From Massilia sp. erpn (GTDB taxonomy: Bacteria > Pseudomonadota > Gammaproteobacteria > Burkholderiales > Burkholderiaceae_D), in assembly GCF_024400215.1 (NCBI RefSeq), contig NZ_CP053748.1:496001-560000 (forward strand): a stretch of DNA of 64,000 nt. Reading direction: 5' to 3'. Under the pieces are notes generated by a model. The model saw only the letters and a program-made list of their open reading frames with translations, was not told the origin of the DNA and made no database searches. This document shows, piece by piece, positions 1 to 64,000 of the stretch. The position numbers and the translations under genes are program-made. Every line of letters begins with the position of its first letter. The first letter of the stretch is position 1.

Positions 1-61
1 GCGCCAGGGCGCAGTCCATCAATTGCTCGCGCCGCGATTCGGCGCTCATGCGTTTTTTCAT
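1..61 (-). CDS. TetR/AcrR-type regulator, 5' end only
   Basis: Only the first 20 codons lie in the window. The minus strand reads MKKRMSAESRREQLMDCALA, which resembles the start of a TetR-family DNA-binding domain, where a Ser-Ala-Glu-x-Arg-Arg-x-Gln-Leu segment leads into helix 1. A second ATG at 49 (MSAESRRE) could be the real start. Its target is unknown. It lies downstream of gap behind a terminator, so it is probably a separate transcript. Assignment rests on a short N-terminus and is tentative. Confidence 0.5.
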   Translation of the reverse strand, partial: MKKRMSAESRREQLMDCALA

Positions 62-137
62 GCGCCGATTGTAGCATGGGGCGGAAATATTCCTACCAAT
101 CGTAAGTTATTGCGGAACGCCGGGCCGGCGCCGGACG

Positions 138-176
138 TAAAAAACCCCCCACGGCGCGAGCCGTGAGGGTTTTTTC
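138..176 (-). terminator. Intrinsic terminator of the tkt-gap operon
   Basis: On the minus strand a GC-rich stem (ACGGC pairing with GCCGT, extended by the flanking C and G runs) is followed by a T run. It lies 20 bp past the gap stop codon. Confidence 0.85.
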
Positions 177-195
177 ATGATGCAAGCGCCGGGGA

Positions 196-1206
196 TTACT
201 TGGCGTTCATCAGGGCCACGGTGGTGTCCAGCATGCGGTTGCTGAAGCCCCACTCGTTGTCGTACCAGGACGAGACCTTGACCAGACGGCCCGAGACCTT
301 GGTCAGGGTGGCATCGAAGTTGGACGAAGCCGGGTTGTGGTTGAAGTCCACGGAGACCAGCGGCTCGGTGTTGTAGGTCAGGATGCCTTTCAGGGCGCCG
401 TCGGCGGCCGACTTCATCAGGGCGTTGATTTCGTCCACGGTGGTGTCGCGCTTGGCGATGAAGGACAGGTCGACGATCGACACATTGATGGTCGGCACGC
501 GGATGGCGTAGCCGTCCAGCTTGCCGTTCAGCTCCGGCAGCACCAGGCCCACCGCAGCGGCGGCGCCGGTCTTGGTCGGGATCATGGACTGGGTGGCGGA
601 ACGGGCGCGGCGCAGGTCTTCGTGCATCACGTCGGTCAGCACCTGGTCGTTGGTGTAGGCGTGCACGGTGGTCATCAGGCCGGTTTCCAGGCCGATGGCG
701 TCATGCAGGGGCTTGACCAGCGGGGCCAGGCAGTTGGTGGTGCAGGAAGCGTTCGAGATCACGGTGTCGGTCGCTTTCAGCACGCCGTGGTTGACGCCGT
801 ACACGACGGTCGCGTCCACATCCTTGCCGCCCGGGGCCGAGATGATCACTTTCTTGGCGCCGCCTTTCAGGTGGGCCGAAGCTTTTTCCTTGGTGGTGAA
901 GAAGCCGGTGCACTCGAGCACCACGTCCACGCCCAGCTCGCCCCATGGGATTTCAGCCGGGTTGCGCTGCGCGAACACGCGGATCGGATCGCCATTGACG
1001 ATCATGTTCTCGCCTTCCACCGTCACGGTGCCGGGGAATTTGCCGTGGGCCGTGTCGTAGCGGGTCAGGTGGGCGTTCGATTCGGCGTTGCCGAGGTCGT
1101 TGATCGCCACGATCTGGATGTCTTGTTTTTTACCGCCTTCGTAGAAAGCGCGCAGGATGTTGCGGCCGATACGGCCATAACCGTTAATTGCTACTTTGAT
1201 CGTCAT
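196..1206 (-). CDS. gap: Type I glyceraldehyde-3-phosphate dehydrogenase
   Basis: This is the NAD-dependent cytosolic glycolytic enzyme that oxidises glyceraldehyde 3-phosphate to 1,3-bisphosphoglycerate. The 336-residue length is normal for the family. The Rossmann motif NGYGRIGRN is at residues 8-16. The catalytic Cys155 sits in [12 protein letters not shown], and the partner His182 in TVHAYTNDQ. The start ATG has an AGGAG Shine-Dalgarno sequence 7 nt upstream. It is 32 bp downstream of tkt on the same strand and is followed by a terminator, so the two form an operon of central carbon metabolism, as is common in Burkholderiales. Confidence 0.98.
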
Positions 1207-1238
1207 ACATGTGCTCCTGATTAAAAAAATGGGTCTTC

Positions 1239-3236
1239 TTATGCAACCAGAACAGATTTGACTTTGGCCACCACGTTGTCCACGGTGAAGCCGAAATGCT
1301 TGAACAGCACGCCTGCGGGTGCCGACTCGCCGAAGCTGTCGATACCCACCACGGCGCCTTCCAGACCGACGTACTTGTACCAGAAATCGGTGACGCCCGC
1401 CTCGATCGCCACGCGCGGCAAGCCTTTGCCCAGCACGGCCGCTTTGTAGGCGGCGTCCTGGCGGTCGAACACATCGGTCGACGGCATGGACACCACGCGC
1501 ACGGCCACGCCCTGCTCTTTCAGGGCGGCGGCCGCCGCTTGCGCCAGTTCCACTTCGGAACCGGTGGCGATCAGCACGGCTTTGGCGTCGGCGGCATCGG
1601 CCAGCACATAGCCGCCGCGCGCGATATTGGCCACGGTGTCGGCGCTGCGTTCCTGGAACGGCAGGTTCTGGCGCGAGAAGATCAGGGTGCTCGGGCCATC
1701 CTTGCGTTTCACGGCGGCGCCCCAGGCCACCATCGATTCGACGGTGTCGGCCGGACGCCAGTTATCCAGGTTCGGGATCAGGCGCAGCGAGGAAACGTGC
1801 TCGACCGACTGGTGGGTCGGGCCGTCTTCACCGAGGCCGATGGAATCGTGGGTGAACACGAAGATCGAACGCTGCTTCATCAGCGCGGCCATGCGCAGCG
1901 CGTTGCGGCTGTAATCGGAGAAGGTCAGGAAGGTGGCGCCGAACGGGATGTAGCCGCCGTGCAGGGCGACGCCGTTCATGATGGCGCTCATGCCGAACTC
2001 GCGCACGCCGTAGTTGATGTGGTTGCCCGGCTGGCCGGAACGCACGGCGATGCACTCTTTCCAGTTGGTCAGGTTGGAGCCGGTCAGGTCGGCCGAGCCG
2101 CCCAGGAATTCCGGCAGCACCGGCGCCAGCGCCTGGATCGCGTTCTGGCTGGCTTTACGGGTGGCGATGGTTTCTTTCTTGTCCACGCAGGCGGCGATGG
2201 CCGCTTGCAGCGTGGCTTCGAAGTTGGCGGGCAGATCGCCGGCCATGCGGCGCTTCAGTTCGGCCGCTTCGGTCGGGTAGGCGGCGCTGTAGGCAGCGAA
2301 TTTCGCATCCCATTCGCCTTCGTGGGCGGCGCCCTGGGCCTTGAAGTCCCAGGCGGCGGACACATCGTCCGGAATCACGAAAGGCTCGGCGCCCCAGCTG
2401 ATGTACTCGCGCACTGCGGCGATTTCCTTGTCGCCCAGCGCGGCGCCGTGCACCTTGTCGCCGCCCTGCAGATTGGGCGAACCTTTGCCGATGATGGTTT
2501 TGCAGCAGATCAGGGTCGGCTTGTCGGCGGCCTTGGCGGCGGCGATGGCGGCAGCCACGGCGGCCACGTCGTGGCCGTCCACACTGCGGATCACGTTCCA
2601 GCCATAGGACTCGAAGCGTTTTGGCGTGTCGTCGGTGAACCAGCCTTCCACTTTACCGTCGATCGAGATGCCGTTGTCGTCGTACAGGGCGATCAACTTG
2701 CGCAGGCCGAGGGTGCCGGCCAGCGAGCACACCTCATGCGAGATGCCTTCCATCAGGCAGCCGTCGCCCAGGAAGGCGTAGGTGTAGTGGTCGACCACGT
2801 CATGGCCTGGCTTGTTGAATTCGGCGGCCAGCAGGTACTCGGCCAGCGCCATGCCGACGGCATTGGCGATGCCCTGGCCCAGCGGGCCGGTGGTGGTTTC
2901 CACGCCGGGGGTAATGTCCACTTCCGGGTGGCCCGGGGTTTTCGAATGCAGCTGGCGGAAGTTGCGGATATCGTCCATCGATACCGCATAGCCGCTCAGG
3001 TGCAGCAGCGCGTAATGCAGCATGGAGCCGTGGCCGTTGGACAGCAGGAAGCGGTCACGGTTCTGCCATTTCGGATTGGCCGGGTTGTGGCGGTGGTGGC
3101 CGCTCCACAATGCAACGGCAATCTCGGCCATGCCCATCGGCATGCCTGGGTGGCCGGAATTGGCCTTCTGTACTGCGTCCATTGCCAGCGCGCGGATCGC
3201 GTTGGCCATCTGAGTGGTAGGGAGCGTAGATTTCAT
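1239..3236 (-). CDS. tkt: Transketolase
   Basis: A thiamine-diphosphate enzyme of the pentose phosphate pathway that moves two-carbon ketol units between sugar phosphates. The 665-residue length is typical. The N-terminal SGHPG motif (27-31) and NGHGS (about 67-71) supply catalytic histidines. GDG at 157-159 begins the thiamine-diphosphate/Mg binding motif. The central pyrimidine-binding segment ([12 protein letters not shown]) and the C-terminal transketolase domain follow. It is the first gene of the tkt-gap operon. Its promoter must lie in the 151 bp shared with divergent rsmE, but I see no convincing consensus boxes there. Confidence 0.98.
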
Positions 3237-3387
3237 TGTGGTGTGTCGCGGAAGGTTTGGAATTCGTTGCCAGGTGTTGCATCGCGGGCGCGGCCTAAAC
3301 CGGCGCTACCTGCTGAACCTGATATTTTACCAGAGCGGGGGGCCGCGCTTTAAAATTGCGCATTCAAATCACACCGGAAAATCCGCA

Positions 3388-4110
3388 ATGCCCCGTTTTT
3401 ACTGTGCCCAGCCGCTCGCCCCCGGCCTGACCCTCGACCTGCCGCCCGAAGTGGCCCACCACGTCCACGTGCTGCGCCTGGCGCCGGGCGAGACGCTGAA
3501 CCTGTTCGACGGCCGCGGCGGCGAATACGCGGCCGTGCTGGACGAGGTCGGCAAAAAACGCGCCACGGCCACCATCGGCGCCTTCACTGCGCGCGAGGCG
3601 GAACTGCCGTATGCCGTGACCCTGGCCCAGGCCCTGCCCGAAGGCACGAAGATGGACTGGATTATCGAAAAAGCCATGGAACTGGGCGTGGCGGCCGTGC
3701 AGCCGCTGGCGGCGCGGCGCTGCGTGGTGCGCCTGTCGGCCGAACGGGCCGAGAAAAAACTGGCGCACTGGCAGGGCGTGATCGTGGCCGCTGCCGAGCA
3801 AAGCGGGCGCAACCGGCTGGCCAGCCTGGCCGAACCGCTCGAGCTGCGCGAGTGGCTGGCACGGCCGGCGCCGCAGCGCATCCTGCTCAGCCCACGCGCC
3901 GAGGCTTCGCTAGCGCAATGGGCGCAGCGCAACCCGGCGCAGGATCTGAGCCTGCTGGTCGGCCCCGAAGGCGGCTTCACCACGGAGGAGGAAGACGCCG
4001 CCATTGCCGCCGGCGCCCTGCCCCTGTCGATGGGACCGCGCGTGCTGCGCACCGAAACGGCCGCCCTGGCCGCCCTCGCCATCCTCAACGGCGCCTGGGA
4101 TCCCGCCTGA
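3388..4110 (+). CDS. rsmE: 16S rRNA m3U1498 methyltransferase
   Basis: An SPOUT-class methyltransferase that N3-methylates U1498 of 16S rRNA. The 240-residue protein begins MPRFYCAQPL, followed by a PUA-like N-terminal region (HHVHVLRLAPGE). The SAM-binding knot has the diagnostic GPEGG motif (about residue 193) and the C-terminal MGPRVLRTETA motif. The open frame extends further upstream, but family alignment supports the ATG at 3388, which leaves a 151 bp gap to divergent tkt. It converges with the AhpD-like gene and no clear terminator is visible between them. Confidence 0.95.
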   Translation: MPRFYCAQPLAPGLTLDLPPEVAHHVHVLRLAPGETLNLFDGRGGEYAAVLDEVGKKRATATIGAFTAREAELPYAVTLAQALPEGTKMDWIIEKAMELGVAAVQPLAARRCVVRLSAERAEKKLAHWQGVIVAAAEQSGRNRLASLAEPLELREWLARPAPQRILLSPRAEASLAQWAQRNPAQDLSLLVGPEGGFTTEEEDAAIAAGALPLSMGPRVLRTETAALAALAILNGAWDPA

Positions 4111-4140
4111 TATAGCTGGCGGCCCGCCGTGCGCCGCGCT

Positions 4141-4506
4141 TCACGCTGCTGCCGGCTGGGCTGCGGCCGCGGCAAATTCCTGGAAGGCCGCCATGGCGTT
4201 GGCCGCGTACATCACCGAGGGGCCGCCGCCCATATAGATCGCCACGCCCAGGGTTTCCTGCACCTCGACCTCGCTGGCGCCCAACCGCACCAGGGCCTTG
4301 GTATGGAAGCCCAGGCAGCCATCGCAGCGCGCCGCCACGCCGATGGCGAGCGCAATCAGCTCCTTGGTTTTAGCGTCGAGCGCGCCATCGGCGATGGCCG
4401 ACTTGCCCAGCTCATTAAACGCCTTCATCACATGCGGAATGCCCTGGCGCAGCGGCGCCAGATTGGCGGAAATTTCCTGCGTCAATTCACCATATTCGAT
4501 CGTCAT
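4141..4506 (-). CDS. Carboxymuconolactone decarboxylase / AhpD-like protein
   Basis: A 120-residue all-helical protein of the CMD/AhpD superfamily. The redox motif CDGC (Cys61, Cys64) is followed by His68 and preceded by Glu49, the pattern of AhpD-like peroxidase or disulfide-reducing members rather than true decarboxylases. The ATG at 4506 has an AGGTGA Shine-Dalgarno sequence and fits the family N-terminus better than an upstream ATG at 4551. It is divergent from ygaV, with a shared palindromic operator between them, so it is probably co-regulated with the ygaVP sulfur-stress pair. The substrate is unknown. The C-terminus ends in an Ala/Gln-rich tail. Confidence 0.88.
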   Translation of the reverse strand: MTIEYGELTQEISANLAPLRQGIPHVMKAFNELGKSAIADGALDAKTKELIALAIGVAARCDGCLGFHTKALVRLGASEVEVQETLGVAIYMGGGPSVMYAANAMAAFQEFAAAAAQPAAA

Positions 4507-4550
4507 CTCACCTGCTCCCGCGAAAAACCGGCCTGCCCCGTGCATGGCCA

Positions 4551-4585
4551 TCTAAATTAGCGCATACTAATTTAGATAAATCTAA
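4551..4585. promoter_or_regulatory. Putative ArsR-type (YgaV) operator
   Basis: A perfect 9-bp inverted repeat, TCTAAATTA (4551-4559) and TAATTTAGA (4568-4576), is separated by 8 bp. It overlaps a second dyad, TTAGAT (4572-4577) and ATCTAA (4580-4585). Both lie in the AT-rich gap between the divergent AhpD-like gene and ygaV. ArsR-family repressors bind AT-rich palindromes of this kind, so autoregulation by YgaV is likely. This is inferred from position. Confidence 0.7.
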
Positions 4586-4599
4586 TATACAATTCGAAC

Positions 4600-4911
4600 A
4601 TGCCAACAGATAATCCAGATCATCTTTTTCTACAGCAAAGCGCGGCCCAGGCGGCCGCCCTGCTGCGCGCCCTGGGCAACGAGCACCGGCTGCTGGTGCT
4701 GTGCCTGCTGATCGAGCATGGCGAAATGGCGGTCAGCGCGCTCAACGACTATGTCGCCCTGAGCCAGTCGGCGCTGTCCCAGCACCTGGCGCGCATGCGC
4801 GAGGAAGGCCTGGTGGCCTTCCGCCGCGAAGCCCAGACCCTGTACTACCGGATCGAGAATCCGCAGGTGATCCAGCTGGTCGGCACGCTCAAACAGATTT
4901 TTTGCCCCTAA
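4600..4911 (+). CDS. ygaV: ArsR-family sulfide/redox-responsive repressor, YgaV/BigR type
   Basis: A 103-residue winged-helix repressor. The DNA-recognition segment is SQSALSQHLARMREEGLV (about 54-71), followed by the wing. It has exactly two cysteines, Cys35 in LLVLCLL and Cys102 at the extreme C-terminus (IFCP). These are the two positions that form a sulfur-sensing disulfide or tetrasulfide in BigR, SqrR and E. coli YgaV. It carries no classical ArsR metal site. Gene order with the next gene matches E. coli ygaVP. The palindromes immediately upstream suggest autoregulation that is relieved by sulfide or reactive sulfur. Confidence 0.88.
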   Translation: MPTDNPDHLFLQQSAAQAAALLRALGNEHRLLVLCLLIEHGEMAVSALNDYVALSQSALSQHLARMREEGLVAFRREAQTLYYRIENPQVIQLVGTLKQIFCP

Positions 4912-4929
4912 ATCAACCGGAAAACCACC

Positions 4930-5457
4930 ATGTCCCTGCCTCCCCTCACGCCCGCAGCCGCCCGCCAGCAGCTGGAACAAGGCGCGCTGCTGATCGACAT
5001 CCGCGCGGCCGACGAGCATGCGCGCGAGCGCATCGCGCAAGCGCGCCACCTGCCCTTGGAGAAGCTGCTGGCCGGGACCGCCGATGCGCTGCCGCCGGGA
5101 CAAAGCGTGATCTTCCACTGCCGCTCCGGCCAGCGCACGCGCCAGCAGGCCGCCGCCTTGGCCGCCTGCGCGCCCGGCACCGCCTATGTGCTGGAAGGGG
5201 GATTGGATGGCTGGAAGCAGGCCGGGCTGCCCGTCCTGCGCGATGTATCGCAGCCGCTGGAATTGCAAAGACAGGTCCAGATCGCCGCCGGTTCCATGAT
5301 CGTGCTGGGCAGCGTGCTGGGCGCCACGCTCACGCCCTGGCTGTACCTGCTGCCCGGCTTCATCGGCTGCGGCCTGGTGTTCGCCGGCATTTCCGGCTTC
5401 TGCGGCCTGGCCCGCCTGCTGATGAAGATGCCCTGGAACCGCCGCCAGGCTGTTTAG
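4930..5457 (+). CDS. ygaP: Membrane-anchored rhodanese, YgaP-like
   Basis: A sulfurtransferase of 175 residues. The rhodanese domain (about 5-110) has the active-site loop CRSGQRT with Cys64. It is followed by two membrane segments (about 122-142 and 146-166) of the DUF2892 type, and the C-terminal FAGISGFCGLARLL and KMPWN motifs match E. coli YgaP. It begins 18 bp after ygaV and is clearly in the same operon. It probably handles persulfide sulfur at the inner face of the membrane. The bidirectional terminator follows 18 bp after the stop. Confidence 0.92.
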   Translation: MSLPPLTPAAARQQLEQGALLIDIRAADEHARERIAQARHLPLEKLLAGTADALPPGQSVIFHCRSGQRTRQQAAALAACAPGTAYVLEGGLDGWKQAGLPVLRDVSQPLELQRQVQIAAGSMIVLGSVLGATLTPWLYLLPGFIGCGLVFAGISGFCGLARLLMKMPWNRRQAV

Positions 5458-5474
5458 GCCAGCACCGCACCAAT

Positions 5475-5513
5475 AAAAAAAGCCGCCGGACTGTGAAGTC
5501 CGGCGGCTTTTTT
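5475..5513. terminator. Bidirectional terminator between ygaP and TonB receptor
   Basis: The stem GCCGCCGGACT / AGTCCGGCGGC is flanked by an A run on the left and a T run on the right, so it can act for both converging transcripts. Confidence 0.92.
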
Positions 5514-5549
5514 GCTGCGCCGCCGGCAAGCCGGCGGCACTGGGCGAAC

Positions 5550-8423
5550 TTAGAACTTGTAGTTCGCGCTCATGCGGAAGTAACGGCCCATGCCATTGTG
5601 CAGCTGGGTGTTATAGCCCTGGAAGTTGGTGGTGGTATAACGCACGTCATACGGCGCCTTGGTGTCGAACAGGTTCTTGATGTTGAACGCCAGCGTCAGG
5701 TTCTTGATGCCGGTGTAAGCATAGTTCACATCGAAGGTGGTCCAGCTCTTCACTTCGCAATCGTTCAGGTTCGGGAAGAAGTCGCTGAACTTCTCGTTAC
5801 CGCCCGGATTGGTCTTGCCGGCAGCGTCGCGGCCATAGTGGCAGAACGGCGCAGGATAGACTTCCTCATTGTTGGTACGGCGCAGCAGCGAGACCGGGCC
5901 AACATAGTTGACAGCGGCGGTCACGGCGTGCACGTCCTTGCTCCAGGTGACGGAAGCGGTGGCGCGGTTGCGCGGGTTGTCGCCAACCGAGGTAGCCCAG
6001 TCGGACAGGCCGCCGTTGGAGCCGGCGGTGTTGGCCGCCGCATCGCCAGGGTGCTCGGCGCGACGGTACTCGTGCAGGTAGCTCCAGTTCAGGCTGGAGG
6101 TCAGGCGGCCCCAGTCACCCAGCGATTTGCGGTAAGCCATTTCGAAGTCCAGACCGCTCACTTCGGTGCTGCCCTGGTTGACCCAGGCACGGTTCACCTG
6201 CAGGATAGGACCGGAGTTCGGGATCACCTTGCCGTTGGCATCGGTCACGAAGTTGGCCGGATTGTTATCGCGCACCACCTGGCCTTTCGGATAGGAGGTC
6301 GGATGGTCGATCACGGTCTGGGCGCCCAGCAGCGCGGTCTCGTTGGTCTTCTTGATGCGGTACCAGTCGATCAGGATGTCCAGATCCTTCATCGGATTCA
6401 GGATCAGGCCCAGCGAGTAGGACTTGGATTTTTCCGGCTGCAGGTTCGGATCGGATGCCGAGACGCTGGAGAAGCTCTTCGAGCAGTCGGTGCGGTCGGC
6501 GCCTTTCAGGTAGTTCTGACCGTCCGGGCAACGCAGGGTGTCGGTCGCGGTGCTGAAGCTCTGCACGCCGCCTTCGGCGATCTGCATCAGGGCCGGGGCA
6601 CGGAAGCCCTTAGCGAAGGAGCCGCGCAGCGTGACGCGCTCATTGATCACCCATTTGCTGCCAACCTTGGGCACGAAGCTCTTGGCGGTCGGGTATTTGT
6701 CGTAGCGGCCGGCGAAGTCCATTTCCCAGTTCGGCAGGAAAGGCGTGCGCAATTCGACGAAGCCCGATTTCACGGTGCGCTCGCCATCCAGGTTGGAGCC
6801 CACCAGGCCGATGATCTTGCCGGCAGCGATGAAGGAATCCGGCGTCAGGCCGATCGATTCCTGGCGCACTTCGCCACCGAAGGCCAGGCCGATATCGCCG
6901 CCCGGCAGCTTGCCGATGGTGGTCGAAGCCTTGGCGTCGATCTGCTTGACTTGGGCGAAGCCGGTGTTCACGGTGTCGTGGGTGACGTTCGGATCAGCGA
7001 TGGTGGCGGCGATCGTGCGGTTTTCGGTCATGATGCGCGCGATCTGGTCCTTGAGCATATAGCCGTAGCCGATTTCCTCGCGCTTGCTGCGGTTCCACAG
7101 CAGACCGGTTTCCCAGTCCCAGTTACCGGTCGTGCCCTTCAGGCCGACCAGGCCGCGGTAAGCCTCGTTGACGTTCTTCGAACCGCCCTGGGCATTCATC
7201 AGGCGGAAGCCGACCGCCGAACGGGCGTCGCTGAACGGATTGTCCGGGTGGCCGACCGGCAGGATCAGCTGGAAGTTCTGCACCGGTTGGCCGGCGGTAA
7301 ACACGCTGGTGGCCGAGGTCGAACGGATGGCGAGCGGCGCGCCCAGGTAGCTGCGCTCATTGCGGCTGTAGGACAGTTCGGCGAAGGCGGTGACGTTCTC
7401 GCTGACCTGCACATTGAAGCGCGACAGCACGTTGCCGTCCTTGCCGGCGCCCTGCACTTCGCGGTAGTTGTCCAGGTTGATGTTGCAGAAGGTGCGGCCG
7501 ACCAGGGTGTCGGTCGGCAGCAGATTGTGGGCGGCGATGCTGCCGGTGAGCTGTTGCGACGCGTCGCAGTTCACGCGGTTGATGACGTTGGCCCGGTCAG
7601 CATAGCTGTTATAGAACGATTTGGAACCGGGGCTACGCTCTTTGTAGAAGAAGGGCGAGGCAGTCAGCGAGCTGGACAGCGGGTTCATGCGGCCGTTGAT
7701 CGGACCCAGCAGGTCTTGCTGCACGTCGTTGCCGCTCATCAAGGTGCTGTCGCGCTTGGACACATCGAAGGAGATCAGGCCGCTGAAGCGGTTTTTCTCC
7801 AGGTCGCCGAAGCCCCACACGCCATTGACGGTCTTGCGGCGGAATTCGCCGTCGTCGTTGCCGCTGATGCTGGCGCCCAGTTCGGCACCCTTGTAGTCGG
7901 ACTTGGTGATGAAGTTGATCACGCCGGCGATGGCGTCGGAGCCGTACACGGCCGAAGCGCCATCCTTGAAGATCTCAACGCGCTCGATGGCGGAGACAGG
8001 GATGGAGTTCAGGTCGTACACCGCCGATTTGCCCTGGTTCGGGTCAGCGTAGGCGGACGAGGTGATGCGGCGGCCGTTCAGCAGCACCAGGGTGGAGGAG
8101 GAACCCAGACCGCGCAGCGAGGCGGTGGCGGCGCCGTTCGAGAAACCACCATCGGAACCGTCGACCGACGCGCCGGAGCCGAAGGCAGGAATGCTTTTCA
8201 GCAATTCTGCCACGGTATTCGCGCCGGTGGCAGCGATCTGCTTGGCGTTCACGGTCTGGATCGGCGAAGAGCCTTCCTTATCCGCGCGCTTGATGTTGGA
8301 ACCGGTCACGAAGACCTTTTGCACGGCCGGCTCAGCGGCCTGTTGCGCCATAGCGAACTGGGCGCCACCGACAGCCAGGGCGACGGCAACCACGCTTTGT
8401 TTGAGAACCAGGTTATGTTTCAA
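5550..8423 (-). CDS. TonB-dependent receptor (tandem copy 1)
   Basis: An outer-membrane, energy-coupled uptake receptor of about 957 residues. A signal peptide ends near AMA|QQ. A TonB-box-like VQKVFVTGS follows, then the plug domain (PIQTVNAKQIAATGANTV onward, with RGLGSSSTLVLLNGRR and VYGSDAIAGVINFIT). A 22-strand barrel follows and ends in the aromatic NYKF. The ATG at 8462 would add 13 odd residues. I prefer the TTG at 8423 because the paralogue downstream has the identical TTG context with a GGAGAGAG ribosome site. The protein is closely similar to the receptor at 8885-11764, including the 5' leader, which implies a duplication. The substrate is unknown. Confidence 0.93.
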   Translation of the reverse strand: MKHNLVLKQSVVAVALAVGGAQFAMAQQAAEPAVQKVFVTGSNIKRADKEGSSPIQTVNAKQIAATGANTVAELLKSIPAFGSGASVDGSDGGFSNGAATASLRGLGSSSTLVLLNGRRITSSAYADPNQGKSAVYDLNSIPVSAIERVEIFKDGASAVYGSDAIAGVINFITKSDYKGAELGASISGNDDGEFRRKTVNGVWGFGDLEKNRFSGLISFDVSKRDSTLMSGNDVQQDLLGPINGRMNPLSSSLTASPFFYKERSPGSKSFYNSYADRANVINRVNCDASQQLTGSIAAHNLLPTDTLVGRTFCNINLDNYREVQGAGKDGNVLSRFNVQVSENVTAFAELSYSRNERSYLGAPLAIRSTSATSVFTAGQPVQNFQLILPVGHPDNPFSDARSAVGFRLMNAQGGSKNVNEAYRGLVGLKGTTGNWDWETGLLWNRSKREEIGYGYMLKDQIARIMTENRTIAATIADPNVTHDTVNTGFAQVKQIDAKASTTIGKLPGGDIGLAFGGEVRQESIGLTPDSFIAAGKIIGLVGSNLDGERTVKSGFVELRTPFLPNWEMDFAGRYDKYPTAKSFVPKVGSKWVINERVTLRGSFAKGFRAPALMQIAEGGVQSFSTATDTLRCPDGQNYLKGADRTDCSKSFSSVSASDPNLQPEKSKSYSLGLILNPMKDLDILIDWYRIKKTNETALLGAQTVIDHPTSYPKGQVVRDNNPANFVTDANGKVIPNSGPILQVNRAWVNQGSTEVSGLDFEMAYRKSLGDWGRLTSSLNWSYLHEYRRAEHPGDAAANTAGSNGGLSDWATSVGDNPRNRATASVTWSKDVHAVTAAVNYVGPVSLLRRTNNEEVYPAPFCHYGRDAAGKTNPGGNEKFSDFFPNLNDCEVKSWTTFDVNYAYTGIKNLTLAFNIKNLFDTKAPYDVRYTTTNFQGYNTQLHNGMGRYFRMSANYKF

Positions 8424-8807
8424 AACTCTCTCCGCTTGAAATGCTTTTTTAATGAAGTCCATTCCGGAAAACCTAGGGGTTTGCCGAAGGAATGATCAGA
8501 ACACTACCGGCGGTAAAAATCAGTATCAAATATCAACTGTTGCATCCAGGACACAACACACGCTTGCCAAAGTGAAGTTAATGTGAATCGGCACCTTTTC
8601 TGACAAAAGAATGGAAATCAGCGCCATTCCCGTAAGAAAAATTGTTATTTATTGGTAAATTAACATTTAATATATTCCATTATGTTATGGACCAATAAGT
8701 TCATCGCATAAACTTTTTGTTACATTTTTTTACTTCAGGAAAAAAAGTTAGTTCAGTTGTTAACATTTCGCCACACAGTGCAATCCGGTGGCCAGGGCCC
8801 GTAAACG
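8424..8807. other. AT-rich upstream region of TonB receptor 1
   Basis: This stretch has no credible gene. It is markedly AT-rich next to its surroundings and must hold the promoter of the receptor starting at 8423. Its first 30 or so bases, read on the minus strand, are nearly identical to the leader of receptor 2. No clear sigma-70 boxes, Fur box or other operator could be called by eye. Confidence 0.5.
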
Positions 8808-8840
8808 AAAAATGCCGCCCGGTAGATACCGGACGGCATT
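8808..8840 (-). terminator. Terminator of TonB receptor 2
   Basis: The inverted repeat AATGCCGCCCGGTA / ACCGGACGGCATT lies 45 bp past the receptor stop. Read on the minus strand it ends in a T run. Confidence 0.85.
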
Positions 8841-8884
8841 CTGGCCAAGCGGCCGGGCGGTTGCCCGGCCAGTCCTGCCAGTGC

Positions 8885-11764
8885 TTAGAACTTGTAGTTG
8901 GCGCTCAGGCGGAAGTAACGACCCATGCCGTTGTGCAGCTGCGGGTTGTAACCTTCATACTCCGTCGCCGTACCATTGCGCACGTCGTACGGCGCTTTGG
9001 TGTCGAACAGGTTCTTGATGTTCAGCGACAGGGTCAGGTTCTTGAAGCCGGTGTAGTTGTAGTTCACGCCGAAGGTGGTCCAGCTCTGCACGCGGCAGTT
9101 GTTCAGGTCCGGGAAGAACTCGGTGTAGCGCTCGTTACCACCTGGGTTGATCTTGCCGGCAGCGTTCTTGCCGTAGTGGCAGTACGGTGCAGCGTAGGTC
9201 GTGGCATTGTCGCTACGGCGCAGCAGGGACACGGGACCGATGAAGTCAACGGTACCGGTCAGGCTGTGCACGCCCTTGGTCCAGTTCACCGACGCCGAAG
9301 CGCGGTTGCGTGGATTATCGCCAGAGGTGGTGTTCCAGTCGGACAGGCCACCAGCGGAACCGGCGGTATTGGCCGCCACATCGCCTGGGTGTTCGGCGCG
9401 GCGGTACTCATACAGATGGCTCCAGTTCAGGTTGGTGGTCACGCGGCCCCAGTCGCCCAGCGATTTGCGGTACGCCACTTCGAAGTCCAGACCGCTCACT
9501 TCGGTGCTGCCCTGGTTGACCCAGGCGCGGTTCACTTGCAGGATCGGGCCGGTGCCTGGGATCGGCGCACCATTGGCGTCGGTCAGGAAGCTGGCCGAGT
9601 TCTCGTTGCGGATCACTTTGCCCTGCGGGTAATCGTTCGGGTGGTCGATTACGGTCTGCGAGCTCAGCAGCGCGGTTTCATTGGTTTTCTTGATGCGGTA
9701 CCAGTCCACCAGGATATCCAGATCCTTCATCGGGTTCAGGATCAGACCCAGCGAGTAGCTCTTCGATTTTTCCGGCTGCAAGGCTGGGTTGGACGCCGAC
9801 ATGCTCGAGATGCTGCGGCCAACGCAGTCCGCTGCATCGCCACCTGGCAATGGCATGGCGCTATCCGGGCAACGCAGGGTGTCTTTTACGTTGTTGAAGC
9901 TGCGCACGCCGCCTTCTGCGATCTGCATCAGGGCTGGAGCGCGGAAGCCTTTGGCGAAGGAGCCACGCACAGCAACGCGCTCGTTGATGGTCCATTTGCT
10001 GCCGACTTTAGGCACGAAACTCTTCACGGCCGGGTATTTGTCGTAGCGGCCGGCGAAGTCCATTTCCCAGTTTTTCAGGAAAGGCGTGCGGATTTCGACG
10101 AAGGCGGACTTGACGGTACGCTGGCCGTCCAGGAAGGAGCCGACGCGACCGATGATGTTGCCGTTCTGCAGTTGCGCGTCCGGGGTCAGGTGGATCGATT
10201 CCTGGCGGATTTCACCGCCGAAGGCCAGGCCGATATCGCCGCCTGGCAGTTTGCCCAGGGTGGTCGAGGCTTTGGCGTCCAGCTGTTTCACCTGCGAGTA
10301 GCCGGTATCGGTCAGGTTGGTGGTCGCGTTCGGATCGGCGATCAGGTCGGCGATGCGGCGGTTCTGGGTCATGACGGTGCTCATCACGTCACGACGCAGG
10401 GCGCCGTAGCTGGTGCCTTCGCGCTCGCTGCGGTTCCACAGCAGGCCGGTTTCCCAATCCCAGTTCCCGGTCGTGCCCTTCAGACCGACCAGGCCGCGGT
10501 AGGTTTCATTGACGTTTTTCGAGCCGCCTGGCGAATTGATCATGCGGAAGCCTGCGGCAGCGCGCGAATCGGTGAACGGATTGTCCGGATGGCCGATCGG
10601 CAAAATCATCTGGAAGTTCTGAAGCTGGCCGCTATTGCCAAACACTGCCGACGGCTGGGTGCCGTTGGTGCTCAGCGGCGCGCCCAGATAGCTGCGCTCA
10701 TTGCGGCTGTAGTTCATTTCCGCGAAGGCGGTGATGTTCTCGCTGACCTGGAAGGTCACTTTGGACAGCAGGTTGGCATCCTTGCCATCGCTCTGCACTT
10801 CATTGAAGCGGTTCGTATCGTAGTTGCAGAAGGTACGGCCGATCAGCATGCTGGCGGCCGACAGGTTGTGCGCCACCTTGTCACCCGTGATCTGCTGGGA
10901 AGGATCGCAATCCGTGCGGTTACGGATGTGCTGACGGTCAGCCAGGTTGGTGTAGAAAGCGCCCGACGTGCCTTTTTCACGGTAGAAGAATGGCGATGCG
11001 CTCAAATAGCTGCCATAGCCATTCATACGGCCATTGATGGAACGGTACAGGCCGTTCTCCACATCCTTCTGGTCGCCGATCAAGGTGCTGTCGCGTTTGC
11101 CCAGGTCGAAAGCCAGGAAGCCGCTGACGCGGTATTTTTCCAGGTCGCCGAAACCGACCACGCCACTTACGCCTTTGCGGCGGAATTCGCCGTCATCGTT
11201 GGCGCTGGCGCTCAGGGTCAGCTCGCCGCCCTTGTAGTCGGTCTTGGTGATGAAGTTGATCACGCCGGCGATCGCGTCGGAACCGTAGACGGCCGATGCG
11301 CCATCCTTGAACACTTCCACGCGCTCGATGGCGGAAACAGGAATCGAGTTCAAGTCATAGGTAGCCGATTTACCCTGGCTCGGGTCGGCGTAGGCGGCGG
11401 CGGCAATGCGGCGGCCATTCAACAGGATCAGGGTGGAGGACGAACCCAGGCCACGCAGCGAGGCGGTGGCAGCGCCGTTCGAGAAGCCGCCGCTGGCGCC
11501 GTCAACCGAGGCGCCCGAACCGAAAGCGGGAATCGAGTGCAGCAGTTCGGACACGGTGTTGGCACCGGTGGCAGCGATCTGTTTCGCGCCCAGGGTCTGG
11601 ATCGGCGACGAACCTTCTTTTTCCGCGCGTTTGATGTTGGAACCGGTCACGAAGACCTTCTGCACTGCCGGCTCGGCAGCTTGTTGTGCGACGGCGAACT
11701 GGGTACCGCCTACTGCAAGCGCGACCGCGATCACGCTTTGTTTGAGAACCAGGTTATGTTTCAA
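8885..11764 (-). CDS. TonB-dependent receptor (tandem copy 2)
   Basis: A 959-residue outer-membrane receptor that parallels the receptor at 5550-8423 throughout. Shared features are the signal peptide (KHNLVLKQSV...), the VQKVFVTGSNIKRA box, the plug motifs RGLGSSSTLILLNGRR and VYGSDAIAGVINF, and the C-terminus RYFRLSANYKF. Translation starts at TTG (11764) behind GGAGAGAG, because no ATG exists in a suitable place. The terminator at 8808-8840 separates it from copy 1, so the two are separate transcripts, each with its own AT-rich upstream region. Divergence is concentrated in the extracellular-loop regions, which suggests related but different ligands. The ligand is unknown. Confidence 0.93.
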   Translation of the reverse strand: MKHNLVLKQSVIAVALAVGGTQFAVAQQAAEPAVQKVFVTGSNIKRAEKEGSSPIQTLGAKQIAATGANTVSELLHSIPAFGSGASVDGASGGFSNGAATASLRGLGSSSTLILLNGRRIAAAAYADPSQGKSATYDLNSIPVSAIERVEVFKDGASAVYGSDAIAGVINFITKTDYKGGELTLSASANDDGEFRRKGVSGVVGFGDLEKYRVSGFLAFDLGKRDSTLIGDQKDVENGLYRSINGRMNGYGSYLSASPFFYREKGTSGAFYTNLADRQHIRNRTDCDPSQQITGDKVAHNLSAASMLIGRTFCNYDTNRFNEVQSDGKDANLLSKVTFQVSENITAFAEMNYSRNERSYLGAPLSTNGTQPSAVFGNSGQLQNFQMILPIGHPDNPFTDSRAAAGFRMINSPGGSKNVNETYRGLVGLKGTTGNWDWETGLLWNRSEREGTSYGALRRDVMSTVMTQNRRIADLIADPNATTNLTDTGYSQVKQLDAKASTTLGKLPGGDIGLAFGGEIRQESIHLTPDAQLQNGNIIGRVGSFLDGQRTVKSAFVEIRTPFLKNWEMDFAGRYDKYPAVKSFVPKVGSKWTINERVAVRGSFAKGFRAPALMQIAEGGVRSFNNVKDTLRCPDSAMPLPGGDAADCVGRSISSMSASNPALQPEKSKSYSLGLILNPMKDLDILVDWYRIKKTNETALLSSQTVIDHPNDYPQGKVIRNENSASFLTDANGAPIPGTGPILQVNRAWVNQGSTEVSGLDFEVAYRKSLGDWGRVTTNLNWSHLYEYRRAEHPGDVAANTAGSAGGLSDWNTTSGDNPRNRASASVNWTKGVHSLTGTVDFIGPVSLLRRSDNATTYAAPYCHYGKNAAGKINPGGNERYTEFFPDLNNCRVQSWTTFGVNYNYTGFKNLTLSLNIKNLFDTKAPYDVRNGTATEYEGYNPQLHNGMGRYFRLSANYKF

Positions 11765-12184
11765 AACTCTCTCCGCTTGAAATGCGTTTTCTGTGATAAA
11801 GCATCATTCAGTGATCCGTTCGGATCACCGAAGGGGGGCATGAAAACATTCCAGGCAGTGGAAAGTCAGTTTCCGGGATTAAGTCGTTGCGAAAACGCAA
11901 CACGAAAACCTTGCCAAATTCAGAAATTTGTGATCCGCATATTTCCGCTTAGAAAATATGCATATCAGGCATAAAAACTGAGGAAAACTGGGAAATATAG
12001 GCAAAGATGCATGCCATACAGGCATGCTTGCAACACAAAAGCATATTGATCAATAACCAAAACACATGGACCAAAAGTAGATAAATTTATAAACAAATGG
12101 AAAAGTCAGCAAAAATATGTAAAAAAAATGTCATAACGCTGTATTTTTACAACACTTAGCCTAGGACCAGGGGCGCCGGACGCG
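11765..12184. other. AT-rich region upstream of TonB receptor 2
   Basis: No gene is seen. The region is AT-rich and should carry the promoter of the receptor starting at 11764. It contains a 19-bp dyad (annotated separately) and short A/T tracts. The first 30 bases next to the gene match the leader of receptor 1. Confidence 0.5.
12009..12027. promoter_or_regulatory. Candidate operator dyad upstream of TonB receptor 2
   Basis: A perfect 7-bp inverted repeat, GCATGCC / GGCATGC, is separated by 5 bp (ATACA) about 250 bp upstream of the receptor start. The size and symmetry suit a dimeric regulator. The regulator is not known. Confidence 0.35.
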
Positions 12185-12212
12185 AAAAAAAACCGCCGCA
12201 AAAGCGGCGGTT
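12185..12212 (-). terminator. Terminator of Oar-like TonB receptor
   Basis: The stem CCGCCGC / GCGGCGG with an AAAA loop is followed, on the minus strand, by a run of eight T. It lies about 40 bp past the stop. Confidence 0.88.
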
Positions 12213-12248
12213 CGATCAGTCAGCCACCGCGGGCGGCTGACTGCAGGC

Positions 12249-15200
12249 TTAGAAGCGGTGGTTATACTCGACCGTGAACTTGGCCGAACGCGGCGCCGTG
12301 TAGCTGATCACGCGCTGGTAGCTCGGGTTGATCGTGGTGCCGGTCAGGTTGTAGGTTTCTTCCACGTTCTGGGTGGTTTGCTTGTTCGCCACGTTGAACA
12401 CGTCCAGCTTCAGGGTCAAGCCTTTCAGCATGGCCGGGCGGTAAGCCAGGTTCATGTCCAGGCGGATATCCCATGGCAGGGTGCCGAAGGTACCGCGCGG
12501 AGCGGCCTTGGTGCCGCACCAGAAGTAGACCGAACCGTAGTCCGGTGCATCGTCCGGCAGGTTAGGATCGTTGCCGAAGCAGCTGCGTGGACGGCCGGAG
12601 GCGGCCAGGAAGTTGCCGCCCAGCGTCCATTCCGGATTCAGCTCGTAGAAGCCATAGGCCTTGATCTGGTGCTTGCGGTCATTCGGCAGCAAGCCGTTGG
12701 CGCCGCGCATCAGCTCCGCGGTATCCCAGGTCGAGGTGGCAGCCACGTCGGTCTGGGCATTGTCGGAACGGGTCTGGCCTTCGGTGTTGCCTTTGCTGCG
12801 CGACCAGGTGTAGTTCACGCGGCCATACCAGCCATTGCGCAGCGGGTGCTCGGCGAAGAGGTCCAGCGCCACGTAGTCGCGCTTGGCTTTCTCGAAGCCC
12901 AGGTCGTCCTTGCTCAGGTTGACCAGGGTGTATTTCTTGTCGCCATTGAAGTCAACACGGAAGGTATTGTCCTTGCCCGGATTGAAGGTGACGCAGCCCA
13001 GACCGCTCCAGTGGTCGGTGTTGACATGGTTGCGTTCCGCCCAGGCAGCCACGGCGCGGTCGTCGCAGTAGTCGTCGATGGTCTGCTTCAGCTTGCGGAA
13101 GGTGGCTTTCGCGCCCACGTTCAGGTCAGCGGACAGGGCTTTTTCGAAGCCGGCCGTGATTTCATCCTGGTAGGTCGGCTTGATGTCCACCGCCGTCAGC
13201 GTGTTGACGTCCTTGGCCTGGCCGAACTCGTTGTTGGTCGAGGTCACGCCGGTCAGGTTCTTCAGGCCCAGCGGCGCGCCATTGGCGTCGGTGCCGGTAT
13301 AGGTGAAGTACTCGCGGGTGTTGGTCGAGCGGCTGGCGCCGCGCACGGCCAGGTGGGTCGGAATCTGCAACGCGTAACGGCCGGCGCTACCGAAGACCTT
13401 GAACGAGGCGTCGCCGTTCACGTCCCAGGCAGCGGACAGGCGTGGCGAGATCTGGTTCTTCACTTCCAGGAAGGTTTCACCATCGCCGTTCTTGTTCTTG
13501 AAGCCTTCGCTGCGGATGCCGACGGTGACCAGCAGATCCTTGTTTACCTGCCAGCGGTCTTCCAGGTATTTGGCATCCTGGTCGGAGTAGGCATTGGTGG
13601 CGCTGTTGAACAGACGGCGGCTGACGAAGTAGCCCTGGCTGCCGTAGCCGCCGCCATTGGCGATGACAACCGGTACGCCGTTCAGCTTGTTAACCGCGGT
13701 CGGATTGTCCACCTTGTCGTAGAACCAGATGCCGCCGCCGGCCGTCACTTCACCGGCTTCGATCGATTTCAGCTTGTTCTTGTCGAAACCGCCGCGGATG
13801 GTGTGGCTGGAGACCTTGTATTCCAGGTCGATGCGGGACGAGGTGGTTTCGTTCTTGGCGCCGTTCGGGAAGATGGTGCTCACCAGCACTTGCGGCGTGC
13901 TGTAGTTCAGGCCTGGCACGCGGGCGCGGGCCGCGGCATTGATCTGGAACATGGCGCTCAGATCGCCGTCATAGGTATTGGTGATCTTGGTCTTGCTCTT
14001 GCCGTACAGCGCCGACACGGTCAGGTCGTCGGTCAGGTTGCCGGTGTAGCGCAGGATGCGCGAATCGGCGCCGACCGGGGTGTAGTTCGAGTTGTTCTTA
14101 TAGTGCTCGGACGAGGTCTGCTTGCTGCCGCGGCCATTGACATAGTCATAGCCGTAGAGCTGGCGGTCTTCCTTGTTGTTGTCGCCGATCAGGGTCGCTT
14201 CGAGGCGGTGGTTGTCGTTGATGTTCCAGTCGAACTTGGCCAGATAGCGGTCCGACACGTCCTGGCGCTCGGCCCAGCCGGTGGTGGCCAGGGTCGGGCT
14301 GCCGACGATGCCGACGGTGTTGGCGTAGGCGTTGACGCCGGCCAGGTCATCCTTCTTGCGCTCGACGGCAACGAACATGAACAGCTGATCCTTGATGATC
14401 GGGCCGCCCACATAGCCGCCGATGGTGCGCTTGGTGGTCGAATCTTCCGACTTGCGGCGGAACAGGGTGCCGTCGGTGGCCGGGTTGGAGCCGGTGACCG
14501 GATAGTACTGGTCTTTCTTGCGCGCGCTCAGGGCATTCGGCTCGATGCTGAAGGTGCCGCCGGCTTCCCAGTTATTGGTGCCGCTCTTGGTGGTGACGTT
14601 GACCACGCCACCCACGGAACGGCCGAACTCGGCGCCGAAGCCGCCGGTCAGCACCTGGGCCTGGGCGATGGCGCCGAAAGGCAGTTCCGAGCCGCCCAGC
14701 TGGGTCAGCGGATTGGTGACAGGGAAACCGTTGATGTAGTAAGCATTCTCGGACGCGCCACCGCCGCCGAAGGAGGCGCCGGCCGCGTAGCGCGAGTCGG
14801 CGCGGGTGGTGTTCGGCGCCAGCTGGATGATGGCGTCGATATTGTTGGCCACCGGCAGCTTGGCCAGTTCCTTGGCGGTAAACACCGCGCCGTTATTGGT
14901 GTTGGAAACGTCGATGCGGCTGCGGCGGCCCGTCACCTGCACCGCCTGGATGGCGCCGAAGGACGCTTCCACGCCCTGGCCCACGATCACGTCGACTTCG
15001 GTGGTGTTGACGACTTTACCTTCGCGCTGCAGCTCGACCTTGTAGTGGCCGGGCGGCATGGCGGTCGCGTTGTAGCGGCCGCTGGCATCGAGGGTGACGG
15101 TACGCTTCACGCCGGTATCGACGTTGTTCAGCACCACGGCAGCGCCGGCGGCGCCGTCCACGCGGCCAAAGATGTTACCGGCGGCATTCGACTGCGCCAG

Positions 15201-15284
15201 CGCCGACGGCAGCATCGCCACCGTCAGCGCGCCGGCGCCAAAAGCCACTGCTAAAGCACGAACAAGAATGGTCTTTCTAATCAT
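12249..15284 (-). CDS. Oar-like TonB-dependent receptor with N-terminal carboxypeptidase-regulatory domain
   Basis: An outer-membrane protein of 1011 residues. A signal peptide ends near ALA|QS. A CarboxypepD_reg-like beta domain follows (about 35-110, GRVDGAAGAAVVLNNVDTG ... GRYNATAMPPGHYKVEL). The plug comes next, with the TonB-box-like VQVTGRRSRIDV and FGAEFGRSVGGVVNVTTKSG. A long barrel ends in TVEYNHRF. This architecture is that of Oar/SusC-like receptors for large or polymeric ligands. The ATG has AGGAAAT 6 nt upstream. Substrate unknown. It is unrelated at sequence level to the two receptors downstream apart from the shared fold. Confidence 0.92.
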   Translation of the reverse strand: MIRKTILVRALAVAFGAGALTVAMLPSALAQSNAAGNIFGRVDGAAGAAVVLNNVDTGVKRTVTLDASGRYNATAMPPGHYKVELQREGKVVNTTEVDVIVGQGVEASFGAIQAVQVTGRRSRIDVSNTNNGAVFTAKELAKLPVANNIDAIIQLAPNTTRADSRYAAGASFGGGGASENAYYINGFPVTNPLTQLGGSELPFGAIAQAQVLTGGFGAEFGRSVGGVVNVTTKSGTNNWEAGGTFSIEPNALSARKKDQYYPVTGSNPATDGTLFRRKSEDSTTKRTIGGYVGGPIIKDQLFMFVAVERKKDDLAGVNAYANTVGIVGSPTLATTGWAERQDVSDRYLAKFDWNINDNHRLEATLIGDNNKEDRQLYGYDYVNGRGSKQTSSEHYKNNSNYTPVGADSRILRYTGNLTDDLTVSALYGKSKTKITNTYDGDLSAMFQINAAARARVPGLNYSTPQVLVSTIFPNGAKNETTSSRIDLEYKVSSHTIRGGFDKNKLKSIEAGEVTAGGGIWFYDKVDNPTAVNKLNGVPVVIANGGGYGSQGYFVSRRLFNSATNAYSDQDAKYLEDRWQVNKDLLVTVGIRSEGFKNKNGDGETFLEVKNQISPRLSAAWDVNGDASFKVFGSAGRYALQIPTHLAVRGASRSTNTREYFTYTGTDANGAPLGLKNLTGVTSTNNEFGQAKDVNTLTAVDIKPTYQDEITAGFEKALSADLNVGAKATFRKLKQTIDDYCDDRAVAAWAERNHVNTDHWSGLGCVTFNPGKDNTFRVDFNGDKKYTLVNLSKDDLGFEKAKRDYVALDLFAEHPLRNGWYGRVNYTWSRSKGNTEGQTRSDNAQTDVAATSTWDTAELMRGANGLLPNDRKHQIKAYGFYELNPEWTLGGNFLAASGRPRSCFGNDPNLPDDAPDYGSVYFWCGTKAAPRGTFGTLPWDIRLDMNLAYRPAMLKGLTLKLDVFNVANKQTTQNVEETYNLTGTTINPSYQRVISYTAPRSAKFTVEYNHRF

Positions 15285-16019
15285 TGTGATTTCCTATCTC
15301 AAGCTATCTTGCTGTTTGTTTTAATCACGTATTTTTTTGTCCCGACTACTTCCTGATCAAATAGAGCAGGAAAGAATCCAATAAGTCGCCGCGCATATTG
15401 AAATGCTAGCGACTTACGAAATGCATGGAAACATGCAGATGGCAAGCCTGTCAATCGCGCAAGAATCAGCGGGCGAAGAAAACAACACTATCGTCCTTTT
15501 TCCGCTGCAAGATTACAACAATGAGTGAAAAAAGCAGCGGCCATCTTCCATGATTTCCGCCGATATGCCTGGATTTCCCACGATTATCATTAAATATAAT
15601 TCGTAATATTTCACATTTTTCAGAACTTAATTCAGACGAGAATCATGAGCGAAAATATGCGTATTCCGGTTTTTCTTATTCGAAAAACCAAATTATTTGC
15701 AGAGGGGATTTAAAACGGGATAAGAAATCTTATTCAGCGCGTATTTTTAAATATCAACGCTGCATTTCTAATTTGAGGCGCAGCCAATTCCTGGCGCCGT
15801 GATTATCTTTACAGGAACCGATTCTGTCCGGCGGGCGCCGGAGATTTCAAGCCCTCCATAAAACCATGGCAAAACCATAATCGTCAATACCAAAATGCAA
15901 GTCTTATCCCAAAAAACAACAATGACGGACCGCAGGCGCAGCCTTGGGCAGCCGGGCCCGGCAAGGTAAAATGGCGGATTGGGCCCGTTGCGCGCCCCAC
16001 CCGCTTGAGAAAGAACACC
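15285..16019. other. Long AT-rich intergenic region
   Basis: About 735 bp separate the Oar-like receptor from the divergent FAD-dependent gene. Most of 15300-15780 is AT-rich with no coding potential or hairpin I would support. The part nearest 15285 must contain the receptor promoter and the last 100 bp that of the plus-strand gene. An open frame running antisense into the plus-strand gene looks like a shadow. A small RNA here cannot be excluded. Confidence 0.5.
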
Positions 16020-17645
16020 ATGCTGCGATTGAACGAAGTCAAACTCCCCCTGAACCACGCCGAGCACGAGCTGCGCGAGGCCATCCTGGCCCGCCTCGAC
16101 ATCCCCCCGGAAATGCTGCTGGGCTTTACCGTGTTCAAGCGCAGCTATGACGCCCGCAAGAAAACCCATATCGTGCTGATTTATTCGGTCGATGTGGAGA
16201 CTGGCGATGATGCCGCCATCCTGGCCCGCCGCCAGCACGATGTGCACCTGATGCCCTCGCCCGATATGGACTACAAATACGTGGCGCAGAACGTCAACGC
16301 CAACGGCAGCCAGCCGCGCCCGGTGGTCATCGGCATGGGCCCTTGCGGCCTGTTCGCCGCCCTGATCCTGGCGCAGATGGGCTTGCGCCCCATCATCCTG
16401 GAACGCGGCAAGACCGTGCGCGAGCGCACCAAGGACACCTTCGGCTTCTGGCGCAAGCGCGAGCTCAATCCCGAGTCGAATGTGCAGTTCGGCGAAGGCG
16501 GCGCCGGCACCTTCTCGGACGGCAAGCTGTACAGCCAGATCAAGGATCCCAAGCATTACGGCCGCAAAGTGCTGACCGAATTCGTCAAGGCCGGCGCGCC
16601 GGAGGAAATCATCTACGTCAGCAAGCCGCATATCGGCACCTTCCGCCTGGTCAAGATGGTGGAAGCCATGCGCGAGGAAATCGTGGCCCTGGGCGGCGAA
16701 ATCCGCTTCGAAGCCAAGGTGGCCGATTTTGAGATCGAGGAAAAAGACGGCCAGCGCCAGCTGCGCGGCCTGACCCTGGCCGGCGGCGAGCGCATCGTCA
16801 CCAACCATGTGGTGCTGGCGGTCGGCCACAGCGCGCGCGACACCTTTGAAACCCTGTATGCGCGCGGCGTCTACATCGAAGCCAAGCCCTTCTCGATCGG
16901 CTTCCGCGTCGAGCACCCGCAATCGCTGATCGACACCTGCCGCTTCGGCCCGAATGCCGGCCACCCGATCCTGGGCGCGGCCGACTACAAGCTGGTGCAC
17001 CATGCCAAGAATGGCCGCGCCGTCTACAGCTTCTGCATGTGCCCGGGCGGCACCGTGGTGGCCGCCGCTTCCGAGCCGGGCCGCGTCGTCACCAATGGCA
17101 TGAGCCAGTACTCGCGCGCCGAACGCAATGCCAATAGCGCCATCGTGGTCAGCATCAGTCCGGAAGACTATCCGGGCCATCCGCTGGCCGGCATCGAATT
17201 CCAGCGCCGCCTGGAGGAAAAGGCCTTCGTGCTGGGCGGCAGCAATTACAGCGCGCCGGGCCAGTTGATGGGCGACTTCGTGGCGGGCCGTCCGTCCACC
17301 GAGTTCGGCGCCGTGGTGCCATCCTACAAGCCGCAAGTGCACCTGACCGACCTGGCCAGCATCCTGCCCGATTACGCGGTGGAAGCGCTGCGCGAAGCCT
17401 TCCCGGCCTTCGACAAGCAGATCCGCGGCTACTTCAAAGAGGACGCCGTGCTGACCGGCCTGGAAACGCGCACCTCCTCGCCGATCCGCATCAAGCGCAA
17501 CGACGGCGACCTGCAAAGCCTGAACACGCGCGGCCTGTTCCCGGCCGGTGAAGGTGCCGGCTACGCGGGCGGCATCCTGTCGGCCGGCGTGGACGGCATC
17601 AAGGTGGCTGAAGCCGTGGCCCTGTCCATGGCCGCCGCTGACTGA
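16020..17645 (+). CDS. FAD-dependent oxidoreductase (COG2509-type dehydrogenase)
   Basis: A 541-residue flavoprotein of the family of uncharacterised FAD-dependent dehydrogenases. An N-terminal helical and beta segment (MLRLNEVKLPLNHAEHEL) precedes the FAD-binding Rossmann fold, VVIGMGPCGLFAALILAQMG (about 102-121). FGEGGAGTFSDGKL and the C-terminal AGEGAGYAGGILSAG motif, which contacts the flavin, are typical of the family. Starts at 16005 (TTG) or 16020 (ATG) are in frame. The ATG with upstream GAGAAAG is chosen. Its substrate is unknown. It converges with the hybrid kinase only 6 bp away. Confidence 0.9.
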   Translation: MLRLNEVKLPLNHAEHELREAILARLDIPPEMLLGFTVFKRSYDARKKTHIVLIYSVDVETGDDAAILARRQHDVHLMPSPDMDYKYVAQNVNANGSQPRPVVIGMGPCGLFAALILAQMGLRPIILERGKTVRERTKDTFGFWRKRELNPESNVQFGEGGAGTFSDGKLYSQIKDPKHYGRKVLTEFVKAGAPEEIIYVSKPHIGTFRLVKMVEAMREEIVALGGEIRFEAKVADFEIEEKDGQRQLRGLTLAGGERIVTNHVVLAVGHSARDTFETLYARGVYIEAKPFSIGFRVEHPQSLIDTCRFGPNAGHPILGAADYKLVHHAKNGRAVYSFCMCPGGTVVAAASEPGRVVTNGMSQYSRAERNANSAIVVSISPEDYPGHPLAGIEFQRRLEEKAFVLGGSNYSAPGQLMGDFVAGRPSTEFGAVVPSYKPQVHLTDLASILPDYAVEALREAFPAFDKQIRGYFKEDAVLTGLETRTSSPIRIKRNDGDLQSLNTRGLFPAGEGAGYAGGILSAGVDGIKVAEAVALSMAAAD

Positions 17646-17651
17646 TCCGTC

Positions 17652-19970
17652 CTACTCCGCGCTGGCGCTCGCGCTGAAGCGCGCCAGCGGCAATTTCACC
17701 TTGAGGGCGCAGCCGCGCTGCGCCTGCTCGTCGAGCGCGACCTGGCCGCCCATCTGGTGCACGATGGTGTAGACGATGTGCATGCCCAGGCCGGAACCGC
17801 CCTGCCCGCGCTTGGTGGTGAAGAAGGGTTCAAAGACGCGCTCGCGGATGCCGGGCGCCAGGCCGATGCCATCGTCGGCGAAATGCAGCTGCAGCCAGGG
17901 CGCGCCACCCTCATCCTCTTCCAGCCGGGCCGCCACCTGCACCTGGCCGGGACCGCCGTTCGGATACGCGTGCTTGGCGGAATTCATCAGCAGATTCGAC
18001 AGCACTTGCGAGAACTTGCCGGCCGGCAGGCGCACGCGCAGCTGCGGCGCGATATCGACCTTGACCTCGATCTGGGCCTTGCGCAATTCCGGACTGTGGG
18101 CCGAGACCACGCCCTGCACATATTCGTGCAGCACCAGCTCGCTGATATGTTCGGTACCCTGGTCCACCGCCAGCTGCTTGAAGTTGCCGATCAGTTGGGC
18201 GGCGCGCGCCAGGTTCTGCTCGACCAGGCCGGCCGCCCCTTTCAGGCGCGTGGCCAGGCTGGTCAGCTCCGAGCGGCTGACCTTTTCCCCGCTCAGCATG
18301 CCCACCATCTGCTCGGCATAGCTGGCCAGGCCGGAGGCGGCCGTGACGGCCACGCCCACCGGCGTATTCACCTCGTGCGCCACGCCCGCCACCAGCGCCC
18401 CCAGGGCGGCCATCTTTTCCTGCTCCACCATATTGGCCTGCGCCGCGCGCAAGGCTTCGGTGCGCTGCAGCACCTTCTCTTCCAGCAGCGCTTCGCGGTC
18501 CTGGTGCTGCAACTCGGCGGCGCAGCGCGCGGCGAAGATCGACAGCAGCGACAACGCCAGCAGGCGCTTGTTCTCGTCGATGGGCCGCGTGTCCAGCGCC
18601 GACAGGATGCCCAGGGTCTTGCCCTCGGTATCGACCATGGGCATGCCGATATAGCTCTCGGCCTGCATATCGACCAGCAGCGTATCCTCGGGATAGTCGG
18701 CCTGGATGCCGCAGCCATGGAAGCACATGCTCTGGTCCGTCACATCCTGGCAGGGCGTGTGCTTCAGGCTGTAATCCATATTCGGCAGATAGTCTTCGCC
18801 GCCCCACACGGCCAGGGTGCGGATGCCTTCGCCGTCCGCCATCTGGATCACGCGGCCGGCGATCACATAGCGCACGTCCAGCGCCTGGCCCAGATCGCGC
18901 ACCAGGATGCGCAGGAAGTCATCGCCCCGCGCGCGCGCCGTCGATGCAGTAATCGAGCGCAAGGCCGCTTCGGCCAGAATGCGGCCATCGCTTTCCTCGA
19001 ACAGGGAGACAGGCTTGGTGGTGCTCATGGTTTCCTCGCGCTGCTGCAGCTTTTCATATGTGACGGCCACATTGGCCGAGAACAGGGACAGGAGTTCGCG
19101 GTCTTCGCTGCGCAGCGGCGCCGAGAACGCCATATACAGGAAGCTTTCGCTGCCGTCGCGCGTGCGGTGGTAGCTGGCGTGATGCAGATCGCCATGGTGG
19201 CCGCGCCGCTCCTGCATGCAGCGCTCGAAGGCAGTGCGCACCTCGGGCGGCAAGCCTTCCATCTTGCTCTCGCCCTGCAGTTCGGCAAAGCCGGGCGTGA
19301 CGGCCAGCACCTTCAGCCCGCCCTGGCGCGCCACGGCGGCATAGGCATCGACGCGGCTGGCGCACACGCCCTCGCCGCCATGGCCGAGCAAGGCGCCGGC
19401 CTGGTCCAGCACGGCGGAACAGAAATGCGGCAGGTTTTCCGCCTCGCACACCTGGGTGATGGCGTCGATGGTGCGGCGCAGGCCGCTGCGCGCGCGCTCC
19501 AGGCGCATCAGGTCGCGGTAGCCGCGCAGGGCGGAATAGAAGACCACGCTCAGCTTGGCATGCGTGAGGTCGGTCTTTTCGCGGTAATCGTTGATATCGT
19601 AGGCCTTGAGCACATACGCTTGCGGCGCCTGGCCCGGCTGGCCGGTGCGCAACACGATGCGCACCGAGATATTGCCCAGCTCTTCGCGGATATGGCGCAC
19701 CAGATCGAGGCCGGCATGCTCGCTTTCCATCACCACATCGAGCAGGATCAGGGCGAATTCGGCGCCGCGCCCGAGCACCTCGCGCGCTTCGGCGCCGGAA
19801 TAGCAGTCGGTGAATTGCAGCGGGCGGCCGTCGAATTCGAAGTCGGACATCACCAGCTTGGTGACCTGGTGCACCGCCTCCTCGTCGTCCACGATCAGCA
19901 CTTGCCAAGGCGGCAAGCGCGGACGGGCCTCGGCATCGGCCTCGTCGTCAAACAGCATATCGTCGTCCAT
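17652..19970 (-). CDS. Hybrid response regulator-histidine kinase (REC-DUF3369-GAF-HisKA-HATPase)
   Basis: A soluble 772-residue signalling protein. A receiver domain (about 22-145) has the acidic pair in IVDDEE and phospho-acceptor Asp78 in ILLDVV. A DUF3369 region (about 150-320) follows, then a GAF-like sensor region (about 335-485). A coiled segment leads to the HisKA box AHEVNTPVG with His532. The ATPase domain has N, G1 (DDGIGL) and G2 (GGSGLGMHI) boxes. There is no membrane segment, so it senses a cytosolic signal or takes phosphate from another kinase. A methionine at residue 315 (MSTTKPVSLFEES) marks a plausible ancestral fusion joint. No partner regulator is adjacent. Confidence 0.92.
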   Translation of the reverse strand: MDDDMLFDDEADAEARPRLPPWQVLIVDDEEAVHQVTKLVMSDFEFDGRPLQFTDCYSGAEAREVLGRGAEFALILLDVVMESEHAGLDLVRHIREELGNISVRIVLRTGQPGQAPQAYVLKAYDINDYREKTDLTHAKLSVVFYSALRGYRDLMRLERARSGLRRTIDAITQVCEAENLPHFCSAVLDQAGALLGHGGEGVCASRVDAYAAVARQGGLKVLAVTPGFAELQGESKMEGLPPEVRTAFERCMQERRGHHGDLHHASYHRTRDGSESFLYMAFSAPLRSEDRELLSLFSANVAVTYEKLQQREETMSTTKPVSLFEESDGRILAEAALRSITASTARARGDDFLRILVRDLGQALDVRYVIAGRVIQMADGEGIRTLAVWGGEDYLPNMDYSLKHTPCQDVTDQSMCFHGCGIQADYPEDTLLVDMQAESYIGMPMVDTEGKTLGILSALDTRPIDENKRLLALSLLSIFAARCAAELQHQDREALLEEKVLQRTEALRAAQANMVEQEKMAALGALVAGVAHEVNTPVGVAVTAASGLASYAEQMVGMLSGEKVSRSELTSLATRLKGAAGLVEQNLARAAQLIGNFKQLAVDQGTEHISELVLHEYVQGVVSAHSPELRKAQIEVKVDIAPQLRVRLPAGKFSQVLSNLLMNSAKHAYPNGGPGQVQVAARLEEDEGGAPWLQLHFADDGIGLAPGIRERVFEPFFTTKRGQGGSGLGMHIVYTIVHQMGGQVALDEQAQRGCALKVKLPLARFSASASAE

Positions 19971-20096
19971 CCCGCCCTCCGTGCGGCGCGCGGGCCGCGG
20001 ACGATGCTGCCGGCCGTATTACCGGCAGTACATTAATGATTGTACATCGAAAGTTTGACGGTTTTGACGGCCGAGCGGGTATTTCTGACCAGGACG

Positions 20097-21062
20097 CTAC
20101 AACCAGCCAGCGCGGCGGAAGCGGCGGTACAGGTAGAAACTCACCGAGGCCATGGCGCTCAAGGCCAGCGGATAACCGAAGCGCCAGTCCAATTCCGGCA
20201 TATTCTTGAAATTCATGCCCCAGATCCCGGCAAATGCCGTCAGTACAGCGAAGATAGCGGCCCAGGCAGCCAGCCGCTTGTTGACCTCGCCCTCTTCCAG
20301 CGCCACCATCGACAGGTTCACCTGGATCGCCGTACCGATGGTGTCGCGGATGGTGTCGAGCGAGGCCGTGATGCGGTGCAGGTGGTCATGCACGTCGCGG
20401 AAATATTCCTGGGTGTTCTGGCAGACGGCGGGCACGCGGCCGCCATGCAGCTTGCCGATGGCGTCCAGCAGCGGCGCGACGGCGTGGCGCAGGGTCATCA
20501 CCTTGCGCTTCAAGGCGTACAGGCGCTCGATATTGTTGCGCTGGGAGCCGCGGATGAAGATGCGCTCCTCGATCGCTTCCAGCTCGGTCTCCATGGCGTC
20601 AACGATGGGGAAATAGCGGTCCACCACGGCGTCCATCAGCGCATACAGCACGAAGGCCGGGCCTTGCTGCAGCAGCTGCGGTTCGCGCTCGGCGCGGGCG
20701 CGCACGCCGAGAAAGCCCTGCTCGCTGTTCTGGCGCGAAGACAGCACATAATTCTGGCCGACGAAAATGTCGACCTCGCCGATCACCAGCTCGTCCAGCT
20801 CCAGCGCCGCCATCTTCACCACCACGAACAGCGAATCGCCATACTCCTCGATCTTGGGGCGCTGGTGGCCGCGGCTGGCGTCTTCCACGGCCAGCTCGTG
20901 CAGGCCGAACTCTTCCTGCATCTTGAGCAGCTCGTGCTGCTCGGCGTCGCGCAGCGCCACCCAGACGAAGCATTCGGGGCGGGCGACATAGTCGCTGATA
21001 TCCTCGACCGGGATATCTGCCAGCTTGCGGCCATCCTGATAGGCCACGCAATTAATCAGCAT
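20097..21062 (-). CDS. corA: CorA-family Mg2+/Co2+ transporter
   Basis: An inner-membrane divalent cation channel of 321 residues. A large cytoplasmic domain (1-255) with a long helix precedes two C-terminal transmembrane helices. The signature WGMNF, which carries the family's GMN motif, ends TM1 (about 285). MPELDW in the periplasmic loop matches the MPEL/MPEN consensus. The start is preceded only by a weak GGAA. The terminator of ntrC lies just upstream, so it is transcribed separately. Confidence 0.93.
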   Translation of the reverse strand: MLINCVAYQDGRKLADIPVEDISDYVARPECFVWVALRDAEQHELLKMQEEFGLHELAVEDASRGHQRPKIEEYGDSLFVVVKMAALELDELVIGEVDIFVGQNYVLSSRQNSEQGFLGVRARAEREPQLLQQGPAFVLYALMDAVVDRYFPIVDAMETELEAIEERIFIRGSQRNNIERLYALKRKVMTLRHAVAPLLDAIGKLHGGRVPAVCQNTQEYFRDVHDHLHRITASLDTIRDTIGTAIQVNLSMVALEEGEVNKRLAAWAAIFAVLTAFAGIWGMNFKNMPELDWRFGYPLALSAMASVSFYLYRRFRRAGWL

Positions 21063-21076
21063 ACAGTTTCCATCAT

Positions 21077-21111
21077 AAAAAAAGCTCCAGGCCTCGCAGC
21101 CCAGAGCTTAC
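21077..21111 (-). terminator. Probable ntrC terminator
   Basis: On the minus strand AAGCTC pairs with GAGCTT, with further GGGC/GCC pairing inside, followed by seven T. It sits about 130 bp past the ntrC stop and just before corA. Confidence 0.75.
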
Positions 21112-21138
21112 CCGATTCCAGCGGCTGTGCGGCGTACC

Positions 21139-21205
21139 GCCTCGGTGCCCCGCCTCGGCGCACCAAGGCGAGGCACCGAGGTGGGGCACCAAGGTGGGGC
21201 ACCAT
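21139..21205. repeat. Palindromic and tandem repeat between ntrC and corA
   Basis: CCTCGGTGCC (21140-21149) pairs with GGCACCGAGG (21172-21181), and inside it CGCCT pairs with AGGCG. This makes a near-continuous stem of about 15 bp. The right arm is followed by two copies of AAGGTGGGGCACC-like sequence. The structure resembles an extragenic palindromic element. It may add to termination but lacks a T run. Confidence 0.6.
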
Positions 21206-21242
21206 GCACAATCCCTTGCACCAGCGCGGCAGCGGCCCGGCC

Positions 21243-22754
21243 TCAGTCCTCGCGCGCGCCAGCGATGCCCAGCTCGGCAATCTTGCGCGTGATCGTGTTG
21301 CGGCCGATGCCCAGGCGCACGGCGGCATCGTTCTTGCGGCCATGGGTGTGCCGCAGCGCCATGCGGATCAGGGCCGATTCAAATTGGCGGCCCAGCACCG
21401 TCATCACTTCCGGCTGGTTGGCGGCCAGCATTGCGGCCGCTTCCTGCTCCAGCAGGCCCAGCCAGCCGTCGGCCAGGCTCGCCTGCCCGGCAGCGCCAGT
21501 CTGTACACCTGCAGCCGCCGGGCCGCCAGCGCCGCCGGCCGGCAAGGCAGCGCTAGCTGCGGCGGACGGTTCCAGCGCCCCGCCCTGCCCCGTGCCCTCC
21601 TTGCCCTGGCTCAGTTCCAGCGGCAAATCCTTGACCTCGACCGTCTGGCCCGGCGCCATCACGGTGATCCAGTTGCACAGGTTTTCCAGCTGGCGCACAT
21701 TGCCCGGCAAGTCCAGGCTGGACAGGAAGGCCAGGGTCGGTTCGCTCATGCGCTTGGCTTCCACGCCGAGCTGGCGCGCGCTTTGCAGCAGGAAGTGGCG
21801 CACCAGCAGGGGAATGTCCTCGCGCCGCTCGCGCAGGCTAGGCAGGCGCAGGCGGATCACATTCAGGCGATGGTACAAGTCTTCGCGGAACAGGCCGTCG
21901 CGCACGCGCTGCTCCAGGTTCTGGTGCGTGGCCGTGATCACGCGCACATTGGCCTTCAAGGGCTGGTGGCCGCCGACGCGGTAGAAGTGGCCGTCCGACA
22001 GCACGCGCAGCAGGCGCGTCTGCAAATCGAAGGGCATGTCGCCGATCTCGTCGAGGAAGAGCGTGCCGTTCTCGGCCTGCTCGAAGCGGCCGCGCCGCGT
22101 CGCCTGCGCGCCGGTGAAGGCGCCGCGTTCATGGCCGAACAGTTCCGACTCCAGCAGATCTTTCGGAATCGCCGCCGTGTTGAGCGCGATGAAGGGCTGG
22201 GCCGCGCGCGGGCTGTGCTTGTGCAGGGCGCGCGCCACCAGTTCCTTGCCCGTGCCCGATTCGCCCGTGATCAGCACCGTCACATTCGACTGCGACAGGC
22301 GGCCGATGGCGCGGAAGACTTCCTGCATGGCCGGCGCCTGGCCCAGGATCTCGGGCGTATCGGCCGGTCCCGCTTCCACGCTGGCTTCGCGCAGGCTCTC
22401 GTCCAGGGCACGGCGGATCAGCTCGACGGCCTTGTCGATATCGAAGGGCTTGGCCAGGTATTCGAACGCCCCGCCCTGGAAGGCGGCAACGGCCGAATCC
22501 AGATCGGAAAAGGCGGTGATGATGATGACGGGCAGGCCGGGATAACGCGCCTTGACCAGCTGCAGGAGGTCGAGGCCGGAATCGCCCGGCATGCGGATAT
22601 CGGACACCAGCACCTGCGGCGTCTCGGTCTCCAGCGCGGCGATGGCGTCGCGCGCATTGGCAAAACTGCGGGTAGCGAGGCTCTCGCGGGCCAGTGCTTT
22701 TTCCAGTACCCAGCGGATCGATTCGTCGTCGTCAACTATCCAGATCGGCTTCAT
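21243..22754 (-). CDS. ntrC: Nitrogen regulation response regulator NtrC
   Basis: A sigma-54-dependent activator of nitrogen-assimilation genes. The receiver domain (1-120) has Asp52 in LVSDIRMPG and Lys102 in YLAKPFD. The AAA+ domain (about 135-370) has Walker A GESGTGKE, the sigma-54-contacting GAFTGA loop, and Walker B TLFLDEIGD. A low-complexity Ala/Gly linker leads to a C-terminal Fis-type helix-turn-helix (NDAAVRLGIGRNTITRKIAEL). MKPIWIVDDD is the usual start. An ATG at 22775 would add seven residues, and neither has a strong ribosome site. It follows ntrB by 43 bp in the glnA-ntrBC locus. The expected target, a sigma-54 promoter of glnA, is visible in this window. Confidence 0.96.
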   Translation of the reverse strand: MKPIWIVDDDESIRWVLEKALARESLATRSFANARDAIAALETETPQVLVSDIRMPGDSGLDLLQLVKARYPGLPVIIITAFSDLDSAVAAFQGGAFEYLAKPFDIDKAVELIRRALDESLREASVEAGPADTPEILGQAPAMQEVFRAIGRLSQSNVTVLITGESGTGKELVARALHKHSPRAAQPFIALNTAAIPKDLLESELFGHERGAFTGAQATRRGRFEQAENGTLFLDEIGDMPFDLQTRLLRVLSDGHFYRVGGHQPLKANVRVITATHQNLEQRVRDGLFREDLYHRLNVIRLRLPSLRERREDIPLLVRHFLLQSARQLGVEAKRMSEPTLAFLSSLDLPGNVRQLENLCNWITVMAPGQTVEVKDLPLELSQGKEGTGQGGALEPSAAASAALPAGGAGGPAAAGVQTGAAGQASLADGWLGLLEQEAAAMLAANQPEVMTVLGRQFESALIRMALRHTHGRKNDAAVRLGIGRNTITRKIAELGIAGARED

Positions 22755-22797
22755 GTGTATGTATGTGTCCCGCATTCAAAGTTTCAAGACCCCGGCC

Positions 22798-23901
22798 TCA
22801 AGGCAGGGGCAGCAGGATGCGGAAGTCCGTGCATCCAGGCCGGCTTTCGCACTCGATCACGCCCTGGTGCTGCTGCACAAATGTCTGCGCCAGCGTCAGC
22901 CCCAGGCCGCTACCCCCTTCCCGTCCGGACACCAGCGGGTAGAAGATGCGGTCGCGGATCTGGGCGGCGATGCCCGGTCCATTGTCGATGATATGCAAAT
23001 CTAATGCCAGGTTATAGCGGACCTTGGCCAGGGTGACCTGGCGCGCCACCCGCGTCTTGAACACGAGCTGGGCATCGCCGGCGACAATGCGCTCGCCCAG
23101 CGCCTGGGCCGCGTTGTGGGCGATATTCAGCACCGTCTGGATCAGCTGTTCCTTATCGCCACGGAATTCGGGAATCGACGCGTCGTAATCGCGCAGGATG
23201 GCCAGGCCGGCCGGGAACTCGGCCAGCATCAGGCTGCGCACGCGCTCCAGCACCTCATGGATATTCACGTCGCCCACGATATGCGGCCGGCGGTGCGGCG
23301 CCAGCAGGCGGTCGACCAGGGTTTGCAGGCGGTCCGCTTCCTTGATGATGACCTGGGTGTACTCGCGCAGCTGCTGCAGATGCAGCGGCGGCAATTCCAT
23401 CTCCAGCAATTGCGCCGCGCCGCGGATGCCGCCCAGGGGGTTCTTGATCTCGTGCGCCAGGTTGCGGATCAGCTCCTTGTTGACCTGGCTCTGGTCCAGC
23501 ATGCGCTCTTCGCGGTCGAGCTTAATCTGCTGCACCATTTCGCGCAGCTCCAGCAGCACGCTGGCCGGCGGCTCGTCGAGCGCGCTGGCGATGGCATGCA
23601 GATGCAGGGCTTCGCGTCCGCCGCGCTCCAGGGTCAGTTCCTGGCGCAGGTCGGAGAATTTATGCTGGCGCGCCTGAGCGCACAGCGCGTCCAGTTCGGC
23701 CGGGTTGAGAAAGAGCGCGTTCAGCTTCTGGCGCGAGAGCGCCTTGAGCGAACTCTCCAGCAGGTTTTCCGCCGCCGCATTGGCATAGGCGATCTGGCCA
23801 TCGGCATCGAGGATGAGCACGGCCGTGGCCAGCAAATCCAGCCCGGCCAGCGCGGGCGGCCGCTCGGCGGCGGCGCTGGCAAGAGGAAGAACGGATTTCA
23901 T
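22798..23901 (-). CDS. ntrB: Nitrogen regulation sensor kinase NtrB
   Basis: A cytosolic two-component kinase/phosphatase that phosphorylates NtrC under nitrogen limitation and is controlled by PII. The 367 residues contain a PAS domain (about 18-80, LDLLATAVLILDADGQIAYANAA), the HisKA box NLAHEIKNPLGG with His150, and the ATPase domain with NIAHNAAQA, DNGPGI and GGSGLGL boxes. No transmembrane segment is present, as expected. Its ATG overlaps the stop of the DUF4124 gene in an ATGA, so the two are translationally coupled. Confidence 0.96.
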   Translation of the reverse strand: MKSVLPLASAAAERPPALAGLDLLATAVLILDADGQIAYANAAAENLLESSLKALSRQKLNALFLNPAELDALCAQARQHKFSDLRQELTLERGGREALHLHAIASALDEPPASVLLELREMVQQIKLDREERMLDQSQVNKELIRNLAHEIKNPLGGIRGAAQLLEMELPPLHLQQLREYTQVIIKEADRLQTLVDRLLAPHRRPHIVGDVNIHEVLERVRSLMLAEFPAGLAILRDYDASIPEFRGDKEQLIQTVLNIAHNAAQALGERIVAGDAQLVFKTRVARQVTLAKVRYNLALDLHIIDNGPGIAAQIRDRIFYPLVSGREGGSGLGLTLAQTFVQQHQGVIECESRPGCTDFRILLPLP

Positions 23902-24401
23902 CGGATATTGGCGATCTCGCGCTTGAGCGCTTCCACATTCTGTTCCGAACGGGCGATGCTGTCCTTCATCTGCGCCACCCGTTCCTGGTACTTGGCGTAA
24001 TTGCGTTCATCGCCGCGCCGTTCCGGTTCGCCGTTGTTATAGTCCTTGCGCAGCTCGGCCAGCTTGGCCTGTTCGCTGCGCAGCTCCTCGCCGAGGATCT
24101 GGCGGCGGTCGGCGTCGCGCGCGCGCTGCTCGGCGCTGTCGACGCGCGGGAAGGCCGCAGGCGCCACGGCGGCCGGCGCGGGCGTGCCCGGCGGCCGGCC
24201 ATGGGCGCCGCCTTCGCGCCGCGCCGGAGCCGGAATCGCCGCGCCCGGCAAATCCAGGGGCTTGCAATTGCTGCCCTTGCGCGTGTCGGTCAGCTCCTTG
24301 TGGCCGCTGGCGTCCACGCACAGGTAAATCTGCTGGGCGCTGGCAGCGCCGCAGGCGGCCAGCAAAGCCAGTGCCGGCAAGTGGGAAATGCTTGTCCTCA
24401 T
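23898..24401 (-). CDS. Exported DUF4124-type protein with C-terminal coiled coil
   Basis: A 167-residue protein with a signal peptide (MRTSISHLPALALLAACGAASAQ). A short DUF4124 motif follows (IYLCVDASGHKELTDTR, with Cys and a KELTD-type core), then a Pro/Ala-rich linker. An alpha-helical, charged C-terminal half (about 100-167, EQRARDADRRQILGEELR onward) is probably a coiled coil. The start at 24401 gives a proper signal peptide; the open frame continues upstream without meaning. It lies between glnA and ntrB and overlaps ntrB by 4 bp, so it is co-transcribed with nitrogen regulators. Its function is unknown. Confidence 0.82.
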   Translation of the reverse strand: MRTSISHLPALALLAACGAASAQQIYLCVDASGHKELTDTRKGSNCKPLDLPGAAIPAPARREGGAHGRPPGTPAPAAVAPAAFPRVDSAEQRARDADRRQILGEELRSEQAKLAELRKDYNNGEPERRGDERNYAKYQERVAQMKDSIARSEQNVEALKREIANIR

Positions 24402-24422
24402 GCCGCGACTATACAACATCCG

Positions 24423-24460
24423 AAAAAAAACGCGAGGAAAGCCGGGCTTGCCTCGCGTTG
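24423..24460 (-). terminator. Terminator after glnA
   Basis: AACGCGAGG pairs with CCTCGCGTT, and inner AAGCC with GGCTT. Read on the minus strand it ends in a T run. It separates glnA from the DUF4124-ntrBC genes, perhaps as an attenuating rather than absolute stop. Confidence 0.88.
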
Positions 24461-24495
24461 GCTGCGCACCGGCCCTCGGGCCGGTACAGCGTCGA

Positions 24496-25911
24496 TTACA
24501 GCGAGTAGTACATGTCGAACTCAACCGGGTGCGTGGTTTGGCGCATGCGGGTGACTTCGGTCATTTTCAGCTCGATGTAGGCGTCGATCATGGAATCGGT
24601 GAACACGCCGCCGCGGGTCAGGAACTCGCGGTCCTTGTTCAGGTGATCCAGGGCCTCTTCCAGCGAAGCGCAGACGGTCGGGATCAGCGCGTCTTCTTCC
24701 GGCGGCAGGTGGTACAGGTCTTTCGACGCTGCTTCGCCTGGGTGGATCTTGTTCTGCACGCCGTCCAGACCGGCCATCATCAGTGCGGCGAAGCACAGGT
24801 ATGGGTTGGCCAGCGGATCCGGGAAGCGGGTCTCGATGCGGCGGCCTTTCGGGTTCGCCACGTGCGGAATACGGATCGAGGCGGAACGGTTGCGGGCCGA
24901 GTAAGCCAGTTTCACCGGCGCTTCGTAGCCTGGCACCAGGCGCTTGTAGGAGTTGGTGCCTGGGTTGGTGATGGCGTTCAGCGCCTTGGCGTGCTTGATG
25001 ATGCCGCCGATGTAGTACAGGGCGAAATCGGACAGGCCGGCATAGCCGTCGCCAGCGAACAGGTTTTTGCCGTCTTTCCAGATCGACTGGTGCACGTGCA
25101 TGCCCGAGCCGTTGTCGCCAACCACAGGTTTCGGCATGAAGGTGGCGGTCTTGCCGTAGCTATGGGCCACGTTCCAGATCACGTACTTCATGTTCTGGGT
25201 CCAGTCAGCGCGCTCGACCAGGGTCGAGAACTTGGTGCCGATTTCATTCTGGCCGGCGCCGGCCACTTCGTGGTGGTGCACTTCGACCGGGATGCCCATC
25301 GATTCCAGGATCAGGCACATTTCCGAACGCATGTCCTGGAAGGAGTCGACTGGAGGCACTGGGAAGTAGCCGCCTTTGACGGTTGGACGGTGGCCGCTAT
25401 TGCCGCCTTCGATGTCCTTGTCGGTCGACCAGGAAGCTTCGTCAGAGTCGATCTTGACCATCGCACCCGACATATCGATGCGCCATTTGACGGAATCGAA
25501 GATGAAGAACTCTGGCTCAGGACCGAAATAGGCGGTGTCGCCCAGGCCGGAGGATTTCAGGTAGGCTTCAGCGCGCTTGGCGATGGAACGCGGATCGCGG
25601 TCGTAACCCTTGCCGTCCGACGGTTCGATCACGTCGCACTGCATGAACAGCGTGGTTTCTTCCATGAAGGGGTCGATGTTCGCGGTGCTCGGGTCCGGCA
25701 GCAGGATCATGTCCGACGCTTCGATGCCTTTCCAGCCGGCGATCGAGGAGCCGTCGAAGGCGTGGCCCGATTCGAATTTGTCGATGTCGAAGTGGGACAC
25801 CGGCACGGTCACGTGCTGTTCCTTGCCACGGGTGTCGGCGAAACGGAAATCGACGAATTTCACGTCGTTCTCTGCAACCATCTTCAAGACTTCTGCGGCG
25901 GTCATTGCCAT
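24496..25911 (-). CDS. glnA: Glutamine synthetase type I
   Basis: A dodecameric cytosolic enzyme that makes glutamine from glutamate, ammonia and ATP. The 471-residue length matches the GSI-beta class. Visible features are the beta-grasp start ([14 protein letters not shown]), FDGSSIAGW, the metal/ATP region (PEPEFFIFD), [28 protein letters not shown], and SIRIPHV. The adenylylation tyrosine lies in [10 protein letters not shown] (about 400), so covalent control by GlnE is expected. A sigma-54 promoter and NtrC-type sites lie upstream. It heads the nitrogen locus with ntrB and ntrC. Confidence 0.98.
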
Positions 25912-25974
25912 GCGTATCTCCTAAGTGAAAAAGGGAGCCGGCACTTGCGTGCGGCTCAAGCTCGCGGTCTATTA

Positions 25975-25990
25975 AGCAGCTTTCGTGCCA
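25975..25990 (-). promoter_or_regulatory. Sigma-54 (RpoN) promoter of glnA
   Basis: The minus strand reads TGGCACGAAAGCTGCT. It has the -24 GG and -12 GC exactly 10 nt apart and differs from TGGCACG-N4-TTGC at only one position. The predicted start site is about 50 nt upstream of the glnA ATG. Confidence 0.9.
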
Positions 25991-26106
25991 GCTCATCAGC
26001 AAGGCGGAGCATAAGCTAATTACCGCGTGCTCCGTTGATTCTGCCGGCAACTGTTTTTAAAATGTCTGACGACGGCAATCCAGGATGGCCGCGCCGTCTT
26101 AGTGCA

Positions 26107-26151
26107 GCACCATTATGGTGCAATAGCGTGAATTTGCACTATATTGGTGCG
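26107..26151 (-). promoter_or_regulatory. Two NtrC enhancer sites upstream of glnA
   Basis: GCACCATTATGGTGCAA (26107-26123) and TTGCACTATATTGGTGCG (26134-26151) both match the NtrC consensus TGCAC-N5-TGGTGCA. Their centres are about 27 bp apart and roughly 150 and 180 bp upstream of the predicted glnA start site, a normal enhancer position. A half site TGGTGCA lies at 26184-26190. The sites also sit upstream of the divergent rhodanese gene. Confidence 0.88.
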
Positions 26152-26248
26152 AAAAATCTAAAATGAAGCAAAAAGCGTCAGCATGGTGCAAAAACAGCCC
26201 TCGGCTCGCCGCACTATAATAAACGAAGATCAATATGGGGAAATCGCT

Positions 26249-26707
26249 ATGAGTCCTGAGGCCAATATTTTGCAACGCGCACGCAGCCGCGACACCGCCC
26301 TGCCCTATGCCGGCGCGGTCACGCCGCAAGAAGCGTATGAGCTGCTGCAGGCCGATGCCCGCGTGCGCCTGATCGATGTGCGCACCACGGCGGAGCGCGA
26401 CTGGGTCGGCCGCGTCGCCATTGCCGACACCCAGCATGGCGCGGTGCAGTGGAATACCTATCCGGGCGGCGCGCCCAATCCCGATTTCATGGCCCAGCTG
26501 AGCGCCGTGGCAGGCAAGGACGATGTGCTGCTCTTCCTGTGCCGCTCCGGCGTGCGCTCGCGCCACGCCGCCAAGCTGGCGACCGAGCACGGCTACAAGA
26601 ACTGCTTCGACATCCTGCAAGGCTTCGAAGGTGACAAGGATGGCGCCGGCCACCGCAAGACGGTCGGCGGCTGGTGCCACGCCGGCCTGCCCTGGCTGGG
26701 CGCATAA
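26249..26707 (+). CDS. Rhodanese-like sulfurtransferase
   Basis: A single-domain cytosolic rhodanese of 152 residues. LIDVRTTAERDWVG and the active-site loop CRSGVRSR with its cysteine are diagnostic, and the C-terminal KTVGGWCHAGLPW segment is common in this subfamily. The start ATG at 26249 follows GGGGAAA, and a TATAAT box lies at 26215-26220 without an obvious -35. The gene is divergent from glnA and shares the intergenic region that holds the NtrC sites. The sulfur acceptor is unknown. Confidence 0.9.
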   Translation: MSPEANILQRARSRDTALPYAGAVTPQEAYELLQADARVRLIDVRTTAERDWVGRVAIADTQHGAVQWNTYPGGAPNPDFMAQLSAVAGKDDVLLFLCRSGVRSRHAAKLATEHGYKNCFDILQGFEGDKDGAGHRKTVGGWCHAGLPWLGA

Positions 26708-26738
26708 AAAAAAACCGGGCAGCTGCCCGGTTTTTTTT
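26706..26738. terminator. Bidirectional terminator
   Basis: The perfect palindrome CCGGGCAGCTGCCCGG lies between an A run and a T run and serves the converging rhodanese and TonB receptor genes. Confidence 0.93.
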
Positions 26739-26750
26739 CGCTGTCGTCCC

Positions 26751-29243
26751 TTACAGTGTGTAGTTCAGGCGCGCATACACGAAGCGGCCGGAACGGCCGA
26801 ACGGCGAGTAGTTCGACGAAGGCACGTTGCCGCTGGCGTTCAGCGCGGCCGGATAGGGATTGGCGTACTGGTCGAACAGATTGTCCGCGCCCAGCGCCAC
26901 GCTGAGGCGCTTGCTGATCGCATAGCGTCCTTCCACATCGACCAGGGTCTTGGCCGACGACACATGGTCGCGCGCCGGATTGGCGTCCGGCGTCAGCACC
27001 TTGCCGTAGCGCGTGGCGCGCACGGTGGCGCCCCAGTCGCCCAGCGACCAGTTGCTGCTGGCCGTGAACTTGGTCTTGGGCGAACCCTGTTCATACACCA
27101 GCACATTGACGCGACCGAACAGCACCGGCGCCGGCGACAGGGCCGAGAGCTGGGCCGTGGCCGGCAGCTTGGTCACCTTGGTGTCGGTGTAATTGCCGGC
27201 CACGGTGAAGTCGAACTTGCCCAGCTGCGGCGAGACATAGGGATAGTTCAGCACCACATCCACGCCCTTGGTCGTGGTGTTCACGCCATTGATGAAGAAG
27301 CGCCCGCCGCTGATGCCGGTAAAGCCCTGCTGGTTCAGGTACAGGCGCACATTGTCGGCCGTCAGGTTTTCGGACAGCACGATGCGGTCGCGGATCTTGA
27401 TGTGGAAAGCGTCCACCGTCAGGCTGCCCTTGCCCAGCTTGGCCACGGCGCCGAGCGAGAAGTTCACCGATTTTTCCGCTTCCAGCGGTTTCGCGCCCAG
27501 CGCCTGCGCCGCGCCCGAAGTCGGCTTCAGCGTGCCCACATCATACGGAATGCCACTGATGAAGATGGTCGAGATCGAGCTGAAATTCTGCTGCTGCGGC
27601 GACGGCGCGCGGAAACCGTTCTGCACCGAGCCGCGCAGCGCGAAGGCCGGCGTCACGCTGTAGCGGCTGGCCAGTTTGCCCGACCAGTTGTTGCCGAAGT
27701 CCGAGTAATGCTCGCCGCGCACGGCGGCCGAGGCCAGCAGGTCGGGCGTCAGATTCGCTTCCAGATCGGCAAACAGGCTGTAGGCGTTGCGGTGGTTATT
27801 CGACGCATCCGATGGCAGAAAGCCGGGGAAGACTTGCGAGCCCGAGGCGGTCGGCTGGCCGTTCGGCAGCAGCACACCACCATTGCGCCAGGAATCCGGC
27901 TCGCCCGCTTCCAGCTTATAGCCTTCGCGGCGCGCTTCGAAACCGAGGGCCACATTGAGCGGCGAGGCCAGGCCCACTTCCAGCTGGCGCACGCCGGACA
28001 GGTTGTAGGTCAGCTGGTCGTACGAGAAGCCGCCGGCATTGAAGACCGTCTTGCTGCTGGCGCCCAGCGAGCGGTTCAGCGTGTTCTCGATGGTGTAATC
28101 CATCTTGTTCTTGCCGTAGCCGATGGAGCTGTCCAGCTCCCAGTCGCCCACGGTCCAGCTCACGCCGCCGGTGGCGCTGAAGTCGTCCACCTCGGGCGCG
28201 ATGAAGGGCAGGAAGCCGTCCGGATAAATGGCCAGCGTATTGTTGTCCTGCAGCGGACGGCGGAAGAAGCCGCTGCCCTTGCCTTCGCGCTTCTGGTAGC
28301 TGCTCCAGCCATACACTTTCACGCCGCCCGCCAGGGTGTTGCCGGCGTTGACGAAGAAGGTCGATTGCTTCAGTTCCGGCTCGCCATACCAGGCGTTGAA
28401 ACGCTCGATGGTCTGTTCGCGCGGATCGTAAGCGCCGTTGACGCGCGGGTATTGCTGGCGCGTGTCGTAGCCGCTGCGCTCGGTGTGTTTCTGGTCCTTG
28501 TATTCGGCGGCGATGGTGACGTGGCCGCTCTCGCCCCAAGGCAGGCCTTTCCACACGCTGAAGTTGGCGTTGGCGCCATCGCGCCGCTTGCGCTCGGACG
28601 GTCCGGCGCCCCAGGTGGCGTCGGCCGGACGCGGCACCGGCGCGAAGCTGTATTCGGTGATGCGCTTGCCGTAGCCGATCACGGCTTCGCCGCCATCGCG
28701 GTCGGTGCGCAGGCGCAGGTTGATCACGCCAGCAATCGCGTCCGAACCATATTGGGCCGAAGCGCCGTCACGCAGCACCTCGATGTTCTTCACAATGGCG
28801 CTGGGGATGGTGTTCAGGTCGACGGCGGCCGAACCGCGGCCGATGGTGCCGTTCAGGTTCACCAGCGAGGACGCGTGGCGGCGCTTGGAGTTGACCAGCA
28901 CCAGGGTCTGGTCCGGCGCCAGGCCGCGCAGGGCGGCGGGACGGATGGTGTCGGTGCCGTCGGTCATGCCGGGGCGCGGGAAGTTCAGCGAAGGCAGGGC
29001 CACGGACAGGGCCTGGCTGATTTCCGTCACGCCGCCGACCTTCAAGGCTTCGGCCGAAATGATGTCGACCGGGGCGGTGGTGTCGAGCACGGTGCGCTTG
29101 GCAACCCGGGTGCCGGTGACGACCACGGTGGACTGGGGATCGTCGGCCACGGGCGCGGTCTGGGCCTGGGCCAGGGCGGCGGTGAACAGGGCGCCGATGG
29201 CCAGCGCCAGCAACTGTTTTTTCGGAACGGATGGACTCTGCAT
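26751..29243 (-). CDS. TonB-dependent receptor (about 830 residues)
   Basis: An outer-membrane receptor with signal peptide (cleavage near AQA|QT), the TonB-box-like STVVVTGTRVAKR, a plug domain (VDIISAEALKVGGV; LRGLAPDQTLVLVNSKRRH; QYGSDAIAGVINLRL), and a barrel that ends VYARLNYTL. It is a paralogue of the receptor at 48754-51267 and shares the LVNxKRRH plug signature, so both belong to one subfamily. The ATG has GAGG 7 nt upstream. The ligand is unknown. Confidence 0.93.
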   Translation of the reverse strand: MQSPSVPKKQLLALAIGALFTAALAQAQTAPVADDPQSTVVVTGTRVAKRTVLDTTAPVDIISAEALKVGGVTEISQALSVALPSLNFPRPGMTDGTDTIRPAALRGLAPDQTLVLVNSKRRHASSLVNLNGTIGRGSAAVDLNTIPSAIVKNIEVLRDGASAQYGSDAIAGVINLRLRTDRDGGEAVIGYGKRITEYSFAPVPRPADATWGAGPSERKRRDGANANFSVWKGLPWGESGHVTIAAEYKDQKHTERSGYDTRQQYPRVNGAYDPREQTIERFNAWYGEPELKQSTFFVNAGNTLAGGVKVYGWSSYQKREGKGSGFFRRPLQDNNTLAIYPDGFLPFIAPEVDDFSATGGVSWTVGDWELDSSIGYGKNKMDYTIENTLNRSLGASSKTVFNAGGFSYDQLTYNLSGVRQLEVGLASPLNVALGFEARREGYKLEAGEPDSWRNGGVLLPNGQPTASGSQVFPGFLPSDASNNHRNAYSLFADLEANLTPDLLASAAVRGEHYSDFGNNWSGKLASRYSVTPAFALRGSVQNGFRAPSPQQQNFSSISTIFISGIPYDVGTLKPTSGAAQALGAKPLEAEKSVNFSLGAVAKLGKGSLTVDAFHIKIRDRIVLSENLTADNVRLYLNQQGFTGISGGRFFINGVNTTTKGVDVVLNYPYVSPQLGKFDFTVAGNYTDTKVTKLPATAQLSALSPAPVLFGRVNVLVYEQGSPKTKFTASSNWSLGDWGATVRATRYGKVLTPDANPARDHVSSAKTLVDVEGRYAISKRLSVALGADNLFDQYANPYPAALNASGNVPSSNYSPFGRSGRFVYARLNYTL

Positions 29244-29427
29244 TGCGTACCTCGTGATGATGAAATCGATTAAGCTTATTACGAAACTAAATTTGGCTTT
29301 TCAATAAAAAGCCCTGATTTCATATTGAAACGAAGTCAATCCAAAGTCAAATTATTCAGCTGCTTTTCTGGCAATCTGTCTCCGGAAACAACAGTTGCGC
29401 CAAACTTCATGCGCACGGCGCATAAGC

Positions 29428-30786
29428 TCATGCACTTTCCGCGCTAGCCTCCATGCGGCTCAGGATGCGCTGGCGCACGAAATTGATGTGGCTGCGCAAG
29501 CCGTACAACTCCTCGGCGAAGGACAGCGGGATGGAAATCTGGTTCACCCGCTCCTCGATCTCGTTCAGGCGTTCCAGCTGCTCAGTGTAGACGGCGCGGC
29601 GGGCATCGGCCGGCGCCTCGTCCAGCGCCTGCTCCACCGTGCGCAGCTGGCCATACCAGCGGTAGACGCGGGAACGGATGCGCCACACATACAGCGGCGG
29701 CAGCACGCGCGACAGCGGCAGCAGCAAGGCGCCGAAAGCCACCACCAGCACCCACATGCGGTCGAGGAAGTTGGCCAGCCAGAAATTCATATAGCGCTGC
29801 AGGAAAGGCGCGCCATCCTTGTAGAACTTGGCCGCCTCGGGCGCCACCGGAATCTCGGTATAGCGCGCGGAAGGGAACTGACCCTGCTGCTGGAACCAGC
29901 CGGCGCCGCCGTGGATATTGCTGGCCGCCTGCACGAACAGATCGATCAGGGCCGGATGCAGATCCTCGCGCGCCACCAGGGTGGCGGTCGGCGCGATCAG
30001 CTGGTAATCCTTGGCCGGCAGGTCGCGGCCCAGGTCGACGATGCCGCGCGGCAGCACCACATGGCTGAGGAAAGGCAGGCGGCGCGTATACGCTTCGGCC
30101 TGGGCGAAATCGAACAGGCGGATACCGGGCGTCTGCAGCAGCATCTGCACCAGCGGCGCATCGGGCGCCGAACTGAAGACCAGGCCATCGATGCGGCCCT
30201 CCAGCAGCTCCACCGTGGCCGGCGTGTTTTCCAGCATGCCGATCTGCAACTCGGACGGCTCGACCCCATTCACATCCAGCACCTGGCGGAACAGGCGCGG
30301 CACGCCGCTGCCTTCCGGGCCGAGATTGATCTTCATGCCGCGCAGCTGGGTCAGCTGGCTGATCTCCTTTTCCTCGCGCAGGAAGAGCCAGAGCGGCTCG
30401 GTGAACAGGCTGCCCAGCGAGATCAGCCCCTTGCGCTCCGCCTCGGCCTGATCGGTGGAACCGCTTTGCACGAAAGCGATATCGGTTTCGCCGCGATTCA
30501 GGCGCAGCAAATTCTCCTGCGAGCCCAGCGAAGGCTGCAAGGTCACGGCGATGCCGTGCTTGCGCATCGCCGCCGCATAGCGCTTGCCGATATTTTCGTA
30601 AGCGCTGTTCTCCTGCCCGGTAGACAGGCTCACCTTGCGCGGTGGCGCCGGATCGACCAGCAGATAAGCCACCGCGCAGACAGCAGCAATCAGCAAAATG
30701 GTCGGCGCGGCGGTAGCAATCAAATCACGCACCGAAAAGCGCGTGAACTTCAAAATACGGGACATAGTATGGCGGACAGGTTTCAT
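29428..30786 (-). CDS. TAXI-family solute-binding protein with C-terminal membrane anchor
   Basis: A 452-residue protein with an N-terminal membrane segment (about 26-46). A periplasmic TAXI/NMT1-like binding domain follows (about 52-330: KVSLSTGQENSAYENIGK, LNRGETDIAFVQSGS, INLGPEGSG). A second transmembrane helix (about 352-370) leads to a helical cytoplasmic tail. Unlike standard TRAP-TAXI binding proteins it is tethered at both ends, and no TRAP permease lies nearby, so it may be a sensor-like or accessory component. An alternative ATG at 30765 would remove seven residues. Confidence 0.85.
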   Translation of the reverse strand: MKPVRHTMSRILKFTRFSVRDLIATAAPTILLIAAVCAVAYLLVDPAPPRKVSLSTGQENSAYENIGKRYAAAMRKHGIAVTLQPSLGSQENLLRLNRGETDIAFVQSGSTDQAEAERKGLISLGSLFTEPLWLFLREEKEISQLTQLRGMKINLGPEGSGVPRLFRQVLDVNGVEPSELQIGMLENTPATVELLEGRIDGLVFSSAPDAPLVQMLLQTPGIRLFDFAQAEAYTRRLPFLSHVVLPRGIVDLGRDLPAKDYQLIAPTATLVAREDLHPALIDLFVQAASNIHGGAGWFQQQGQFPSARYTEIPVAPEAAKFYKDGAPFLQRYMNFWLANFLDRMWVLVVAFGALLLPLSRVLPPLYVWRIRSRVYRWYGQLRTVEQALDEAPADARRAVYTEQLERLNEIEERVNQISIPLSFAEELYGLRSHINFVRQRILSRMEASAESA

Positions 30787-30830
30787 AGCTGGCTAAGATG
30801 CCAACAATTCCCCCACTGCGCAAGCCCGTT

Positions 30831-30957
30831 TGCGCTAAATCAAAAAATGTCCAACCCTGGTGTCAGGCACCAGACCCGGACATTCTTTGATTTAGATCAG
30901 CAAATGTCCACCCTGGTGCCTGACACCAGGGTGGACATTGTTTGCGTTAGATCAAAC
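30831..30957. repeat. Paired palindromic (REP-like) element, locus 1
   Basis: There are two hairpin units. Unit 1 (30835-30895) has outer arms CTAAATCAAA/TTTGATTTAG, middle arms ATGTCC/GGACAT, and inner arms CTGGTG/CACCAG with loop TCAGG. Unit 2 (30903-30939) is a perfect 16-bp stem, AATGTCCACCCTGGTG and its complement, with loop CCTGA. The loops are reverse complements, so the units face each other. The same pair occurs at 48612-48750. It lies between a penicillin-binding protein stop and the TAXI gene and could also terminate transcription. Confidence 0.88.
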
Positions 30958-30967
30958 GGCGGGGGGC

Positions 30968-33900
30968 TTAGCCGCCGGCGCAGGCGCGCTGCGGGATGGG
31001 GGCGTTGGTGGCGCTGGCGGGCAGGGCTTGGGCGCCGTTGCTGCCGTTGCGCAGACCGGCGGCGACGACGCCGCCTTTGACGGCCTTCTCGGGTTCGATC
31101 AGGGGCATCAGGCTCGGCGCCAGGGCAACCAGCAGCTGTACCGGCAAGGCACTGGTGAAGTCGTAGTTCTTGGAGTCGGGTCCGTGCACATACGCGGTCA
31201 TGCTGCCGAAGAAGCGTTCGCCGATATTGAAGACGAAGGTGGCGGAACGGTTCACGTAGCGCGATTCGATCAGGCGTCCGCCGGCGGCGTACACGTCGAA
31301 GCGCTGGTCGCCGGTGCCGGTCTTGCCGCCGACCGGGATGTTCTTGCCGTCGGCGCCGATGAAAGCGGCACGGGCACGCTTGGCGGTGCCGTCGGACACG
31401 ACTTCGCGGATGGCGTCGGCCACAGCGCGCGCCACCTCGGGCGAGAGCACCTGCTCGGCGCTGCTGTCCTTGTTGCGCTCGACCTTGGTTTCATATGGCG
31501 TGCCGGCGGCGAAGTGCATGGAGGCCACACGCTGGGTCGGCTTGCGCACGCCACCGTTGATAATGATGCCCATCATCTCGGCCAGCGCGGCGGGACGGTC
31601 GGCCGAAGCGCCCAGCGTAGTGGCATACGATGGCACCAGCGAATCAAAGGGATAACCCATCTTCTTCCACTGGCGATGGATTTCCATGAAGCTTTCCATT
31701 TCCAGCAGGCCGGCGATGCGCTTGTCCTGCGCATGCTTGCGGTGGGTCTTGAACAGCCATTGGTAGACTTCCTGGCGCTCCTTCTCGCTGGCGGCCACCA
31801 CCTGCGACAGCGTGGCGCCGTCGTGCGCGCGCAGATACGCCACCAGCCACAATTCCAGCGGGTGCACATTGGCCAGATAGCCGCGGTCGGCCAGCGACCA
31901 TTTATCCATCGCGTACTGGTCGTACATGCGTTCCAGGCGGTCGTCCGGCACCTCGTTCTGGCTTTGCAGATTGTCGTTGACGAAGCTGCCGAACTGCGCC
32001 AGCGTCGCTTGCGGATACAGGGTGCGGTGGATATTTGCCAGCCGCACCGGCGTGGCGCGGATGCTGCCCACCAGGATCTTGTCCAGCTCATCGAGCGGCT
32101 TGCCCTTGTACTTGGCATAGAAGCGGTACAGGAATTCCTTGCCTTCCTTGTCGGCGAAGCGCGCCAGATACTGGGCGCGGCGCGGATCGTCGGCATCGGC
32201 CAGCACCGTGGCGGACGATCCCGGCGTCTGGAAGGAGTAGTACTTCACCACGTCGCGCATCAGGCGCACGAAGACCAGATTGGTGGAGCGGCGCAGCGCT
32301 TCGCGCACGGTCAGGATGCGGCTGTCGTCTTCCTTCGAGAAGTTGCCGAAGTAATGCAGGCCGCCGCCGGTGAAGAAGCCCTCGCCCGGATTGCCCGAAT
32401 ACTTGCGCTCCATGGCCGCCTGCAGCATGGCCGGCAGGTCGCGCTTGTCCATCGGCGTGGCGATCAGGTATTCCACGCCCCAGGCGCTGAGCCGGTCGCG
32501 CGGTTCGACCGCCACTTTTTTCAGCGCGGCCGCATCCATGCCGCCATACTTCTTGTGCAGCTGGTCGACGATGTCCATATACGTGACCAGGGTGCGCAGC
32601 TTGGCGGTGGAACCCAGATCCAGCTTGGCGCCTTCGTTGATATCGAGCGGCTGGTCGAAGTTGTCGGTCTGCACGCGCAGGTAGTTGGTCTTCTCGCCTT
32701 TTTCCAGCAAGGTGAAGCTGTACACCACATTGGCCGGATCGCCATTGCCCAGCATGCCCTTGCCGGTCAGTCCGGCGGCCTGCGCCGCTTCCGGATCGCG
32801 CAGCTCGCGCAGCACGGCGGTGACGGCGCGCTGCGACTGGGCGTCGAGCGTGGTGTTGACGCTGAGGTCGAGGCGGTCCAGGTTGTACAGGCGGTTATCG
32901 CCCAGCAGGCCGGCCAGGTGGGTGCGCACCGCGTTCGAGGCCTTGCGCGTGACGAAGGCCATGGGCGGCGCCGCCGCCACGCCGGAACCGTGGGCCGGGT
33001 GCAGTGCTTCTTTCAGCGCCGCGTCGCGCAGGGCCGGCGAAATCACGCCCGCCTGGGCCAGCACGCGCAGGTGGCTGTTGGCCAGCGTTTCCAAATCGGC
33101 GTCGCCGTCACCCAGATAATAGCTGGGGCGGCGCTGCGCGATCAGCAGCGACAAGGCTTGCTTGAAGGCCAGCGCGCTGCCCGGCTGATCCATCTTGCCG
33201 CCCAGCAGGCGACTCACCTCCTCGAAGTCGCGGCCATACCAGACCCACATGCCGTCGCCGATGCCGTTCACTTCGCCATAGCCGGGCTTGGCCGACAGCG
33301 GCACGGTGTTGAGATAATCGACCACGATCTGACGCCGCACGGCGGTGGTGTCCTCGCCCTGCTGGTAGGCGCGCAGCGTGGCCGAGACCATCTGCTGCAG
33401 CTTGTCCTTCATCGAAGCGGTGCGGCCTTCCGGCGAGTGGCGGTATTTTTCGATCTGCGTGGCCAGGGTGCTGCCGCCGGCGGCGCGGTGCGAGCCGGCG
33501 CCCACGCTGGCCAGCGATTTTTCCAGCACGGCCTTGCTCAGGCGGTCCCATTCCACGGCTGGATTGCGCTTCGGATAGGTGTCGTCCAGCAGCTCGCGGT
33601 TTTCGATGAACAGCAGACTGGCCACCAGCGCTTGCGGTGTCTTGTCGAAGCTGCCGTAGACGCGCTCCGGATAACTGGCGCTGAACAGCGGTTCGGCGCG
33701 GCAATCGTAGATCGACAGGCCGGCCTTGGTCTTTTCGCGGTAGGTGGCGAACAGGCCCATATCGGCCAGCTCGATCATCTTGGGCGAGAAGCGCGCCTGC
33801 GCCGTCACCACATAGTCCTTGCTTTTGAGCTTGCCCAGATAGTCGGGCAGATTGGCATAGCCCAGGCGTTCGTCGTAGGGGCTGTCGTGCGGAAAACGGA

Positions 33901-34201
33901 TCGCCTGACTCGGCCCCGCTTCAACGCGGTAACTGAGCTTGCCCACCAGATTGGAGAAGAAGCGCGCCTGCATCGCCGACGTGCGCACTTCCTGCAGCAG
34001 CCACCAGACACCCAGCGAGAGCAGCACCAGCATCAGCAGAATGAAGGCATTGCGGGTGCGATGCCCTTTCTTCGGTTCCGATGGCGGCGGCGTAGCCGGT
34101 TTGGTTGGCGCAAACTGCGCGTCGTCGTTACGTTGTTCGTGTTCTGGATGGGAAGGCATAGGTACAGAGCGCAATCGGCGCCTGGCGCCACCGTAACCCA
34201 T
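30968..34201 (-). CDS. Class A penicillin-binding protein (transglycosylase/transpeptidase)
   Basis: A large bifunctional peptidoglycan synthase of about 1077 residues, anchored by one N-terminal transmembrane helix (FILLMLVLLSLGVWWLL). The GT51 glycosyltransferase domain shows FIENRELL and GGSTLATQIEKY. The transpeptidase domain carries LGSTAKLRT (SxxK serine), RRSTNLVF (SxN) and GGKTGTG (KTG). It is longer than E. coli PBP1a because of extra sequence between the two catalytic domains and inside the transpeptidase. Start choice is uncertain: ATG at 34201 has GGAG 7 nt upstream, ATG at 34159 (MPSHPEHEQ) is also plausible, and the frame opens at 34297. It stands alone. Confidence 0.9.
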   Translation of the reverse strand: MGYGGARRRLRSVPMPSHPEHEQRNDDAQFAPTKPATPPPSEPKKGHRTRNAFILLMLVLLSLGVWWLLQEVRTSAMQARFFSNLVGKLSYRVEAGPSQAIRFPHDSPYDERLGYANLPDYLGKLKSKDYVVTAQARFSPKMIELADMGLFATYREKTKAGLSIYDCRAEPLFSASYPERVYGSFDKTPQALVASLLFIENRELLDDTYPKRNPAVEWDRLSKAVLEKSLASVGAGSHRAAGGSTLATQIEKYRHSPEGRTASMKDKLQQMVSATLRAYQQGEDTTAVRRQIVVDYLNTVPLSAKPGYGEVNGIGDGMWVWYGRDFEEVSRLLGGKMDQPGSALAFKQALSLLIAQRRPSYYLGDGDADLETLANSHLRVLAQAGVISPALRDAALKEALHPAHGSGVAAAPPMAFVTRKASNAVRTHLAGLLGDNRLYNLDRLDLSVNTTLDAQSQRAVTAVLRELRDPEAAQAAGLTGKGMLGNGDPANVVYSFTLLEKGEKTNYLRVQTDNFDQPLDINEGAKLDLGSTAKLRTLVTYMDIVDQLHKKYGGMDAAALKKVAVEPRDRLSAWGVEYLIATPMDKRDLPAMLQAAMERKYSGNPGEGFFTGGGLHYFGNFSKEDDSRILTVREALRRSTNLVFVRLMRDVVKYYSFQTPGSSATVLADADDPRRAQYLARFADKEGKEFLYRFYAKYKGKPLDELDKILVGSIRATPVRLANIHRTLYPQATLAQFGSFVNDNLQSQNEVPDDRLERMYDQYAMDKWSLADRGYLANVHPLELWLVAYLRAHDGATLSQVVAASEKERQEVYQWLFKTHRKHAQDKRIAGLLEMESFMEIHRQWKKMGYPFDSLVPSYATTLGASADRPAALAEMMGIIINGGVRKPTQRVASMHFAAGTPYETKVERNKDSSAEQVLSPEVARAVADAIREVVSDGTAKRARAAFIGADGKNIPVGGKTGTGDQRFDVYAAGGRLIESRYVNRSATFVFNIGERFFGSMTAYVHGPDSKNYDFTSALPVQLLVALAPSLMPLIEPEKAVKGGVVAAGLRNGSNGAQALPASATNAPIPQRACAGG

Positions 34202-34533
34202 CGCCGCCGCTCCGGCGCGCAATTTGCGCACCGCGCGTACAACGACAGGGGGCCGGCGAAAACGACGATTGCTTAACATATTGTTCAAACCGGTCAATCG
34301 GGTAAATCAGCAAAGCAGCACCGCGTTTGCGAAGTTCGTTCCGGCAGCGCTTGATTACCATTGCACCACAACGGCGTGCCGCGCACGGGCCGTCGGGCAG
34401 ATATTTTCTTCGCCGCTGCCGATTTTCGCAAAAAAACAACGACGCTCCGCCTTCCGTGCAAGCATCGCCATCGCCGCTGTCACAGCCCTGAAACACTGCT
34501 GAAATACGGCTGTCATTTCCAACATTCCGCGCT
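34202..34533. other. Intergenic region upstream of the penicillin-binding protein
   Basis: About 330 bp between the CinA-like gene and the penicillin-binding protein, both on the minus strand. It should hold the promoter of the latter. TTGAAC followed by AT-rich sequence near 34270-34290 (minus strand) is a weak candidate. I see no terminator for the five-gene operon ending at 34534. Confidence 0.4.
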
Positions 34534-35319
34534 TTACAGCGGACGGTATTCTGCCTCCAGTCTATCGAGTTCGGCGCACATTTGGCGAAACGCTTGCGCA
34601 GCCTGTCCCGGCTCGCCTTTCACGCCCAATTCGATATGCCGGCGCGTGCGCGCATCGCCCACGCTGGGCAGGCTGAACACCTTCACACGCGGGAAGGATG
34701 CCTCGATCGCCACCATCAGCGGCGTCAGCGCCGATTCCGCCGCTTCATATACCAGCACGGCATGTTCGGCGCGCGGTTCGCGGTTGAACAGGTCGGCGTA
34801 ATGGGTGTCGAGCACCCATTCGATCATGGGCCAGGCCATCACCGGAAAGCCCGGCACGAAGTAATGCGTGCCGAGCGCGAAGCCGGGAATGTTGTTGTAC
34901 GGATTGGGAATCAGCGCCGCGCCCTCGGCGAATTCGGCCATCTTCAGACGATGCAGGTTTTCCGCCGAGTTCAGATCGGCCACCTGGCCCGCTTCCTGCG
35001 CCACCTGGCGGATGCGCTGCTGAATCAGCTCCTTGCCTTGCGGGTGCAGCCGCAGCGGTTTGTCCAGCGCAGTGGCGGCGGCCTGGCGCGTATGGTCGTC
35101 CGGCGTGGCGCCGATGCCGCCGCAGGAAAACACGATGTCGCCGCTGGCGAAACTGCGTTTCAGGGTGGCCGTGATGCGCGCCGGATCGTCGCCCAGATAT
35201 TCGGCCCAACCCAGCTGCAGGCCGCGCGCCGCCAGCAGCTGCACCACTTTGGGGAAGTGCTGGTCGACGCGTTTTCCCGAAAGGATTTCGTCGCCTATGA
35301 TAATCAGTCCAATAGCCAT
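34534..35319 (-). CDS. Stand-alone CinA N-terminal / molybdopterin-binding domain protein
   Basis: A 261-residue protein homologous to the N-terminal COG1058 (MoaB-like) half of CinA. MAIGLIIIGDEILSGKRVD, FSCGGIGATPDDHTRQAAA and NPYNNIPGFALG are visible. It lacks the C-terminal nicotinamide-nucleotide amidohydrolase domain. Related single-domain proteins hydrolyse ADP-ribose or have unknown function. It is the last gene of a five-gene minus-strand operon, 16 bp after the EI24 gene. Confidence 0.87.
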   Translation of the reverse strand: MAIGLIIIGDEILSGKRVDQHFPKVVQLLAARGLQLGWAEYLGDDPARITATLKRSFASGDIVFSCGGIGATPDDHTRQAAATALDKPLRLHPQGKELIQQRIRQVAQEAGQVADLNSAENLHRLKMAEFAEGAALIPNPYNNIPGFALGTHYFVPGFPVMAWPMIEWVLDTHYADLFNREPRAEHAVLVYEAAESALTPLMVAIEASFPRVKVFSLPSVGDARTRRHIELGVKGEPGQAAQAFRQMCAELDRLEAEYRPL

Positions 35320-35335
35320 AGCCCTGCCCTATTCC

Positions 35336-36163
35336 TTAAGCCGTGTGCGTGATGTCCTTCTCCACGGCGGCAGCGCGCTGGCGCGCCAGCGCCTCCAGAC
35401 AATAATACTCAAACCACAGGCCGGTGAAGATAAAAATCAGCACGTACAGCCAGATCGAGGCCGCCGCCAGGAAGGGGAAGAAGACCACGGCGATGGCGGC
35501 ACCGCCAAGCCAGATCAGGCCAGGCAAGGCGCCCGCCGCGCCGGACACCACGCCGATCGCCAGCAGCTGCCAGCGGCGGTCGTGCATCAGCTGCTTGCGC
35601 TCGTCCTCGCTGGCGTAATCGGCCAGCGCATCGTAAGCCATGACGCGGCTGGTCAGCCAGCCCCACAACAGCACCTGGCTAGCCAGGGCCAGCGGCGGCA
35701 CGAAATACAGCGGCAGGGTGCAGAACCAGATGGCGGCAAACAGCGCGAAGCAGCGCAGGGCCATGGCCACGCTGCCCAGCAGGGTGCCGCCCTGCTTTTT
35801 CTCCAGCGCCGGGAAGTGGCGGCCGCCGACATGGCGCACGATGAAGGGCATGGCCGCCACACCCATGAAGATCAGGGCGGTCAGGATCATCAGCGGCAGC
35901 AGGAGCAGCAAGGCGACGAAGGGCACCACCACGGTCTTCAGCGCGGCCAGGCCCCAGCTGCTGAGCCAGGAACCGCTGGCGCGGAAGCCATCGTATTCAG
36001 TGAACGTGGCGTGCAGCCAGTCCAGCAGCGGCTGCATGCCGAGGTAGAGCAGCCCCCCCCAGACCAGCACCGACAGGATGAAGGGCACGATGCTGAGCAG
36101 CAGCATGCGGCCGTGCAGCTGCGACAGCAGCGCGCGGCCATAGGCGTTGACGACGTCGCGCAT
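35336..36163 (-). CDS. EI24/CysZ-like multi-pass membrane protein
   Basis: A 275-residue inner-membrane protein with about six hydrophobic segments, including LLLSIVPFILSVLVWGGLL, VVVPFVALLLLLPLMILTAL and AIAVVFFPFLAAASIWLYVL. The segment pattern and DALADYASEDERKQLM loop fit the EI24 domain family, which includes the sulfate transporter CysZ. The ATG at 36163 overlaps the stop of the upstream hydroxylase by one base (TGATG), which indicates coupling. No sulfur genes are adjacent, so transport of sulfate is not implied. Role unknown. Confidence 0.85.
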   Translation of the reverse strand: MRDVVNAYGRALLSQLHGRMLLLSIVPFILSVLVWGGLLYLGMQPLLDWLHATFTEYDGFRASGSWLSSWGLAALKTVVVPFVALLLLLPLMILTALIFMGVAAMPFIVRHVGGRHFPALEKKQGGTLLGSVAMALRCFALFAAIWFCTLPLYFVPPLALASQVLLWGWLTSRVMAYDALADYASEDERKQLMHDRRWQLLAIGVVSGAAGALPGLIWLGGAAIAVVFFPFLAAASIWLYVLIFIFTGLWFEYYCLEALARQRAAAVEKDITHTA

Positions 36164-37161
36164 CAGACGGGTTTCCTTTTGCGGGCGAATTCCACCATGC
36201 GCTTCAAGCCCAGCCATTGCTGGCGCCAGAAGCCGCGACCATAGTCGCGGCCGGGACGCACGCTGCCGTCGGCATTCGTGCGCGGCAGCTGGTCGCGCAC
36301 GCCGGTGGTTTCAAAGCGCGGCGTGAAGTTGGCGGTGCGGAACACAACATCCCAGATGGGCAGCAGCACGCCGAAATTGCAGCCGCCCAGCGTGCCCTGC
36401 CCTTTCGATTCGTGGCCGATGCCGATCGCATGGTGCATGCGGTGGAAGCGCGGCGACACCAGCAGGCGCTCGCCAACCAGGCCGAAATGGATGCGCACAT
36501 TGGCATGCTGCAAGCTTTGCAGCATGCGCGAGAGCGACACCAGCAGCACATACTGGCCGGGCGGCACGCCGATGGCCAGCGCCAGCGCGCCCATCATCAC
36601 ATCGCGCAGCAGGTCGTCGAGCAGGTGGTTGCGGTCGTCGCTCCACAGATTCATATTGCGCTGGCTGTGGTGCAGGCTGTGCAAGCCCCACCACCAGCCG
36701 AAATGGTGCTGGGCGCGGTGGAACCAGTAATCGAAGAAATCCAGCACCACCAGATACAGGAAGAAACCGAGCATGGGATTCATGCCCGGCAGCAGCTCTT
36801 CCAGATTGAAGGGGCGCACGTTTTCCATGCGCAGCATGCCGGCCAGGCCATCCATCAGCGGATCGAGCGTGAAGAAGATCAGCACCGGGAACAGGCCGAT
36901 GCGGTGGATCACCGTATAGATGAAATCGTTCCAGCGCGCGCGCTTATCGTCGAACTTGTGTACGGGAATCAAGGCTTCCAGCGGGCGCAGCAGGGTGAAC
37001 AGGATCACCAGCTCGCACAGGCCGGTCAGCAGCCATTCGGTGCCTTCGAACGCCTCTTCGGTAAATTCGCCCAGGCCGGTGTAATAAATCAGGGGCTGGA
37101 TCAGGCTTTCGAACAGCCAGCCCTGGGCCATGCCAAACCAGTCGGTGAGTAAATGCATCAT
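36163..37161 (-). CDS. Sterol desaturase / fatty acid hydroxylase family protein
   Basis: A 332-residue integral-membrane di-iron enzyme candidate. The histidine clusters of the family are present: HRAQHH (about 147-152), HSLHHSQR (about 160-167), and later HRMHHAIGIGHE (about 244-255). Several hydrophobic helices surround them. Such enzymes hydroxylate lipids or sterol-like and carotenoid substrates at the membrane. ATG at 37161 overlaps the stop of the deacetylase gene as ATGA. The open frame extends much further upstream but only as a shadow of the deacetylase. Confidence 0.9.
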   Translation of the reverse strand: MMHLLTDWFGMAQGWLFESLIQPLIYYTGLGEFTEEAFEGTEWLLTGLCELVILFTLLRPLEALIPVHKFDDKRARWNDFIYTVIHRIGLFPVLIFFTLDPLMDGLAGMLRMENVRPFNLEELLPGMNPMLGFFLYLVVLDFFDYWFHRAQHHFGWWWGLHSLHHSQRNMNLWSDDRNHLLDDLLRDVMMGALALAIGVPPGQYVLLVSLSRMLQSLQHANVRIHFGLVGERLLVSPRFHRMHHAIGIGHESKGQGTLGGCNFGVLLPIWDVVFRTANFTPRFETTGVRDQLPRTNADGSVRPGRDYGRGFWRQQWLGLKRMVEFARKRKPV

Positions 37162-37982
37162 TGTTGCTTCATCATTTCCAAATATGCGGGGTGCTCGCGC
37201 AAGGTGGCGAAGCACATGCCCTTTTGCTTCAGGCCCAGGATCAGCGGCTCCAGATTGGCCGGCGCCCACGGGTCCTTGCGCGACCAGATGCCCATATGGG
37301 CCATAAAGATATCGCCATCGCGCAAGCCATCCAGCGATTTTTTCAACAATAGCGCATTCGGCGCCGTTTCGCTGGGCAGCTCGTCGCCGGAGAAGCCGGC
37401 CTTGGCCCAGCCCACATGGGCATAGCCGCAAGCCTTGGCCGCCGCCAGCGTGCGCGGCGAGGTGCGCCCGCCCGGCGCACGCCAGAGCGGATCGAGGCCG
37501 CGCCCGGTCAGCTCGCGGAAGCGCTGATCGACGCGGCGGATTTCCGCGCAATACTGCTGGGCCGTCCACTGCTGGCTATGCCCGGCCTGGTCGCCGAACT
37601 GCGGTTTGACCTGGATCAAACCCTGCGCCGCATCTTTTTGCCAGTAGACGTGATCGAAGGTATGCGAGCCGAAAGCATGGCCTTCCGCGACGCGGGCCTT
37701 CCAGTACCCGGCCCAGGCGGGATCGAGCGAATAGTCGCCGCGCACGGTCTTTTCATTGGCCAGGAAGAAGGTGGCCTTGATCTGATGCCGGTGCAAGGTG
37801 GCGGCTATCAGCTCGGCCTGGGACTGGCTGCCCGTGTCAAACGTCAGGTAGACCGTGCCGCGGCACGCCGGCGCGGCGGGCGTAGACTGCGCCGTGGCAA
37901 GCGCGGCAAGGGCCAGCGCCGCTGCGGCGGCGGCCCTTGCCCGTTTTCCTGTCTGCTGTGCGAAGCTGCGCGGGGCTGTCAT
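37158..37982 (-). CDS. Exported polysaccharide deacetylase family protein
   Basis: A 274-residue protein with a signal peptide (about 1-36, Ala-rich). The NodB-homology domain has LTFDTG (first Asp-containing motif; the usual TFDDG is changed to TFDTG), the zinc-type motif GSHTFDH, and WRAPGG (motif 3). It probably removes acetyl or related groups from an envelope or secreted polysaccharide, if the altered first motif is still active. It follows the beta-propeller gene by 13 bp and overlaps the hydroxylase by 4 bp. Confidence 0.9.
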   Translation of the reverse strand: MTAPRSFAQQTGKRARAAAAAALALAALATAQSTPAAPACRGTVYLTFDTGSQSQAELIAATLHRHQIKATFFLANEKTVRGDYSLDPAWAGYWKARVAEGHAFGSHTFDHVYWQKDAAQGLIQVKPQFGDQAGHSQQWTAQQYCAEIRRVDQRFRELTGRGLDPLWRAPGGRTSPRTLAAAKACGYAHVGWAKAGFSGDELPSETAPNALLLKKSLDGLRDGDIFMAHMGIWSRKDPWAPANLEPLILGLKQKGMCFATLREHPAYLEMMKQQ

Positions 37983-37995
37983 CGGCCCTCCTGCC

Positions 37996-38964
37996 TTACA
38001 TGCGCGCCGAGGAATTGGCGAAGAACACGCCGTGCGGAGAACGGCCGACCGGAATCAGGCTGGTCACCTTGCGCGTCGGCAGGTCGATCACCGCCACCTT
38101 CTTGATCCAGCGCAGCGTCACCCACATGGTCTTGCCGTCTTCGGTGATTTCCATGCAGTCGGGACCACCCGGCACATTGATGGTGCCGACGTTTTCCAGC
38201 GTCTTCTGGTCGATGATATTGATGGTGTTCGAGACGCGGTTCGACACATAGATCATGCGGTTGTCGCCCTGCGCGCGGAAATTGTGCGTGCCGGCGCCGG
38301 CCTTGATGCGCTTGACGGTCTTCTGGGCGCGCCAGTCGATCACTTCCACGTAGTCGGAACCCATGATGCCGACCAGCAGGTATTTATCGTCCGGCGTCAC
38401 GGTGATGCCGGCCGGCAGCTTGCCCACCGGCAGCGTCCATTTGATGGTCTGCGTCGTCAGGTCGATGGCGCTGACCTGGTCGCTGCCCTGGCGTGTGATG
38501 AAAGCGGTCTTGCTGTCGGCGCTGAAGGCGATATGGCTGGGCAGCTTGGGCATGGGCAGGCGCTTGGCCAAGGTGAAGTTCTTGCCGTCGTAACGGTAGA
38601 CGTCCACATGGTCGAGGCGCAGCGCGGTGGCGACGAACCATTTCTGGTCCGGCGAAAAGCCGATCTGGTAGGGATCGGTGATGTCTTTGACATGGCGCTG
38701 GATCTGGCCGGTTTTCGGATCGAGGAAGATCAGTTCATTGCCGACGGCGCTGGCGACGATCAGGGACTTGTTGTCCGGCGTGGCCATCAGGTGGTGCGGC
38801 TCTTTGCCGACGGCAAAGGTGGACAGGCTCTTCTTCGTATTCTGATCCAGCAGCTGCACGGTGGCGTCACGGGAATTGAGGATGACCACGACATTGGCCT
38901 GGACCGCGGGAATGGCGGCGAACAGGCAGAGGGACATAACGGCACGACGAATACTGCGTAACAT
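37996..38964 (-). CDS. Exported YVTN-type beta-propeller protein
   Basis: A 322-residue secreted or periplasmic protein. A signal peptide (ending near VQA|NV) is followed by about seven repeated blades with the YVTN-like pattern: LIVASAVGNELIFLDPKTG, YLLVGIMGSDYVEVID, MIYVSNRVSNTINIID, MWVTLRWIKKVAVID. Such propellers act as binding or scaffolding modules. It is the first gene of the operon that continues with deacetylase, hydroxylase, EI24 protein and CinA-like protein. Its partner is unknown. Confidence 0.9.
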   Translation of the reverse strand: MLRSIRRAVMSLCLFAAIPAVQANVVVILNSRDATVQLLDQNTKKSLSTFAVGKEPHHLMATPDNKSLIVASAVGNELIFLDPKTGQIQRHVKDITDPYQIGFSPDQKWFVATALRLDHVDVYRYDGKNFTLAKRLPMPKLPSHIAFSADSKTAFITRQGSDQVSAIDLTTQTIKWTLPVGKLPAGITVTPDDKYLLVGIMGSDYVEVIDWRAQKTVKRIKAGAGTHNFRAQGDNRMIYVSNRVSNTINIIDQKTLENVGTINVPGGPDCMEITEDGKTMWVTLRWIKKVAVIDLPTRKVTSLIPVGRSPHGVFFANSSARM

Positions 38965-39179
38965 GAAAAATCTCGCCTGAGAGAAGCAAAACCTTATTTT
39001 AAAGGGAAACCGGGGTTTATATAGTTATTGCTGACAATATTTAAGGGGGATTTAAAGCGCGGCTGAAGTCTAGCTGCCAGTTTTATTCATGCCATGAATA
39101 CGGCGGCGGCATGGCGCGGGCCGGGGCCATGCACTACAATCGGGGGCTAAATCCCCTATTGATTAACCAAGGAGCATTC

Positions 39180-39536
39180 ATGTCCATCATCACCACCCCA
39201 TCCGGCCTGCAGTACGAAGACATCACCACCGGCGACGGCGCCGAAGCCAAGGCAGGCCAGAACGTCACCGTGCACTACACCGGCTGGCTGCGCAACGACG
39301 ACGGCAGCAAAGGCCCGAAATTCGATTCCAGCAAAGACCGCAACGATCCGTTTGAATTCGCCCTGGGCGCCGGCATGGTGATCCGCGGCTGGGACGAAGG
39401 CGTGCAAGGCATGAAGATCGGCGGCCTGCGCCAGCTGACCATCCCGGCTGAGCTGGGCTATGGCGCACGCGGCGCCGGCGGCGTGATCCCGCCCAACGCC
39501 ACCCTGATCTTCGACGTCGAACTGCTGGGCGTATAA
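39180..39536 (+). CDS. FKBP-type peptidyl-prolyl cis-trans isomerase
   Basis: A cytosolic single-domain FKBP of 118 residues. GDGAEAKAGQNVTVHYTGWL, KFDSSKDRNDPFEFALG, VIRGWDEGVQGMKIGGLRQL and IPAELGYGARGAGGVIPPNA carry the typical active-site aromatics and loops. The ATG follows a strong AAGGAG. The lipoprotein gene begins 2 bp after the stop and is likely co-transcribed. Confidence 0.96.
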   Translation: MSIITTPSGLQYEDITTGDGAEAKAGQNVTVHYTGWLRNDDGSKGPKFDSSKDRNDPFEFALGAGMVIRGWDEGVQGMKIGGLRQLTIPAELGYGARGAGGVIPPNATLIFDVELLGV

Positions 39537-39537
39537 G

Positions 39538-39756
39538 ATGCCGCGCGCCCTGTTGGCAGTCGTGCCGGCAGTTGTGGGCGCCAGCCTGCTGGCGGCGATG
39601 CTCGGCGGCTGCGCCGTCGTGGCCGTCACCGGCGCCGTGGTCGGCGCCGGCGTGACGGTGGCCTCCACCGCCGTCGATGTGGGTGTGGCGGCCGGCAAGG
39701 GCGTGGTCTCGGTCGGCAAGGCCGTGGCCGGGTCCGGCGACGACGAGAAGAAGTAA
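39538..39756 (+). CDS. Small lipoprotein, Ala/Gly/Val-rich
   Basis: A 72-residue product with a lipoprotein signal peptide whose lipobox LGGC places the acylated Cys at residue 25. The mature part is a hydrophobic Gly/Ala/Val repeat (TGAVVGAGVTVASTAVDVG, VAAGKGVVSVGKAVAG) with a charged tail DDEKK. It lies 2 bp downstream of the FKBP gene. Similar small lipoproteins of unknown function are common in betaproteobacteria. Confidence 0.78.
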   Translation: MPRALLAVVPAVVGASLLAAMLGGCAVVAVTGAVVGAGVTVASTAVDVGVAAGKGVVSVGKAVAGSGDDEKK

Positions 39757-39819
39757 GACCAGGAAGGCCGGCGCTCAGCCGGCCTTTCCCACCGCACAGC
39801 AAACTCAAATCAAGTCAGC

Positions 39820-40572
39820 TCAGCGTTTCCATCCCTTGCGCATGGCATCGCGCTCGCCGCGCTCATCGAGCGGCTGGGCGCCGCTGCGCTGGTCGATCGC
39901 ATCCTGCACCACCTGCGGCATCTCCACCGCCGCCTGGCGCGAAGCGCCCGGCGAGGCCGGCCGCACATACTGCACCAGCAAAGGCAGGCGCCACTCGCCG
40001 CCGTTCTTGCAAGCCAGTCCCGCCAGATCCTGCACATTGCCATCGGCAATAAAGCTACGGCAATACAGCCCATCGACCGACACGAAGGTCAGACCGATGC
40101 GGACACCGCCCGCCGCCACCGCATTCGACATCAGCTGGTGTTCCAGCGCCGCGGCCAGCTTGCCCTGGGCCATCAAGCCGCCTTCGCGGCTGACCACGCT
40201 TTCGCTGACGGCATCGGTTTGCAGCCACATCAGTCCATAGCGTCCCGCCAGCATGCCCAGCGCCAGCGTCAGCAGCAGTGCCGTCCACACCGGCCAGGAC
40301 CAGCGCCACAGATGGCGGGCACGGCGCGCCGCCTGCTGACTGGCTTCCTTCCTGGCACGCACGGCCGCCAGCTGCACCACGATGGCCTGGTGCTGCGGCT
40401 GGCGCCGCCGTCCCTGCGCCGCTTCGCTGCTGCCCGCGTGTGTCAGCTTGAACCGGGCCACGCGCTCAGCCAGGCCGGCATCGCGCTGCATGGCCTCTTC
40501 AATGGCATGACGGGTCGCCTGGTCCAGTTCCCCGTCGGCATAAGCCATCAGGACATCGTCGGAAAAGCTCAT
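39820..40572 (-). CDS. Putative transmembrane anti-sigma factor
   Basis: A 250-residue protein. The N-terminal cytoplasmic part (MSFSDDVLMAYADGELD...) has the form of an anti-sigma domain (ASD-like opening). A single transmembrane helix lies at about 91-117. The periplasmic C-terminal domain has two cysteines (YCRSF and LACKNG) that could form a disulfide. No ECF sigma factor gene is adjacent, which is unusual. Its partner may be elsewhere, or the gene may be an orphan. Confidence 0.75.
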   Translation of the reverse strand: MSFSDDVLMAYADGELDQATRHAIEEAMQRDAGLAERVARFKLTHAGSSEAAQGRRRQPQHQAIVVQLAAVRARKEASQQAARRARHLWRWSWPVWTALLLTLALGMLAGRYGLMWLQTDAVSESVVSREGGLMAQGKLAAALEHQLMSNAVAAGGVRIGLTFVSVDGLYCRSFIADGNVQDLAGLACKNGGEWRLPLLVQYVRPASPGASRQAAVEMPQVVQDAIDQRSGAQPLDERGERDAMRKGWKR

Positions 40573-40857
40573 GATTCCATCCCCGCCCGTTCAGAATCCG
40601 ATTCCTTATATTAGCACCGGGCTGCGCTAATTCGTGCCCCGTTTGCGCGGCAGCGACAGGCGCGCGCAAATGGAGCGCGGACAAGCCGCGCCAATGCGGT
40701 GCGGCGGCGGCACGCGCTGCGGACAGCCAGGATTTACGCCTGTTTTTTGAGCAGTTTTGTCGCAAGCCATGCACTGTAAGGGTTTCTTCAAAGAGAAAGC
40801 ATTACATTTGGCAATTATTGTGCTAATCTGCGCGCTCTATTAACCAAGGAGGTAGTA

Positions 40858-41145
40858 ATGAAAAAAGGCGAACTGATTGCAGAATTTGCGAAGCGTACCG
40901 AGATGTCCGGTGCCGCTGCCAATGACGCAGTGAACACTCTGATTGCCATCGTTACCGAGCGTCTGAAAAAAGGCGATACGGTCGGCATCACCGGCTTCGG
41001 CACCTTCTCCGTCGCCAAACGCGCTGCTCGCAAAGGCCGCAATCCTGCAACCGGCGAAGCGATCAAAATCGCCGCGTCCAAGACCCCAAAATTCTCGGCT
41101 GGCGCTACCCTGAAAGCGGCAGTGAACCCAACCAAGAAGAAGTAA
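40858..41145 (+). CDS. HU-family nucleoid DNA-binding protein
   Basis: A 95-residue histone-like protein. The N-terminal helices (MKKGELIAEFAKRTEMS) precede the dimer beta-sheet GITGFGTFSVAKRAARKGRNPATGE, which contains the DNA-bending arm signature RNPATGE. It has an excellent AGGAGG ribosome site and a strong terminator. It resembles the variant HU genes of Burkholderiales rather than the first hupB; the exact paralogue cannot be told. Confidence 0.95.
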   Translation: MKKGELIAEFAKRTEMSGAAANDAVNTLIAIVTERLKKGDTVGITGFGTFSVAKRAARKGRNPATGEAIKIAASKTPKFSAGATLKAAVNPTKKK

Positions 41146-41161
41146 TTCTCGGTCCCGCCGA

Positions 41162-41212
41162 AACGGCGGTTCAGGGCAGTCCCTTCGGCCTGTCCTGAAC
41201 CGCCGTTTTTTT
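41162..41212 (+). terminator. Strong terminator of the HU gene
   Basis: A perfect 14-bp stem, AACGGCGGTTCAGG / CCTGAACCGCCGTT, is followed by a T run. Confidence 0.95.
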
Positions 41213-41313
41213 ATTGGCGCCCGATTTGAGCCTTCCCTCTAGTTTTCCGGCACTGCGCGGCGGGGCTTCTTTGTATGATATGGCCCTTACCCATCGCCAA
41301 GAGGAGATTAGAC

Positions 41314-41571
41314 ATGAGTTTGCAAGAGCAATTCGATCAGGCCGTGCTGGATTCGAAAAACCTGCCTGAACGTCCGGACAATATCACCCTGCTGAAAATC
41401 TACGCCCTGTTCAAACAGGCGTCGGCGGGCGATGTCAGCGGCGAGCGTCCCGGCATGACCGACTTCGTCAACCGCGCCAAATTCGACGCCTGGGCCAATC
41501 TGAAAGGCACGGCGCTGGAAGACGCCAAGCAGCAGTACGTCGACCTGATCGAAGAACTGAAAGCGGCTTGA
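41314..41571 (+). CDS. Acyl-CoA-binding protein
   Basis: A small cytosolic four-helix protein of 85 residues that binds long-chain acyl-CoA esters. The family pattern is intact: LPERPDNITLLKIYALFKQA (helix 2), the GDVSGERPGM loop, FVNRAKFDAWANLKGT with the conserved Lys-x-x-Ala-Trp, and a final helix. GAGGAGA precedes the ATG at 41314; the open frame upstream is not used. Lipid and PHA genes nearby make a role in acyl-CoA handling plausible. Confidence 0.94.
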   Translation: MSLQEQFDQAVLDSKNLPERPDNITLLKIYALFKQASAGDVSGERPGMTDFVNRAKFDAWANLKGTALEDAKQQYVDLIEELKAA

Positions 41572-41587
41572 TACATCAAGCGCAGGC

Positions 41588-41626
41588 AAAAAAAACGGGG
41601 CGCCTCAGAGCGCCCCGCTGTTTTTT
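41588..41626. terminator. Bidirectional terminator
   Basis: CGGGGCGC / GCGCCCCG with a CTCAGA loop, between an A run and a T run, serves the converging acyl-CoA-binding and PHA-system genes. Confidence 0.92.
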
Positions 41627-41640
41627 GGCCTGAAGCCGCT

Positions 41641-41925
41641 TCAAACCGCGCCGGCAAACACCTTGCGCATATTCTCGGCCACCTTGCTTTCGATGCTCGA
41701 AGAGAAGGCGCTGAGCAGGAAGCCCAGCTTGATTTTCATCTGCGCCTGTTCCGGCGCCAGGGTCAGCCAACCTTCCACGCCGCTGCGCTCGAAACGCAGC
41801 ACATCGCCTTGCCACGTGCAGGCCAGATCGAATTCCTGGGCCATTTTCTGCGCCACTTTTTCCGCTGCCGCCCTTGCCTGGGCTGGGTCCAGGCAGTGTT
41901 CCTGGGTGATGTTGATATCGGCCAT
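41641..41925 (-). CDS. Polyhydroxyalkanoic acid system family protein
   Basis: A 94-residue protein matching the small PHA granule-region family (MADINITQEHCLDPAQARAAAEKVA..., then TWQGDVLRFERSGVEGWLTLAPEQAQMKIKLGFLL). Members are found near PHA synthesis genes and are thought to associate with granules, but no biochemical role is established. A PHA depolymerase lies 5 kb away. It is 43 bp downstream of the antiporter gene on the same strand and may share its transcript. Confidence 0.85.
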   Translation of the reverse strand: MADINITQEHCLDPAQARAAAEKVAQKMAQEFDLACTWQGDVLRFERSGVEGWLTLAPEQAQMKIKLGFLLSAFSSSIESKVAENMRKVFAGAV

Positions 41926-41968
41926 GCGCCTTCCTCGTCCTGAGCAAAAGGCGCAATGATGCCACAGC

Positions 41969-43225
41969 CTAGAGCAGGCGGAAAGCCAGGATGGCGACGA
42001 TGGTCGGTCCCAGGGCCGCCAAAAACAGGTAGGCGGCGTTCACCGTGCCCAGCTCGAAATGGCCTTTGAGGATGGCCATGCCGGCCGGATTCGGCGCGTT
42101 GGCGATCACCGTCAGGCCGCCGCCGGTGACGGCGCCGGTCACCAGCGCATACTTGAAGTCGTCGCTCAAGCCTTCCACCAGCGAGCCCAGATACGTCAGG
42201 GCCGCATTGTCGGTGACGGCGGTCAGTGCGGTGGCGCCGTAGTAGACGGCCGAACTGCTCATGCTCATCAGCACGCGCTCCAGCCACCATTGCTGCTGGC
42301 CGCCCAGCACCACCAGGCCAGCCAGGAAGAAGGCCACCATCAATCCTTCGCGCAGGATCAGGCGCTCCTGGTAGCGCCCATAGGCATGGGCCACGCCGAG
42401 GAAGAACAGGAAGAGGCCGAGGAAGACCGCGGGATGGTGGGAAAACACCACTACCCCGGCCAGGAAAGCCAGGTGCACCAAGGTCAAAGGCCAGGGCACC
42501 TGCGCTTCTTCCGCTGCGCTGGCCGGGCGGTGGGCCGCCAGCTCGCCCGCGAACAGCAGGGTCACGGCCATGGCGTTGACGGCCACGGCCAGCGCCGCCT
42601 TCCAGCCGATGTGGCTGAGCATGAAGGCCATATCCCATTGCCATTTCCCGGCCACCATCAGCACCGGCGGCGCGGCGAACGGGGTCAGGGTGCCGCCGAT
42701 CGAGACGTTCACGAACAGCACGCCGAGCGTGGCGTATTTCAGGCGCTCGGACAGGCCACGCGAAAACACGCTGTGCGACAGGATCATGGCGCCCAAGGTC
42801 ATGGCGGCCGGTTCCGTGATGAAGGAGCCCAGCAAAGGCACCACGGCCAGCACGGTGAAGTAGAAGCCCATGCTACCCGGCAGGCGCACCGCGCGGGCCA
42901 GCAGGCGCACGCCGGCCCGGGTCGCCACCAGCACCGGGCGGGTGGCGGCGATCACCATGATGGTGAAGACGAAGAGCGGCTCGGTGTAGTTGCGGCTGTC
43001 CAGGTAAGCGGTGGCGGCGGGCGAACCGTCCAGCGCAAAGATGCACAACACCAGCACCAGCGCCCAGAAGCCGAACACGACTTCGACCTCGCCCAGCAGA
43101 TGCCAGATGCCGGCGTGGGCCGGATGGGCATGGGCCAGGCGCTCGAACAGCTTGGTGGAAAAGGTATGCAGGACGGCGATGGCAAATAAAGCCGCGCCAA
43201 TGATCTGGATGCTGGTCGGTGCCAC
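41969..43225 (-). CDS. Putative Na+/H+ antiporter
   Basis: An inner-membrane transporter of 418 residues with about ten hydrophobic segments. It belongs to the Na_H_antiport_2 group. Typical segments are GSFITEPAAMTLGAMIL, SIGGTLTPFAAPPVLMVA, and ALTAVTDNAALTYLGSLVEG with a buried Asp-Asn pair, and GGGLTVIANAPNPAGMAIL. Transport is inferred from the family. The gene stands between convergent PHA protein and divergent peptidase genes. Confidence 0.88.
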   Translation of the reverse strand: MAPTSIQIIGAALFAIAVLHTFSTKLFERLAHAHPAHAGIWHLLGEVEVVFGFWALVLVLCIFALDGSPAATAYLDSRNYTEPLFVFTIMVIAATRPVLVATRAGVRLLARAVRLPGSMGFYFTVLAVVPLLGSFITEPAAMTLGAMILSHSVFSRGLSERLKYATLGVLFVNVSIGGTLTPFAAPPVLMVAGKWQWDMAFMLSHIGWKAALAVAVNAMAVTLLFAGELAAHRPASAAEEAQVPWPLTLVHLAFLAGVVVFSHHPAVFLGLFLFFLGVAHAYGRYQERLILREGLMVAFFLAGLVVLGGQQQWWLERVLMSMSSSAVYYGATALTAVTDNAALTYLGSLVEGLSDDFKYALVTGAVTGGGLTVIANAPNPAGMAILKGHFELGTVNAAYLFLAALGPTIVAILAFRLL

Positions 43226-43350
43226 TCGGTCTCCCCTGTTGTTTTGCTGTTTTCTCCGATTGTACTTTGTGCTGGATCAAACGCCAGGCGGCGGCGCGGG
43301 AGAACCATGGTTTGCCAGGACGGCGCCGCCGTCCCTCACCGGAGAACATC

Positions 43351-44763
43351 ATGGACCGCCAAGTCACCGTGCCGCTGCAAGCCGTGCTCACCGAATGCGC
43401 CGCCCTGCCCGTCGGCTATGTGCCGACACCCTCGGCTTCCTACCGCCAGCACCGCAAGACGGTGCAGCTGACCGCACAGCCCGGCCGCCCCCGCCTCGAT
43501 CCGGCCGCACCGCCGGCGCCGCTGCTGCCGGCCGGTTCGCGCGTGCTGATCTGGAAGCAGGATCCGTCCGTCAGCGAGATGGGCACGCGCAAAACCTTCC
43601 TGCCCGGCGTGGTGCTGACCGGCCCGCGCGACGCCCGCATCGCCAGCGGCGCAGGCATCGCGCCGGTCAGCCCCAACGCTTTCGGCGACTTCATCCTCTC
43701 GCCCAATACCGAGCAGTTCGACGCCGTGCACACCTTCGCCGTGGTGCGCCAGACCCTGACCATGTACCAGCGCGCCCTGGCCCATGACGGCGCCGCCTCG
43801 CCCCTGCCCTGGGCCTGGAACAGCGAGCACGATACCGAGCCGCTCACGGTGCACGCCCACGGCTTGCCGAATGTGATGAACGCCTATTACAGCCGGCAGC
43901 AGAAGGCGCTCAAGTTCGGCGACTTCGTGCCCAGCGGCGCCGGCGAGCGCGTCTTCACCTGCCGCTCCTTCGACATCGTGGCGCACGAAACCGGCCACGC
44001 CGTGCTCGATGGCCTGAAACCGCGCTGGCTCTTAAGCAGCAATCCGCCGCAGACCGGCGGCCTGCACGAAAGCTTCGGCGACCTGACCGCCATCTTCCTG
44101 GCCCTGTCCCAGCTCGACCAGGTGGAGGCGGTGATCGCCCAGACCCGCGCCGACCTGCACGACAAGACCTTCCTGGCCGATATGGCGGAACAATTCGGCC
44201 TGGCCCTAGGCCGGCCCAATGGCCTGCGCAACGCCGACAACGACCTCAAGCTGTCCGAGGCCGGCACCGAAGTCCATGCCATCTCCCAGGTCTTTACCGG
44301 GGCGATCTACGATATTCTGGCCGACATCTTCAGCTTCGAGCGGCATCCCGGCGTGGAAGACGATGCCGCCGTGCTGCACCGGGTCGCCGCCTATTTGCGC
44401 GGCCTGCTGCTGCGCGCCCTGGTGGCCGCGCCCGACCGGGCGGCCAGTTATGCCGACGTGACGGGCCAGCTGCTGCGCCTGGCCGGGGAAGATGGCGTGC
44501 CGCCCGCGTACAGCGAATTCATCCGCAACCGCTTCGCCCTGCGCGAAGTGATCGCGGCAGTGGCCGACGGCGTGGGCGCGGCGCCGGCCGGGGAGCAGAA
44601 CGTGACCGCCCTGTTGGAAGATGAGCCGGGCGCGCGGCAGGACCGGCGCGCCTGCTGCGGCACCATGAACCACGCCGAATACTTTGAACTGGAGGGGATT
44701 TTGGACGGGGAACGCGCCGCGCTGGCCCAGTGGTGCCGGCAATATAGCGGGCGAACCACATAA
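43351..44763 (+). CDS. HExxH zinc metallopeptidase, M4-like (gluzincin)
   Basis: A 470-residue protein. The zinc motif is HETGH (His212, Glu213, His216) in FDIVAHETGHAVLDGL, with a downstream Glu240 in GGLHESFGD as third ligand, as in M4 gluzincins. No signal peptide is present, unlike secreted thermolysin relatives, so it may stay in the cytosol or leave by another route. GGAGAA precedes the ATG at 43351. The C-terminal region contains YSEFIRNRFALREV and a Cys-Cys pair near 435. Substrates unknown. Confidence 0.82.
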   Translation: MDRQVTVPLQAVLTECAALPVGYVPTPSASYRQHRKTVQLTAQPGRPRLDPAAPPAPLLPAGSRVLIWKQDPSVSEMGTRKTFLPGVVLTGPRDARIASGAGIAPVSPNAFGDFILSPNTEQFDAVHTFAVVRQTLTMYQRALAHDGAASPLPWAWNSEHDTEPLTVHAHGLPNVMNAYYSRQQKALKFGDFVPSGAGERVFTCRSFDIVAHETGHAVLDGLKPRWLLSSNPPQTGGLHESFGDLTAIFLALSQLDQVEAVIAQTRADLHDKTFLADMAEQFGLALGRPNGLRNADNDLKLSEAGTEVHAISQVFTGAIYDILADIFSFERHPGVEDDAAVLHRVAAYLRGLLLRALVAAPDRAASYADVTGQLLRLAGEDGVPPAYSEFIRNRFALREVIAAVADGVGAAPAGEQNVTALLEDEPGARQDRRACCGTMNHAEYFELEGILDGERAALAQWCRQYSGRTT

Positions 44764-44938
44764 GCCCCTGTATTGACAAGGGATTTGTATCATTTGAACC
44801 CCGAATTTGCTTATTTGTATTGTGTCTAAGCCTGAATTGTGAGAAAGAGCGAATTACCTTAAAATACAGTGCTTTGCTGAAGTAATCTGCCGAATTCATT
44901 GCTAGCCGCTTCAGCGCATTAACATTGATAGGACTGTT

Positions 44939-45262
44939 ATGACCCACGTTGTCACCGAATCTTGCATCGCCTGCCGCTACACGGACTGCGTCGATGTGTG
45001 CCCGGTCGATTGTTTCCGCGAAGGCCCGAATTTCCTAGCCATTGACCCCGACGAGTGCATCGATTGCGCCGTGTGCGTGGCCGAATGCCCGGTCAACGCC
45101 ATTTTCGCTGAAGAAGACGTGCCGTCCGATCAGCAGCAATTCATCAAAATCAATAGCGATCTCTCGCGCAACTGGCCTTCGATCACGAAGACCAAGCCAG
45201 CCCTGCCTGAAGCCGAGCAGTTCAAGGACGTCCAGGAAAAAGCCCACCTGCTGGTGCGCTAA
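44939..45262 (+). CDS. fdxA: Seven-iron ferredoxin FdxA
   Basis: A soluble electron carrier of 107 residues. The 3Fe-4S site is formed by [17 protein letters not shown], and the 4Fe-4S site by [13 protein letters not shown]. The long C-terminal extension is typical of the Azotobacter FdI/FdxA group. It lies 99 bp upstream of a ferredoxin-NADP reductase on the same strand, its probable partner. Confidence 0.96.
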
Positions 45263-45361
45263 GGCGGGATTTGCAGCCGGCATCGGGAGTCCGCTGCGCC
45301 TACCGGCGTGGCGTAGTAGCATATCGGCCTGCCAATTTTGAAATAACAGGAATGAAAGCGT

Positions 45362-46432
45362 ATGAATAGCGTATCTGCCACCACCCCAGGAAGCGTCATT
45401 GAAGCTGACGCCGTCATCATCGGTGCAGGCCCAGTCGGCCTGTTCCAGGTATTCGAACTCGGCCTGCTGGAAATCAAGGCCCATGTGATCGATTCCCTGG
45501 CGGCGGTTGGCGGCCAGTGCGTGGAGCTGTATCCGGACAAGCCTATCTACGATATTCCTGCCGTTCCTTCCTGCACCGGCCAGGAACTGACCGACAATCT
45601 GCTCAAGCAGATCGCCCCGTTCGACCCGACCTTCCACCTGGGTCAGGAAGTGACCGTGGTCGAGCGCCGCGAAGACGGCCGCTTCAATGTCGAAACCAAT
45701 ATCGGCACCAAGTTCATCACCAAGACCATCTTCATCGCCGCCGGCGTGGGCTCCTTCCAGGCGCGCACCCTGAAAGTGGACGGCATCGAAGCGTTCGAGA
45801 ACAAGCAGCTGTTCTACCGCGTCAAGGAACCGGCCCTGTTCGAAGGCAAGAACCTGGTGATCTGCGGCGGCGGCGACTCCGCCCTGGACTGGGCCCTGAA
45901 CTTCGTCGGCAAGGCCGAATCGGTGGTGCTGCTGCACCGCCGCGAGGACTTCCGCGCCGCGCCGGCTTCCGTGGCCAAGATGAAGGCCCTGTGCGAAGAG
46001 TATGAAATGCAGCTGATCATCGGCCAGGTGACCGGCCATGAAAGCAAGGATGGCCTGCTGACCGAAATCAAGGTCACCGGCGCCGACGGCGTGACGCGCC
46101 GCGTGCCGCTGGACATGCTGCTGGTGTTCTACGGCCTGTCGCCGAAGCTGGGTCCGATCGCCGAATGGGGTCTGGACATCGAGCGCAAGCAGCTCAAGGT
46201 GATGAACACCGAGAAGTTCGAAACCAATGTGCCGGGCATCTTCGCCGTGGGCGATATCAACACCTACCCGGGCAAGAAGAAGCTGATCCTGTCGGGCTTC
46301 CACGAAGCGGCCCTGGCGGCCTTCGGCGCGGCGCCTTACATCTTCCCGGACAAGAAGATCCACATGCAGTACACCACCACCTCGCCGAAACTGCACAAGG
46401 TGCTGGGCGTGGAAACGCCAGTATTCGACTGA
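45362..46432 (+). CDS. Ferredoxin-NADP+ reductase, thioredoxin-reductase-like type
   Basis: A flavoenzyme of 356 residues. The FAD-binding motif is [18 protein letters not shown] (about 17-34) with [19 protein letters not shown]. The NADPH-binding motif is [14 protein letters not shown] (about 168-181). The C-terminal FAD site is [20 protein letters not shown]. The redox CxxC of thioredoxin reductase is absent, which is the feature of this FNR class. It probably exchanges electrons between NADPH and the adjacent FdxA. A terminator follows. Confidence 0.94.
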
Positions 46433-46455
46433 CAACAGTCTCGGAGTCTTCCTAC

Positions 46456-46484
46456 AAAAAAGCAGCGGAAACGCTGCTTTTTTT
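46456..46484 (+). terminator. Terminator after the ferredoxin reductase
   Basis: The stem AAAGCAGCG / CGCTGCTTT with loop GAAA is followed by a T run. Confidence 0.92.
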
Positions 46485-46654
46485 GTGCGCGGAACACTAT
46501 TATTGTGCCTAAAGGGATACTGGAGGCAGACTGGATTGGCTTCTTTCTGACGGTTACGGTGAAATGCTGTACTGCATGAATAAATGGCCTATAATTGATT
46601 TATGTTTGTCCGCGGCGCTTTTTTTGCTGCACCGCACACGACCCGGGATTACCT

Positions 46655-47896
46655 ATGCTTTACCAACTCCACGAAATGCAACGCTCCTTCCTGAACCCGC
46701 TGATGCAGTGGGCAGAAGCGTCGTCCAAACTCTTTAGCAACCCGGTGTCGCCCCTTGCCCACACGCCGTTTTCGCAGAGAATCGCGGCCGGCTACGAGCT
46801 GATGTACCGCCTTGGCAAGGACTATGAAAAGCCGGCTTTCGGCCTCGATTACACGCCGGTCAAGGGCAAGACCAAGGATGCGCGCCTGATCGAAGATGTT
46901 GCGCTGCAAAAACCGTTTTGCCGCCTGATCCACTTCCGCAAGGATTTGAGCGAGAAGGACATGCGTGCCCTGAAGCAGCCCACCGTGCTGCTGGTCGCGC
47001 CGCTCTCCGGCCACCATTCCACCCTGCTGCGCGACACCGTACGCGGCCTGCTGGTCGAACACGACGTCTACATCACCGACTGGACCGATGCGCGCATGGT
47101 GCCCGTGTCGGAAGGCCCCTTCCACCTGGACGACTACATCTTCTACGTGCAGGAATTCATCCGCCTGCTCGGTCCCGATGTCCACGTGATCTCGGTCTGC
47201 CAGCCGACCGTGCCGGTGCTGGCCGCCATTTCGCTGATGGCCTCGGCGAAAGATCCGAAGCTGCCCAAGACCATGACCATGATGGGCGGCCCGATCGATC
47301 CGCGCAAATCGCCGACCCAGGTGAATAATCTGGCGACCGAAAAGAAATTCTCCTGGTTCGAAAACACCGTGATCTATCCGGTGCCGCCGAATTACCCGGG
47401 GTTTGGCCGCAAAGTCTATCCCGGCTTCCTGCAGCATGCCGGCTTCATCGCCATGAATCCAGGCCGCCACGCACAAAGCCACCGCGAGTTCTATATGCAC
47501 CTGGTGACGGGCGACGACGAACCGGCCGACAGCCACCGCAAGTTCTACGACGAGTACAACGCCGTACTCGACATGCCGGCCGAATACTATCTGGACACCA
47601 TCAAGACCGTGTTCCAGGACTTCAGCCTGCCGCAGGGAACGTGGAAGGTCGGCGGCCAGCTGGTGCGTCCGCAGGACATCACCAGCGTGGCCCTGTTCAC
47701 TGTCGAAGGCGAGCTCGATGACATCTCCGGCGCCGGCCAGACCCAGGCCGCGCATGAGCTGTGCAGCGGCATCCCGGCCGATATGCAGCAAGACTTCGTC
47801 GCACCGGGCGCCGGCCACTACGGCATCTTCTCCGGCCGCCGCTGGCGCGAAGTTGTCTGCCCCAAGATCGGCGAGTTCATCCGGAAACACAGCTAA
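46655..47896 (+). CDS. phaZ: Intracellular polyhydroxyalkanoate depolymerase
   Basis: A cytosolic enzyme that mobilises stored PHA granules; the length of 413 residues is typical of PhaZ1-type depolymerases. The lipase-like box uses cysteine, VISVCQPTVPV with Cys182, as in the Cupriavidus enzymes. A His in GAGHYGIFSGRRW (about 388) completes the triad together with an Asp in the C-terminal third. MLYQLHEMQRSFLNPLM is the family N-terminus, so ATG at 46655 is chosen over upstream codons despite a poor ribosome site. TATAAT occurs at 46590-46595 with a weak -35. Confidence 0.94.
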   Translation: MLYQLHEMQRSFLNPLMQWAEASSKLFSNPVSPLAHTPFSQRIAAGYELMYRLGKDYEKPAFGLDYTPVKGKTKDARLIEDVALQKPFCRLIHFRKDLSEKDMRALKQPTVLLVAPLSGHHSTLLRDTVRGLLVEHDVYITDWTDARMVPVSEGPFHLDDYIFYVQEFIRLLGPDVHVISVCQPTVPVLAAISLMASAKDPKLPKTMTMMGGPIDPRKSPTQVNNLATEKKFSWFENTVIYPVPPNYPGFGRKVYPGFLQHAGFIAMNPGRHAQSHREFYMHLVTGDDEPADSHRKFYDEYNAVLDMPAEYYLDTIKTVFQDFSLPQGTWKVGGQLVRPQDITSVALFTVEGELDDISGAGQTQAAHELCSGIPADMQQDFVAPGAGHYGIFSGRRWREVVCPKIGEFIRKHS

Positions 47897-47917
47897 GCGC
47901 TTTCACGCCGATGCGGC

Positions 47918-47955
47918 AAAACGCCCCGTACCGCTTCGCGGCCGGGGCGTTTTTT
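47918..47955. terminator. Bidirectional terminator after phaZ
   Basis: ACGCCCCG pairs with CGGGGCGT across a 14-nt loop. It is flanked by an A run and a T run and touches the stop codon of the converging dioxygenase gene. Confidence 0.9.
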
Positions 47956-48599
47956 CATGCACGCTCGATTTTCACCGTCGGTCGCGTATTCGGATAAATC
48001 TGCTCCACGCGCGGCTCGTCCGGCCCCGGCTTCTGGATGCTGTAGCCGTTCACCGGCTGCGAGCGGTTGACCCAGAGCGCGTAATACAGATGGTCGGCGC
48101 GCGGATCGTCCGTATTCGGATGGATCAGGATGGTCAGTCCCAGGCTGTTCAACTGCAGCCAAGGCACGATCACCGGCAGCAGATCATTGGTGAAGCCGAA
48201 ATAGAACGATGGCGTCACGTGCGGACCGCGCGGCTCCAGATTCCAATCCCCCAGCTCCACTGAAAAGCGCTCCGCCGCCCATTTACGGATCAAGGCCGCC
48301 TTCTGATAGCTATCCTCATCAAAATAAATATGGGCGTGATAGCTCTCGATATCCGTATAAGCGCGCGGCTTGGCGGGCAGCGCCTGCTCCCCCGGTCGCA
48401 CGCTGGGCGGACGCGGCGTCGGCGCCTTGAAAGTCTCATAGCCCCAGGGACTCTTGCCCGGCTCCGGCTTCTTAGGTGGCGCCGTCTGCGCCAGCGACAA
48501 TGGCGCAATCGTCCCTGCTGCCACCGCCAGTCCACCGCGCCGCAGCCAATTGCGCCGCTGCGGCGACAACACATCCGCCCACTCCTGGTCCTCGCCCAT
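47955..48599 (-). CDS. DOPA 4,5-dioxygenase family protein with Tat-type signal
   Basis: A 214-residue protein. The C-terminal 125 residues match the DOPA-dioxygenase family of aromatic extradiol ring-cleavage enzymes: SYHAHIYFDEDSYQKA, RGPHVTPSFYFGF, LTILIHPNTDDPRADH, ALWVNRSQPVN. The conserved histidines (YHAH, GPH, IHP) are the likely metal ligands. Unusually for the family, the N-terminus has a twin-arginine signal (SPQRRNWLRRGGLAVAAGT, then PLSLA), and a Pro-rich linker follows. ATG at 48599 has AGGAGG 6 nt upstream. A TonB receptor starts nearby on the same strand, so the substrate may be imported across the outer membrane. Confidence 0.88.
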   Translation of the reverse strand: MGEDQEWADVLSPQRRNWLRRGGLAVAAGTIAPLSLAQTAPPKKPEPGKSPWGYETFKAPTPRPPSVRPGEQALPAKPRAYTDIESYHAHIYFDEDSYQKAALIRKWAAERFSVELGDWNLEPRGPHVTPSFYFGFTNDLLPVIVPWLQLNSLGLTILIHPNTDDPRADHLYYALWVNRSQPVNGYSIQKPGPDEPRVEQIYPNTRPTVKIERA

Positions 48600-48611
48600 A
48601 CCCCCTCCTCT

Positions 48612-48750
48612 CTCCATTTGATCTTCCTCAATAAATGTCCCACCCTGGTGTCAGGCACCAGGGTCGGACATTGTTTGATCTTGCTCAAGGAATGTCCGGT
48701 TTTGGTGCCTGACACCAGGGTTGGACATTGTTTGATTTGGCGCAAACATT
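48612..48750. repeat. Paired palindromic (REP-like) element, locus 2
   Basis: There are two hairpin units like those at 30831-30957. Unit 1 (about 48633-48672) reads ATGTCCCACCCTGGTG, loop TCAGG, CACCAGGGTCGGACAT. Unit 2 (about 48691-48729) reads AATGTCCGGTTTTGGTG, loop CCTGA, CACCAGGGTTGGACAT. They are joined by TTTGATCTTGCTCAA-type sequence and flanked by TTTGAT motifs. The opposite loop sequences show the head-to-head orientation seen at locus 1. It lies between a TonB receptor stop and the dioxygenase gene. Confidence 0.9.
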
Positions 48751-48753
48751 GCC

Positions 48754-51267
48754 TTAGAAGCGCAGCGTGGCGCGGGCGTACCAGGTGCCGCCGACGACGC
48801 CTAAGGGGCCGCTGTTGTCGACCGCGCCGCTGTATTGGGCGAGGTTGGCAGAGCTGCGGGCATCCAGCGGGAGCTGGCTCGGTTTGCGGTTGAACAGGTT
48901 GTTGGCGCCGACAGTCAGGCTCAGCTGGCGCGTGATGTCGTAGCCGACGCTGGCATCGGTGACGAAGGCGGCAGGGATGTAGTAGTCGCCGCCACTGTTG
49001 TTGTTCAGGCGTTTCAGGCGGCCATAGCGGGTTTCCTTGATCTGCACTTTCCACGGGCCTTGGTCGTAGGCCAGCGTCAGGATTTCCTTGTCGCGCGGGG
49101 CGCGGTACAGCAGCTCGTATTGGGCCGACTTGTTCAGGGTGTCGATATTGGGCAGGCCTTGCAGGACGGCGGGAATGGGGGCGATACCGGTCAGCGTGGT
49201 CTTGTTCAGATTCAGCGCGGCGGTCCAGCGCAGCCGGCCGCCGGCAAGCCTGAAGCTATCTTCGGCGGTGAAGTCGAGACCTCGGGTGCGGGTGTCGCCG
49301 ACATTGGCGAAGTAGTGCGCGACCAGGCCATTGCCGGGCGTAAGGCCGGCGCCGCGCAGCAGGCTTTCGATGGTGGCGGCCTGCTGCGCGCTCAGCGGTG
49401 TGCCATTGCCATCCAGCGCGATGCCGGAGCTGCGGTCGATGCCGATTTCGGATGAGACGCCGAGGCGGTTGTCGACGTCGATCTGGTACACATCCAGCGC
49501 CAGCCTTGGACCGCTGGCGGGGCTGAGGACCAGACCGGCCGTGAGGCTGCGCGCCTGCTCCGGCTTGAGTGCCTGCGCCCCCAAGGCGCGCGCCGCCGCC
49601 GACGTGGGCTGGGCCAGCAGATAGGGCACGCCCGCATGGTCGGAAGTGTTTGAATAGGATTGCGTCACCAGGCTTGGAGCGTGGAAGCCATTGCTGACGG
49701 TGGCGCGCAGCGCCCATGCCGGGGCAATCTCGTAGCGCGTGGAGAGGCGGCCGGAGAGCTTGTTGCCGAAATCGGAGTAGCGTTCGGCGCGCGCGGCGGC
49801 GTCGATCAGCAGCGCGGGCAGCGGCTGCACGCTCAGTCCCGCATACGCGGCGTGGCTGCGGCGCGCAGTGTCGCTGGCATCCACCGGCAGATAGCCCGAC
49901 AGCGCCGAGGAGCCGCCGCCCAGATAGGAGGCCGGTTCGCCTGCGGAGCGCTGCTGCTGTTCGCGCGAATATTCGAGGCCCACACTCAGCTCGCCCGGCT
50001 GCGCCAGTCCAGGCAGCGCCAGCGGACGGCGCGCATCGGCATTCAGCACCCAGCGGCTGTAGCGCTGATTGCCGATGTAGAAATCGGTTTGCGCACCCGG
50101 GTAAGTCAGCGAGTAGTTGGCCGAGTGCTCGACGCCCACGTCGATATCGTCCTTGCCGTAACTGGCGCTCAGATCCCAGCTCCAGCCCGCGCCCTGCCCT
50201 TTTACGCCGCCGGTCAAGGCGAAGTCCTGCTCACGCGTGGTTTCGAACGGCGTGAAGCCATCGGGGTAGACGGCCAGCAGTCCCTTGTTATTGTTGAAGA
50301 TCGTATTCGGCAAGCGGAAATTCTGCGCCGAGCCGGCATCGCGCCGCGCGTAGGTGGCAAAGCCATACAGCTGCACGCTGTCGCTCAAATCATAGCCGGC
50401 ATTCAGGCCGAAGGTGGCGGTGCTGCTTTCTGGCAGACCCAGATTGCGCCATGGATTGCCATTGCGTTTGGCCTCGGCCGGATTGGGCGAAGCGCCCGCA
50501 GGCAGGGAGTTGTTCGGCCCCAGTCTCACCAGCTGTCCATCGCTATTGCGCACGGCGGGATACGACAGATAACCGGGATTCAGCGCGAAGTTGCGCACGG
50601 CTGGACTCTGGTGATTGAACTCGGCGCTCGCATGCAGGAAACCCTGTCCATCCAAGCGGCTACCGCCATCGATGCGCGCATAGCTGTTGCTGCCGTCGCC
50701 CTTGTAGCTGCGGCCCGTCTGGCCCGAGATGCTGCCGCTGTCGTCGCTCTTGAGGATGATGTTGATGACGCCCGCGATCGCATCCGATCCGTAGATGGCG
50801 GACGCGCCATCACGCAGCACTTCCACGCGCGCAATCGCGCCGGTGGGAATCAGCGCCAGATCGGGCGCCACCGAACCGGGGAAGCCATCCTCGTTGACGA
50901 TGGCGGTGCTGTGGCGGCGCTTGCCGTTCACCAGGATCAGCGTATGCGAGGGATCGAGATTGCGCAGTTGTCCGGCGCGCACGATGCTGCCCAGGTCGGG
51001 CTGCACGCGGGCCGGCAGATTGAACGACGGCAGCGCCGTATCCAGGGCTTCCAGCAGATTCAGTTTGCCGCTGGCCTGCAGTTGCTGGGCGCTGATGATG
51101 TCGACCGGCGTGGCGCTGTTGTCGACGGTGCGGCCGCTGGCGCGCGCGCCCGTTACCAGCACGGTTTGCGCCTCCTCCGTCTGCGCCATCGCCAGCATGG
51201 GCTGCATCAGCAGGAGGGCGAGGACAGTGCGGCGGGGAAGACCGAAACGGTGCTGCGGTACTGGCAT
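48754..51267 (-). CDS. TonB-dependent receptor (about 837 residues)
   Basis: An outer-membrane receptor with signal peptide (cleavage near AMA|QT), a TonB-box-like TVLVTGARASGRTV, plug (VDIISAQQLQASGKLN; LRNLDPSHTLILVNGKRRH; IYGSDAIAGVINIIL), and a barrel ending WYARATLRF. It is a paralogue of the receptor at 26751-29243. AAAGGACT precedes the ATG. The neighbouring Tat-exported dioxygenase-like gene could act on its ligand, separated by the paired repeat. The ligand is unknown. Confidence 0.93.
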   Translation of the reverse strand: MPVPQHRFGLPRRTVLALLLMQPMLAMAQTEEAQTVLVTGARASGRTVDNSATPVDIISAQQLQASGKLNLLEALDTALPSFNLPARVQPDLGSIVRAGQLRNLDPSHTLILVNGKRRHSTAIVNEDGFPGSVAPDLALIPTGAIARVEVLRDGASAIYGSDAIAGVINIILKSDDSGSISGQTGRSYKGDGSNSYARIDGGSRLDGQGFLHASAEFNHQSPAVRNFALNPGYLSYPAVRNSDGQLVRLGPNNSLPAGASPNPAEAKRNGNPWRNLGLPESSTATFGLNAGYDLSDSVQLYGFATYARRDAGSAQNFRLPNTIFNNNKGLLAVYPDGFTPFETTREQDFALTGGVKGQGAGWSWDLSASYGKDDIDVGVEHSANYSLTYPGAQTDFYIGNQRYSRWVLNADARRPLALPGLAQPGELSVGLEYSREQQQRSAGEPASYLGGGSSALSGYLPVDASDTARRSHAAYAGLSVQPLPALLIDAAARAERYSDFGNKLSGRLSTRYEIAPAWALRATVSNGFHAPSLVTQSYSNTSDHAGVPYLLAQPTSAAARALGAQALKPEQARSLTAGLVLSPASGPRLALDVYQIDVDNRLGVSSEIGIDRSSGIALDGNGTPLSAQQAATIESLLRGAGLTPGNGLVAHYFANVGDTRTRGLDFTAEDSFRLAGGRLRWTAALNLNKTTLTGIAPIPAVLQGLPNIDTLNKSAQYELLYRAPRDKEILTLAYDQGPWKVQIKETRYGRLKRLNNNSGGDYYIPAAFVTDASVGYDITRQLSLTVGANNLFNRKPSQLPLDARSSANLAQYSGAVDNSGPLGVVGGTWYARATLRF

Positions 51268-51389
51268 GGGCGAGTCCTTTCAGAAGCGGCGGCGCCACCA
51301 TGGCGGCCGACTGGCTTGCAAAAGACTAAACGCCTCGGGAAATTTTCAGAACGAATGCTTTCGCATGTTCTTATGCTGCGAATGTTGCG

Positions 51390-52280
51390 TCAGCGCGCAG
51401 CCTGGCGCGGCCCCGCATCGCCACGTAAATGACCTTGCAGAAAAGCCAGCACCACCGCCTCGTAAGCGCTTGGCGCATAAGCGTGCAAGTCCACATGGTC
51501 GGCGCCCTGCACCATCCATAGCTGCTTCGGCTGTCCGGCCGCCGCATACAGGCGCAGGGTTTCATGCCAGGGCGTGCGGGTATCGGCACTGCCGGAAGCG
51601 ATCAGCAAGGGCGTCTTCAACGCAGGCAAAACGGCTTCCGGCCGCAGCTGTTCAAGGCCGATGCCGGTACGCAGCGGCAGTTGCCACAACAGCAGTGGCG
51701 ACAGATGGCGCGCCGGCTGCCCCAGATAGAGGGCCAGGCGATCGCCCACGGCATCTTCGATGGCGGGATACATGGATTCCAGCACTGCCGCATCCGGCGC
51801 CTTGAGATCACGCGCCAATACCAGCGAGGCAGCACCCAGCGATACGCCGATGACGCCGACCTTTTCGCCGGGCAGTTCATGGCGCAGGAAGGACAGCGCC
51901 GTCTTCACGCCCTCCGCTTCGCGCCAGCCGAAGGTGATGCGTTCGCCGCTGCTTTCGCCATGCGAGGGCAGGTCGATCAGCAGGACGGAAAAGCCGGCCT
52001 TTTTGAGAAAGCGGGCGCGATCGAGCATGGCGCGCCGGTCGGCCCGCACACCATGCAGCAGCAGAACCGCGCCATGGCCCGCCTGACCCGGCGCATACCA
52101 GCCGGCCACGGTGGCATCCGCGTTCACGCGCAACTGCACCGTACGCGCATCGAGGTCGCGCGGCGCCGCGCCTATCGCATGCGGTGCCGCCGCACTGAGC
52201 AGCTCGCCGGCCGCCAGCACGGCCGCCGCCGCGAGCACGGAGAGGCTCAGTCCAGCCAGGATGATTCGCCGTAAAGCCAT
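51390..52280 (-). CDS. Alpha/beta hydrolase with N-terminal membrane anchor or signal
   Basis: A 296-residue protein. An N-terminal hydrophobic segment (about 6-28) is followed by an alpha/beta-hydrolase domain: HGVRAD oxyanion region, nucleophile elbow GVSLGAA (Ser at about 146), acid in SGSADTRTP, and His in GADHVDLH. The domain resembles the dienelactone-hydrolase and peptidase-S9-like group. Its ATG directly follows the stop of the solute-binding protein gene (no gap), so they are one operon. Substrate unknown. Confidence 0.88.
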   Translation of the reverse strand: MALRRIILAGLSLSVLAAAAVLAAGELLSAAAPHAIGAAPRDLDARTVQLRVNADATVAGWYAPGQAGHGAVLLLHGVRADRRAMLDRARFLKKAGFSVLLIDLPSHGESSGERITFGWREAEGVKTALSFLRHELPGEKVGVIGVSLGAASLVLARDLKAPDAAVLESMYPAIEDAVGDRLALYLGQPARHLSPLLLWQLPLRTGIGLEQLRPEAVLPALKTPLLIASGSADTRTPWHETLRLYAAAGQPKQLWMVQGADHVDLHAYAPSAYEAVVLAFLQGHLRGDAGPRQAAR

Positions 52281-53072
52281 CTAGTTCTCCACCGCTTGAT
52301 TGCCATCCATGCCGATGCGGCGCCAATATTCGCGCTCGAATTTTGCGAGATCGATCTCGCGCGCGGCGTCGTTATAGGCTTTCTGCTGCGCCAGTCCTTC
52401 GGCCGTGCGCTTGAAGCAGATGTGCACGGGGCGTTCCTTGAAGGCTTGCTCCGAGAAGGTAATACGTTCGCGTTCGGCCTTGGTAAAGCGGCCGCTGTTG
52501 TATAGCAGATGGCGCAACACATGCTTCTCCACCACGATGGCGGGAAAGCGTTTGGACAGCAGCTTGCGCAGATTGATCTCGTCGTTCACGCCCTCTTCCA
52601 CGCGCAGCAGGCCTTGCCGCGCCATGCCGTCGAACTGTTCGCCGTTCGAGTAGCCGGCCACGGTGCCGATGCGCATGCCGGTCAGCTCGGCCAGGCTGCT
52701 GGCCTGCAGCGGCGCGTCTTTGAGGAAGACCAGCACCGTCTGCGTATTGCCGATGGGCGCGGAGAAGTGGCACAGCTTTTCGCGCTCCGGCGTGCGCCAC
52801 ACGGCCATGAAGCCGGCATAGCGCGGATGGTGCAGACCGAATTCCATGGTGCGCTTCCAGGGGAAATATTCGACCTGGGCGCTTTGTCCGAGTTTTTCGT
52901 AGACGGCACTGACCAGGGTGCCGGATAAGCCATGGCCCGGCAGCGTCGGCGTGATGAACGGCGGCCAGTCTTCGGCGGCAAAGCGCACGCTGGCCGCCGG
53001 CTCCGCGAACACGGAGGCGCAGGGCAGCAGCAGCCATAGCATCAATGCAAGCGGCCTTACTCGTTCGGGCAT
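52281..53072 (-). CDS. Periplasmic solute-binding protein, family 3 type
   Basis: A 263-residue exported protein with a signal peptide ending near VFA|EP. The fold follows the SBP_bac_3 pattern: VRFAAEDWPPFITPTLPGHGLSGTLV, YFPWKRTMEFGLHH, ELTGMRIGTVAGYSNGEQF. ATG at 53072 is preceded by GGAG 5 nt away and is preferred over a GTG at 53078. No ABC permease or ATPase is adjacent, and the partner gene is an alpha/beta hydrolase, so this may serve a sensory or non-transport role. Ligand unknown. Confidence 0.86.
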   Translation of the reverse strand: MPERVRPLALMLWLLLPCASVFAEPAASVRFAAEDWPPFITPTLPGHGLSGTLVSAVYEKLGQSAQVEYFPWKRTMEFGLHHPRYAGFMAVWRTPEREKLCHFSAPIGNTQTVLVFLKDAPLQASSLAELTGMRIGTVAGYSNGEQFDGMARQGLLRVEEGVNDEINLRKLLSKRFPAIVVEKHVLRHLLYNSGRFTKAERERITFSEQAFKERPVHICFKRTAEGLAQQKAYNDAAREIDLAKFEREYWRRIGMDGNQAVEN

Positions 53073-53269
53073 TGCCACTCCGGATTCGCCATTGGAATAG
53101 TGGATGTATCAGCTTATGCTCCCACAAATAGCAGATGAGTACCAAGTTGTATATATGCAACTATTTCCAGCGCTGGCGGGGGCGGCGATTCCCTGAATGC
53201 GGCATGGGGTTTTGCTGCCGCCGCGCGCCAGATGGCGGATAATGGCGCTTTACCGTATTCCCTTGCATC

Positions 53270-53977
53270 GTGACCGAACCTAAATCGCTGGCCGACCGCA
53301 TCGAAGACGCCCTGCCGCAGACCCAATGCACCAAATGCGGCTACCAGGGCTGCCGTCCGTACGCCGAAGCTATTGCCGCAGGCAGCGCCGAAATCAACCA
53401 ATGCCCGCCGGGCGGCGCCGAAGGCGTGCAGCGCCTGTCGTCCATCACCGGCCGCGCCGTCATCCCCATCAATCCCGTCAACGGCCTGGAACGGCCGCGC
53501 GCCGTGGCCTTTATCGACGAGTCACTGTGCATCGGCTGTACGCTGTGCATCCAGGCCTGCCCGGTGGACGCCATCGTCGGCGCGGCCAAGCAGATGCACA
53601 GCATCGTGGCCGATCTGTGCACCGGCTGCGATCTGTGCGTGGCGCCCTGCCCGGTCGACTGCATCGTCATGTATCCGGTGACGGAAACCAGCGGCTGGGC
53701 CGCCTGGAGCCAGACCGATGCCGAATCGGCGCGCGCACGCCACGACTTCCGCGCGGCGCGCCTGCAGCGCGAGCGCGAGGAGAACGATGCGCGCCTGGCC
53801 GCCAAGGCCGTCGCCAAACTGGCGGCGGTGGACCGTCTCAGTCCGGAGAATGATGCCGAGCAGGCCGAGAAGGAACGCAAGCGCGCCATCATCGCCGCCG
53901 CCATGGAACGCGCGCGCCTGAAAGCCGAAGCAGCCAAGGCCGAGAAAGCCGCCCAAGAGGACAAGAACCAAGAATGA
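53270..53977 (+). CDS. rnfB: RnfB-like ferredoxin (electron transport complex subunit B)
   Basis: A 235-residue iron-sulfur protein. The N-terminal RnfB 4Fe-4S domain shows [16 protein letters not shown] with a later cysteine in NQCPPGG. Two ferredoxin clusters follow, [16 protein letters not shown] and [16 protein letters not shown]. The C-terminal 90 residues form a charged Ala/Glu/Lys/Arg helix. It starts with GTG and lacks the N-terminal membrane helix of true RnfB. No other rnf genes are present, and its stop overlaps nth by 4 bp, an arrangement that suggests a link to Nth cluster loading or redox state. Confidence 0.92.
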
Positions 53978-54621
53978 ACGCAGCCAAACGCTACGAAATT
54001 TTCCGCCGCCTGCGCGAGGCGAATCCCTCCCCCAAGACCGAACTGGAATATACGACGCCGTTTGAGCTGCTGATTTCCGTGCTGCTGTCGGCCCAGGCCA
54101 CCGACGTCGGCGTGAACAAGGCCACGCGCCGCCTGTATCCGGTGGCGAACACGCCGGCCAAGATCCTGGCACTGGGCATCGATGAGCTGATGAGCTATAT
54201 CCAGACCATCGGCCTGTACAAGACCAAGGCCAAGAACGTGATGGCGACCTGCCAGATCCTGCTCGACAAGCACGGCGGCGAAGTGCCGCGCACGCGCGAA
54301 GAGCTGGTGGAGCTGCCCGGCGTGGGCCGCAAGACGGCCAATGTGGTGCTCAACACGGCCTTCGGCGAGCTGGCCATGGCGGTCGATACGCATATCTTCC
54401 GCGTCTCGAACCGCACCGGCATCGCGCCCGGCAAGAACGTCGACATCGTGGAAGAGAAGCTGATGAAGTTCGTGCCGAAGGAATTCCTGCTCGACGCCCA
54501 CCACTGGCTGATCCTGCACGGCCGCTACACCTGCGTGGCGCGCAAGCCGCAGTGCTGGAACTGCATCATCGCCGACCTGTGCGAATTCAAGGGCAAGACG
54601 CCGACGCCGGCCAACGCCTGA
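53974..54621 (+). CDS. nth: Endonuclease III
   Basis: A bifunctional DNA glycosylase/AP lyase that removes oxidised pyrimidines. The 215-residue protein has the helix-hairpin-helix [13 protein letters not shown] with the catalytic Lys, the catalytic Asp in [12 protein letters not shown], and the four-cysteine 4Fe-4S loop [17 protein letters not shown]. It is translationally coupled to rnfB through ATGA. Confidence 0.97.
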
Positions 54622-54724
54622 TTTTTACACCGCGTATAGACGCCGCACCGCACTTTTTAGGCGGCGTTTACGCGGCTCTTGATAAGCTCATTCCTGTCTC
54701 TTCACCATCCAAGGGAGGAAATGA

Positions 54725-55024
54725 ATGGGCACCCTGTCACGCATCCTGCCGGCCGCGCGCCGGCCAGGCAAATCTTCCGCCGCACAAGGCGCGCGCCTGA
54801 TTTCCGTCATCGTCGGCGCGGAATCGATCACGGCCCTGCGCCGCGTGGCCTTCCATATCTGCGGCTGCCGCCTGGCATCCATGCGCATCGAAAGTTGGGG
54901 CGAGGGACAGATGCGCGCCAGCCTGTATTTGACGCGCGGCGACGATGGCGGCATCGACGCCGCCCTGCGCCAGTATTTCCCCGACGCGCTGATACTGAGC
55001 GCGCCTGGCCATCTGCCGCACTGA
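54725..55024 (+). CDS. Hypothetical protein, possibly ACT-like
   Basis: A 99-residue protein with a strong GGGAGG ribosome site 6 nt upstream of the ATG. A basic N-terminal part leads to a core ISVIVGAESITALRRVAFHICGC and MRIESWGEGQMRASLYL. Its beta-alpha-beta rhythm recalls a small-molecule-binding ACT domain, but I cannot confirm this. It lies 103 bp after nth. Function unknown. Confidence 0.65.
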   Translation: MGTLSRILPAARRPGKSSAAQGARLISVIVGAESITALRRVAFHICGCRLASMRIESWGEGQMRASLYLTRGDDGGIDAALRQYFPDALILSAPGHLPH

Positions 55025-55032
55025 GGCCGGCC

Positions 55033-55194
55033 ATGGACAAGCACACCCACCTCGCGGCGCCGGTGCGCCGCGCCGAAGCCCTGCGCCGCGCCCAGCGCCA
55101 AGCGGCCGGCATGCGCCGTCTGGCATGGGGCCTGGCCCTGGCTTCGCTGATGCTGGCCGTGGCACTGCCGCTGGCCAGCGCAGGCCAGGCCTGA
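55033..55194 (+). CDS. Small hypothetical membrane protein
   Basis: A possible 53-residue product that starts 8 bp after the preceding stop. A basic N-terminal half (AAPVRRAEALRRAQRQAAG) leads to one hydrophobic helix (LAWGLALASLMLAVALPLA). The ribosome site is weak. It may be an accessory membrane peptide in the transcript of the preceding gene or may not be translated. Confidence 0.4.
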   Translation: MDKHTHLAAPVRRAEALRRAQRQAAGMRRLAWGLALASLMLAVALPLASAGQA

Positions 55195-55216
55195 GCGCTG
55201 GCCGCGCCATCGCGGC

Positions 55217-56335
55217 TTAGAGCAGGACCAGATTGTCGCGGTGGATCAGTTCCTGGCCTTCGACAAAGCCGAGGATGGCTTCGATCTCGGAGGACGGCTT
55301 GCGCATGATGCGGCGCGCCTCGGCGCTGGTGTAGTTGCTCAGGCCGCGCGCCACCGGATGGCCATCTTCGCCGACGCAGGTGATGACGGCGCCGCGTCCG
55401 AATTCGCCGCGCACTTCGCTGACGCCGATCGGCAGCAGCGATTTGCCTTCCTTGCTCAGCTTCTGCACCGCGCCCGCGTCCAGCACCACCTGGCCAGCGG
55501 TGTGCAGGTGATCGGCCATCCACTGCTTGCGCGCGGTGAGGTGGCCGGTCTGCGCCGCCAGCTCGGTGCCGATCTCCTCGCCGCAGGCGAGACGGGTCAG
55601 CACCTCGGCTTCGCGGCCGAAGGCGATCACGGTATGCGCACCGGATTTGGCGGCGCGCTTGGCGGCCAGGATCTTGGTCAGCATGCCGCCGCGGCCCAGG
55701 CTGGAGCCGGCGCCGCCGGCCATCGCTTCCAGCGCGGGATCGCCGGCGCGGCCATTGGTGATCAGGTAAGCGGCAGGGTCTTTGCGCGGGTCGGCGCTGA
55801 ACAGGCCGCGCTGGTCGGTCAGGATGATCAGCGCATCGGCTTCGATCAGGTTGGCGACCAGGGCGCCCAGGGTATCGTTGTCGCCGAACTTGATCTCGTC
55901 GGTGACGACAGTGTCGTTCTCGTTGATGATGGGGACCACGCCCAGGCGCAGCAAGGTGGTCAGCGTGGAGCGCGCATTCAGATAGCGTTCGCGGTCGGCC
56001 AGGTCGGCGTGCGTCAGCAGCACCTGCGCCGTGCCGATCTGGTGGGCGCGGAAACTGGTTTCGTAAATCTGGGCCAGGCCCATTTGGCCGACGGCGGCGC
56101 AGGCCTGCAATTCATGGATATCGGTCGGGCGCTGCTCGAAGCCCAGGCGCAGCATGCCTTCGGCAATCGCGCCCGAGCTGACCAGCACAACTTCCTTGCC
56201 GAGGGCGCGCAGCGCGGCAATCTGCGCGGCCCAGCGCGCGATGGCGGCATGGTCCAGGCCACGGCCGTCGTTGGTCACCAGCGAGGAACCCACTTTCACG
56301 ATGATGCGGGTGGCTTCTTGAATCAGGGATGTCAT
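55217..56335 (-). CDS. proB: Glutamate 5-kinase
   Basis: The first enzyme of proline synthesis, making gamma-glutamyl phosphate. The 372 residues comprise the amino-acid kinase domain ([52 protein letters not shown], and [12 protein letters not shown]) and a C-terminal PUA domain (about 280-368). Order obgE-proB is conserved in Burkholderiales. A hairpin lies between the two, so it may have its own promoter. Confidence 0.97.
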
Positions 56336-56386
56336 GTGCGGCGTTTCTCGTTAAAGGGGACGATAAAACTTGCGATGCGCTGGAGC

Positions 56387-56430
56387 CGGAAAAGAAAACG
56401 GCATAAGCGATGAGATCGATTATGCCGTTG
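56387..56430 (-). terminator. Terminator between obgE and proB
   Basis: AACGGCATAA (56397-56406) pairs with TTATGCCGTT (56420-56429). On the minus strand the stem is followed by TTTTCTTTTCC. Confidence 0.8.
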
Positions 56431-56464
56431 CTGAAGAATTAAATGAAGAGGGGGACTCGAAGAA

Positions 56465-57640
<1,176 letters not shown>

Positions 57641-57663
57641 TTACTGTGCGTGGTAGCCTGCGC

Positions 57664-57924
57664 TTAAGCAGCAGCTACGACGGTGACAAACTTGTGGTTG
57701 CCAGCGCCTTTGATCACGAACTTCACAACACCGTCCACCAGAGCGAACAGGGTGTGATCCTTGCCGGTGCCTACGCCTTCGCCAGCGCGCACTGGGGTGC
57801 CGCGTTGACGAATGATGATGCCGCCAGCATTGATCTTTTGGCCGCCGTAAACCTTAACGCCCAGGCGTTTTGATTCTGAGTCACGGCCGTTGCGGGTAGT
57901 GCCGCCGCCTTTTTTGTGTGCCAT
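57664..57924 (-). CDS. rpmA: 50S ribosomal protein L27
   Basis: An 86-residue ribosomal protein with the invariant N-terminus [18 protein letters not shown], which reaches toward the peptidyl-transferase centre, followed by GVKVYGGQ and [10 protein letters not shown]. It lies 42 bp after rplU. Confidence 0.98.
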
Positions 57925-57966
57925 TTAATTACTCCTTAGATAGCTGTAAATTCGGGCAAGCAGCGC

Positions 57967-58278
57967 TTAGCCGTTGATCGAAACGATTTGGATTTCGGTG
58001 TAGTTCTGACGGTGACCTTGATGCTTCTGGTAGTGCTTACGACGACGCATCTTGAAGATTTTCACCTTGTCGTGACGACCTTGGGAAACCACTTTCACCA
58101 GAACCTTTGCACCTTCAACCAGTGGGGCACCAAACTTGATGGTGTCGCCCGCGCCAACGGCGAGAACTTGATCGATGGTGAGTTCGGAACCAATGTCAGC
58201 AGGTATCTGTTCTACTTTGAGTTTTTCGCCAGCGACAACTTTGTACTGTTTGCCACCGGTTTTTATGACCGCGTACAT
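57967..58278 (-). CDS. rplU: 50S ribosomal protein L21
   Basis: A 103-residue ribosomal protein with [14 protein letters not shown] at the start and the C-terminal motif [19 protein letters not shown]. The ATG at 58278 is the family start; six extra upstream codons are not used. It heads the rplU-rpmA-obgE operon behind a good sigma-70 promoter. Confidence 0.98.
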
Positions 58279-58359
58279 GATTTGAAACCTCATCAAATGT
58301 TAAGAAAATCCCCCTGTCTCGACACCCGGCAGAGCTGGGCGGAAAAGGGAGAACCAACG

Positions 58360-58388
58360 ATTATACATGGCTTCGGATTTTCCGTCAA
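58360..58388 (-). promoter_or_regulatory. Sigma-70 promoter of rplU-rpmA-obgE
   Basis: On the minus strand TTGACG (58388-58383) and TATAAT (58365-58360) are separated by exactly 17 bp. This predicts a 5' leader of about 75 nt before rplU. Confidence 0.88.
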
Positions 58389-58478
58389 AAACTATTCACA
58401 AAGCCTGCCGCTCGTGGTATGTCGGCAACGCATGGCGTATAATCGCGGCACCTAATATTCGTCCAACGCAGGTTCGCC

Positions 58479-59468
58479 TTGTCCGCCGCTACCCAAACCT
58501 CCACCCAGAACAACATCACCAGCACCATCGCCGCCGATATGGACGCGGTCAACGTGGTGATCCGCCAGCGCCTCCACTCCGAAGTCGCACTGGTCAACCA
58601 GATCGCAGAGTACATCATCAGCGCCGGCGGCAAACGCATCCGGCCGGTGCTGGTGCTGCTGGTGGCTAACGCCTACGCCTACAAGGGCGAGGCGCACCAC
58701 GAGCTGGCGGCGGTTGTGGAATTCATCCACACCGCGACCCTGCTGCACGACGACGTGGTGGACGAGTCCTCGATGCGGCGCGGCCGCCAGACCGCCAACG
58801 CGCTGTTCGGCAATGCCGCCTCGGTGCTGGTGGGAGACTTCCTGTACTCGCGCTCCTTCCAGATGATGGTGTCGCTGAATAATATGCGCGTGATGCAGAT
58901 CCTGTCGGACGCCACCAATGTGATCGCCGAGGGAGAGGTGCTGCAGCTGCTGAATATGCACGACCCGGACGTGAGCCGCGAACGCTATCTGCAGGTGATC
59001 CGCTCCAAGACCGCCAAGCTGTTCGAAGCGGCGGCCGAACTGGGCGCCCTGGTCGCCGGCGCCAACGACGCGCAAATCGCCGCCGCCGGCGAATACGGCC
59101 GCTCGCTGGGCACCGCCTTCCAGCTGATCGACGATGTGCTGGACTATGCGGGCGACGCCGCCGAAATCGGCAAGAACGTGGGCGACGACCTGCGCGAAGG
59201 CAAACCGACCCTGCCGCTGATCTATCTGATGGAAAACGGCACGTCGGAGCAACGCGAACTGGTGCGCTCCTGCATCGAAAACGGCGACGAGCAGCACTTC
59301 GACACCATCCTGGCCGCCGTCACCAGCAGCGGCGCGCTCGATTACACGCGCCGCGAAGCCGAAGTAGCCGCCCAGCGCGCCATCGACGCCATCGCCGACC
59401 TGCCGGACAGCCAGTACAAGCAATCCCTGCTGCAACTGGCGCACTTCGCGGTCGACCGCAAGCACTAA
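58479..59468 (+). CDS. ispB: Octaprenyl/polyprenyl diphosphate synthase
   Basis: A trans-prenyltransferase that makes the ubiquinone side chain. The 329-residue protein shows SAGGKRIRPVLVLL, the first aspartate-rich motif LLHDDVVDES, and the second LIDDVLDYAGD. The TTG at 58479 gives an N-terminus comparable to E. coli IspB (about 20 residues before MDAVNVVI); an in-frame ATG at 58539 is the alternative. TATAAT occurs at 58438-58443. It is divergent from rplU, the usual order in gammaproteobacteria and betaproteobacteria. Confidence 0.95.
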   Translation: MSAATQTSTQNNITSTIAADMDAVNVVIRQRLHSEVALVNQIAEYIISAGGKRIRPVLVLLVANAYAYKGEAHHELAAVVEFIHTATLLHDDVVDESSMRRGRQTANALFGNAASVLVGDFLYSRSFQMMVSLNNMRVMQILSDATNVIAEGEVLQLLNMHDPDVSRERYLQVIRSKTAKLFEAAAELGALVAGANDAQIAAAGEYGRSLGTAFQLIDDVLDYAGDAAEIGKNVGDDLREGKPTLPLIYLMENGTSEQRELVRSCIENGDEQHFDTILAAVTSSGALDYTRREAEVAAQRAIDAIADLPDSQYKQSLLQLAHFAVDRKH

Positions 59469-59490
59469 GCAGCTTCATTCAGCTACCAAG

Positions 59491-59521
59491 CAAAACGGCG
59501 CCTCAGGCGCCGTTTGTTTTT
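59491..59521. terminator. Terminator after ispB
   Basis: AACGGCGCC / GGCGCCGTT with a TCA loop is followed by TGTTTTT. An A run on the left may allow use from the arsC side too. Confidence 0.9.
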
Positions 59522-59867
59522 ACAGGATCTCTTTCACAATCTCGGGCGGACGGCACAGGCGCACACCCTTCTCCGTCACCACGAAGGGGCGGTTGATCAA
59601 CTCAGGATGCGCCATCATGGCGTCCACCAGCTGCTCGTCGGCCAGGGCGGCGTCAGCCAGGCCGAGCTGTTCGTAGATTTCACCCTTGTCACGCATGGCG
59701 CCACGCGCCGTCAGCCCGGCGCGGTCGATCAGATCAACCAGGATGGCGCGGGTGGGCGGGGTTTTCAGGTATTCGATGATTTCCGGCTCAACACCCGCTT
59801 CGCGGATCAAGGCCAGAGCGCCGCGCGAGTTGCTGCAGGCGTTGTTGTGATAGATGGTGATGGTCAT
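59520..59867 (-). CDS. arsC: ArsC-family arsenate reductase
   Basis: A 115-residue glutaredoxin-coupled ArsC-type thiol reductase. ITIYHNNACSNSRGALALI carries the active-site Cys (about residue 11). The arginine near RPFVVTEKGVRLCRP is another hallmark. The ATG at 59867 is preceded by GGGGAG. No other ars genes are near, so a general housekeeping role, or unknown thiol substrate, is as likely as arsenate resistance. Confidence 0.93.
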   Translation of the reverse strand: MTITIYHNNACSNSRGALALIREAGVEPEIIEYLKTPPTRAILVDLIDRAGLTARGAMRDKGEIYEQLGLADAALADEQLVDAMMAHPELINRPFVVTEKGVRLCRPPEIVKEIL

Positions 59868-59999
59868 GACGCTCCCCTTATTCTGTGCCGGGGATGATAG
59901 GCAAAGCCGTTGGTAGATGCAAGTTTTGATCTGCCGCAAACTTCCTATTTGGTATAGTTGATAAATACCTAAAGTTCTGCTTTAATGGGTCATCACCGT

Positions 60000-60076
60000 C
60001 GGGGTGTAGCTTAGCCCGGTAGAGCGCTACGTTCGGGACGTAGAGGCCGGAGGTTCGAATCCTCTCACCCCGACCA
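60000..60076 (+). tRNA. tRNA-Pro (anticodon CGG)
   Basis: A complete 77-nt tRNA with encoded CCA. The acceptor stem is CGGGGTG / CACCCCG. The anticodon stem CTACG/CGTAG holds the loop TTCGGGA, which gives anticodon CGG (reads CCG). The T arm is GGAGGTTCGAATCCTC. Its 3' end is the insertion site of the adjacent island. Confidence 0.97.
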
Positions 60077-60079
60077 AAA
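60030..60079 (+). repeat. Attachment-site direct repeat, copy 1 (in tRNA-Pro)
   Basis: These 50 nt, from the anticodon arm through CCA and three further A, recur at 63899-63948 with one mismatch (G at 60040, A at 63909). A tRNA 3' end repeated downstream is the hallmark of integration by a tyrosine recombinase. Confidence 0.9.
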
Positions 60080-60372
60080 ATCTTTACCCACAACTCTAAT
60101 CAGTTATTGGAGTAAATCTGCTGTCTCACTGTACTAAGAGGCTACAGCTCTCCACACGCTTGTTAACAACCGCGAATCCAGTTTAATCCCCCCTCCCTCC
60201 CTGTCATGCCGGCCACTGCTTCAACACCGCTAGCCTACGCTCTGCAGACCGTCACATCTTTTTGATACGAGACTTTTCGAAGTCAGCTTTACGCCTACGA
60301 TTGCCTAAGCTATCGGAACAACTAAAGTAGAATCAAACCATCTGGTAGTTGAATAGTTAAGGAAATACGACG

Positions 60373-61200
60373 ATGGAATATAGTGTTGCAGAGAGAGAAG
60401 CAATGGGACTTTGCATTTGCCTCGAAGCGCTGAACGGCTTGATGAATCATCAAATAATTTCTATAAATCCGACTAAGTCTGCGGAGAACGAATCTACGGC
60501 GATGTTCGACACAAGTATACATCGAGACTTGTTCTTAATACGACTGTTAGATTTTGCGAAAGAAAGTGGAGATAAGCAGCTAACTGGCGTGCAGGGTTCA
60601 TGCCTAACGGTTCTATCTGAGGCCTGCAAGAGTGCATCCTTTGAAGTTTCAGGTAGCGCCCGCTCTCTTCGGTCGGCAGTTAAGGAGATTGATGATTGGT
60701 TAAACCACGAGCGAGAAATGAAACTATGGCTTCCAACTCTTGGCGTTGATGCGAAAATTACAGTCTCTCGCATTGAATATCTAAGAATCGCGGGAAACTA
60801 CTCCAAGCACAATTTATCTCGGCTAAGTGCGTTATCGCGCCAAATTAAGCAGATTCTTTTAAACTCGGGGTACGCAGTTGATGAAGAAATGCTTCCGCTT
60901 GCACTCGATGATTTTCGTGAACATCTCTCAGAAAATTATTTCGCTTACTACGCCACCTGGTTAGCTGAGCTATTAAATAATTTGCACTGGGGAGTATACG
61001 ATTATTTGCTGCCAACATACATCAAATCCTATAGAAGTGATCCGCCAGCTTATTCTTACGATTACCCTAACCACATCCAAAACGAGATTCCTCGGCGTTG
61101 GTTTTGGCGGCTGATGAATAATGTAAGAACGCCTCCATATTTCAGTAAGTTTAAGGGCTTATCGTTTTTAAAAGGCGAAAGCTCCCTTGAATGGGATTGA
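60373..61200 (+). CDS. Hypothetical island protein, soluble, 275 residues
   Basis: Not recognised. The protein is predicted soluble and mainly helical. Visible segments are SIHRDLFLIRLLDFAKESG, a Ser/Lys-rich middle, RIEYLRIAGNYSKHNLSRLS (about 134-153), and an aromatic C-terminal third (FAYYATWLAELLNNLHWG). The Arg...Lys-His-Asn stretch loosely recalls HEPN-type helical proteins but does not match the R-x4-6-H motif, so I do not assign it. Composition is AT-rich like the island. It is upstream of the membrane protein on the same strand with a 43-bp gap and is likely co-transcribed. Confidence 0.75.
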   Translation: MEYSVAEREAMGLCICLEALNGLMNHQIISINPTKSAENESTAMFDTSIHRDLFLIRLLDFAKESGDKQLTGVQGSCLTVLSEACKSASFEVSGSARSLRSAVKEIDDWLNHEREMKLWLPTLGVDAKITVSRIEYLRIAGNYSKHNLSRLSALSRQIKQILLNSGYAVDEEMLPLALDDFREHLSENYFAYYATWLAELLNNLHWGVYDYLLPTYIKSYRSDPPAYSYDYPNHIQNEIPRRWFWRLMNNVRTPPYFSKFKGLSFLKGESSLEWD

Positions 61201-61243
61201 CAAGTGAAGCTTCATTTCCGTGCAATGTCAACAAGGAAAATTT

Positions 61244-61792
61244 ATGGCTGATGATGGATCGGTTATAAGCAAGGCCGTTGAAAAATTATCAGGTGCTCTA
61301 GAGAAACTAGTCGACAATCGAATGCTCGTACTAGGTGTCTCATTAGTGCTGTATTGGGATATCTGGATGATTTGGTTCAACACTGATATCGGGTCAATCT
61401 CGTTGGATGGAGCATTAGCGAAGCTCAAATTCCTACCCCTGCGCACAATGATCATATTCGTGGTCATCTATTCCATGCTGATGACAGTTGTCATACCTGC
61501 TGCAAGATACCTCTACAGTTGGGGCCATCTATATTATGGCGAACCTCGCTCCTCCGCCGAACCTAGAACGCTAGAAGAACGTCGTCTTTCGGATTGGGCG
61601 TTGGCGGTCCTAGTTTTCTACATCTGGGATTGGTGTGCAGGATGCCTCAAACCGGCTGGTCAATACAACGGCCTCGCTGTCTTTGTGTTTAAAGGCCTTT
61701 CTTCCAACGATGTTGTAACCATTGTTTTTCGTGTTTGCGTTGCGTTCTTCCTCTGGTTTTGTTTAATGATGGCGCTTGAAAAAGACTATTAG
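61244..61792 (+). CDS. Four-helix membrane protein of the island
   Basis: Not recognised. A 182-residue protein with a short helical cytoplasmic start (ISKAVEKLSGALEKLVDN) followed by four hydrophobic segments: MLVLGVSLVLYWDIWMIWF, TMIIFVVIYSMLMTVVIP, WALAVLVFYIWDWCAG, and VFRVCVAFFLWFCLMMAL. ATG at 61244 has AAGGAAAA upstream; a GTG at 61220 is less likely. Its position beside the preceding unknown gene suggests a two-gene unit. Small membrane proteins accompany many defence effectors, but nothing here proves that role. Confidence 0.75.
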   Translation: MADDGSVISKAVEKLSGALEKLVDNRMLVLGVSLVLYWDIWMIWFNTDIGSISLDGALAKLKFLPLRTMIIFVVIYSMLMTVVIPAARYLYSWGHLYYGEPRSSAEPRTLEERRLSDWALAVLVFYIWDWCAGCLKPAGQYNGLAVFVFKGLSSNDVVTIVFRVCVAFFLWFCLMMALEKDY

Positions 61793-61914
61793 CTCGAAGT
61801 TCAGAACTGTGCCTACCGCCACTGCTTTGCATGATAGTAACTTAGAAATTGTTGGCGTGCTCAGAAGTAAAAGTCTGGCAGCTAACTGACTGCACCTCAT
61901 TAATTGTTAGAATG

Positions 61915-63258
61915 TCATTTCTTTTTCAACATCTCTTCAATCGCATTGTGCTGCTGCAGTACCGCCATCGCCGATCTACGGGTAGCTTCTTCTTTTTCAA
62001 TCACCCGCTTAACCCTCTCAGTCGCACTTAACTGATCGATGCCCATGACTACTTTACGAGCAGCCTCCTCTCGTTCGATAGCTTTCTTAGCAGCTTCAAG
62101 CGCGTCAGATCGATCGCCACTTATCAATAACTTGCGAACCTCATCTTCTTTTTCAATAGCCTGCTTAGCCATCTTAAGCGCACTAAATTGATCAACGTTC
62201 CCCATCAACCGGCGTGCAGCCTCTTCTTTTTCAATCGCCTTCTGTGCGGCATTGAAGCCTGAAAGCCCATCGATTTGCTTCAGCTGCTGGTATAAAGTAG
62301 TAGCCTCAATACCTCTTTCAGTATACATAGCCATCCAATTGGCCACTTCGCTACCGATATCGCTAACGTGATTCGTATGAGGATCTGCCTTTATCTTTTG
62401 CAGTTCAGTTTGAACCGCCGCAACCTGCGCGCTCTGTAGCTCAGGCCTTTGCTCGGCTAACTCTTCAAGAGCTTGCTCAATTTTTGCAATTCTCTCATCG
62501 CGGACTCTAACGGCCTCTTGAAGCTCATTTTTATTGTTCTGCAGCACGCTAGCGAGCTTCAAGATAAAACCTCCAATATCATCGGCATTGCCAGCCATGC
62601 CATTAAAGACGCTAAGAAGATAAATCAACTGCGGGTCGTCTGAGAAATTGGGATACCGTACCTTATGGTCAATTTCGCTCCACCCTTCTTCGAATATAGT
62701 TCGCACTTGCAGTTCCAAATTGATCACGCGGTTCGTTGGCCGTGTAGCCAATATATAATGAATCGAACGATAATTACGCGGATGATCCTCCACAATAAAA
62801 CCGGATTCTTGATAACGTTTAGTAAGTTCGGAATTATCTCCGGCGCGCACATATGCAATTGGCGTATCCTTAATTTCAAACATTGCACGTACGGCAGCAT
62901 CAATCTCAAAACTGTCTGACTTAAACAAATGCAATGCCCTTATCCCGACAAGATCATCAACAATCTCAGCATAGTTTGCGGCCGAGATATTCATATACTT
63001 AGCGTTATTTTTGATCCTTTTTCGAATGATTTTTTCTAATAAATGTTCTGCATCTTTCACGCGCCACCGCACAGAGTGGACTGCACTAAAGCGCTGAATA
63101 AGATTGGCGCACATTGAGGCTGCAGCTTCCAAAGAGGCTCGCTGTGTCTCATGGTGCTCACCAATCAAAAGCAGCTCATTCCAGCTGATGTTGCTCAATT
63201 CCCAGTCAGCTTTTTTGATCCTGTTCGTAGCGAGAAACGTCTCGAAATCGCGCTGCAT
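61915..63258 (-). CDS. RelA/SpoT-domain (p)ppGpp synthetase-like protein with C-terminal repeats
   Basis: A 447-residue protein. The N-terminal domain (about 60-205) has the RelA/SpoT synthetase motifs: RWRVKDAEHLLEKIIRK, DDLVGIRALHLF with Mg-binding Asp102, HPRNYRSIHYIL (about 159-170), and LELQVRTIFEEGWSEIDHK (181-199). These fit transfer of pyrophosphate to a nucleotide. There is no hydrolase (HD) domain. A coiled region (about 240-290) and four 26-residue repeats at the C-terminus follow. AAGGAG lies 5 nt before the ATG at 63258. It lies convergent to the membrane-protein gene. Small RelA/SpoT proteins on islands include toxins and CapRel-like phage defences, but target and neutraliser here are unknown. 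Confidence 0.88.
   Translation of the reverse strand: MQRDFETFLATNRIKKADWELSNISWNELLLIGEHHETQRASLEAAASMCANLIQRFSAVHSVRWRVKDAEHLLEKIIRKRIKNNAKYMNISAANYAEIVDDLVGIRALHLFKSDSFEIDAAVRAMFEIKDTPIAYVRAGDNSELTKRYQESGFIVEDHPRNYRSIHYILATRPTNRVINLELQVRTIFEEGWSEIDHKVRYPNFSDDPQLIYLLSVFNGMAGNADDIGGFILKLASVLQNNKNELQEAVRVRDERIAKIEQALEELAEQRPELQSAQVAAVQTELQKIKADPHTNHVSDIGSEVANWMAMYTERGIEATTLYQQLKQIDGLSGFNAAQKAIEKEEAARRLMGNVDQFSALKMAKQAIEKEDEVRKLLISGDRSDALEAAKKAIEREEAARKVVMGIDQLSATERVKRVIEKEEATRRSAMAVLQQHNAIEEMLKKK
61918..62247 (-). repeat. Four 26-residue (78-bp) tandem repeats in the RelA/SpoT protein
   Basis: The C-terminal 110 residues repeat with a 26-residue period. The core AIEKEEAARRL recurs as AIEKEDEVRKL, AIEREEAARKV and VIEKEEATRRS, each followed by a variable GxxDQxSA-type segment. 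The DNA shows the matching 78-bp period (CTCTTCTTTTTCAAT-like blocks). The repeats are likely a helical or coiled-coil sensor or binding module. Confidence 0.85.
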
Positions 63259-63355
63259 CATCACTCCTTTCGCCTATAGATAGAACTATTCTATAGAAAT
63301 TTTTCCTCCCTCTGCTTTATCACTCGCATCTGCAGCGTCAATTTGATCTGCTTGA

Positions 63356-63841
63356 ACCAAGCCGGGTCCGGTCGCAGACATCACCTATATTCGAACATAT
63401 GGAGGCTGGCTATACTTGGCAGTTGTACCCGATCTGTTCTCATGTCAGGGCGTCGGGTGGCCGATGAGTTCGTGGATTGATATAGGGCTGGCGATCAAGA
63501 CACCACTAATGGCCGTTTTGCGATGCAAGCCTGCTGATCCCGTGACAGTTCATTCGGACCTACGCTCGCAGTTCGCCAACAATAACTGGCACGACTTCTT
63601 GGCGGAGCATCGGTTGGAACCAAGCATGAGCTGACGTGAAAACTGTCACCACAATGCTACCGGTGAAAGTTTCTTCCAGCTTCTGAATCGCAAGACCTGT
63701 GCAAACAGAGAAGGCGCAAGACAGGATGTCTTCAAGTAAATTGAAATGTTCTACAATCCGAAGCACCGCCACGGACTCAATAATAGACTTTCTTCAGCAG
63801 AGTTTGAGCGAAGGCATTTAGAACAGCTCACTGGTATCTAG
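63356..63841 (+). pseudogene. IS3-family transposase OrfB remnant
   Basis: One frame reads as the integrase core of an IS3-type transposase: PVADITYIRTYGGWLYLAVV, PDLFSCQGVGWPMS, VHSDLRSQFA, and after the first stop ENCHHNATGESFFQLLNRKT, FYNPKHRHGLNNRLS and RRHLEQLTGI. In-frame TGA and TAA interrupt it, and the start is missing and appears shifted near 63356. DDE residues are partly preserved (Asp in ADIT and in HSD; the final Glu in TGES). It is a decayed insertion sequence close to the right end of the island. Confidence 0.88.
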
Positions 63842-63898
63842 CAGGCTCATGGAGGTTCAAACTTGTCATGTTCTGCGGCCGATTGGGGTGTGGCAAGT

Positions 63899-63948
63899 CG
63901 TTCGGGACATAGAGGCCGGAGGTTCGAATCCTCTCACCCCGACCAAAA
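63899..63948 (+). repeat. Attachment-site direct repeat, copy 2 (right end of island)
   Basis: Fifty nucleotides identical to the tRNA-Pro 3' part except one position (63909). The 5' half of the tRNA is absent, so it is not a functional gene. Confidence 0.9.
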
Positions 63949-63949
63949 T

Positions 63950-63989
63950 GCAAAAGCCAGATCAAGCGCTTGGCTTATCTGGCTTTTTT
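63950..63989 (+). terminator. Terminator, probably the original one of tRNA-Pro
   Basis: AAAAGCCAGAT pairs with ATCTGGCTTTT, with inner AAGC/GCTT, and ends in a T run. It begins 2 nt after the right repeat. Without the island it would follow tRNA-Pro directly. Confidence 0.85.
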
Positions 63990-64000
63990 CATTACGGCGG

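Follow-up and report, generated by a model that had tools for sequence, protein, structure and literature searches.

In the CapRel study (PMC9712102), the proteins CapRel SJ46 and CapRel Ebc are described as 70% identical overall and 47% identical in their C-terminal region, and this region is presented as the one that determines phage specificity. Elements that depend on a helper for their movement are a well-described concept, as outlined in another work (PMC11389934). The window analysed here, 64,000 nt in all, covers positions 496001-560000 of a genome of 6.15 Mb in one contig, the host of which, to judge from the names of organisms with relatives of the RelA/SpoT protein, is presumably a member of the Burkholderiales near Duganella/Rugamonas. 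Close to its right end, the window contains a genomic island that is real, of a known kind and, as an island, ordinary. Its main value lies in a RelA/SpoT gene, which belongs to a large family (at least 2,069 relatives) listed by PHROGs as unknown. The following features define the boundaries of the island:

60000-60076, plus strand: intact tRNA-Pro(CGG) gene, the integration target (ARAGORN; Rfam RF00005, 66.7 bits)
60030-60079, plus strand: attL-like repeat copy in the tRNA gene, spanning the anticodon arm through 3 nt beyond CCA (direct repeat D1)
63899-63948, plus strand: attR-like repeat copy, the displaced 3' part of the tRNA gene (direct repeat D1)

The original prediction of a near-perfect 50-nt direct repeat that starts inside the tRNA gene and recurs 3.87 kb further on agrees with our results: the two copies are identical in 49 of 50 positions, with the sole mismatch (G to A in the attR-like copy) in the anticodon arm, and their starts are 3,869 nt apart, which leaves 3,819 nt in between. 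The extent proposed for the island, 60000-63989, is 41 nt too long at its end, as judged by the end of the repeat. A search of the whole genome (1 contig, 6,148,115 nt; E 0.001) with the tRNA-Pro(CGG) gene returned four matches, namely the gene itself, its 3' fragment at attR (98%) and two places at 74%. The DNA between the repeats is indeed AT-rich cargo, with a GC content of 0.455 as compared to 0.629 in positions 1-59999 of the window, where none of the 562 equally long sliding windows is as low (minimum 0.562).

Results of our analysis indicate that the predicted lack of an integrase in the island is genuine, as neither profile models nor tblastn revealed an integrase or its remnant. No integrase family was found with Pfam-type models in the four ORFs tested, the rve match of the fourth being that of an IS3 transposase, or in a PHROGs profile search with the three cargo proteins. 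A tblastn search with four integrase-like proteins encoded at the same tRNA site in relatives gave a best E value of 0.14, as against 0.049 in the reversed-sequence control. The integrase-like family of the tRNA-Pro site of relatives is missing from this genome. Four PF00589 proteins are encoded elsewhere in it, two of which we take to be recombinases of XerC/XerD type, and no tRNA gene lies within about 1.5 kb of any of them. The fourth ORF and two cargo ORFs beside the RelA/SpoT gene had escaped the original prediction:

60373-61200, plus strand: ORF1, 275 aa, conserved uncharacterised family (310 relatives; alignment A2)
61244-61792, plus strand: ORF2, 182 aa (two relatives; hydropathy)
about 63327-63861, plus strand: remnant of an IS3-family transposase gene, 3' part (PF00665, NF033516)

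The IS3 remnant is truncated, lies near the right end of the island and is 76-79% identical to elements in the genomes G025, G018 and G008. When 60 relatives, 36 of them congeneric, were searched at the DNA level, with the best four candidates per genome scored, 13 genomes matched the island (14 of 61 when its own genome is included), and every match listed falls in the IS part, 63327-63861.

The comparison of the tRNA-Pro locus in related genomes gave a mixed outcome with respect to what had been proposed. The two nearest relatives, which keep both flanks, lack the island at this place, while no clean empty site was found, as both of them have other DNA at the tRNA gene. The left flank is 96.8% identical in G022 and 96.5% in G016. 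G022 regains the right flank some 1.3 kb beyond the tRNA gene, at a point 13.5 kb into the right flank of the genome studied here, and the site contains a remnant of the integrase-like gene known from this tRNA in other relatives. In G016, the right flank resumes 1.8 kb after the tRNA gene and about 11 kb is then missing; the site (L048:4890-6681) contains ORFs matching HipA_C (E 6.8e-21) and HTH_3. The HipA-like protein of G016 seems to be split or shortened. The first 140 nt to the right of attR have no match in the downstream stretches of 17 relatives. About 13.5 kb to the right of attR (L005:15010-19892, L006) is absent in G022 and mostly absent in G016; inspected by eye, the DNA to the right of the island encodes an HTH protein and an arginyl-tRNA-synthetase-like protein, followed by enzyme genes resembling a biosynthetic cluster. 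Taken together, the repeats, the GC content and the absence from both nearest relatives support an integrase-less island in tRNA-Pro; its genes do not recur at this locus in most of the relatives compared, nor is the base composition uniform.

The tRNA-Pro(CGG) gene is an insertion hotspot. Its 3' end (up to 3 mismatches) is present in 71 of 74 same-genus genomes, although the looser of these matches include other tRNA-Pro genes. Six genomes have a second copy no more than 50 kb beyond the CGG gene and on one contig with it: this one, G024 (2.25 kb), G032 (5.7 kb), G008 (41 kb), G073 and G095. The second copy of G073 is doubtful (4.15 kb; 41 nt at 92.7%; GC 0.595). A stretch corresponding to the N-terminus of the integrase-like protein of G032 was detected in six of the 74 same-genus genomes, G032 included, and in all six the match starts 118-135 nt after tRNA-Pro(CGG). 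The corresponding ORF encodes 484 aa in G093 and 457 aa in G066; the remaining four genomes have short open frames of 68-207 aa. In a Pfam check of nine chosen proteins from the inserts of relatives, the G093 protein matched Phage_int_M at E 2.7e-4, below the cut-off, and did not match PF00589, the first ORF at the site in G008 was a different, clear PF00589 integrase (E 1.8e-21), and the cargo of the G032 insert comprised SIR2_2 and AAA_22 proteins. The 2.25-kb insert of G024 (L054:13144-15391) ends in a 45-nt copy of the tRNA 3' end and has no integrase-like ORF; it contains small ORFs and a gene for Hcp (T6SS_HCP, E 1.5e-39) and may be a secretion-effector cassette. An ORF of G024 that we labelled by eye as presumably amidase-like has no Pfam match. 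The site records a turnover of small low-GC inserts with genes of defence or competition type.

In G095 (L153), two complete tRNA-Pro genes lie about 6.9 kb apart with a GC content of 0.658 between them, which suggests that a segment was duplicated here and that no island was inserted. Such a whole-gene tandem, with about 6.8 kb between the copies, lends some credit to the notion that the repeat studied here is also a plain tandem duplication, or an assembly artefact, and not an attachment site. However, the second copy in our case comprises the 3' part of the tRNA gene only, the low-GC block begins and ends at the repeat copies, and partial repeats likewise flank low-GC DNA in G024 (0.53) and G032 (0.49), so that we regard a duplication or artefact as highly improbable.

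Concerning the origin of the island, the original prediction left the choice between a decayed island and a satellite moved in trans. Our results favour the former: most likely the island is decayed and has lost its integrase, since the integrase-like gene of the site is missing and the four PF00589 proteins are not encoded next to tRNA genes, and since the IS3 element at the right end is truncated and the cargo consists of three ORFs only. Mobility in trans is less likely, though the G024 insert, which also lacks an integrase-like ORF, speaks for it. The island might accordingly be a still mobile hitchhiker that has no integrase of its own, retains both attachment sites and is moved by any incoming integrase specific for tRNA-Pro. 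The nearly intact state of both repeats (49/50), the small insert of G024 between similar repeats, the inserts with integrases or integrase remnants at the same tRNA gene in relatives and the existence of helper-dependent elements as a concept (PMC11389934) speak for it as well. Nevertheless, the search for the same cargo at another tRNA-Pro, which had been suggested as a check, found no related copy in the relatives searched, the integrase family of the relatives is absent from this genome, and the truncated IS3 element together with the mismatch in attR suggests ageing; we therefore find a mobile hitchhiker unlikely.

For the preferred, decayed island we infer the following course of events. 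A small element would have integrated into tRNA-Pro(CGG), most likely by means of a tyrosine recombinase, with a crossover in the block between the anticodon arm and the 3' end, by which the tRNA gene would have been rebuilt and its old 3' part moved to 63899. The element would then have lost its integrase, unless it arrived without one, and would have gained an IS3 copy and lost most of it again, leaving a remnant that is now probably incapable of moving unaided. Two other candidate classes were considered and do not fit. Phage satellites of PICI or P4 type combine an integrase with replication or packaging-interference genes, and none of the three cargo ORFs matches such a family. A self-mobile integrative element would carry an integrase of its own, which the island lacks.

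The RelA/SpoT protein announced in the original prediction is encoded on the minus strand, convergently with ORF1 and ORF2:

61915-63264, minus strand: RelA/SpoT-type protein of 449 aa with a GTG start, or of 448 aa if the next ATG is used (PF04607; phrog_2211; alignment A1)
62647-63063, minus strand: RelA_SpoT synthetase domain, residues 68-206 (PF04607, E 5.6e-15)
61979-62239, minus strand: 78-nt units encoding the 26-residue repeats in the C-terminal tail (D2, D3; copies 70-85% identical)

The active-site residues of the synthetase are kept (alignment A1; residue check), and their presumed line-up with those of FaRel2 was made by eye from motif spacing. Residues 10-303 of the protein match positions 10-311 of the 395-position phrog_2211 model (E 2.3e-68). 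The predicted structure shows a synthetase fold similar to that of solved enzymes, with the best matches in both sequence and fold among RelP/RelQ-type proteins (YwaC, YjbM), and adds two ordered helices at the N-terminus and roughly 200 residues of tail; beyond residue 188 it consists of helices only, with pLDDT below 60 for much of this part. No antitoxin-like gene in the direction of the RelA/SpoT gene was found at the locus.

The family to which this protein belongs is apparently unstudied and phage-associated. In viral contigs, 50 of 65 pattern-matching stretches encode its relatives. No partner gene recurs beside the viral copies in the 46 of these 50 loci analysed (L098, L129, L137 and L138 were left out), where the largest similarity cluster comprises seven proteins; the 133 neighbours counted (up to two genes away, at least 70 aa) include five that match phage integrase, four that match cytosine methylase and four that match HTH_3, with at most three matching any other family. 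Next to BrnT/BrnA, a relative is encoded on a Paracoccus plasmid of 5.1 kb. In the PM2-like, tailless Vibrio phage PQ189348 (12.1 kb), the match is in two pieces (L085:10606-11344), in a region annotated with no more than a 240-nt gene, and this copy looks broken. A low-GC block in G278 (L161:9435-11219; roughly 2 kb, GC content 0.40-0.41) contains a stop-interrupted copy; the 19.9 kb of sequence at this locus has no tRNA gene, and the site is of another kind. This copy adjoins a 153-aa gene of no assigned function. Seven of 74 same-genus genomes match the RelA/SpoT protein, the six besides its own at 25-35% and in the synthetase domain only, as do eight of 399 genomes of the order.

This distribution bears on a rival reading, that of an ordinary (p)ppGpp synthetase, domesticated or selfish, which tunes the growth of the host and has no part in phage defence. 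A non-defence alarmone role is possible, because the solved sequence relatives are of housekeeping type (RelP, YwaC, YjbM) and not toxSAS, and the RelP/RelQ type of the closest solved relatives in sequence and fold gives this reading its main support. On the other hand, the gene is sporadic (own genome and 6 of 73 others of the genus, 8 of 399 in the order), its relatives reside in viral contigs, on a plasmid and in the small low-GC block of G278, and its tail diverges fast. We consider an ordinary synthetase rather doubtful, and a "defence or toxin cassette", as originally suggested, plausible for the RelA/SpoT gene on the basis of family context.

The divergence of the tail was assessed in the best 120 of the 2,069 relatives together with 46 viral copies, 166 proteins in all (21 of which are in alignment A1). 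The tail was split off 45 residues past the EIDHxVRYP motif in 159 of them, and the seven proteins without this motif were left out. At an N-part identity of at least 80%, the tails matched in 37 of 37 pairs (median 59%); at 70-80% they did so in 226 of 233 (49%), at 60-70% in 1,157 of 1,710 (39%) and at 50-60% in 1,468 of 7,065 (36%), medians that refer to the best local segments and so overstate tail similarity. Internal repeats exceeding those of shuffled sequences occur in 40 of 159 tails, most commonly with periods of 26 (11 tails) and 13 residues (8 tails); the period in the tail of the island protein is 26. As catalytic parts are usually more conserved than tails, this divergence alone is no proof of sensing.

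ORF2 starts 43 nt past the end of ORF1, or 19 nt past it if an upstream GTG at 61220 is used; with about three hydrophobic stretches it is possibly a membrane protein, and it has almost no relatives (two). ORF1 has 310 relatives, the best 120 of which were the source for alignment A2 (33 sequences), with the 32 aligned ones 52-59% identical to ORF1 and a mean column identity of 58%, and it occurs in only one of the 399 genomes of the order, its own. Six named records match it: Nitrosomonas halophila, MAGs of Desulfobacula, Electronema, Campylobacterales and Burkholderiales, and a Pseudomonas, in which the match spans 37 residues only. No common neighbour gene was seen by eye in five contexts. 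Eight plasmid records also match (23-33%); of two inspected, the first has both an integrase and an AbiEii/AbiGii-type gene in its vicinity, and in the second an AbiV-annotated gene adjoins. The predicted structure of ORF1 is mostly helical and confident (pLDDT 88.5), with no clear solved match in PDB. The invariant residues of A2 (G141, N142, K145, H146, N147 and R150, in a GNxxKHNxxR stretch) recall HEPN motifs; HEPN ribonucleases, which we take to be defined by the HEPN fold and an Rx4-6H motif, had no family matching ORF1 in Pfam at E 1. The PADLOC SAVED model matched weakly 10 of the 33 sequences (best E 0.0011). ORF1 appears to represent a conserved, rare and uncharacterised family.

The best reading of the RelA/SpoT protein, in our opinion, is that of a putative single-gene phage sensor and growth-arrest enzyme, CapRel-like without the YXXY hinge. 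The gene, which is still open, would constitute an anti-phage system on its own. Its N-terminal domain would transfer pyrophosphate from ATP to an acceptor that may be a nucleotide of guanine or adenine or else a tRNA 3' end, while the helical, partly repetitive tail would probably keep the enzyme inactive and sense a signal of infection, and activation would arrest growth before the phage finishes. The autoinhibition, trigger, product and defence role, like any role of ORF1 or ORF2, are what we infer from sequences and models. The account as a whole, a decayed tRNA-Pro element whose RelA/SpoT gene acts as a single-gene anti-phage system, has in our estimate about an even chance of being correct. 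With the active-site residues, the solo organisation and the variable, partly repetitive tail as its basis, we tentatively extend the proposal, at somewhat less than an even chance, to the whole of PHROG 2211: widespread single-gene phage sensors composed of a synthetase and a fast-evolving tail, the recognition of which is retuned via repeats, would form a second fused design beside CapRel, devoid of the YXXY latch, with ORF1 as independent cargo. If so, such sensors travel in prophages, on plasmids and in small islands, with 13/26-residue repeats in part of the family, and synthetase-type immunity gains a design whose specificity may shift through repeats.

When compared with known systems, the island resembles other tRNA genomic islands in the repeat formed by the 3' part of the tRNA gene, the low-GC cargo, the sporadic occurrence and the use of a hotspot, and differs from those of tyrosine recombinases by the lack of an integrase, its size of only 3.9 kb and the IS3 remnant at its right end. 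PHROG 2211, listed without function, is a phage family, whereas the island protein that matches it is encoded on a chromosomal island; the match excludes the last part of its tail. The PADLOC candidate PDC-S33 matches 18 of the 21 aligned relatives (best E 1.6e-08), in six of seven inspected ones, the best-scoring one not among them, over 35-68 residues around the active site and in the seventh not at all; the window protein has no PADLOC match at E 1, PDC-S33 included, and its identity with this candidate is not supported. With RelP/RelQ (YwaC, YjbM) the island protein shares the synthetase fold and catalytic residues, but it adds the two N-terminal helices and the long tail and is borne by mobile DNA. 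As in CapRel, a single gene encodes a synthetase domain followed by the fastest-diverging, C-terminal region, and both families are borne by phages and islands. However, the YXXY hinge of CapRel is absent from the island protein and from all 21 aligned relatives after EIDHxVRYP, its C-terminal pseudo-zinc-finger beta domain has as its counterpart a model with helices only past residue 188, at low confidence, the 13/26-residue tail repeats of some family members set the two apart, and the fold match to CapRel is weaker than that to RelP/RelQ. The pattern of tail divergence resembles that of CapRel, yet the tail itself, as predicted, is not that of CapRel.
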